From Nitrospiria bacterium (lineage in GTDB: Bacteria; Nitrospirota; Nitrospiria; JACQBZ01), in NCBI GenBank assembly GCA_919901335.1, contig CAKKOZ010000099.1, positions 1 through 38,358 of the forward strand: a stretch of 38,358 nt of DNA, read 5' to 3'. Below, one piece after another: positions 1 to 38,358 of the stretch. The notes beneath the pieces are model-generated. The model was not told where the DNA came from and made no database searches. It saw only the letters and a program-made list of their open reading frames with translations. Both the position numbers and the translations under genes were made by a program. Position 1 is the stretch's first letter; the number at the start of each line of letters is the position of its first letter.

Positions 1-131
1 ACGGCTTTGTCAGTAGGGATCTACCCCGAGAGCAAAGCGAGCGAGAGGGGGAGGCGACTATCGTACTCCGCAAACTCTTCGAATTTGCTTCGCGCTGCGG
101 GTGAACCGCAGCTTGACCCGGCTTTGCCGGT

Positions 132-208
132 GAGCGAGGATCGGGCTTTGCCCGTCCGAGCGCGGGGTGTGGGGGCATCGGAGGAGCGAAGCCCGCACGG
201 GCCCCCAC
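132..208 (+). repeat. Structured intergenic repeat, copy 1 (upstream of rpmJ)
   Basis: GAGCGAGGAT-CGGGCTTTGCCCG-TCCGAGCGCGGGGTGTGGGGGCATCGGAGGA...CCGCACGGGCCCCCAC; shared with copies at 406-490, 893-973 and 17021-17107; GTGGGGGC/GCCCCCAC arms. Confidence 0.85.
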
Positions 209-255
209 AGATAATGGCGGCGACGTGAGCCCCTATAATAAATGCGGGTAAAAAA

Positions 256-369
256 ATGAAAGTGCGATCATCGGTAAAGGCGATCTGTGCAAAATGCAAG
301 GTCATTCGACGCAAGGGCGTGGTCCGCGTCATCTGCACCAATCGCCGTCACAAACAGCGCCAAGGATAG
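256..369 (+). CDS. rpmJ: 50S ribosomal protein L36 (37 aa, C+ zinc form)
   Basis: Translates to [37 protein letters not shown]; below the ORF-track length cut-off; precedes rpsM. Confidence 0.96.
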
Positions 370-405
370 TTATAGAGAAATCAATATCGATCCCGTAGAT
401 AAGTA

Positions 406-490
406 AGCGAGGATCAGGCTTTGCCTGTCCGAGCGCGGGGTGTGGGGGCATCGGAGGACCTGCGGTTCTGTTCATCCGCACGGGCCCCCG
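406..490 (+). repeat. Structured intergenic repeat, copy 2 (rpmJ-rpsM spacer)
   Basis: CAGGCTTTGCCTG hairpin, then GAGCGCGGGGTGTGGGGGCATCGGAGGA...CCGCACGGGCCCCCG. Confidence 0.85.
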
Positions 491-508
491 CTTAGGAAAG
501 GAGGAAAC

Positions 509-892
509 GTGGCGAGAATCGCGGGTGTGGATCTTCCAAGAGAAAAGAGAGTGGTCGTGGGCTTGACCTATATTTTTGGAATCGGCCAGTCGGCTTCGAT
601 GAAGATCCTCAAAAAGGCGGGAGTGAATCAGGATAAACGGGTGAAAGATCTGAAAGAAGACGAAATCGTCGTGCTCCGGGACATCATTGAGCGGGACTAT
701 AAAGTCGAAGGCGATCTTCGTAAAGAAGTGTCCATGGGGATCAAGCGGCTGATGGACATCGGAAGCTACCGAGGCTTGCGGCACCGGAAGGGATTGCCGG
801 TTCGAGGGCAGCGGACGAAAACCAACGCGCGCACTCGAAAGGGTCCCAAACGGTCCGTCGGTATTAAACGTAAGAGCGAAGCAACGGCTTAA
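509..892 (+). CDS. rpsM: 30S ribosomal protein S13
   Basis: [26 protein letters not shown]...; GTG start after GGAGG; the longer ORF start at 440 lies inside the repeat. Confidence 0.97.
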
Positions 893-973
893 AGCGAGCG
901 ACTGGCTCTGCCGGCGCGAGCACGGGGGTGGGGGCATCGGAGGATGTCCCGATAGGACACCGCACGGGCCCCA
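893..973 (+). repeat. Structured intergenic repeat, copy 3 (rpsM-rpsK spacer)
   Basis: AGCGAGCGACTGGCTCTGCCGGCGCGAGCACGGGGGTGGGGGCATCGGAGGATGTCCCGATAGGACACCGCACGGGCCCCA. Confidence 0.85.
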
Positions 974-992
974 ACTAACAATGAGGTAATAC

Positions 993-1376
993 ATGGGAAA
1001 TAAAAAAGGGAAAAAACGCGAAAAGAAGATGGTCCAGATCGGGATTGCACACATCCTGGCGTCTTTTAATAATACGATTGTGACCATGACCGATATGAAC
1101 GGAAATGTTGTGGTGTGGTCCAGCGCCGGGAATCAGGGTTTCAAAGGCTCCAGGAAAAGCACCCCCTTTGCCGCGCAGCGGGCGGGCGAGGTGGCCGCCA
1201 AGAAGGCAATGGAGCACGGCATGCGGCAGGTTGACGTGTATGTCAAAGGTCCCGGATCCGGCAGGGAGTCGGCGATTCGGGCGTTGCAGGCGGCTGGATT
1301 GAAGATCAATCTGATTAAAGACGTAACGCCTGTCCCGCATAACGGATGTCGGCCGCCCAAGCGGCGACGGGTATAA
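993..1376 (+). CDS. rpsK: 30S ribosomal protein S11
   Basis: ...[46 protein letters not shown]...[13 protein letters not shown]. Confidence 0.98.
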
Positions 1377-1399
1377 CACCATAAGGAGGAAGACACGAC

Positions 1400-2026
1400 G
1401 TGGGACGATATATCGGATCAGTTTGTCGGTTGTGCCGGCGGGAAGGAAATAAATTGTTTCTGAAGGGAAGCCGGTGTTATACGGAGAAATGCGCCATTGA
1501 GCGACGGAACTATTCACCGGGTCAACACGGCCAGGCACGCCCCCGGATATCCGAATATCAAACCCAGCTGCGGGAGAAACAAAAGCTTAAGCGGATCTAT
1601 GGACTTCTGGAGCGCCAGTTCCGCGGGTATTTCGAGAAGGCGGCTCGTAAAAAAGGCATCACGGGAGAAAATCTTCTTCAGATGCTCGAGAGGAGACTGG
1701 ACAACATCGTGTATCGAATGGGTTTCTGTTCGTCCCGGAAGGAAGCCCGGCAGATGGTGAACCACGGACATTTCCTGGTTAATGGGCGGAAGGTGGACGT
1801 GGCTTCTTTTCTTGTCAAAAACGATGATGTGGTTGAACTCAAACCGGCCAGCCGGGAGTTGGCTCAGATCCAGACCTATCTGACGGCAGCGGAGGGGAGA
1901 GGCATTCCTCAATGGCTGGAACTGGACAAGGCTAATTTTAAGGGACGGGTTAAAGCCATTCCGACCAAGGAAGAATTGGCGATGCCGGTGAATGAGCGAT
2001 TGGTGGTGGAACTCTATTCCAGGTAA
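1400..2026 (+). CDS. rpsD: 30S ribosomal protein S4
   Basis: GTG start; [36 protein letters not shown]...; S4 domain. Confidence 0.98.
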
Positions 2027-2093
2027 GCATCTTCTTGTTCCTGGATGATTCGAAAAGCGGAAGGATTTCTGTTTTCGTCCATAAGGAGGACGT

Positions 2094-3092
2094 ATGATTA
2101 TTCGAACCAAAGACTTCCAGATTCCCAAAAAACTGGAAATGGAAACAGAAACATTAACTTCGACCTACGGAAAATTTCATGCGGAGCCGTTTGAGCGCGG
2201 TTTTGGAACAACCATCGGCAATTCCCTGAGGAGGATTTTACTTTCTTCCATCGCCGGTGCCGCCGTGACCTCCGTAAAAATTGAGGGGGTCCTGCATGAG
2301 TTTTCGACCCTTCCGGGGGTTAAAGAAGACGTCACGGATATTATCCTGAATATCAAGAACCTTCGCTTAAAACTGCACACGGACCGGCCGAAGACCGTCC
2401 GGCTTAGAAAAAAGGGGCCGGGGGAAGCTAGGGCCAAGGATATCATCCACGATGCGGATGTGGAGGTTATGAACCCGGATCTTCATATCGCAACACTGGA
2501 TAAGGAAGCAAATCTGGATATCGAAATGGTCATCCGCATCGGGAGCGGCTACATGCCGGCCGAGCGGAACAAGGAGGAGGGGATGCCGATCGGTATGATC
2601 CCCGTGGATTCCATTTTCACCCCCGTCAAGAAAGTTAATTTCACGATCGAAAACGCGCGGGTGGGACGGATCACCGATTATGATAAATTGATCATGGAGA
2701 TCTGGACGGACGGCGGCGTTAAACCGGACGATGCCTTGGCGTACGCCGCTAAGATTCTGAAGGATCATCTTGCGATTTTCATTAATTTTGATGAGACGAT
2801 CGAGCCGGCGCAGGAACAGGTTGAGGACAAGAAGACCGAGTTCAACAAACATCTTTTACGGAGCGTGCATGAGCTTGAACTCTCCGTCCGCGCGGCCAAC
2901 TGCTTGAAAAACGCGAACATCAAAACGATCGGCGATCTGGTTCAGCGGACGGAGTCCGAAATGCTTCGGACAAAAAATTTCGGGCGGAAGTCGCTCAATG
3001 AAATAAAGGAAATCTTGACTGACATGGGGCTGTCCCTGGGCATGAAGGTGGGTTCCCATACGTCCGGCGAAGGCGCCGGGAAAGAGGAGTAA
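2094..3092 (+). CDS. rpoA: DNA-directed RNA polymerase subunit alpha
   Basis: Alpha NTD ([45 protein letters not shown]) and CTD ([23 protein letters not shown]). Confidence 0.98.
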
Positions 3093-3099
3093 AGCCGAT

Positions 3100-3516
3100 A
3101 TGCGTCACAAAAAACGCGGACGACAACTGGGGCGGGATACGGATCACCGCCGAGCCCTTTTCCGAAATCTGGTCACCTCGCTGTTCGAACATGAACGGAT
3201 TGAGACGACCGCGGCCAAGGCCAAAGAGATTCGGGGGATCGCGGATAAAATGATTACCCTTGGAAAACAGGGAAATCTTGCGGCTCGGAGACGGGCGGCG
3301 GCCTACTTGATGAACCCGGAGACCGTCTCGAAATTGTTTGCTGAAATTGCGCCCCGGTTCAACCAACGCCCGGGAGGGTATACGCGTCTTATTCGAACGC
3401 GCGTCCGAATTGGGGATGGGGCCAAAATGGCCGTGGTGGAATTGGTCGTGCAGGGTCAACTGAATAAACCCAAGAAGACCGAGAAGCCCAGAGAGGCGCC
3501 GGAAAAGAGCCCCTGA
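3100..3516 (+). CDS. rplQ: 50S ribosomal protein L17
   Basis: [45 protein letters not shown]. Confidence 0.97.
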
Positions 3517-3538
3517 GTTTGTTCCCCGCTTCTGTTTG

Positions 3539-3575
3539 GCGGCTCCTGATCGTCCGGGAGCCGCTGAACTTTTCC
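3539..3575 (+). terminator. Candidate terminator after rplQ
   Basis: GCGGCTCC...GGAGCCGC stem-loop followed by the short T stretch AACTTTT. Confidence 0.55.
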
Positions 3576-3642
3576 CGTCCGATTTTTCCCATTCTCTGAC
3601 CCAGCCTATCTTCCCGCCGAGTTTCGGGTGGATCGGGTACGC

Positions 3643-3671
3643 TTTACTCAAATCATTCTGTGTGTTATAGT
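3643..3671 (+). promoter_or_regulatory. Candidate sigma70-type promoter for the lpt-rpoN cluster
   Basis: TTTACT-N17-TATAGT with TGTGT directly upstream of the -10. Confidence 0.65.
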
Positions 3672-3680
3672 GTGTGTGCG

Positions 3681-4247
3681 ATGGATACGGTGAAATTCCC
3701 AAAGGTAATTCTGTTGACCTTGATCGGAATCCTCTTGGTGCTGTTGGTTTGGGTCTTATCGGTTGGGATCGAGCGCCATGCCGTTTTGCCTTCCTCAAGA
3801 GGACTGATCGGCAAAGCGGATATCGAAATGGACCGGTTCTCTCTAAAACAGATCCGTAATGGTTTAGTGGAATGGAATATCAAAGCCGATCGGGCGGAAC
3901 TGTTTGAAGAACGACACGAGGTTTCTCTGAGTGCCCTGCAGGCAACCTTGCGGACGGCCGAAGGGCTCCGCGTGAGTTTTTCAGGAGACCGGGGTCTTTT
4001 CAATACCGGAACGCGTGACTTCGGAATCAAACAGAACGACGGCGATTTGGATGTATCCATGAATAACGGCTACACCATCCAAGCCCCCTCCTTGACCTGG
4101 AAGGACCGGCAACGGGAAATCGTATCGGAACAACCGATCCGGATCATCGGTCAAGGACTTCGGATTCGCGGCGATCACCTGATTGTAAAACCAGAAAATC
4201 AGCAATTGACGGTCAGTGGAGATGTCCATGTTACGACGGAGCCTTAG
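3681..4247 (+). CDS. lptC: LPS export ABC transporter periplasmic protein LptC
   Basis: N-terminal membrane anchor, LptC-like beta region; directly upstream of lptA/lptB. Confidence 0.8.
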   Translation: MDTVKFPKVILLTLIGILLVLLVWVLSVGIERHAVLPSSRGLIGKADIEMDRFSLKQIRNGLVEWNIKADRAELFEERHEVSLSALQATLRTAEGLRVSFSGDRGLFNTGTRDFGIKQNDGDLDVSMNNGYTIQAPSLTWKDRQREIVSEQPIRIIGQGLRIRGDHLIVKPENQQLTVSGDVHVTTEP

Positions 4248-4775
4248 TGGCATCCTGCTGGCCGTGGGTGTTTTTTTTTAAATTCCTCACCTCTTTATTC
4301 AACGGAGACGACTCCGCACGCCCAACCGCTTTCCATCAGCTCAAAAGCCATGACGGTAAGAAACCTTGAACAGCAGGCCATTTTTGAGGGTGATGTGGTG
4401 ATGAAGAAAGAGGGTTTGACCATCACGTCAGACCATGCCAAGGTGACGTTTGCCTCCATAGAGGCTCCGATGGAAGATAAAAAAAAGCCGCCCGCCGGGC
4501 TGTTTTCCCCGCAATCCCAGTTCGCGGATAATGAGATAACACTCATTCACGCGACCGGGAATGTTGTTCTGCGGCAAGGTGATCGGCGGGTTCATTCAAA
4601 AGAGGCTTTGTATTATCAAAAAGAAGAGAAAGTTGTCCTGCTGGGTGAGCCGGTGGCGTTGGAGAAAGACTATTGGGTGACGGGCACGAAGATGACAATT
4701 TTTTTGCGCGAGAACCGGAGTATCATTGAAGGCAGCAGAATGATCATTCACCCGAAAGATCAGGCGCCCGAATAG
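4228..4775 (+). pseudogene. lptA: LptA-like LPS transport protein, apparent frameshift at T9 tract (4271-4279)
   Basis: ATG at 4228 opens MLRRSLSGILLAVGVFF* and ends at TAA 4279-4281; a one-base backward shift joins it to the ORF 4350-4775 (QQAIFEGDVVMKKEGLTITSDHAKV...). May be functional (slippage) or a sequence error. Confidence 0.75.
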
Positions 4776-4802
4776 TTGGATTCCGTATTTTGAAGGAAAA
4801 CG

Positions 4803-5528
4803 ATGATCCTGAGCGCAAAACATCTTGAGAAAAGCTTCCGCCATCGGAAAGTCGTCAAGGATGTCAGCCTTGAGGTAAAGGCCGGGGAAGTGGTCGGATT
4901 ACTGGGGCCGAACGGGGCCGGAAAGACAACCGTTTTTTATATGATGGTGGGTCTGATCGCCGCGGATAGTGGAGAGATCTGCCTGGATGACCAGCGCATC
5001 ACGAATCTGCCCATGTACCGAAGGGCCCGCCGGGGAATCGGCTATCTTCCGCAGGAACCTTCTGTTTTCCGAAAGCTGACGGTGGAAGAAAATCTTCTCG
5101 CTATTCTTGAAACGCTGGATTTGTCTTCCGTGGAACGTCAAGAACGCCTTCATGCCCTCCTCAATGAATTAAACATTTCACATCTGGCCAAAAGCAGGGC
5201 TTATGCCTTATCCGGAGGGGAACGTCGGAGGGTCGAAATCACGCGATCGCTGGTGACCTCCCCTCACTTCCTTCTTTTGGATGAACCGTTTGCGGGAATT
5301 GATCCGATCGCGATTATAGACATTCAGAAGATTATCGGCCAATTAAAGAACAAGGGGATCGGGGTTCTGATTACGGATCATAATGTACAGGAAACACTTG
5401 AGATCACAGATCGTTCTTATATAATTAACGCAGGTGAAATTCTCGAATCAGGCACGTCGCATGATATCGCAAACAGCGCCAAGGCCAAAGCGATTTACTT
5501 GGGAGAAAAATTTCGGTTTCTTGGATAA
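4803..5528 (+). CDS. lptB: LPS export ABC transporter ATP-binding protein LptB
   Basis: Walker [10 protein letters not shown], signature [11 protein letters not shown], Walker [13 protein letters not shown]. Confidence 0.95.
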
Positions 5529-5571
5529 GCCACGGAATGGGGATCATGACCCGAACTGAAGACCCCGCATT

Positions 5572-6993
5572 ATGAAGACCAGCCTCGATTTGAAGCTCAC
5601 GCAGAAACTCGTCATGACACCGCAGTTGCAACAGGCCATAAAGCTGTTGCAGCTTTCTCGGTTGGAGCTCTCGCAAACGGTCTCGCAGGAGTTGCTTGAG
5701 AATCCTTTGCTTGAGGAATCCGTGACGGATCTGGAAGAGCCGGTTGATGAAAAGAAAACGCAAGACGAGGAGGAACTTCCGGATTCCAGTGAAGCCGAAT
5801 TGTCTTCCCAGTGGGAGGAATATATCGGCGACATACAACGCGAAAACAGGGAAACCGAGTATCCCTCTGCGGTGGGCGATGAGCTCCCGTCTTACGAGCA
5901 AACCCTGACCCGGCCGCAGTCCCTGTCGGAACATCTCCTGTGGCAGTTAAGCTTGTCTGTCGCGACCCCTCAAGAAGTCGAGATTGGAAAGCTCATGATC
6001 GGAAATATTGATGAGGAAGGTTATCTCCGGGTTTCGGTTGAAGAACTGGCTGCATCGGCCGAGGCCAAAATTGAGGACGTCGAACGCGCGCTGAAACTCG
6101 TCCAAGGTTTTGATCCGATGGGGGTCGGCGCAAGACATCTTCGGGAATGCTTATTGATACAACTCGATCAACTTGGCCTAAAAGGCTCCATGGCCGAGGT
6201 CATTGTCTCCAACCATCTTCAGGATATCGAAACCCGAAGGTTCCAGGGCATCGCCAAGACGTTGGGGGTTTCTCTTGACGAAGTTTTAGCCGTGGTGAAG
6301 ATCATTCAGGGGCTCGAACCCAAACCCGGTCGTCCCTTTTTTTCTGATGTGGCCCAAATGATTATGCCGGATATCTTTGTGGTGAAGACCGATGACAACT
6401 ATACCGTTGCGCTCAATGATGACGGCCTACCCAAATTGCGGATCAGTGCGTACTATCAAAAGCTGCTGTCGGAAAAATCACGGACGCCCGATACGATCCG
6501 CACCTATCTTGCAGACCGATTCCGATCCGCGGTCTGGCTGGTTCGCAGCATCGAACAGCGGAATCGGACGATTTGCAAAGTCGCAGAAAGCATCGTCAAG
6601 TTCCAGCGGGAGTTTTTTGAAAAAGGGGTCGATTACTTGAAACCCCTGGTATTGCGCCAGGTGGCGGACGACATTTCCATGCACGAATCAACCATCAGCC
6701 GTGTAACGACGAATAAGTACATGCATACCCCTCGGGGGATCTTCGACTTAAAGTATTTTTTCAACAGCAGCATTTCGAGAGGCGGTGAGTTTGGGGGTGG
6801 AGTCTCCTCCGTTTCGGTCCGGGAGCTCATCCGGCAGATGGTGTCGCAGGAAGATCCGAAAAATCCGCTCAAAGACCAGGAAATCGTTGAACGACTGAAA
6901 AGCCAGCATATTGAGATCGCGCGGAGGACGGTGGCGAAATACCGAGCGGAGTTAAAAATACCCCAGGCCGGTCATCGTCGATATGGTTCCTAA
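5572..6993 (+). CDS. rpoN: RNA polymerase sigma-54 factor
   Basis: N-terminal Gln-rich activator-interaction region (LKLTQKLVMTPQLQQAIKLLQLSRLEL) and C-terminal RpoN box region (ARRTVAKYRAELKIPQAGHRR). Confidence 0.97.
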   Translation: MKTSLDLKLTQKLVMTPQLQQAIKLLQLSRLELSQTVSQELLENPLLEESVTDLEEPVDEKKTQDEEELPDSSEAELSSQWEEYIGDIQRENRETEYPSAVGDELPSYEQTLTRPQSLSEHLLWQLSLSVATPQEVEIGKLMIGNIDEEGYLRVSVEELAASAEAKIEDVERALKLVQGFDPMGVGARHLRECLLIQLDQLGLKGSMAEVIVSNHLQDIETRRFQGIAKTLGVSLDEVLAVVKIIQGLEPKPGRPFFSDVAQMIMPDIFVVKTDDNYTVALNDDGLPKLRISAYYQKLLSEKSRTPDTIRTYLADRFRSAVWLVRSIEQRNRTICKVAESIVKFQREFFEKGVDYLKPLVLRQVADDISMHESTISRVTTNKYMHTPRGIFDLKYFFNSSISRGGEFGGGVSSVSVRELIRQMVSQEDPKNPLKDQEIVERLKSQHIEIARRTVAKYRAELKIPQAGHRRYGS

Positions 6994-7873
6994 AGGGTAT
7001 GCTCCAATGGATCTTCGGCTGGTAATCGTCAGCGGCCTTTCCGGTTCGGGAAAGACCCATGCATTGAAATGCTTCGAGGACCTCGGGTTCTTCTGCGTTG
7101 ACAATCTGCCGCCTCCGTTATTGCCCGTCTTTACGGATTTGTGCGTACAATCCAGTACCGGGATCAAGACGGTGGCGGTTGGAATCGATATCCGAGAACG
7201 CGATTTTTTGAGAGATTTTTTGTCGGTTTCCGAGCGGATGAAAAAGGAAGGCTGTCAGGCTGAGTTGATCTTTCTTGAGGCGAAGGATGAGGTGCTGATT
7301 CGGCGGTTTTCCGAGACCCGGCGGCCTCATCCTCTTGCCAAAAATAGACCGATTCTGGAGGGGATTCAGCAGGAAAGAGACGAGTTGGCCGGGCTAAAAC
7401 AACGGGCCGATCGAATCATTGACACGTCCAATTTTACGACCCAACAATTGAAGGACGTCGTTGTTCAGTATTATGTCGATCATGGCGAGAGCAGGAAGCC
7501 CAGCATTTCCATCATTTCGTTCGGTTATAAGAATGGGATTCCGTACGAGATCGATCTGTTGTTTGATGTGCGATTTCTTCGGAACCCGAATTCTGTGGCC
7601 GAGTTAAAACCTCTCTCGGGTGAGGATCCGGCGATCCAGGAGTATGTCTTTAAAAAAACGGAAGCGGAAAAATTTATTGAACAGGTCAAATCATTCCTGG
7701 TCTTTCTGGTTCCTTACTATGAAAAAGAAGGACGGCCCTATTTAACCATCGCGATCGGTTGTACCGGGGGGCGCCACCGATCGGTGGCGATCGCGCGTCG
7801 TCTTTACGACGACTTGAAAGCGGCCCGCTATGACGTTGTGCTCCGGCATCGTGATATCCATCGGGATCGTTGA
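6983..7873 (+). CDS. rapZ: RNase adapter RapZ / nucleotide-binding protein
   Basis: VIVSGLSGSGKTHALKCFEDLGFFCVDNLPP...; IAIGCTGGRHRSVAIARRL; overlaps the rpoN end. Confidence 0.95.
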   Translation: MVPKGYAPMDLRLVIVSGLSGSGKTHALKCFEDLGFFCVDNLPPPLLPVFTDLCVQSSTGIKTVAVGIDIRERDFLRDFLSVSERMKKEGCQAELIFLEAKDEVLIRRFSETRRPHPLAKNRPILEGIQQERDELAGLKQRADRIIDTSNFTTQQLKDVVVQYYVDHGESRKPSISIISFGYKNGIPYEIDLLFDVRFLRNPNSVAELKPLSGEDPAIQEYVFKKTEAEKFIEQVKSFLVFLVPYYEKEGRPYLTIAIGCTGGRHRSVAIARRLYDDLKAARYDVVLRHRDIHRDR

Positions 7874-8649
7874 TGACCGCGAAATCGAAAACGCCGTTGC
7901 TTTTAACATTCGATCTCGAGCACGGTTTGCTGGAAAGCCTGATGGGGTTGCTTAAAGACCGTTCCACTGATGGGCCCGTCCTTGACCGAATGGCCCGGTT
8001 TCATTACCGAAACGAAGTTCTCATGGGAATGGTGTTGAACCACCCGCACGTGATGCCGCAAACGCTTCTCTTCCTCTTCAGCACTGCGTCCGCCGATTTT
8101 AAAAAGCGAATTCAACAGTTGACCCCTCCCCCGTCGACCGTCACGGAAAAAGGATTGGTGCCGGTTAACGATCTTGACCGAGAGCAGGCCTCGAAGGAGT
8201 CTGTCGCCCAACCGGACCCTCAAGCCCTGGAGGAGCGGTCGCTGTTCCAGCGCATACAGCACATGACGGTTGCCGAAAAAGTGCAGTTCGCTCTTCGCGC
8301 CGGCAAGGACGGTCGAAGCCTTTTGCTCAAAGATTCCAACCGTCAAGTGGCTCAGGCGGTTTTGGGCAGCCCGAAAATTACGGAGGACGAGATTCTTTTG
8401 ATCGCGCAATCTCGAAACGTTTCGGATGACATCTTGCGCACCGTGGCCAAAAATAAGGAGTGGCTGAAGAACTATTCGGTTCTTTTCTCTCTTGTCAGCA
8501 ACCCGAAAACCCCTTTGGGAATTTCAGTGCCGCTGCTGTTCTCAATCAAGGTAAAAGATCTCGGCCTTCTTTCCAAAAACAGAAACATCCCGGAAGCCAT
8601 TCGGACAGGCGCCAATCGCCTCTTGCTGGCCAAACAAAAACAGTCATAG
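7870..8649 (+). CDS. Conserved hypothetical protein
   Basis: 259 aa; helical, MTVAEKVQFALRAGKDGRSLLLKDSNRQVAQAVLGSPKITEDEI...; overlaps the rapZ stop. Confidence 0.75.
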   Translation: MMTAKSKTPLLLTFDLEHGLLESLMGLLKDRSTDGPVLDRMARFHYRNEVLMGMVLNHPHVMPQTLLFLFSTASADFKKRIQQLTPPPSTVTEKGLVPVNDLDREQASKESVAQPDPQALEERSLFQRIQHMTVAEKVQFALRAGKDGRSLLLKDSNRQVAQAVLGSPKITEDEILLIAQSRNVSDDILRTVAKNKEWLKNYSVLFSLVSNPKTPLGISVPLLFSIKVKDLGLLSKNRNIPEAIRTGANRLLLAKQKQS

Positions 8650-8670
8650 CCCCTGCCCCCTCCTTTAGAC

Positions 8671-8696
8671 CCCCTACCCATAGGGGATACTTTTTT
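8671..8696 (+). terminator. Intrinsic terminator
   Basis: CCCCTA-CCCA-TAGGGG-ATAC-TTTTTT. Confidence 0.75.
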
Positions 8697-8753
8697 ATAG
8701 TCTACAACCCGTTGGTCTTCTGAGGAAAAATACGATGGAACGATTAAAATGGC

Positions 8754-8781
8754 TTGACAAGTTGAATATAGTAAGTATACT
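8754..8781 (+). promoter_or_regulatory. Sigma70-type promoter
   Basis: TTGACA-N16-TATACT; the -10 overlaps the palindrome AAGTATACTT (8773-8782). Confidence 0.75.
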
Positions 8782-8837
8782 TCCCGTCATTGGTTCAATC
8801 AATCTGAAAATTTTTGTTAGCATACAGGGCTGATCAA

Positions 8838-9044
8838 ATGACGAAGCACGTCAGAACAAAGCGGTACAAGACGCGAGACATTTGCAGGGTTTTCGATATC
8901 TCGAAGGTCACGCTCTTCCGATGGGAAAAGGAGGGACTGATCTCGAATGTCGGCCGAGACTGGCGTAATTGGCGGTTGTATTCGGAACAAAATATGAAGG
9001 AGATTCGTAAGATCATGCAAAGCAGAAACAGCCGTCATGGATAG
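8838..9044 (+). CDS. Small MerR-type HTH protein
   Basis: YKTRDICRVFDISKVTLFRWEKEGLISNVGRDWRNWRLYSEQNMKEIRKIM; HTH only. Confidence 0.75.
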   Translation: MTKHVRTKRYKTRDICRVFDISKVTLFRWEKEGLISNVGRDWRNWRLYSEQNMKEIRKIMQSRNSRHG

Positions 9045-9074
9045 TTTTTATTTCGAAGAATTAGGAGTTCTCTA

Positions 9075-10145
9075 ATGGGGTTCCTGTTTTCAAAGGCGCG
9101 TCCGCTCTTCGGCCTGGATATCGGTTCCAGCGCGATTAAAGTCGTCCAGCTCCGCGAAACCAAACGAGGATATTTCCTGGAGAAGTTTGGTGTTAAGCTG
9201 TTAGCACCTGAAATGATTGTGGATGGAACGGTGATGGATGCAGGGCGTGTCGTAGAGGCTCTGAAGGAATTGTTGGCCGAACAAAAGATCAAGCTTAAGG
9301 ATGTGGCGATTTCCATTTCAGGTCACTCCGTCATTGTGAAAAAGATCAACCTTCCCATGATGACCGAGGAAGAACTTGAAGAATCCATTAAATGGGAGGC
9401 TGAGCAATACATTCCATTCGATATCAATGACGTCAATATTGATTCTCATATTCTTGGGACGGGCGAAGGCCAGGACGGGCAACCCCAGATGAGTGTCCTT
9501 TTGGTCGCCGCCAAGAAAGACAAGCTCAATGAATACACATCGCTGGTGGCGGAAGCCGGCCTGACCCCTTTGGTGGTGGATGTGGACGCGTTCACCATTG
9601 AAAATATGTACGGCATTAATTACGACGTTCAGGAAAACGAAGTCGTTGTGCTGGTGAACATCGGAGCGAGCGTGATGAACATCAATATTCTAAAAAACTC
9701 GACCTCTGCCTTTACGCGCGATATCTCAATCGGAGGTAATCGGTACACCGAAACGATTCAGAAAGAACTGAATTTGAGCTATCAGGACGCAGAACAGGCC
9801 AAACGGGTGGAAAATCCCGAAGGCGTCAATCCGGAGGCTCTGGCCGCGGTCATCCATGCCGTCAATGCCGAAGTGGCCGGCGAGATCACGCGGTCGATTG
9901 AATATTTCAAGACGACTTCGATACAGGAGAATATTGATAAGGTTGTCTTATGCGGAGGCGCAGCCAAGGCCCGGGGGCTGGTATCGTTGCTGGGAGAGCG
10001 TTTTGGGGGGGCGGTCGAACTGGCCAATCCGTTCAATCGCATTGAAATCGATCCAAAGTCATTCAGCATCGAGCAAATCCGGGACGCGGCTCCGCAGGCG
10101 GCGGTGAGCGTCGGCTTGGCGATCCGGAAAATGGGTGATCGATGA
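9075..10145 (+). CDS. pilM: Type IV pilus assembly protein PilM
   Basis: LFGLDIGSSAIKVVQLRETKRGY...; KWEAEQYIPFDINDVNID. Confidence 0.96.
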   Translation: MGFLFSKARPLFGLDIGSSAIKVVQLRETKRGYFLEKFGVKLLAPEMIVDGTVMDAGRVVEALKELLAEQKIKLKDVAISISGHSVIVKKINLPMMTEEELEESIKWEAEQYIPFDINDVNIDSHILGTGEGQDGQPQMSVLLVAAKKDKLNEYTSLVAEAGLTPLVVDVDAFTIENMYGINYDVQENEVVVLVNIGASVMNINILKNSTSAFTRDISIGGNRYTETIQKELNLSYQDAEQAKRVENPEGVNPEALAAVIHAVNAEVAGEITRSIEYFKTTSIQENIDKVVLCGGAAKARGLVSLLGERFGGAVELANPFNRIEIDPKSFSIEQIRDAAPQAAVSVGLAIRKMGDR

Positions 10146-10693
10146 TTAGAATAAATTTATTGCCGGTTCCAAAGGCACGCAAAGCCAAGAAGCAGATGGA
10201 GGTTCGACACGAGTTGATTTTGGCGGGTGTGCTGATCGGTTTTGTCATCGTGGCCTCTGTCTATTTCTGGTATTTGCTGGACTCCCGGATCGGACGACTG
10301 CAAGGTGAAAAGGCCAGAGCCAATGTTGAATTGACCTCGTTGAAAGAGAAAGTCGAGGAAGTTGAAAACTACGAAAACAACAAGAAGGTTTTGGAAGAGA
10401 AGAACCGTGTTATCGAACAACTCAAGAAGAATCAAGGGGCCCCGGTTCGTTTGCTGGGCGAAATCAGCCGGAGCGTAGACCCGCTCAAGATTTGGCTGAG
10501 CAATATCACGGAGCAGGAATCAAGAGTGGATATCGATGGCAAGGCCATTACGAATTCGGACATTGTTGAATTTATCAACCTGCTGAAGAACACGAAGTTT
10601 TTCACGGATATTCAACTGATCGAGTCGCGTCAGGCCGTAGAATTAAATGTTCCGATCTACAATTTTAAACTTCGATGCACGATGGTGATCTAA
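10142..10693 (+). CDS. pilN: Type IV pilus assembly protein PilN
   Basis: MIRINLLP start, TM segment, coiled coil; between pilM and pilO. Confidence 0.92.
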   Translation: MIRINLLPVPKARKAKKQMEVRHELILAGVLIGFVIVASVYFWYLLDSRIGRLQGEKARANVELTSLKEKVEEVENYENNKKVLEEKNRVIEQLKKNQGAPVRLLGEISRSVDPLKIWLSNITEQESRVDIDGKAITNSDIVEFINLLKNTKFFTDIQLIESRQAVELNVPIYNFKLRCTMVI

Positions 10694-11353
10694 ATGAATC
10701 TTGATTTCATTAAAAATCTCCCGCCTTCCCAGAAAATGCTGGTTCTGGGTTTGATTATTATCCTGATTGTGGCGATGTCTTTCTGGTTCTTTTATATTCC
10801 TAAAAACAACCAGATTTCGGGTCTTCGGAACGATATCGCCGAATTGGACGGCGAAATCGGGATCCATCGCGCCAAGGTTGAGAAGCTGGACCAGTTGAAG
10901 AAGGAGAACGCCGATCTGGAGCGACAGCTGGCCGAGAAAAAAGAGCAGCTTCCTCCGGAGGCCGAGGTGGCCAGTCTTCTGAAGCAAGTGTCCGATTTGG
11001 GGCTTCGTGTCGGTCTGGATTTCAAGTTGTGGCGGCCTGCCTCCAAAAAGGAAGATCCCAGTGGTCTGTATACGGAGATTCCTGTGGATGTCGAAATCGG
11101 CGGCGGATATCACACGACGGCTTTGTTTTTTGACAGTGTGAGCAAGCTGTCTCGGATTGTGAATATCAAGAATATTAAAATGGGAAACCCCCATGTCGAA
11201 AAGGGGCGTTTGATCATACAGACCGGTTTCATCGCCACGGCCTTTGCAGCGGTTGAGCAGAAACCGGCTGAAGGGAAGAAAAAGCCCCCGCCGGCGAAAG
11301 GCAAAGCGGCGGCTGCCGAAGGCGCTGGGGGCGGCCATGCCGGGATTGAATAA
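10694..11353 (+). CDS. pilO: Type IV pilus assembly protein PilO
   Basis: N-terminal TM, coiled coil, GLDFKLWRP core; position in pil operon. Confidence 0.92.
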   Translation: MNLDFIKNLPPSQKMLVLGLIIILIVAMSFWFFYIPKNNQISGLRNDIAELDGEIGIHRAKVEKLDQLKKENADLERQLAEKKEQLPPEAEVASLLKQVSDLGLRVGLDFKLWRPASKKEDPSGLYTEIPVDVEIGGGYHTTALFFDSVSKLSRIVNIKNIKMGNPHVEKGRLIIQTGFIATAFAAVEQKPAEGKKKPPPAKGKAAAAEGAGGGHAGIE

Positions 11354-11396
11354 AAGCACGATGCATCGTCCATGGGATCTAAAGCAGGGATATAAC

Positions 11397-11966
11397 ATGG
11401 TTGCAGGAAATCCAGGATGCGGTTTCTCCCGGCGGCTGACCATGGTCTGTGCGTTTGTGCTGTTTGTGGTGACGTCCTCCGGGTGTGGAGACGGAAAGCC
11501 GCCCCAGGGACCGTCCGTGGCCAGGCCGGCGGTGATCCAGGTCCCCGGGCCGGCGGTGGCGAGTGCCGTTGTGGAAATGCAAACGGAAGGCGCCGCAGCT
11601 CCGACGCCTCCTCTTTACGCCTATAATCCGGAGGGACGCCGGGATCCGTTCCGGTCGATCCTGGTTACAATCGAGACGGGCAAAACGCTGGAGAGTCTTC
11701 CTCCCTTGTTGCGGACGGAGGTCAGTGAACTTCGATTGATCGGCATCGTTTGGGGAGGTTTTGGATATTCCGCCATGGTTCAGACGCCGGATGGGAAGGG
11801 GTATACGATCCATGTCGGAACACCGATAGGGCTGAATCACGGGGAGGTTCGGAAGATTACGGAGCGGTATCTGACGGTTGAAGAAAAATATACCGATATT
11901 TTTGGAGAAAACAAGGTAAGAGAAGTCAAGCTGGATCTTCATCCCCAAAAGGAGGGGAGCGAATGA
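11397..11966 (+). CDS. pilP: Type IV pilus assembly lipoprotein PilP
   Basis: Lipobox-like VTSSGC; YNPEGRRDPFRSIL and ELRLIGIVWG motifs; start refined from ORF at 11244. Confidence 0.88.
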   Translation: MVAGNPGCGFSRRLTMVCAFVLFVVTSSGCGDGKPPQGPSVARPAVIQVPGPAVASAVVEMQTEGAAAPTPPLYAYNPEGRRDPFRSILVTIETGKTLESLPPLLRTEVSELRLIGIVWGGFGYSAMVQTPDGKGYTIHVGTPIGLNHGEVRKITERYLTVEEKYTDIFGENKVREVKLDLHPQKEGSE

Positions 11967-14266
11967 AACACAAGACGTTTTTTGTTCGGCCGTTGTTTAA
12001 CGGATTTGTATCGCTGGCCGTGGTGTTTGGAATGACGGCCTGCGCGTCCATCGGTCAACAAACCAAACTGGCAGATGAACTCAATATCCTCCAGGATATT
12101 TCGGTGACCGATCAGACGGATAAAACGGAAATCGTCGTTGTGGGTCAGAAACCGCTGGTCTACACTTCCTACCAATTGACCGATCCGCCGAGACTGATCG
12201 TGGATCTGGCCGGTGCTTCGGTCGGTAAATTTAAGGATCGGCTGTCGATCCGTCAGGGGGCCGTTACGGATCTGCTGCCGATTGAAGGGGAAAAGCCCAG
12301 CCATGTGGTCCGCCTGGAAATTACGCTGTCGGAAGCCGTTCTTTCCCACGTGCACGCGGACGGCGAAAAACTGGTGATCGGCATTGACAAGCCGGACGGG
12401 GTGGCGGGCGGAGAAACAGCCGTCAATCCGGAGGTGTTGCCTCCAACCGAAGCGGCCCAGGAGATGCCGGTGCCGCCGTCCCCGGTGATCGAAGAGAGAC
12501 CCATTTTGAGCGAGCCAATGTTGCAGGCCGCGAAGACGGTTTCAACGCTGAAATTGGAGCCGAACGGAGATAGCTTTACCATCGTGATCACGGCGGACGG
12601 GATGCTGAAACCCGACGCCTTTATGGTGGATGGAAACCGGTTGGTGGTGGATCTTTCGGACGTAACGAGTCATATCCGGCCCAACACGATTCCCGTGAAA
12701 CACAAGTTTCTTAAGCGTGTTCGAGTCGGACAGCATGTTAGTCCAAAGAAGGTTCGGGTGGTCTTTGACCTGAATTCGAATGTCACGTTTGCGGTGGCCC
12801 AATCCGGAAAACAGGTCGCGGTCACCTTAAGCGCGGCCGAGACCGCGCCCCCATCGGTTCCGGCGGCCTCCGAAATAGAGACGAAGGAGGTTCAAGCGGA
12901 AAAACCGGCTGAGGCGGCGAAAGAGAAGATCATCGAGCAGAAAAAGAGGGAAGTCCCTTCGAAAGCCGCGGAAGCCGCGTCGGCCGAAACGGTCAACAAA
13001 CGAGAGGAGCCGGTCCTTCAACGGAAGTATATGGGGCGAAAACTTTCTCTTGATTTTCAGGATGCCGATATCAGTAACGTGCTTCGCTTGTTGGCCGATG
13101 TCAGCGCGTTGAACATCGTGATCGGCGATGATGTCAAAGGCAAGGTGACGCTCAAGCTGATTAATGTGCCGTGGGACCAGGCGCTGGACATTGTTTTAAA
13201 AATGAACAATCTGGGACAGGTTCGCGAGGGGAACATCATCCGCGTGGCCACGGTCGCGAATATCACCAAGCAACAGGATGATGAAGCCCGTGCGAAGGAA
13301 ACGAAGGTCCGGGCGGAGGATCTGGTCACAAAAGTAATTTATGTGAATTATGCGAAGGCGGAGGATCTGGCCGAGTCGCTGAAGAAAAATCTCAGCCCCC
13401 GGGGAGATATCACGATCGACAAGCGGACCAACACCATGATCGTGAAGGACGTCAACAAACATGTCAACGAGGTCGCCGCGCTGGTTAGAACACTGGACAC
13501 GCAGACGCCTCAAGTCCAGATCGAGGCCCGGATTGTCCAGGCGGACACCTCCTTTGCGCAGTCCTTGGGCATTCAGTGGGGTGTCGGGTTCAGCAATATT
13601 GGTTCAAACAACATTTCCAGCGTTCAAGGAATTAATTCGGGGTCGGCTTCCCAGCCCGGGTTTGGGACGTTCACGCCCGATTTTGCCGTGAATCTTCCGG
13701 GAGCCGTTGCAGGCCTCAGCGCGGTTCCCGCGGTCGGTTTCAACTTTGGAAGGTTTACGGACAATCCCATCAGCCTTGATCTCCGACTCTCGGCCGGTGA
13801 ACTCAATGGTTTGACAAAGACCATCTCGAGTCCGAAGGTGACGACGTTGGATAACGTCAAGGCCAAGATCGAGCAGGGGGAATCCATCCCGTTCCAGACG
13901 ACATCGCAAACGGGGACGCAGACCCAGTTCGTCGATGCCAACCTGACGCTCGAAGTGACGCCCCATATCACGGCGGACCAGAGCATCATCATGAAAGTCA
14001 AGGTGGCCAAGAATCAATTGGGCGCCTTTAGTGGCCCGGCGGGTCCCAGTATCAAGAAAAACGAAGCCACGACGGAGGTCCTGGTTAAGGACGGGGAGAC
14101 AACCGTGATCGGTGGGATCTTTGAGAACGTAAATACTGAAACTGAAGTGGGCATCCCATTGCTTTCGAAGATACCCATACTGGGCTGGCTCTTCAAGAGC
14201 GAGAGCAAAACGGATGCAAAGAAAGAGTTGTTGATTTTCCTCACACCCAGAATCGTGAAAGACTGA
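11963..14266 (+). CDS. pilQ: Type IV pilus secretin PilQ
   Basis: AMIN domains, STN (LSLDFQDADISNVLRLLADVSALNIVI), secretin C-terminus (EVGIPLLSKIPILGWLFKS). Confidence 0.96.
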   Translation: MKHKTFFVRPLFNGFVSLAVVFGMTACASIGQQTKLADELNILQDISVTDQTDKTEIVVVGQKPLVYTSYQLTDPPRLIVDLAGASVGKFKDRLSIRQGAVTDLLPIEGEKPSHVVRLEITLSEAVLSHVHADGEKLVIGIDKPDGVAGGETAVNPEVLPPTEAAQEMPVPPSPVIEERPILSEPMLQAAKTVSTLKLEPNGDSFTIVITADGMLKPDAFMVDGNRLVVDLSDVTSHIRPNTIPVKHKFLKRVRVGQHVSPKKVRVVFDLNSNVTFAVAQSGKQVAVTLSAAETAPPSVPAASEIETKEVQAEKPAEAAKEKIIEQKKREVPSKAAEAASAETVNKREEPVLQRKYMGRKLSLDFQDADISNVLRLLADVSALNIVIGDDVKGKVTLKLINVPWDQALDIVLKMNNLGQVREGNIIRVATVANITKQQDDEARAKETKVRAEDLVTKVIYVNYAKAEDLAESLKKNLSPRGDITIDKRTNTMIVKDVNKHVNEVAALVRTLDTQTPQVQIEARIVQADTSFAQSLGIQWGVGFSNIGSNNISSVQGINSGSASQPGFGTFTPDFAVNLPGAVAGLSAVPAVGFNFGRFTDNPISLDLRLSAGELNGLTKTISSPKVTTLDNVKAKIEQGESIPFQTTSQTGTQTQFVDANLTLEVTPHITADQSIIMKVKVAKNQLGAFSGPAGPSIKKNEATTEVLVKDGETTVIGGIFENVNTETEVGIPLLSKIPILGWLFKSESKTDAKKELLIFLTPRIVKD

Positions 14267-14278
14267 TCGGAAAGACGT

Positions 14279-15445
14279 TTGATGCTCCGATATTTAAACG
14301 GCGGCGAGTCGCACGGGAAACGGCTTCTGGCGGTTATTGAAGGGATGCCGTCCGGCGTTCCCATAACCGAGACGGAGGTCAATCGCGACCTTGCCCGGCG
14401 GCAGAAGGGGTACGGCCGCGGCGGTCGAATGAAGATTGAGCAGGACCAGGTAGAATTCGTTTCCGGTGTCCGCAAAGGCTTCACTCTGGGAAGCCCGATC
14501 GGACTTCAGATCGAGAACAAAGACTGGAAGAATTGGCAGCAAATCATGGCGGTCGAGCCCGGCGAGCCGGTTACGCAGCGCGTGGTGACGAAACCCCGGC
14601 CGGGGCATGCCGATCTGGTCGGGGCGATAAAATATGCTCACACCGATATCCGAAATGTGCTGGAAAAGGCCAGCGCGCGGGAGACCGCGATCCGGGTTGC
14701 GGTAGGGGCCGTGGCCAAGGTGCTGCTGAGTCCGTTCGGGATCACGGTTGTAAGCCATGTCTGTGAGATCGGCGGGGTTCAAGCCGAGACGGGCCGGATG
14801 ACGGTGGACGAGATTCGGACTGCCGCGGAAGAGTCCGAGGTCCGGTGCGCGGATGCGGCGGCGGCCGAAAAGATGGTCGGAAAGATCCGCGAGGCCAAGG
14901 AAAAAGGGGACACGTTGGGAGGGGTGTTTGAAGTGATTGTGGTCAACGTTCCGGTCGGCCTGGGAAGCTACAGCCAGTGGGACCGACGGTTGGGCGCCCG
15001 CCTGGCCTTTGCCTTGATGAGCATTCAGGCCATGAAGGGGGTCGAGATCGGGATGGGGTTTGAGGCCGCGCGGCGGTTCGGGTCCGAGGTTCACGATGAA
15101 ATATTTTATGACGAGTCCGGCGGAGGCTTTTACCGGAAAACCAACAATGCAGGGGGTCTGGAGGGGGGAATCACGAACGGACAGCCCCTCGTTCTCCGCG
15201 TGGCGATGAAGCCGATTTCAACACTGTATTCTCCTATGAAAAGTGTCGATATCAAAACAAAAGAGGCCTTTGAAGCGACGGTGGAACGGTCCGACATCTG
15301 CACCGTTCCGGCGGCGGGTGTCATCGGGGAAGCGGTCGTTGCGTTTGAACTGGCCGCCGCGATGATCGAGAAATTCGGCGGCGACAGCCTGATCGAGATG
15401 CAGCGCAATTACAACGGTTACATGGACTATGTCAAAAACGTGTAA
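14279..15445 (+). CDS. aroC: Chorismate synthase
   Basis: [59 protein letters not shown]. Confidence 0.97.
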
Positions 15446-17082
15446 TGAAAAACATTGTCTTGATCGGTTTCATGGGAACAGGGAAAAGCGAGGTCGGGAA
15501 GCGGCTGGCCGGAGATCTCGGCTGGTCGTTCGAGGACACCGATCTTTGGATTGAGGAACGGGAAGGACGGACGATTCCGGAGATCTTCAGACGATCCGGT
15601 GAGGCGCGGTTCAGAAGACGGGAGAAAGAAGTCGTGGCGGAACTGGCCAAGAGAGAATCCAGCGTGATCGCGACGGGGGGCGGGGCGGTGATGGATCCCG
15701 TGAACCTCCGCAACCTCCGCCGGAACGGAGTCCTGATCAGCCTATCGGCTTCACCCGATGCGATCATGGCCCGGACGGCCGGATCGGATCGCCCTCTATT
15801 GCAGGAGGGCCATCGTCTTCACAAAATCCAGGAATTGCTTGAGTCCCGTCGGCCGTATTATCTCCTTTCCGACCACCGAATCGACACCACGCACCGGAAC
15901 CCGCGGCAGATCGTGACGATGATTAAAAACATCGTATCCGTAACCGCGCCGATCCGTGTGGATCTGGAAGACCGGAGCTACTCGATCGAGATCGGGAGCC
16001 GGACCCTTCCAAAAATCGGCGAGCGACTCGTCTCGTTGGGTCTCAAGGGGAAAGTGGCCGTGGTTACGAATCCGCGGGTCGGCCGTCTCTACGGGCCGAC
16101 CGTCATCCGCAGCCTGCGGAAGGCCGGTTTCGATCTCGTCACGGTGACGCTGCCCGATGGGGAACGATTCAAGAACCTTGAATCGGTTTCCCGTGTTTAT
16201 GATGAACTCATCCGTAAGTCGTTTGAACGAAGCTCGACTGTTCTGGCACTGGGAGGGGGTGTCATCGGCGACCTGGCCGGCTTCGCGGCCGCCACGTTTA
16301 TGCGGGGCGTCGGATTTGTTCAGGTTCCGACTACGCTGGCGGCTCAGGTGGATGCCAGTATCGGCGGCAAGACGGGCGTGGATCATCCGAAGGGTAAAAA
16401 CCTGATCGGCGCCTTCTATCAGCCGAAATGGGTCTTCATTGATCCGGAGGTTTTGAGAACACTCAGCCGCCGTGAATTCGTTTCGGGTCTTGCCGAGGTG
16501 ATCAAGTACGGCGTGATCCGGGACGAGGAGTTTTTCTCCTATCTTGAAGACAACATGGACAAGATTTTGAAACAAGAGCCGGCGGCACTGACCCATGCCA
16601 TACGGCGATCCTGCGCCATCAAGGCCGAGGTGATTCAAAAGGACGAACGGGAGGGCGGATTGAGAAAAACCCTCAATTACGGGCATACCTTTGGGCATGC
16701 GCTTGAAACGATCACAAACTACCGGACTTATCTCCACGGAGAGGCGGTCTCGATCGGGATGGCCTTTGCTACGCACCTGTCGGTCCGGCTGGGCTTTTCG
16801 GACGCCTCAACGGCCCGGCGGCAGATCGAACTCCTCAAACGCGCGGGGCTTCCGGTCGCCTTGCCGAAAATTCGAACGGCCGATATGCTTAAAACCATGA
16901 CGCTGGACAAGAAGGTCGCCGACGGCCGCATCCATTTCGTTCTGGCCGAACGCATCGGCCGTGTCACGGTTAAACCGGTTCAAGAAAAGCAGATCGCCGG
17001 ATTGTTGAAAGCGTCAACCAAAAGCGAGCCTCCGGCTCTGCCGGGGCGAGCGCGGGGAGTGGGGGCATCGGGGGACCTTTAA
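15445..17082 (+). CDS. aroKB: Bifunctional shikimate kinase / 3-dehydroquinate synthase
   Basis: AroK (NIVLIGFMGTGKSEVGKRLA) fused to AroB (VALGGGVIGDLAGFAAATFMRGVGFVQVPTTLAAQVDASIGGKTGVDH); last ~20 codons fall in repeat copy 4. Confidence 0.94.
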   Translation: MKNIVLIGFMGTGKSEVGKRLAGDLGWSFEDTDLWIEEREGRTIPEIFRRSGEARFRRREKEVVAELAKRESSVIATGGGAVMDPVNLRNLRRNGVLISLSASPDAIMARTAGSDRPLLQEGHRLHKIQELLESRRPYYLLSDHRIDTTHRNPRQIVTMIKNIVSVTAPIRVDLEDRSYSIEIGSRTLPKIGERLVSLGLKGKVAVVTNPRVGRLYGPTVIRSLRKAGFDLVTVTLPDGERFKNLESVSRVYDELIRKSFERSSTVLALGGGVIGDLAGFAAATFMRGVGFVQVPTTLAAQVDASIGGKTGVDHPKGKNLIGAFYQPKWVFIDPEVLRTLSRREFVSGLAEVIKYGVIRDEEFFSYLEDNMDKILKQEPAALTHAIRRSCAIKAEVIQKDEREGGLRKTLNYGHTFGHALETITNYRTYLHGEAVSIGMAFATHLSVRLGFSDASTARRQIELLKRAGLPVALPKIRTADMLKTMTLDKKVADGRIHFVLAERIGRVTVKPVQEKQIAGLLKASTKSEPPALPGRARGVGASGDL

Positions 17083-17107
17083 TTTTCTTGGCCGCACGGG
17101 CCCCCAC
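17021..17107 (+). repeat. Structured intergenic repeat, copy 4 (3' end of aroKB)
   Basis: AAAGCGAGCCTCCGGCTCTGCCGGGGCGAGCGCGGGGAGTGGGGGCATCGGGGGA...CCGCACGGGCCCCCAC. Confidence 0.85.
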
Positions 17108-17125
17108 ATACAAAAGGAGGACGGG

Positions 17126-17770
17126 GTGAATAAGATCAATCAGGCAAGAGCAACGCGGATCGGGCTTTCTTTGGGGGCCACGGCCGTGCTCGGAATCGCG
17201 CTGGGCTGCGGCGAGATCGGCGGTGCCGGGCAGTGTTTTGGCGTGGATGAAACCGGCGCATGCGTTACGATCGACTCGATCGTGCCAACCGACACCACGA
17301 CCGGCGCCGGTGACACCTCGGATGTTGATGCGTTCCAAACGGCGGACTGCGACAGTGATTCGACCACTGTCGATCCTGAGCCGTTCGGTAAACATTCGGC
17401 TACGGTTGCGATTTCGGTCACACTGATGCCCGGGGTCGTTTCATCCCAAAATGGGGGTCCGGCTCCGTCATTTGTGACGATCACGGACTATACGATTGAG
17501 TATGTCGCCGTCACCGCGGGAGCCCCTAACTTAAATGACGAGTCATACACGGCAGCCCAGAAGATTGATGCGGGGGCCTCGGCCACGATGACCTTGGAGT
17601 TCGTCTCGATTTCGAATAAGGCACTGTTTGGGTCCAACGCGAGCAGCTCGGATGCCCCGGCCCAATATCAGGCGAACTACACCATCACGGGAACGACCGA
17701 GTTTGTTGACCCTCTGATCCTCAAAGGGTCCACAAGTTTCAATATGGGAAATTATTCGCACTGTTCATAA
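17126..17770 (+). CDS. Hypothetical exported lipoprotein
   Basis: GTG start after AAAGGAGG; signal peptide with GIALGCG lipobox. Confidence 0.75.
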   Translation: MNKINQARATRIGLSLGATAVLGIALGCGEIGGAGQCFGVDETGACVTIDSIVPTDTTTGAGDTSDVDAFQTADCDSDSTTVDPEPFGKHSATVAISVTLMPGVVSSQNGGPAPSFVTITDYTIEYVAVTAGAPNLNDESYTAAQKIDAGASATMTLEFVSISNKALFGSNASSSDAPAQYQANYTITGTTEFVDPLILKGSTSFNMGNYSHCS

Positions 17771-17823
17771 AACGGCGCAAGAGGAAATACAAACGTTCAA
17801 TGCGTCCATGATAAGGAGGCGGT

Positions 17824-20202
17824 ATGAAGCGGACAGCGGTTAAATGGCTGGGCATAATCGCAATCGGGGTTGCGGCGGTGGGCTGCAGCGACAATCCGGA
17901 CGTCGCCAGTAATGCGCCGACCCCGAGCGGCAGCGGGGCCTCGGCCACCGTCGCGTCCATCACGGTGACACCGGCCGGGCCGTTTACGTTTGCAGTCGGA
18001 GGGACGCAGCAACTGAGCGCCACCGCGCTTGACGCTTCAAGCAATCCGGTGACCGGGGTTACGTTTATCTGGTCTTCCAGCAATAACGGCGTGGCCACGG
18101 TGAGCAGCACGGGGCTTGTAACCGCGATCGTCCCTGGTGGACCGGTTACCATTACCGCTTCAAGCGGGACGATTACAAGCAATGCGATCAGCGTGACCGT
18201 TTCATGTGCCGGCATACCGTCCAGCACCCCGACCCCACTTCGGGTTACCTTAAACCCTCCGAGCCCGATCAATATCAACGGCACGACCAGCATGGCCGCC
18301 ACCGTGTATGACTGCACCGGCGCCGTGGTCCCGGACGGGATCAGCGTGAGCTTTTCATCGAGTTCCACGACGTTGGGCACACTCAGTCCCGCCTCCGCAC
18401 TGACGACGGGGGGAGGCGGCACGGCGACCGCCAGCTTCACCGCAGGCAGTGTGGCCGGGACGGTCACGATTACGGCTACAGCCGGGGCCGTGTCCAATTC
18501 GGCCACGTTGAGCATCCTATCGTTGCCGGCCGGAAGCATCCAGTTCAATCAGGTGAATCCGCAGGTGATTGGTGTGAAGGGAGCGGGGCAGGTTGAAGTT
18601 TCCGAGGTTTCATTCAGCATTGAGGACACCCAGGGCAATCCGGTGTCCGACGGCAGCGTCACGGTCACGTTCCAGTTTTTAGCCGGTCTTAATCCCGGCG
18701 GCGGGGCCACGATTGATCCCCCCACCGTTGCAACCTTGGGCGGCATCGCAAAGACCTTCGTCAAGAGCGGTTATGTGGCCGGCCCAGTGCGGGTCCTGGC
18801 CTTTTTGGATACGGACAATGACTCGGCATTAGATGCGGGGGAGATCTATAGCACTTCGACGCCGCTTTCGATCGGCGGCGGGGTGCCGTCGGCCCGGTTC
18901 TTCAGCGTCTCGGCCGATGTCCACAACCTGGCCGGCTTCGGGTACGACAATGAAGTGGCGACGATTTTTGTTAATTTGGCCGACCGGTTCGGAGACTTCA
19001 ACGTTCTGGAGGGAACCTCGGTCTCGTTCTACACTGAGGCGGGTGCGATTGACCGTCAGGGCGTCACGAACGATCAGGGACAGACCTCGGTGACCTTCCG
19101 GACACAGAACCGGTGGCCCTTCGACACCGATCCGAGACAGAACCTCAATCCGATCGGAAACGAGGTGCTGCTTTACAATAACCGGAACTGTAATGACCGC
19201 GACGGCACCGAAACTTTTGAAGACTTCGATAATAACGGTGCCTATACTCTTGCTCTCTGTGAGCATTTTAGTGATTCGGACGGCGGCGGCTACAATCTGA
19301 ATGAGCCGAACCCGCGGGACGGATGGGCGAGCGTACTGGCCGTCACTCAGGGGGAGGAGACCTTCTATGACCTGGACGGTGACGGGCTGTATGATTTAGG
19401 CGAGTCGTTCGACGACACCGGTGAGCCGTTTATTGACGAAAATGACAACGGGATGTACGACGACATAGAGACCTTTACCGATGCCAACGCGAACAATTTG
19501 TACGATCCGGGTGAGGCCTTTGTAGATAAAAGTCGCGGCGAACCTTTTCTCGATCTCAATAGTGACGGAACTCGCCAATCAACGGAGCCGTTTACCGATT
19601 TGAACGGGAACTTGATCTATGACAGCAGCGGTTTTACCAATGGGGTCTATGATCGTGGTGAATTTTATGTCGATGTAAACGGCGATAGAAAATGGACGCA
19701 CGGCGACGGCGCCTGGGACTCCAACACCGCGATCTGGGTGGACCTCCGTGGAACGAATGTGACGGGCAAGAAGTCCCAGACCATGGTCTTCACCGGCCCG
19801 CCGGACTTCAGCCTCGAGACGAGCCGCATCGTGGTGGATAATGCCCATTGTTTGCCGACGGTTTCGGGGGGATGCGCTGCCTTTACCGTTCCAAATAACC
19901 AGTGCGCCACCTTTAGGATTTATGTGGCGGATTTCAACAACAATAAGCTATCGCCCGGTTCATCCATCACAGTTACGAAAGGCGGCGCCGGGCTGTTGAC
20001 CGGACCGGATCCGTTGATCCTCGGCGATGCCACCGATCCGGGGCCAACTCAGCTCACTGCCGCACTCTGCGATGAAGACCCTGCCGTGGTTGGAGCGTTG
20101 AAAAGCTCATCGCTAAAGGTGGCCATCACCTGGACGCCGCAGAATGCCGACCCGACGACCTACACCATGTCGGTCTCGGGGAGTGTGGACGCGAAGCCGT
20201 AG
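17824..20202 (+). CDS. Ig-like (BIG2-type) lipoprotein with acidic D/N-rich repeat region
   Basis: Lipobox AAVGC; VASITVTPAGPFTFAVGGTQQLSATALDASSNPVTGVTFIWSSSNNGVATVSSTGLVTAI; D/N-rich tract roughly 19195-19725. Confidence 0.82.
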   Translation: MKRTAVKWLGIIAIGVAAVGCSDNPDVASNAPTPSGSGASATVASITVTPAGPFTFAVGGTQQLSATALDASSNPVTGVTFIWSSSNNGVATVSSTGLVTAIVPGGPVTITASSGTITSNAISVTVSCAGIPSSTPTPLRVTLNPPSPININGTTSMAATVYDCTGAVVPDGISVSFSSSSTTLGTLSPASALTTGGGGTATASFTAGSVAGTVTITATAGAVSNSATLSILSLPAGSIQFNQVNPQVIGVKGAGQVEVSEVSFSIEDTQGNPVSDGSVTVTFQFLAGLNPGGGATIDPPTVATLGGIAKTFVKSGYVAGPVRVLAFLDTDNDSALDAGEIYSTSTPLSIGGGVPSARFFSVSADVHNLAGFGYDNEVATIFVNLADRFGDFNVLEGTSVSFYTEAGAIDRQGVTNDQGQTSVTFRTQNRWPFDTDPRQNLNPIGNEVLLYNNRNCNDRDGTETFEDFDNNGAYTLALCEHFSDSDGGGYNLNEPNPRDGWASVLAVTQGEETFYDLDGDGLYDLGESFDDTGEPFIDENDNGMYDDIETFTDANANNLYDPGEAFVDKSRGEPFLDLNSDGTRQSTEPFTDLNGNLIYDSSGFTNGVYDRGEFYVDVNGDRKWTHGDGAWDSNTAIWVDLRGTNVTGKKSQTMVFTGPPDFSLETSRIVVDNAHCLPTVSGGCAAFTVPNNQCATFRIYVADFNNNKLSPGSSITVTKGGAGLLTGPDPLILGDATDPGPTQLTAALCDEDPAVVGALKSSSLKVAITWTPQNADPTTYTMSVSGSVDAKP

Positions 20203-20229
20203 TCCCGGTTAGGATACGAAAACCATTTT

Positions 20230-20266
20230 AACAAGGGCAGGAATTCATCCTGCCCTTGTTATTTTT
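20230..20266 (+). terminator. Strong intrinsic terminator
   Basis: AACAAGGGCAGGA-ATTCA-TCCTGCCCTTGTT-ATTTTT, perfect 13-bp stem. Confidence 0.92.
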
Positions 20267-20344
20267 AAGGGTGGATGATACGTAACCGATTGATAAATTA
20301 ATGTAATACTATGTTATTATTTTGTCGGCGGTAGATCTGGGCTA

Positions 20345-20386
20345 TTGGTTTTAAGCGCGAATTGTGTTATAGTTTGGAGCGCTTAA
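20345..20386 (+). promoter_or_regulatory. Candidate promoter with inverted-repeat operator for the GAF-ANTAR gene
   Basis: TTGGTT-N17-TATAGT; TTAAGCGC (20351-20358) and GCGCTTAA (20379-20386) flank the -10. Confidence 0.65.
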
Positions 20387-20399
20387 GGTTCCCCATCGT

Positions 20400-21671
20400 T
20401 TGAAGAATCACATGATTATAAAAGAGAAACGATTAAAGACCGGCGATGAAAAAATCGCGCAGTTAAAACGTTCGCTGGTCGAAAAATCGTGCGAGCTGGA
20501 GTTGCTTCGCCGGATCAGCGAATCCATCAGTTGTAATCTTGACCTGGATGACGTCTTGAAGCAGATTATTGATATCGTGGTCCAGGTGACGCGAGCGGAT
20601 GCCTGCCTGCTGTATCTTTACGATGATCGAAACAAGGAACTGATTCTTAAGGCGACCAAGAACCCGCATCCCAAACTGATCGGCCGCGCCCGGCTCGAAC
20701 TGGGCGAGGGGATCACCGGTTGGGTGGCGCGCGAACGTAAACTCGTGGCGATTGCAAAGAACGCGAGCGATGATCCGCGGTTCAAGGTTTTTCACAACCT
20801 TCCCGAAGACCGCTACCATGCCTTTCTTTCGGTTCCGGTGATCTCCAAGAACGAGGTGATCGGCGTGATCAACGTACAGCACAAGCGGCCGCATCATCAT
20901 TCAAACAGCGAGCTGGCGCTTCTGACCACGATCGGCCATCAGGTCGGCGGGGCGATCGAAAATGCCCGGCTTTATGAGGAAATGAAGAAAAAGGCGATGC
21001 AGATCGAGACGCTTTCTCAGGTCAGCAAGACGATTGCCTCCAACCGGTACTTGAAGGAAATTCTACAGTTGATCGTCGCGATGACGGCCGAGATGATGAA
21101 CTCGACCATCTGCTCGATCATGCTGTTAGATGAAGAAAGGCAGGAACTCGAGATCGTGGCGACCCAGAGCTTGAGCGAGGACTACCGGATGAAACCGAAC
21201 CTCAAAATCGGCCAGAGCATCAGCGGCCGGGCCGTAAAGGAAAAACGGCCGATCGCCGTTCTCGACGTGACCCGCGAGCCGGGCTACATGTACGCTGATC
21301 TGGCGCGGAAAGAAGGGCTCTGTTCGCTTCTTTCGGTCCCGATGATGATCAAGGACCGCGCCGTGGGCGTGATCAACAGTTACACCTCCCACGAGCACGC
21401 GTTTTACGACGAGGAGATCCATATCCTTCAGGCCGTGGCCAATCAGGCCGCTGTCGCGATCGAGAACACGAAACTGGTCCGCCGGTCGAACGAGATGCAG
21501 GAGGCGCTTGAAAACCGGAAGATTGTGGAGCGCGCGAAAGGCGTCCTGATGCGTGAGAAAAAGATCGCCGAGGACGAGGCCTTCCGCATCATCCAGCGGC
21601 AGAGCATGAATACGCGGAAAAGCATGAAGGAGATCGCCGAGGCCGTCATCCTGGCCTCCGAAATCAAGTAG
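20400..21671 (+). CDS. GAF-GAF-ANTAR sensor/antiterminator protein
   Basis: Two GAF domains and C-terminal ANTAR (LENRKIVERAKGVLMREKKIAEDEAFRIIQRQSMNTRKSMKEIAEAVI); start TTG 20400 or ATG 20412. Confidence 0.9.
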   Translation: MKNHMIIKEKRLKTGDEKIAQLKRSLVEKSCELELLRRISESISCNLDLDDVLKQIIDIVVQVTRADACLLYLYDDRNKELILKATKNPHPKLIGRARLELGEGITGWVARERKLVAIAKNASDDPRFKVFHNLPEDRYHAFLSVPVISKNEVIGVINVQHKRPHHHSNSELALLTTIGHQVGGAIENARLYEEMKKKAMQIETLSQVSKTIASNRYLKEILQLIVAMTAEMMNSTICSIMLLDEERQELEIVATQSLSEDYRMKPNLKIGQSISGRAVKEKRPIAVLDVTREPGYMYADLARKEGLCSLLSVPMMIKDRAVGVINSYTSHEHAFYDEEIHILQAVANQAAVAIENTKLVRRSNEMQEALENRKIVERAKGVLMREKKIAEDEAFRIIQRQSMNTRKSMKEIAEAVILASEIK

Positions 21672-21705
21672 GGGCGGTTCGCGAACCGCCCCTTCAATTT
21701 TTATA
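21670..21705 (+). terminator. Intrinsic terminator between ANTAR gene and nadE
   Basis: Perfect 24-nt palindrome AGGGGCGGTTCGCGAACCGCCCCT followed by TCAATTTTT; overlaps the TAG stop. Confidence 0.8.
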
Positions 21706-21723
21706 ACCCAAAGATGGGATCGA

Positions 21724-23472
21724 ATGCGGACGCTACGGATTGCATTGGCCCAGATCAACTGCACCGTCGGTGATCTGGAAGGAAATACCGAGAAGATTTG
21801 CGAGTATATCGAAAAGGCCAAGGCGCTGGAGGCCGATCTGGTGGCCTTTCCCGAAATGGCGATTCCCGGTTATCCTCCCGAAGACCTTCTGCTGAAACCC
21901 CAGTTCGCGCAGGACAATTTACAGTTCCTCCAGAAAGTGATCAAGCAGACCAAGGGCATCACGGCCGTCGTTGGCGTGGTGGACCGGCAGGACGATATCT
22001 ACAACGGCGCTGCCCTGATCCATGACGGCGCGCTGGTCACGATCTATCACAAGATCCACCTTCCCAACTACGGCGTGTTCGACGAATACCGGTATTTTCA
22101 GGCCGGTACGGAATGTCCCGTGATCGTGCTCCGGGATGTGGCGGTCGGCGTCAACATTTGCGAGGACCTCTGGCACCCGGAAGGGCCGGCGCTCACGCAG
22201 AGCCTGGGCGGCGACGCCGAGGTGATCGTGAGCATCAATGCCTCGCCGTATCACCGCGGGAAGACGACGTTCCGAGAGCAGATGCTGGCGACGCGGGCGT
22301 GCGACAACAGCGTGATTCTGGCCTACGCGAACATGGTCGGCGGACAGGACGAGCTGATCTTTGATGGTCAGAGCGTCATTTTCGACCAAAACGGGCTTGT
22401 GATCGCCCACGCGCGTCCCTTTGAGGAGGAACTGGTCCTGGCCGATCTGAATCTCGAAGCCGTGTTCCGGACGCGTCTGCATGATACGCGCCGCCGGAAG
22501 AAGAAGCTGACCTTCACGGCCGAAAGCGCCTCCGTGAAGCGGTTTGTCCTGTCGCATCGCATCGAGCCGTCCAAGAAACGGCCGCTTCATCCCAGACCGT
22601 ATTCGCCGCTCCACCCGCTGACGGAAGTCTACCGCGCTCTGACGCTGGGCGTGAAGGATTACGTGACGAAGAACGGTTTCTCCAAGACGGTGATCGGGAT
22701 CAGCGGCGGGATTGATTCGGCCCTCACGGCCCTGATCGCGGTGGACGCGCTCGGCAAGGAAAACGTGGTGGGGGTTTTTATGCCGTCACAGTACACCTCC
22801 AACGCGAGCGAGGAGGACAGTCAGCTTCTCGCGAAGGCCCTGGGGATCAAGCTCCTCGTCATTCCCATCAAGGAGGTGTTTCAAACCTATCTCAAGATGT
22901 TCGTGAAAGAATTTAAAGGCCGGGCGGCCGATACGACGGAAGAGAACCTTCAGGCCCGGATCCGGGGAAACATACTGATGGCCCTTTCGAATAAATTCGG
23001 ATGGCTGGTCTTGACGACCGGCAATAAGAGCGAGATGAGCGTCGGATACGCGACGCTGTACGGCGACATGGCCGGCGGCTTCGCCGTGATCAAGGATGTT
23101 CCCAAGACCCTGGTGTACGAGCTGTCCAATCACCGGAACTCACAGGAGAAGCGGCCGATCATCCCGCAGCGGATTTTCAAGCGCCCGCCGACGGCCGAAT
23201 TGAAGCCGGGCCAGACGGACCAGGACACCCTTCCTCCTTATAGCATTCTGGACCCGATCGTTCTGGCCTATGTCGAGGAGGATGTGGGATACGAGGAGCT
23301 GGTCTCGATGGGGTTCGACCGGCGGACGGTCGAGAAGGTGATCCGAATGGTGGACCGCAGCGAATACAAGCGCCGCCAGGCCCCGATCGGGATCAAGATC
23401 ACCCCGCGCGCCTTCGGCAGGGACCGCCGCGTCCCGATCACGAATCAGTACAAAGAGATTCAAACAAAGTAA
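21724..23472 (+). CDS. nadE: Glutamine-dependent NAD+ synthetase
   Basis: N-terminal nitrilase domain plus synthetase SGGIDSALTALIAVDALG. Confidence 0.96.
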   Translation: MRTLRIALAQINCTVGDLEGNTEKICEYIEKAKALEADLVAFPEMAIPGYPPEDLLLKPQFAQDNLQFLQKVIKQTKGITAVVGVVDRQDDIYNGAALIHDGALVTIYHKIHLPNYGVFDEYRYFQAGTECPVIVLRDVAVGVNICEDLWHPEGPALTQSLGGDAEVIVSINASPYHRGKTTFREQMLATRACDNSVILAYANMVGGQDELIFDGQSVIFDQNGLVIAHARPFEEELVLADLNLEAVFRTRLHDTRRRKKKLTFTAESASVKRFVLSHRIEPSKKRPLHPRPYSPLHPLTEVYRALTLGVKDYVTKNGFSKTVIGISGGIDSALTALIAVDALGKENVVGVFMPSQYTSNASEEDSQLLAKALGIKLLVIPIKEVFQTYLKMFVKEFKGRAADTTEENLQARIRGNILMALSNKFGWLVLTTGNKSEMSVGYATLYGDMAGGFAVIKDVPKTLVYELSNHRNSQEKRPIIPQRIFKRPPTAELKPGQTDQDTLPPYSILDPIVLAYVEEDVGYEELVSMGFDRRTVEKVIRMVDRSEYKRRQAPIGIKITPRAFGRDRRVPITNQYKEIQTK

Positions 23473-23478
23473 AATTTC

Positions 23479-23507
23479 TTGACCGCAACCGGCGGCTGTG
23501 TTATAAG
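23479..23507 (+). promoter_or_regulatory. Sigma70-type promoter for NifA-like regulator
   Basis: TTGACC-N17-TATAAG with TGTGT directly upstream of the -10. Confidence 0.75.
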
Positions 23508-23512
23508 ACTAC

Positions 23513-23528
23513 AGCACAACGATGTGTT
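23513..23528 (+). promoter_or_regulatory. Candidate ANTAR-type hexaloop hairpin in regulator leader
   Basis: AGCAC-[AACGAT]-GTGTT; six-nt loop with A1 and G4, as described for ANTAR RNA targets; sits at the predicted +1. Confidence 0.45.
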
Positions 23529-23537
23529 TTGACGAGG

Positions 23538-23577
23538 GCGTCTTCTTTCATCCAAGAGAAGACGCTTTTTTATTTTT
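23538..23577 (+). terminator. Leader (attenuator-position) intrinsic terminator
   Basis: GCGTCTTCT-N10-AGAAGACGC-TTTTTT between the promoter and the likely ATG at 23600. Confidence 0.85.
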
Positions 23578-23599
23578 ATGTAAACGAGCAACGGATCGG

Positions 23600-25165
23600 A
23601 TGGATACGCAGAACACGCCCCTCAAAATTGCGGAGTTGACAGCTCTGTATGAAATCAGCCGTGCGCTTGCCTCTTCGCTGGACCTAAAGGAAACCTCGCA
23701 CAAGATCCTCGAAATTCTATCTTCCGTTCTCGACATGCGTCGAGGCACACTGACGCTGCTCGATCCCGAGACGGATGAGCTGGTGATCGAGACCGCGCAT
23801 GGCCTGACGGAAGAAGAGATCGCACGCGGCCGGTTCAAGGTCGGCGAAGGAGTGACCGGACGTGTTTTCGAGAAAGGCGAGCCGATGATCGTCCCGGACG
23901 TGGGGCGGGAGCCGCTCTTCCTGAACCGGACACGCTCCAGGGGCGATCTTACAAAAGAGCGGATCGCCTTTCTCTGCATGCCGGTAAAAATCCACGGCGA
24001 GACGATCGGGGTCTTAAGCGTGGATCGTCTGTTTAAGAACGGGTCGCCCGATTTCGATGAGGATGTCCGCGTACTGACCGTGGTCACGTCGCTGATCGGG
24101 CAGGCCGTCAAGTTCCAGCAGACCGTTTCACGCGAAAAGCGCGCACTCCTTGAACAGAACATCCAGCTCCAGAGCGAACTGAAAAACCGTTACCGGATCG
24201 GGAATATTGTCGGCCAGAGCAAGGTCATGGATGAGGCGTTCCGATCGGTTCTGCAGGTTTGCAAGTCCAAGGCGACGGTGCTGCTTCGTGGCGAATCCGG
24301 GACCGGAAAGGAGCTGATCGCGCGTGCGATTCATTACAACAGCCCCCGCGCCGAGCGGCCGTTTATCAAAATCAACTGTGCCGCGCTGCCCGAAACGCTG
24401 CTCGAGAGCGAGCTGTTCGGGCATGAGCGCGGGGCCTTTACGGGCGCGACGCAGCTTCGGAAAGGCCGCTTCGAGCTGGCGGACGGCGGGACGCTTTTCT
24501 TAGATGAGATTGGCGACATACCGCTTGCGACGCAGGTCAAACTCCTCCGGGTGCTGCAGGATCAGCGGTTTGAACGCGTCGGTGGATCGCAGACCCTGTC
24601 GGTGGATGTCCGTCTGGTGGCCGCAACCCACCGCAACCTTGAGGCCGCGATCGAGGAGGGAAGCTTCCGCGAGGACCTCTATTACCGCTTGAATGTCGTT
24701 CCGATTTTTCTTCCATCCCTGCGCGAGCGGAAGGAAGACATCCTGCTTCTGATCGAATATTTTCTGTCCCGCCGCAACAAAGAGCATCGCAAGCAGGTCC
24801 GGATCGCTCCGGACGTCTTGAATGTCATGGTCCAGTACCACTGGCCCGGCAACGTCCGCGAGCTGGAAAACTGCATCGAGCGGATCGTGATCATGGCCGA
24901 GTCTCCCGAGATCACATTTCAATCCATGCCCGCCGGAATGACGGCCTATTTTCAAGATGTCCGGGAAGTGACGCGTCCGGCCGCGACGGACAAGCCGACG
25001 CTTCGCACAACGGTGGAGCACCTGGAACGGGAGCAGATGGTCGAGGCCTTGAAGAAATGCGGCGGAATCCGGTCGCGCGCGGCCCGGATACTGGGCATTA
25101 CGCCTCGCCAGATCGGCTACAAAATGAAGAAATACAAAATTGCATCGCATCCGTCAGAGATGTAG
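23600..25165 (+). CDS. NifA-like sigma54-dependent transcriptional activator (GAF-AAA+-Fis HTH)
   Basis: GAF domain; [29 protein letters not shown]-terminal Fis HTH ([27 protein letters not shown]). Confidence 0.93.
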
Positions 25166-25185
25166 ACGTTTCTACAAATTTGTCG
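25161..25185 (+). promoter_or_regulatory. Candidate enhancer/UAS: TGT-N10-ACA palindrome plus ACAAATTTGTCG
   Basis: TGTAGA-CGTT-TCTACA inverted repeat (25161-25176) overlapping ACAAATTTGTCG (25174-25185), about 100 bp upstream of a -24/-12 promoter. Confidence 0.6.
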
Positions 25186-25287
25186 TCCAACCCGTCCATC
25201 GAAGTTTTGTCGTTGATCACCTTCCCTCCCATCTAATCGCTTGAATTTTAATCCTTTCCTTTTGTTATTCCATCCTGCCGGCCATTC

Positions 25288-25303
25288 TGGCATGAAGGTT
25301 GCT
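25288..25303 (+). promoter_or_regulatory. Sigma54 (-24/-12) promoter of the Mo-protein/nitrite reductase operon
   Basis: TGGCATGAAGGTTGCT; GG-N10-GC; one mismatch to TGGCACGNNNNTTGCW. Confidence 0.85.
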
Positions 25304-25327
25304 CGTATATGAACGGGAGACATCCTC

Positions 25328-25966
25328 ATGCGAAGAGAAGGTATCACGCCTCCTAAGTTTGCCGATAAATTCGCCCGGATCGATTTCGAGGCCGAGCCCA
25401 TGCCGGTTCTCTGTCTCTATCCGATCCCGGCACCGGTAGAATTAGACTCCCTCCGACTTTCGATCTGCGGTCTTGAATTAAAGCCGCGCCCCATTCCCTG
25501 GTCTGAATTGGCGGATCTCCCGCGCGTACGGATACAGCGGCCCCTGATCTGCTCCATCTTCAACTGGTCGGAGGTGGTGGAATGGGAGGGGATTCGATTG
25601 GTGGAGTTCATAGACCACCTCGCGCTCGATACGCCTGCGGAGGGTTACTACGCCTTCTATTCCCGGGACGGACATTACTTTGAAACGCTTTCCCGGGATG
25701 AGGCCAGGGATCCGAGGGTAATGTTGGCCTATGGGCTCAATGGTGAACCGCTGCCCTTACAGCACGGAGGTCCGCTCCGTCTCGTGGTCCCGTTCCTTCA
25801 GGGTTATAAAAGCGTCAAATGGGTCCGGACGATTCGGGCCTTCCGACGTGATCCCATGGGTATCAAACGGCTTCGGGGCCAGAGCCGAAGCGCCCGTTTG
25901 AGTGAGGAATGGCTGAAACGGTATGGGATCGCGCTTCCTGAAGGGAAACCGGGAGATCCTCCATGA
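25328..25966 (+). CDS. Sulfite-oxidase-fold molybdopterin-dependent oxidoreductase, cytoplasmic
   Basis: Oxidoreductase molybdopterin-binding domain; candidate Mo-ligand Cys in LICSIFNWSEVVEWEGIRL; VVPFLQGYKSVKWV; no signal peptide. Confidence 0.82.
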   Translation: MRREGITPPKFADKFARIDFEAEPMPVLCLYPIPAPVELDSLRLSICGLELKPRPIPWSELADLPRVRIQRPLICSIFNWSEVVEWEGIRLVEFIDHLALDTPAEGYYAFYSRDGHYFETLSRDEARDPRVMLAYGLNGEPLPLQHGGPLRLVVPFLQGYKSVKWVRTIRAFRRDPMGIKRLRGQSRSARLSEEWLKRYGIALPEGKPGDPP

Positions 25967-28900
25967 GCGCTTCTTCTCGACTGATTGTGGTCGGCAATGG
26001 AATGGCCGGGGTGGCCGCTATCGAGGAGGTCATCAAGAAGTCCTCCCCACCGGCCATTACCGTTTTCGGGGGCGAACCCCACGTCAACTATAACCGCATT
26101 CTGCTTTCGGATGTGATCGCCTGCGCCAAAACCTTCGACGAGATCTATCTCAATACCCGCCAATGGTACGAAGATCACAAGATTGGGTTGCACACCAATG
26201 TTTTCATTAGCGGCATTGATCTTGATCAAAAACGGGTGACGACAAAAGACGGTGATGCGTACGGCTACGAGCAGCTTCTCATCGCCACAGGCAGCAGCCC
26301 GTTTATCCCTCCCATCCAAGGGCTAAACAAGGCCGGCGTGTTTACCTTCCGAAACATCGAAGACACCGAAGGGATGATCCGGTGGGCCTCTCAGAATAGC
26401 CGGGCGGTGGTGATCGGCGGAGGGCTTCTGGGGCTGGAAGCGGCACGGGGCTTAACCAACCGAGGGATGGCGGTCACGGTGGTGCACCTCATGGGTCATT
26501 TGATGGAGCAGCAATTAGATGAGCGGGCCGGGGGCATCTTAAAGACCGAAATCGAGAAGATGGGCATCGCCGTGCAGTTAAGCTGCACCGTGGAGGAGGT
26601 GCTGGGGGATGGAAAGGTCGAAGCGGTCCGCCTCACAACGGGGGAGACGATCGAGACGGATTTGGTCTTAATCACGGCCGGGATACGACCGAATATGAAA
26701 TTGGCAAAGGAGGCCGGGTTGGCTGTGAACCGCGGGATCGTTGTGAATGATTACATGGAGACCGGCCATCCGGAGATCTACGCCATCGGAGAATGTATCG
26801 AGCACCGGGGGAAAACCTATGGCCTGGTCGGGCCGATCCTGGAGCAGGCCAAGGTGGCGGCCGATGCGATTGCGGGTGAGCGGGAAAAGGTCTACCAGGG
26901 TTCTGTTCTCTCCACCACCTTGAAGGTCGCCGGCATCCATCTGACCTCGATGGGGGATTTCCTGGGTCGGGAGCTCGGCTCCGAGGAGCTGGTCTATATG
27001 GATGCGGGCATGGCCACCTATAAGAAGCTGGTGATCTGGAACAAGCGGGTGGTGGGGGCCATCTTTTTAGGCGAGGCCGGCGGAAGCCAAGAGGCCCGGG
27101 AGATGATCGAGAGCAGCCGGGATATTTCGGCCCTTCGAACCCGACTCCTGACGGGTAGCGGCGATTCTGAAAAGTCAGGGGACCCGGCCGCCCTGCCGGA
27201 CACGACGCTCATCTGCAACTGCAACACCGTGACCAAGGGGGAAATCGTCTGCGCCATCCGTGAGAAGAATTGTAAGACGCGAGAAGGCATTGCGGACTGC
27301 ACGCGGGCGACCACGGGTTGCGGAAGCTGCACAACGCTGGTGGAGCAGATCCTATCGGCCATCCTCGAAGAGTCCACGGATACGGCCGTTGCGTCTCCAA
27401 AAGCAAAGGGGATTCCCACATCGACCAACAAGATCGAGGAATGGAAAAAGGAAAAAGACGGGCTGGATGTTCTCGAAGACCTATATCGGTATGCCAAGGA
27501 AGGCTGGGAGGCGATCACAGAGGCGGATGTACAGCGGCTGAAGTGGTACGGGCTGTTCCTCCGAACCCCCACGCCCGGATACTTTATGATCCGGGTCCGA
27601 ATCCCCAACGGGATTGCCCATGCCGCGCAGTTTCGTGCGTTTTCAGAGATCTCGGAAAGATTCGGGAAGGGTTTCGCCGATATCACCACCCGCCAGCAGA
27701 TCCAGCTCCGTAACATGCGGATCGAGCATGTGCCGGAAATCTTCGAGAGGCTAAAGTCGGTCGGCCTGACCAGCCTTCAAACCGGGATGGACAGCATCCG
27801 GAACGTCGTCGGCTGCCCCGTGACGGGCCTGTCTCCGACCGAGGTGATCGACACGGCGTCGGTCGTTAAAGAATTCAATGATCTTTTCATCGGGAATCGG
27901 GATTACACCAATCTGCCGCGAAAATTCAATGTCGCGATCACCGGATGTCGCGAGAACTGCACCCATGCCGACAGCCAGGATATCGCGCTGATCCCGGCCG
28001 CGAAAGAGATCGACGGGCAGACGGTCGTCGGTTTCAACGTGCTGGTCGGCGGAAAGATGGGCTCCGGCGGATTCCGGGCCGCAAGCGCTTTGGATGTTTT
28101 TGTTCGGCCGGACGAGGCGGTCGAGATCTTAAGCCGGATCACGTTGATCTACCGCGACCACGGGCCGCGCGAAAATCGGACGAAGGCCCGTATGGCCTTT
28201 TTGTTGGACGAATGGGGCATCGGACGTTTTCGAAAAGAATTGGAAAACCGTCTGGGCCGGCCTCTGCCGCGCGCGGGAAAGGACGAGCGGAATCCGAAGA
28301 AAAAGACCGACCATGTCGGCCTGTACCGGCAGAGACAGCCGGGGCTTAATTACATCGGACTGGCCGTGCCGGTCGGACGGATCACGGCGGAGCAGATGGC
28401 CGAGGCGGCCCGGCTTTCGGAGGAGTACGGAACGGGCGAGATCCGATTAACCAATGGACAGAATCTGATCCTCCCCAATATTCCGGACCGTTTGCTGGGA
28501 AAACTGATCCAGGGGGAGCCCCTATTAAAAGAACTGAAATACAATCCCTCCGAGATCATGAGAGGCCTGGTGAGCTGCACCGGCATCGAGTACTGCGGCC
28601 TGGCCGTGATCGAGACGAAAAACAGGGCGCTGGAGATTGCTCGACAATTGGAGCGGGAGGTCGCAACCGAGAAACCGGTCGGAATTCACTGGTCGGGATG
28701 TCCGGCCGGCTGCGGTAATCACTTGATCTCGGATATCGGACTATTGGGCAAGCGAGCCAGGGTGGTCCGGCCCGATGGGTCCAGTGAGGTCGTGGACGCG
28801 GTTGACATCTATCTCGGCGGCCGCGGCGGGGCCCGGGCCCAGCCGGGCATCAAGACGTTGGAGGACGTGCCGTGCGATCAATTGCCCGAGGTGTTGAAGG

Positions 28901-29004
28901 GACTGGTCCGCTACGTGGCCCGCGACAAAGCGGTCGAGGCGATGAAAGGTGAGATTGTGTCTTTGACGGTGTTTGCGAATCTTACGAACGAGGGGAAAGC
29001 GTGA
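25963..29004 (+). CDS. Fused NAD(P)H/FAD-BFD (NirB-like N-terminus) and NirA-type siroheme nitrite reductase
   Basis: FAD/NAD module; BFD cysteines (TLICNCNTVTKGEIV...ATTGCGSC); siroheme/4Fe-4S cysteines CTGIEYC and CPAGC; NirA-like YGLFLRTPTPGYFMIRVRIPNG. Confidence 0.9.
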   Translation: MSASSRLIVVGNGMAGVAAIEEVIKKSSPPAITVFGGEPHVNYNRILLSDVIACAKTFDEIYLNTRQWYEDHKIGLHTNVFISGIDLDQKRVTTKDGDAYGYEQLLIATGSSPFIPPIQGLNKAGVFTFRNIEDTEGMIRWASQNSRAVVIGGGLLGLEAARGLTNRGMAVTVVHLMGHLMEQQLDERAGGILKTEIEKMGIAVQLSCTVEEVLGDGKVEAVRLTTGETIETDLVLITAGIRPNMKLAKEAGLAVNRGIVVNDYMETGHPEIYAIGECIEHRGKTYGLVGPILEQAKVAADAIAGEREKVYQGSVLSTTLKVAGIHLTSMGDFLGRELGSEELVYMDAGMATYKKLVIWNKRVVGAIFLGEAGGSQEAREMIESSRDISALRTRLLTGSGDSEKSGDPAALPDTTLICNCNTVTKGEIVCAIREKNCKTREGIADCTRATTGCGSCTTLVEQILSAILEESTDTAVASPKAKGIPTSTNKIEEWKKEKDGLDVLEDLYRYAKEGWEAITEADVQRLKWYGLFLRTPTPGYFMIRVRIPNGIAHAAQFRAFSEISERFGKGFADITTRQQIQLRNMRIEHVPEIFERLKSVGLTSLQTGMDSIRNVVGCPVTGLSPTEVIDTASVVKEFNDLFIGNRDYTNLPRKFNVAITGCRENCTHADSQDIALIPAAKEIDGQTVVGFNVLVGGKMGSGGFRAASALDVFVRPDEAVEILSRITLIYRDHGPRENRTKARMAFLLDEWGIGRFRKELENRLGRPLPRAGKDERNPKKKTDHVGLYRQRQPGLNYIGLAVPVGRITAEQMAEAARLSEEYGTGEIRLTNGQNLILPNIPDRLLGKLIQGEPLLKELKYNPSEIMRGLVSCTGIEYCGLAVIETKNRALEIARQLEREVATEKPVGIHWSGCPAGCGNHLISDIGLLGKRARVVRPDGSSEVVDAVDIYLGGRGGARAQPGIKTLEDVPCDQLPEVLKGLVRYVARDKAVEAMKGEIVSLTVFANLTNEGKA

Positions 29005-29348
29005 AGGAAATCATCGCGATCGTCCGTCCCCAGCAGGCCCAGGCGACAAAGAAGGAATTGGCGGCGGCCGGAATCCATTCTTACACCACGGTGCGTGCTT
29101 TGGGCCGCAGCCGTCAGGGCGGATTACGGTATCCCCGTAAATGGTTCCGGCGATCCGCCGACATCCGGTTTCTTCCCAAACGTCTTTTTTGGATCGTGGT
29201 GGAGGATCCGCAATACTCAACAGCGCTGGATGCGTTGATTCGTGCCAATCAAACGGGACAGATCGGAGACGGAAAGATCATCGTGCTGCCCGTGGCGGAG
29301 GGTTACACCATCCGAACCGGAGAACGGGACAGGGAATCCATTCGATGA
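29001..29348 (+). CDS. PII-family protein, NifI2-like
   Basis: GTG start; MKEIIAIVRPQQAQATKKELAAAGIHSYTTVRALGRSRQGGLRY...FLPKRLFWIVVED...GQIGDGKIIVLPVAEGYTIRTGE. Confidence 0.82.
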   Translation: MKEIIAIVRPQQAQATKKELAAAGIHSYTTVRALGRSRQGGLRYPRKWFRRSADIRFLPKRLFWIVVEDPQYSTALDALIRANQTGQIGDGKIIVLPVAEGYTIRTGERDRESIR

Positions 29349-29659
29349 AATTGATCAAGGCGATATTCAGGCCGGAACGGGAGGCCGAGGTGATCAAGGC
29401 CTTGGAGAATGCGGAACTGTATGCGATGACGAAATTGGATGTACTGGGCCGCGGAAAACAGCGGGGCGTCCAGGTCGGAAAGGCGACCTACGATGAGTTG
29501 GCCAAGCTGATGTTGATGATCGTGGTTGAGGATCGGGACTGCGACCGCGCGGTGGAGGCGATCCGAAAATCGGCCTACACCGGCCATTTCGGCGATGGCA
29601 GGATCTTCATCCTTCCAGTGGAGCAGATCATCACGATCCGCACGGGAGAAGCGAAGTGA
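29345..29659 (+). CDS. PII-family protein, NifI1-like
   Basis: MKLIKAIFRPEREAEVIKALENAELYAMTKLDVLGRGKQRGVQVGKATYDELAKLMLMIVVEDRD...FGDGRIFILPVEQIITIRTGEAK; start refined from 29141. Confidence 0.85.
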   Translation: MKLIKAIFRPEREAEVIKALENAELYAMTKLDVLGRGKQRGVQVGKATYDELAKLMLMIVVEDRDCDRAVEAIRKSAYTGHFGDGRIFILPVEQIITIRTGEAK

Positions 29660-30912
29660 TGAAAATCACGCAGGCGATCAAGAGCGGCCACCCCGGTTCA
29701 CTCTTCTCGGCCTTTCTCTATTTTGATATCAGTTTCATGGTCTGGGTTATCCTCGGACCGTTGGCCGTTTATATCGCCCAGGATATGGGACTGTCGACCG
29801 GGCAGAAAGGGCTGCTGGTGGCCTTCCCTATTTTAGGCGGGGCCCTTCTGAGGATTCCCATGGGGATCTTGACCGATCGGTTCGGTCCGAGACGGACGGG
29901 TTTGGCCGGGCTGATCATCACATTGGTCCCGCTGATCTATGGTTGGCTCTGGGCCGACAGCCTAGGTCATGTCATGGCGGTGGGGCTCCTGCTGGGGGTG
30001 GCCGGCGCAAGCTTTGCCGTGGCCCTTCCCCTTGCGAGTCGGTGGTATCCCCCGGAACATCAGGGTGTGGCGATGGGAATTGCGGGCGCGGGCAACAGCG
30101 GAACGGTCCTAACGATGCTTTTGGCCCCGCGTCTTGCGGAGCATGTGGGCTGGCAGGGAGTCATGGGACTGGCCATGGTCCCGATCCTCATCACCTTTGT
30201 GATCTTTTTCTTGATGGCCAGGGAAAGCCCCAACCAACCGGCTCCAAGGCCGCTTCTGGATTATCTATCCCTTTTTAAGAACGGTGACGCCTGGTGGTTT
30301 AATTTCTTTTACAGCATCACATTCGGCGGTTTTGTAGGACTGGCTTCTTTCCTTGTCATTTTCTTTCATGATCAGTACGGCCTTTCAAAGATCATGGCCG
30401 GAAATTTCGCGGCGGCCTGCGTCTTTGCCGGCAGTTTCTTCCGGCCCTTCGGGGGCTATCTGGCGGATCGATTCGGAGGGGTCCGTGTCCTCATGGTTTT
30501 GTATGTTTGGATCGGAATCATGATGCTGGGCGTGAGTCTTCTGCCGCCGCTGACCCTCGTTACCATTTTACTATTCCTTGGAATGATGGGTCTGGGAATG
30601 GGCAATGGCTCGGTCTTTCAGATCGTTCCACAGCGCTTTAGGACGGAGATGGGTGTGGTCACCGGAATGGTCGGGGCGGCCGGTGGTCTCGGGGGCTTCC
30701 TCCTTCCGACCGTCCTGGGATCATTGAAAGACCTCACAGGTTCCTTTAATATTGGATTTCTTCTTTTTGGATTAGCAGTGTTTTTCTCTTTTATAATGCT
30801 TCAATTCGTATACAAGAAATCGTGGCGTCGGACCTGGTTGGTCACAGTGAAACCGGTCGCCGGATTGTCGCCCAGCGGGCGTGTGGCGATGGAGGTGGTG
30901 TTCGGTGGGTAA
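29656..30912 (+). CDS. NarK/NasA-type MFS nitrate/nitrite transporter
   Basis: 12-TM MFS; RIPMGILTDRFGPRRTGLAG and GAGNSGTVLTMLLAPRLAE motifs. Confidence 0.9.
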   Translation: MMKITQAIKSGHPGSLFSAFLYFDISFMVWVILGPLAVYIAQDMGLSTGQKGLLVAFPILGGALLRIPMGILTDRFGPRRTGLAGLIITLVPLIYGWLWADSLGHVMAVGLLLGVAGASFAVALPLASRWYPPEHQGVAMGIAGAGNSGTVLTMLLAPRLAEHVGWQGVMGLAMVPILITFVIFFLMARESPNQPAPRPLLDYLSLFKNGDAWWFNFFYSITFGGFVGLASFLVIFFHDQYGLSKIMAGNFAAACVFAGSFFRPFGGYLADRFGGVRVLMVLYVWIGIMMLGVSLLPPLTLVTILLFLGMMGLGMGNGSVFQIVPQRFRTEMGVVTGMVGAAGGLGGFLLPTVLGSLKDLTGSFNIGFLLFGLAVFFSFIMLQFVYKKSWRRTWLVTVKPVAGLSPSGRVAMEVVFGG

Positions 30913-31132
30913 GGGATTAAAAGAACAGGTGGCGAAGCTTGAACGGCGTCTGATTTTGAATGCCTTGGAGGCGGCAGATTGGAAGCAGTCTCTGGCCGCA
31001 AAAGAGTTATGGATCAGTGAACGGGTGCTGCGGTATAAGATGAGGAAATACGGACTTAAATTAGAAACAAAATTGTCGCTGTCAGACAGAATTGTCGATG
31101 CAACGGTTCCTCTTAGGAAAACAGAGAGTTAG
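30905..31132 (+). CDS. Orphan Fis-type HTH protein
   Basis: GTG start overlapping the transporter stop; LKEQVAKLERRLILNALEAADWKQSLAAKELWISERVLRYKMRKYGLK resembles the DNA-binding domain of sigma54 activators, without AAA+. Confidence 0.75.
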   Translation: MGKGLKEQVAKLERRLILNALEAADWKQSLAAKELWISERVLRYKMRKYGLKLETKLSLSDRIVDATVPLRKTES

Positions 31133-31177
31133 TAAATTATTCGGCAAGCCGACTTTGTATTCATGACAAGATTGTCG
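31067..31177 (+). promoter_or_regulatory. Three copies of candidate enhancer motif ACARRWTTGTCG
   Basis: ACAAAATTGTCG (31067-31078), ACAGAATTGTCG (31086-31097), ACAAGATTGTCG (31166-31177). Confidence 0.65.
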
Positions 31178-31277
31178 AAGGATCATCTCGGCCGATCTTA
31201 ATGTTGCCGTAGTCCAGAACCATTATATCTTATTAAATAAGAAGAGTTTTTAAGAGTTTATATCTCAATAAAATAAA

Positions 31278-31293
31278 TGGCATCGGTCTTGCT
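31278..31293 (+). promoter_or_regulatory. Sigma54 (-24/-12) promoter of the porin-amtB-glnB operon
   Basis: TGGCATCGGTCTTGCT; GG-N10-GC; two mismatches to TGGCACGNNNNTTGCW. Confidence 0.82.
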
Positions 31294-31421
31294 TCTGTAA
31301 AGACGACAGGACTTTCTGGATACGACGCCGTATCCCATCACTCCCCGGCAATGAAGCCCGCTGGATCAAAAGATCCCAAATTAATTCAATTAACGGATTT
31401 CACAACATGAAGGAGGAGTTC

Positions 31422-32549
31422 ATGAAAATGTCCATTCGTATTCTGACCGTTTTCTTGTTCATTAGCCTGCTTGCTCCAATAGCAGGTCTGGCGGAGGAAG
31501 TACCCTCTGAGAAAGAGGTGGGGGCCGTCTTTCCCGAGAAACAATGGTTTGAGGATGTCCATATGGCCGGGTTCGTCGACACCTATTTCAGCTATAACTT
31601 AAACAACCCGGACAGCATGAAGAACACCTATGGCGGCTTGGGAAGCAACTTCGATTTCGAGCATAACACCTTCAGCTTGAGCCTGGCGGAACTGGTGTTC
31701 CATAAGGATCCGGACCCGGTCGGATTCCGCGTGGACCTCGATTTCGGACCGACAACCGATTTCGTGCATTGCGGAGCTGTCAATTGTCCCGACACCGCCG
31801 GGGAGGCCAATTACAAAAACATACAGCAGGCTTATGTAAGCTGGGCGACTCCGCTGGGTCCGAAGCTTGAAGTCGGAAAATTCGTGACGCACATGGGCGC
31901 CGAGGTAATCGAATCGAAGGACAACTGGAACTACACGAGAAGCCTTCTATTCGCCTATGCGATCCCGTACTACCATGCCGGCACACGCGTCAACATCCCG
32001 GTGAATGATATGTTCTTCGTCAACGGCTATGCCTACAACGGCTGGAACAACGTTGTTGAAAATAACGATTCCAAAACGTTTGGCGCAACGATCGGAATCA
32101 CGCCGATCCCGCAGCTTCCGATCCTACTGAACTGGATCGGGCCGGAAGAGGCCTTCGGCGATCTTCAGGTGTATGAGGCGATCGCAACCTTGAACCTTAC
32201 CGACTCTCTTTCCTTCATGGTGGATTACAACCTTGGCGATCGCGAAAACGCAGCCGGCAAGGACGAAGGTTACTCCGGCATCGCGGCCTATGCACGATGG
32301 AAGAAAGATCCATGCGCATTGGCCGTGCGATATGAAAATCTGAAGGATGACGACGGCGTGATCTTCGGAATGACGGACAACACAATTTCGGAGCTGACCG
32401 TGACGGCCGAGCATACGATCGCGAAGAACCTGCTCACGCGGCTTGAGTATCGAATGGACAGCGCGGACGAGAAGATCTTTGAAGACGAGGACGCGCAGAT
32501 GTCGGACAGCCAGAGCCGCATCGTGCTCAGCGCCGTCTACATGTTTTAG
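31422..32549 (+). CDS. Outer-membrane beta-barrel porin (BBP2-like)
   Basis: Signal peptide MKMSIRILTVFLFISLLAPIAGLAEE; DTYFSYNLNNP; terminal VLSAVYMF; AAGGAGG upstream. Confidence 0.85.
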   Translation: MKMSIRILTVFLFISLLAPIAGLAEEVPSEKEVGAVFPEKQWFEDVHMAGFVDTYFSYNLNNPDSMKNTYGGLGSNFDFEHNTFSLSLAELVFHKDPDPVGFRVDLDFGPTTDFVHCGAVNCPDTAGEANYKNIQQAYVSWATPLGPKLEVGKFVTHMGAEVIESKDNWNYTRSLLFAYAIPYYHAGTRVNIPVNDMFFVNGYAYNGWNNVVENNDSKTFGATIGITPIPQLPILLNWIGPEEAFGDLQVYEAIATLNLTDSLSFMVDYNLGDRENAAGKDEGYSGIAAYARWKKDPCALAVRYENLKDDDGVIFGMTDNTISELTVTAEHTIAKNLLTRLEYRMDSADEKIFEDEDAQMSDSQSRIVLSAVYMF

Positions 32550-32581
32550 TGAAGAGGAATTTCCAAAAAGGAGAAATGATC

Positions 32582-33988
32582 ATGCGAAAACGATGGATGA
32601 CAAGCGGATTAACCGGCGTCCTGCTGCTTCTGGTTGCCTTGACCTTCTTGCCCGGGCACAGCCAGGCCCAGGGTGAGGCTGTTCCTCCTGCAACGATAGA
32701 AGCGGCAGGCGCCGAAACTGAAATGACCGCACCCGTGGCGGAGGCGGCGCCGGCCGAAGAAGCGGCTCCGGCGCCGCCCACAATCGATAGCGGTGATACG
32801 GCCTGGCTGCTGACGTCATCGGCCCTGGTTCTGGCCATGACGGTGCCCGGCCTCGCCCTCTTTTACGGCGGAATGGTCCGGCGGAAAAATGTACTGAGCA
32901 CGATGATGTACAGTTTTATTGCGCTATGCCTGATCAGCATTCAGTGGGTTCTGTGGGGTTATTCCCTGGCCTTCGGCCCGGATGTGAGCAAGATCATCGG
33001 GAACTTAAGTTATATCGGCTTAAGCGGCGTCGGACAGGAGCCTTTCGGAACCGTTCCGCATCTGGCTTTCATGGTCTTTCAGTTGGTGTTCGCCGTCATC
33101 ACGTTGGCCTTGATCACCGGGGCCTTTGCGGAACGGATGAAGTTCAGCGCCTATATCGTGGTTGGGCTGTTATGGTCCACCTTTGTTTATGATCCTCTGG
33201 CCCACTGGGTCTGGGGGGGTGGATGGCTGATGTCTCTCGGCGCGCTCGATTTCGCCGGCGGGACGGTCGTGCATATCAGTTCCGGTGTCTCGGCCCTGGT
33301 CTGCGCCGTTGTGTTGGGGAAACGGATCGGCCACGGCAAAGAACATATGCCGCCGCACAACCTTCCACTGGTATTGATCGGCGCCGGCCTGCTCTGGTTC
33401 GGCTGGTTCGGATTCAATGCCGGAAGCGCGCTGGCCGCGAACGGCCTGGCCGCGAGCGCTTTTGTCGCGACGAATACAGCCGCGGCTGCAGCGGCCCTTG
33501 CCTGGATGTTTACGGAGTGGGCTTACCGAGGGAAGCCGACGCTTCTTGGAGCGGCCAGCGGAGCGGTCGCGGGACTTGTGGCCATCACTCCGGCGGCTGG
33601 ATTTGTGGGACCGGTTTCGTCTATACTCATCGGAATCGGCGCCGGGGTGTTTTGCTATTTCGCCGTCTTCTTGAAGGGAAAACTCGGATACGACGATTCG
33701 CTGGACGTTTTTGCGGTTCATGGAATCGGCGGGACTTGGGGAGCCATCGCAACGGGGCTCTTTGCCAATCCGGCCGTGAATCCAGCCGGGAAAGGTCTGT
33801 TTTTCGGGAATCCCGGACAACTGGTGACTCAGATCATCGCGGTGGGTGCGACCTGGGTCCTGGCGATCGTTGGAACCTATATCATCTTGAAGGTGGTTGA
33901 TGCGATCGTGGGTCTGAGGGCTACGGAAGAAGCGGAACGGACCGGACTTGATCTGAGCCAACACAACGAGAGCGGGTATGTTCTTTAA
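32582..33988 (+). CDS. amtB: Ammonium transporter
   Basis: GLALFYGGMVRRKNVLSTMMYSF; DFAGGTVVHISSGVSALV; VHGIGGTWGAIATGLFA. Confidence 0.96.
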   Translation: MRKRWMTSGLTGVLLLLVALTFLPGHSQAQGEAVPPATIEAAGAETEMTAPVAEAAPAEEAAPAPPTIDSGDTAWLLTSSALVLAMTVPGLALFYGGMVRRKNVLSTMMYSFIALCLISIQWVLWGYSLAFGPDVSKIIGNLSYIGLSGVGQEPFGTVPHLAFMVFQLVFAVITLALITGAFAERMKFSAYIVVGLLWSTFVYDPLAHWVWGGGWLMSLGALDFAGGTVVHISSGVSALVCAVVLGKRIGHGKEHMPPHNLPLVLIGAGLLWFGWFGFNAGSALAANGLAASAFVATNTAAAAAALAWMFTEWAYRGKPTLLGAASGAVAGLVAITPAAGFVGPVSSILIGIGAGVFCYFAVFLKGKLGYDDSLDVFAVHGIGGTWGAIATGLFANPAVNPAGKGLFFGNPGQLVTQIIAVGATWVLAIVGTYIILKVVDAIVGLRATEEAERTGLDLSQHNESGYVL

Positions 33989-34351
<363 letters not shown>

Positions 34352-34395
34352 TCGGTTTGTGATAGGATAGTCCGGAGTGTCACGATGAAATAACG

Positions 34396-37020
34396 ATGCT
34401 TAAGGACTATTTAGAAAAACGGCTGATCGAAATCCAGCGGCACCATGCGGGAGGGGCGACCGGCGAGCAGGTGATCGCCGCCCTGACGGATCTGACGGAC
34501 GAAGTGATCGAGCGGATCACTCAAGGGGTTTTGCAGGAGATCCCGTCCGGCGACCGCTGGAAGTTCGAGGATGGTTTGGCCGTCGTGGCGTTGGGGGGCT
34601 ACGGGCGGGGAGAACGATCCCCGTATTCCGACATTGATATTATGTTTCTCCACCGGCCGTCTTTCCACGGCGAGATCGAAAAGATGGCCGGAGCCATTCT
34701 GCAACACCTTTGGGACGCGGGCTTCCAAGTGGGGCACAGCACGCGGACGGTGGACGACTGCATCGCGATCGGCCGGAAGGATCTCACGGTCCGAACCTCC
34801 TTGATGGAGGCCCGCTTCTTGACCGGCAGCCGGTCTCTGTTCGACCCGTTCCGGTTGCGATATCAGCGGAAGGTGGTCCATCACCGGCCGGATCTTTTTA
34901 TTAAAGACAAGATCCGCAGCCGGGAAGACGAATATGAACAGTACGGAACAACGATCCATCTCCTCGAACCTCACATCAAGAAAAGCCGCGGCGGGTTAAG
35001 GGACCTGCACCTGCTGCGATGGCTGGCCCAGATCCGGTATCAGACGTCCTCCCTGGACCAGCTGAAGCAGCAGGGCATCCTGTCGAAGCAGGATTATCGC
35101 GCGCTGACCGAGGCCCAGGAATTTTTGTGGCGTATCCGTAACGAGCTTCACTTTTTCGCCGGTCGTTGCCAGGATTCGCTCACGTTCGACGAGCAGATCC
35201 GTCTTGCGGCGGATAGGGGATACCACGACAATCCGCATCTGCTGGGCGTCGAGCAGTTCATGCAAACGTACTACGATCATACCACGGCGATCGCCGAGAT
35301 CACCGGCCGGTATCTTGCGGGCATGACCTCCGAAAACGTCTGGCATCGCCTTCAGGACCGGTTCACCCGCCGAAGAATCGAAAACTATTACCTGTTATCC
35401 GGCGGTGCACTCTCGATTCTTCCCGAGTTCCGTGCGGAGGTGTTGGGCCGCGGCGACCGGGTGCTATCGCTGTTTCATCTGGCGCAGGAAAACAACGCCC
35501 GACTGTCGGTCGAGACGCAGCGTCTGCTTACGGACAGGATGGACCAGTGGGCGGCGGGCCATTTTTCCGATGCGGCATCCCATGCCGTGTTTCTGTTGAT
35601 TTTGTCCGGGCCGGCGGGCGTGGCCGGAACCCTTCGCGACCTGCACCGGTTCAAAATTTTAGAACAGATCCTCCCGTCCTTTAAACGGGTGAGGGGGTTG
35701 ATGCAGTTCAACCTGTATCATAAATACACGGTGGATGAGCACTGTCTTAGGGCGGTGGAAGAGGCCGAAACGATCGTGCGGCAGGACGGTCTGCCGGCCC
35801 GGATCTTTCATGAAATCCGCCGTTGCGAGGTCCTCTTTCTTGCGCTGCTGCTGCACGATCTCGGCAAGGGCCTCGGCGGGGATCACTCCGAGGAGGGCGC
35901 GGCCATTGCATTGGATACGGCCCATCGGCTGGGGCTCGATGCGGCCACGACGGAACAGCTCGTTTTCCTTGTCCGCCAGCACCTTGGGATGACACATATC
36001 GCTTTTCGCCGGGACCTTGCGGATGATACCGTTCTGGTCCAGTTTGCAAAGACGGTCGCCACGCCGGAGACGCTCAAGATGCTTTATATTCTGACAATGG
36101 CCGACGTCATGGCGGTCGGGCCGGGCACCCTCACTGCGTGGAAAAGAGATCTGCTGTCCGAACTGTTTACAAAAACGCTTGAAATTTTGACGGGCGAGGT
36201 TCTCGTCCTGGCCGAAGAAGAAAAGGTGAAGCGCATCCGGCAGATCATTCATTCCCGACTTCGAGATATCTACAAGCCGGATTGGCTGGAAGGCCAATTA
36301 TCCGCGATGACGTTGCGCTACCTCATCGCGATACCGCCGGAGCGGATCATTCTGGACCTCGAACGGGTTCATGAACTCCAACCCAAAAGTGTCAAGGTGT
36401 ACGCCGTGAATGACATCGGCCGGAACTTGACCGAGTACAGCGTCTACACGTTTGATGACATCACGCCCGGGATTTTTTATAAAATCACCTCCGTTCTGGC
36501 GGCCAAGGGTCTTCAGATTCTAAACGCGACCATCACCACCTGGTCGAATAACGTCGTCGTGGATACCTTCCAAGTGCAAGACCCTGATTATTCCGGTCCG
36601 CCGGCCCCCTATCGTCTTAACGATGTTCAGGACACGATTGCCCTCGTTTTACTGGGCCAGAGGGAGATGGAGCATCCGGCGCATGCCGATGCCAGGATCC
36701 GGACGGCTTCTCCCCTTTTTCCACGGACGGCCCCGGTTCAGATCGAGCTCGACAACAGCACGTCCGAAAAATATACGATCATTGAGGTGTTCGCTCCCGA
36801 TCGCACCGGGTTGTTGTCCGTGATCACCCAGTCCATCTTTGTGCTCGGCCTGTCCGTTCAGGCGGCCAAGGTGGCGACCCATCTGGATCAGATCGTGGAT
36901 ATCTTCCACGTGGTGGATCGGGCTGGACAAAAGATAGCGGACCCTGATAGAATCCGGCATCTTAAAGCGACCTTGACGCAGGATATCGGCCAGTTTCTGG
37001 AAACCTTCCAGGTTCAATGA
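34396..37020 (+). CDS. glnD: PII uridylyltransferase / uridylyl-removing enzyme
   Basis: NT motif GGYGRGERSPYSDIDIMFL; HD domain LLLHDLGKGLGGDHSEEGA; C-terminal ACT domains. Confidence 0.96.
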   Translation: MLKDYLEKRLIEIQRHHAGGATGEQVIAALTDLTDEVIERITQGVLQEIPSGDRWKFEDGLAVVALGGYGRGERSPYSDIDIMFLHRPSFHGEIEKMAGAILQHLWDAGFQVGHSTRTVDDCIAIGRKDLTVRTSLMEARFLTGSRSLFDPFRLRYQRKVVHHRPDLFIKDKIRSREDEYEQYGTTIHLLEPHIKKSRGGLRDLHLLRWLAQIRYQTSSLDQLKQQGILSKQDYRALTEAQEFLWRIRNELHFFAGRCQDSLTFDEQIRLAADRGYHDNPHLLGVEQFMQTYYDHTTAIAEITGRYLAGMTSENVWHRLQDRFTRRRIENYYLLSGGALSILPEFRAEVLGRGDRVLSLFHLAQENNARLSVETQRLLTDRMDQWAAGHFSDAASHAVFLLILSGPAGVAGTLRDLHRFKILEQILPSFKRVRGLMQFNLYHKYTVDEHCLRAVEEAETIVRQDGLPARIFHEIRRCEVLFLALLLHDLGKGLGGDHSEEGAAIALDTAHRLGLDAATTEQLVFLVRQHLGMTHIAFRRDLADDTVLVQFAKTVATPETLKMLYILTMADVMAVGPGTLTAWKRDLLSELFTKTLEILTGEVLVLAEEEKVKRIRQIIHSRLRDIYKPDWLEGQLSAMTLRYLIAIPPERIILDLERVHELQPKSVKVYAVNDIGRNLTEYSVYTFDDITPGIFYKITSVLAAKGLQILNATITTWSNNVVVDTFQVQDPDYSGPPAPYRLNDVQDTIALVLLGQREMEHPAHADARIRTASPLFPRTAPVQIELDNSTSEKYTIIEVFAPDRTGLLSVITQSIFVLGLSVQAAKVATHLDQIVDIFHVVDRAGQKIADPDRIRHLKATLTQDIGQFLETFQVQ

Positions 37021-37082
37021 CGATCCCGGTAAAAGGGTGAAGCGATCCTTGAAACCATGATCACTTACAGGAGGAAATTTTC

Positions 37083-38358
37083 ATGAATGTAAAAGAAGTT
37101 TTGGAATTTGCAAAAAAGAATAAAGTTGAGGTGGTTGATTTGAAGTTCGTGGATTTTCCCGGGACCTGGCAGCATTTTACCATTCCGGTGGAGGAGATGA
37201 CCGAGGCTCTTTTTAAAGAGGGTTCCGGTTTTGACGGCTCGTCCATTCGCGGCTGGCAGGCGATCAATAACAGCGACATGCTGGTCATCCCCGATCCGAG
37301 CACGGCCATCCTCGATCCGTTCTGTCAGGCGACAACCCTGAGCATGGTCTGTGACATTTTAGATCCGATCACCCAGGAATCCTACAGCCGCGATCCCCGG
37401 CATATCGCCAAGAAAGCCGAGTCCTATCTCTTGAAAAGCAAGATCGGCGATGTGGCCTACTTTGGTCCGGAAGCGGAGTTCTTTATCTTCGACGGGGCGC
37501 GGTTCGATCAAACTACGAACAGCGGCTATTACTTTATCGAGTCGGAAGAGGGCATCTGGAACGCCGGAAAAGAGGGCGGTAATCTGGGATATAAACCCCG
37601 TCATAAAGAGGGGTATTTCCCGGTTGCCCCAACGGACAGCCAGCAGGATATCCGGACCGAGATGATTATCGAGATGAAGAAGGCCGGCATTCAGGTCGAG
37701 AAACAGCACCACGAGGTCGCGACCGCCGGTCAGGCCGAGATCGACGTCCGCTTTAATTCGCTCGTCCGGATGGCCGATACGATGATGCTGTACAAGTATA
37801 TCGTGAAAAACGTGGCGAAGCGGCACGGGAAGACGGCGACCTTCATGCCGAAGCCGCTGTTCGGCGACAACGGAACCGGGATGCATACCCATCAATCCAT
37901 CTGGAAAGAGGGAAAGCCGCTCTTTGCCGGAAAGGAATATGCCGGGATGAGCAAGATGTGTCTGCATTACATCGGCGGCATCTTGAAGCATGCCCCGGCG
38001 CTTGCGGCCTTCACCAACCCGACCACGAATTCCTACAAGCGCCTCACGCCGGGCTTTGAGGCCCCGGTCTTTTTGGCGTATTCCAGCCGGAACCGTTCGG
38101 CCTCGGTGCGGATCCCGATGTACTCCGCCAATCCCAAGGCAAAGCGGATCGAGGTCCGGTTTCCGGACCCGGCCTGCAACCCGTACCTGGGCTTTGCGGC
38201 GATGTTGATGGCCGGCCTTGACGGCGTTGAAAATAAGATTGATCCAGGACGTCCCATGGACAAAGATCTTTACGATCTGGAGCCCGAAGAGGCCGCCAAG
38301 ATTCCGACCATGCCGGGGAGTCTGGATGATGCCCTGGACAATCTGGAAAAAGACCATG
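37083..38358 (+). CDS. glnA: Glutamine synthetase type I (truncated by window end)
   Basis: [41 protein letters not shown]...; adenylylation-site region [18 protein letters not shown]. Confidence 0.97.

Follow-up and report, generated by a model that had tools for sequence, protein, structure and literature searches.

How the LptA protein can be produced from a gene whose reading frame closes within the signal peptide is the question raised by the lptC-lptA-lptB locus described here. LptA is an outer-membrane assembly protein that forms the periplasmic bridge for lipopolysaccharide transport, and it is normally essential. The window, namely the entire 38,358-nucleotide stretch of DNA that was analyzed, corresponds to contig C99 of G000, a draft genome of 1.68 Mb in 151 contigs, and its GC content is 55%. 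The relevant features are as follows.

3681-4247, + strand: lptC, starting at ATG 3681 (alternative GTG 3660); PF06835 LptC, E = 2.5e-8
4218-4221, + strand: Shine-Dalgarno-like GGAG, located 6 nt upstream of ATG 4228 (from the sequence)
4228-4281, + strand: lptA frame 0, start of the signal peptide, translating as MLRRSLSGILLAVGVFF and then TAA
4271-4279, + strand: T9 tract, putatively slippery; run length exactly 9, invariant in 7/7 family genomes
4279-4281, + strand: TAA stop met without a slip; the same TAA occurs in G002, G003, G004, and G006
4278-4775, + strand: LptA body in the -1 frame, LNSSPLYSTETTPHAQPLSISSKAMTV..., with its stop at 4773-4775; PF03968
4803-5528, + strand: lptB, ABC-transporter ATPase and next gene of the lptCAB cluster; PF00005, E = 2.3e-38

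Reading frames at the lptC-lptA junction

The open reading frame flanked by lptC and lptB completes an lptC-lptA-lptB cluster. Its body frame is open from 4278/4281 to 4775 and matches PF03968 (LptD_N) with an E-value of 1.4e-12 and a score of 48.3 bits, against a cut-off of 20.4. The original prediction held that the frame from ATG 4228 reads into a TAA at 4279-4281 at a T9 tract, with the full LptA sequence reached by a one-base change of frame. This description of the frames is exact, and the LptA body is open only in the -1 frame. ATG 4228 overlaps the 3' end of lptC, and at the Shine-Dalgarno position a purine-rich motif (GGGGA, GGAGA, or GAGGA) is retained among the relatives. Note that two in-frame ATGs, six bases apart, are present at 4222-4230 (ATG TCC ATG); most relatives keep both, and in G005 the second is GTG. 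A search with PF03968 for a second copy of lptA in the genome yielded none, and the gene is thus single copy; the remaining matches are open reading frames of ∼750 amino acids, which is the size of LptD.

The N-terminal stretch of LptA encoded in frame 0 has hydrophobic equivalents in all seven relatives. As judged by eye and by hydropathy, the putative export signal would be present only across the frame shift. In the five species with a broken frame, the hydrophobic core likewise continues only across the shift, as for example in MLRPSLKIILIAGVFF followed by LNGLPLFAAEA. The downstream reading frame had been described as lacking both a signal peptide of its own and a clear Shine-Dalgarno sequence, and this description stands: no ATG, GTG, or TTG start was found in the body frame upstream of ATG 4350, which is already beyond the signal peptide.

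The lptC stop, TAG 4245-4247, shares its frame with the LptA body, and this arrangement, together with the presence of ATG 4350, would allow LptA to be made with no frameshift at all, either by read-through of the lptC stop or by re-initiation. Against read-through, however, the stretch from lptC to the tract is unconserved and hydrophilic in the body frame (WHPAGRGCFF, NHFDRRCFF, and NRPERRCFF), and the lptC stops vary between TAG and TAA. Against re-initiation, ATG 4350 encodes a methionine conserved in LptA and lacks a clear Shine-Dalgarno sequence, and starting there would omit the export signal. Both routes are hardly credible.

Conservation of the T9 tract within the family

A comparison with relatives, suggested in the original prediction, was made among seven genomes assigned to one GTDB family, all of which are drafts and at least four of which are groundwater co-assembly MAGs from one naming series. 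A T9 tract occupies the same lptA codons in all seven, and none has T10 at the site. The frame is broken in five, namely G000 and G002 (genus g1), G003 (g2), and G004 and G006 (g3). In these five the T9 is followed by AA(A/G), such that frame 0 closes at TAA and the remainder of LptA is encoded in the -1 frame. In G001 and G005, small insertions after the tract (+4 and +1, respectively) restore the DNA frame. In the phylogenetic tree, G001 falls beside G000/G002 and G005 beside G004/G006, with weak support within the genera. Given this placement, broken and intact frames coexist within genera while the tract length is constant at nine. The frame break is no one-off; it is kept across species of three genera. 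No such T run was found in the LptA genes that were compared from other families of the class.

The lptA body is under purifying selection, with dN/dS values of 0.06-0.22 for all pairs of relatives with finite dS, and the synonymous differences are near saturation (pS of 0.40-0.80). In the lptA body and lptB together, none of the nine invariant phenylalanine columns keeps one codon in all seven genomes, and only one of the 17 invariant valine columns has a T-ending codon throughout. At the lptA tract, GTT TTT TTT T is present in 7/7 genomes. In-frame T9 runs also occur in some family members at the FFL/FFF motifs of bamA (L216-L222) and ispE (L224-L230). These control runs persist as T9 in 3/7 genomes each and are T6-T8 in 4/7 each. 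With the turnover of phenylalanine and valine codons and the erosion in bamA and ispE as background, the conservation of GTT TTT TTT T is far from expectation, which points to a run kept beyond the needs of the protein. Only seven A/T runs of at least nine exist in the whole 1.68 Mb genome of G000, and because such runs are rare and the same codons carry one in 7/7 genomes, the lptA tract is not attributable to chance.

A census of the 95 A/T runs of at least nine in the seven genomes, built from pattern matches and sequence stretches, revealed recurrent frame breaks with a clear gene on both sides only in lptA and in a gene for a DUF374 acyltransferase. Other frame-broken runs, such as KKK-stop gene ends (L065 and L069), proved ordinary. 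The possibility that the T run belongs to an intrinsic terminator was also considered and rejected: the weak 5-pair stem that precedes the tract in G000 is close to chance (3 found versus 2.2 expected), and the relatives share no stem ahead of the tract.

Homopolymers are prone to error, every one of the seven genomes is a draft, and a T10 would be in frame. The true sequence might accordingly be T10 and lptA an ordinary single-frame gene, which was one option of the original prediction. Such an error, however, would be needed in five species at once, all of which display the identical T9. Moreover, runs of T10 and T11 have been assembled at other places in the family genomes, in-frame T9/A9 runs in long open reading frames are called correctly (four of the six other A/T runs of at least nine in G000 are uninterrupted inside such frames), and G001 and G005 carry the T9 in frame. 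A homopolymer within the coding sequence of an envelope gene also matches the classical design of contingency loci, and phase variation, in which the tract would mutate between on and off lengths within a population, had been a further option. Yet the tract length is constant in seven species, and every frame-broken consensus would represent the off state, which is unexpected for an essential single-copy gene. Since the relatives keep T9, since T10 and T11 runs do appear at other places in the assemblies, and since the bamA and ispE tracts erode, an assembly error is quite improbable and phase variation highly so. Slippage-dependent expression, the remaining option, is singled out by the relatives, with the same T9 and the same break in five species of three genera.

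The DUF374 run and the nature of the proposed slip

From their sequences, most species of the family apparently can make LptA only via a one-base slip of either RNA polymerase or the ribosome. We propose, with a probability of roughly 70%, that lptA expression depends on slippage at the conserved T9 within the signal-peptide code, most likely through the transcriptional addition of one U. Translation would begin at ATG 4228, inside the 3' end of lptC, and an unslipped mRNA would give rise only to a 17-residue peptide. Addition of one U by RNA polymerase (U10) would restore the frame, as would the loss of two. On the U10 mRNA, the ribosome would read ...VGVFF-LNSSPLYSTETT..., thereby producing a full-length LptA whose signal peptide is complete. 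We infer both that slippage occurs and that RNA polymerase, rather than the ribosome, is responsible for it. Slippage may in addition cap the output of LptA relative to that of LptC and LptB, which would explain why the length of the tract, but not the frame, is conserved. In many bacterial genomes, selection against slippage sets in at a run length of nine (PMC1088944), and among the transcription indels in A/T runs the insertion of one base is the most frequent (PMC5574713). Counting against the proposal, the family sample comprises only seven genomes, at least four of them from the one MAG series, and in the transcriptomes of E. coli and Buchnera no frame was found to be restored by a transcription indel (PMC5574713).

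A further point against the transcriptional reading is the U UUU UUU at 4272-4278 within the T9, the phase of which is correct for a -1 ribosomal shift. Programmed -1 frameshifting on this heptamer, beside the UAA, would lead to the same protein from an unedited U9 mRNA. In each of the five species with a broken frame, the heptamer has the right phase and precedes a stop, and the lptA and DUF374 sites both need the -1 direction. Folding of the region downstream of the tract in the five species, however, did not reveal a conserved stimulatory structure (z-scores of -2.1 to +0.5). A hairpin lies 23 nt downstream in G000 and G002, whereas the folds in G003, G004, and G006 differ.

The DUF374 gene bears further on the choice between polymerase and ribosome. 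The following sites are involved.

L035:1538-1547 (G000:C88:12437-12446): DUF374 A-run frameshift site, from the run census and PF04028
L040, L067, L082, L092, L112, L134-L150, L156-L215, and L231-L246: orthologues of the DUF374 site

In this PF04028 acyltransferase gene, an A9-A11 tract is accompanied by the same -1/+1A shift in ∼65 loci of the class. The upstream portion, ...FGASKKK..., finds its continuation, ...TWDGFLIPYPFSRG..., solely in the -1 frame. Several of the loci are in single-contig genomes, and a further family within the phylum shares the break (L231, L237, L238, and L246). One member of the class, L151, is in frame and has no run. In L159 (G173), which has A10, the downstream part lies in the opposite (+1) frame, unlike in all others; this shift could be real, with slippage working both ways, or it could be a one-base error.

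Where the break exists, the run is never shorter than nine, and it is written as TCA AAA AAA AA[C/G], TCT AAA AAA AAA, or CGC AAA AAA AAA. The serine codon is TCA whenever the third lysine codon is replaced by AAC or AAG, and the run remains at least nine; TCA accounts for 9% of the serine codons in the DUF374 loci. Because the run is held at nine or more through these compensating flanking codons, although a ribosomal heptamer needs only seven, the pattern favors RNA-polymerase slippage. On the basis of this argument, the lack of a conserved RNA structure, and the invariance in tract length, transcriptional slippage is the favored reading at lptA as well, and a ribosomal shift there is a less likely but real alternative.

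Known systems and implications

Frame-restoring slippage is already known. In tssM of Citrobacter rodentium (A11), the DNA frame stops after the A run and the full protein is recovered through extra bases that RNA polymerase inserts (PMC4256274). The broken frame after a homopolymer and the proposed rescue are alike at lptA, but in tssM slippage adds a C-terminal extension and both length forms are needed, whereas the T run of lptA is near the start and the unslipped product would be 17 residues long. In Blochmannia and Buchnera, frameshifts at poly(A/T) runs are conserved between species, as at lptA, and are rescued by slippage (PMC3017870, PMC5009743). Those genomes, however, are reduced, AT-rich (about 27-30% GC in Blochmannia), and full of runs, as opposed to the 55% GC of the window and the seven runs of at least nine in G000. 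The dnaX gene of Thermus thermophilus is, like lptA, a cellular gene with a nine-base run, an A9 used for slippage (PMC1088944). Its DNA frame is intact and slippage leads to a truncated second product, whereas lptA is proposed to need slippage for any protein. For prfB, the gene for RF2, the frameshift is +1 and autoregulatory. It is a housekeeping gene with an early in-frame stop that must be bypassed (PMC12421855). It resembles lptA in that respect and differs in being ribosomal and without a homopolymer. A search of the open-access literature found no relevant report linking lptA or DUF374 with frameshifting or slippage; the gene affected, its location of the break in a signal peptide, and how deeply the arrangement is conserved seem to be new.

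More tentatively, the A9/T9 runs of the Nitrospirota may represent built-in RNA-polymerase slippage switches in envelope genes, with lptA affected in one family and the DUF374 acyltransferase in much of the phylum. The fraction of slipped transcripts, and not the promoter, would then set the amounts of LptA, its export signal included, and of the acyltransferase, with tract length being selected while the DNA frame drifts. If the proposal is true, a normally essential gene in bacteria of ordinary base composition has been expressed via a copying slip since before three genera split, and the DUF374 site would be among the most widely conserved chromosomal slippage sites. As its A9 occurs in single-contig genomes, the site lends itself to direct tests with cultures and public RNA data. 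Annotation pipelines would label such genes as pseudogenes or overlook their starts.
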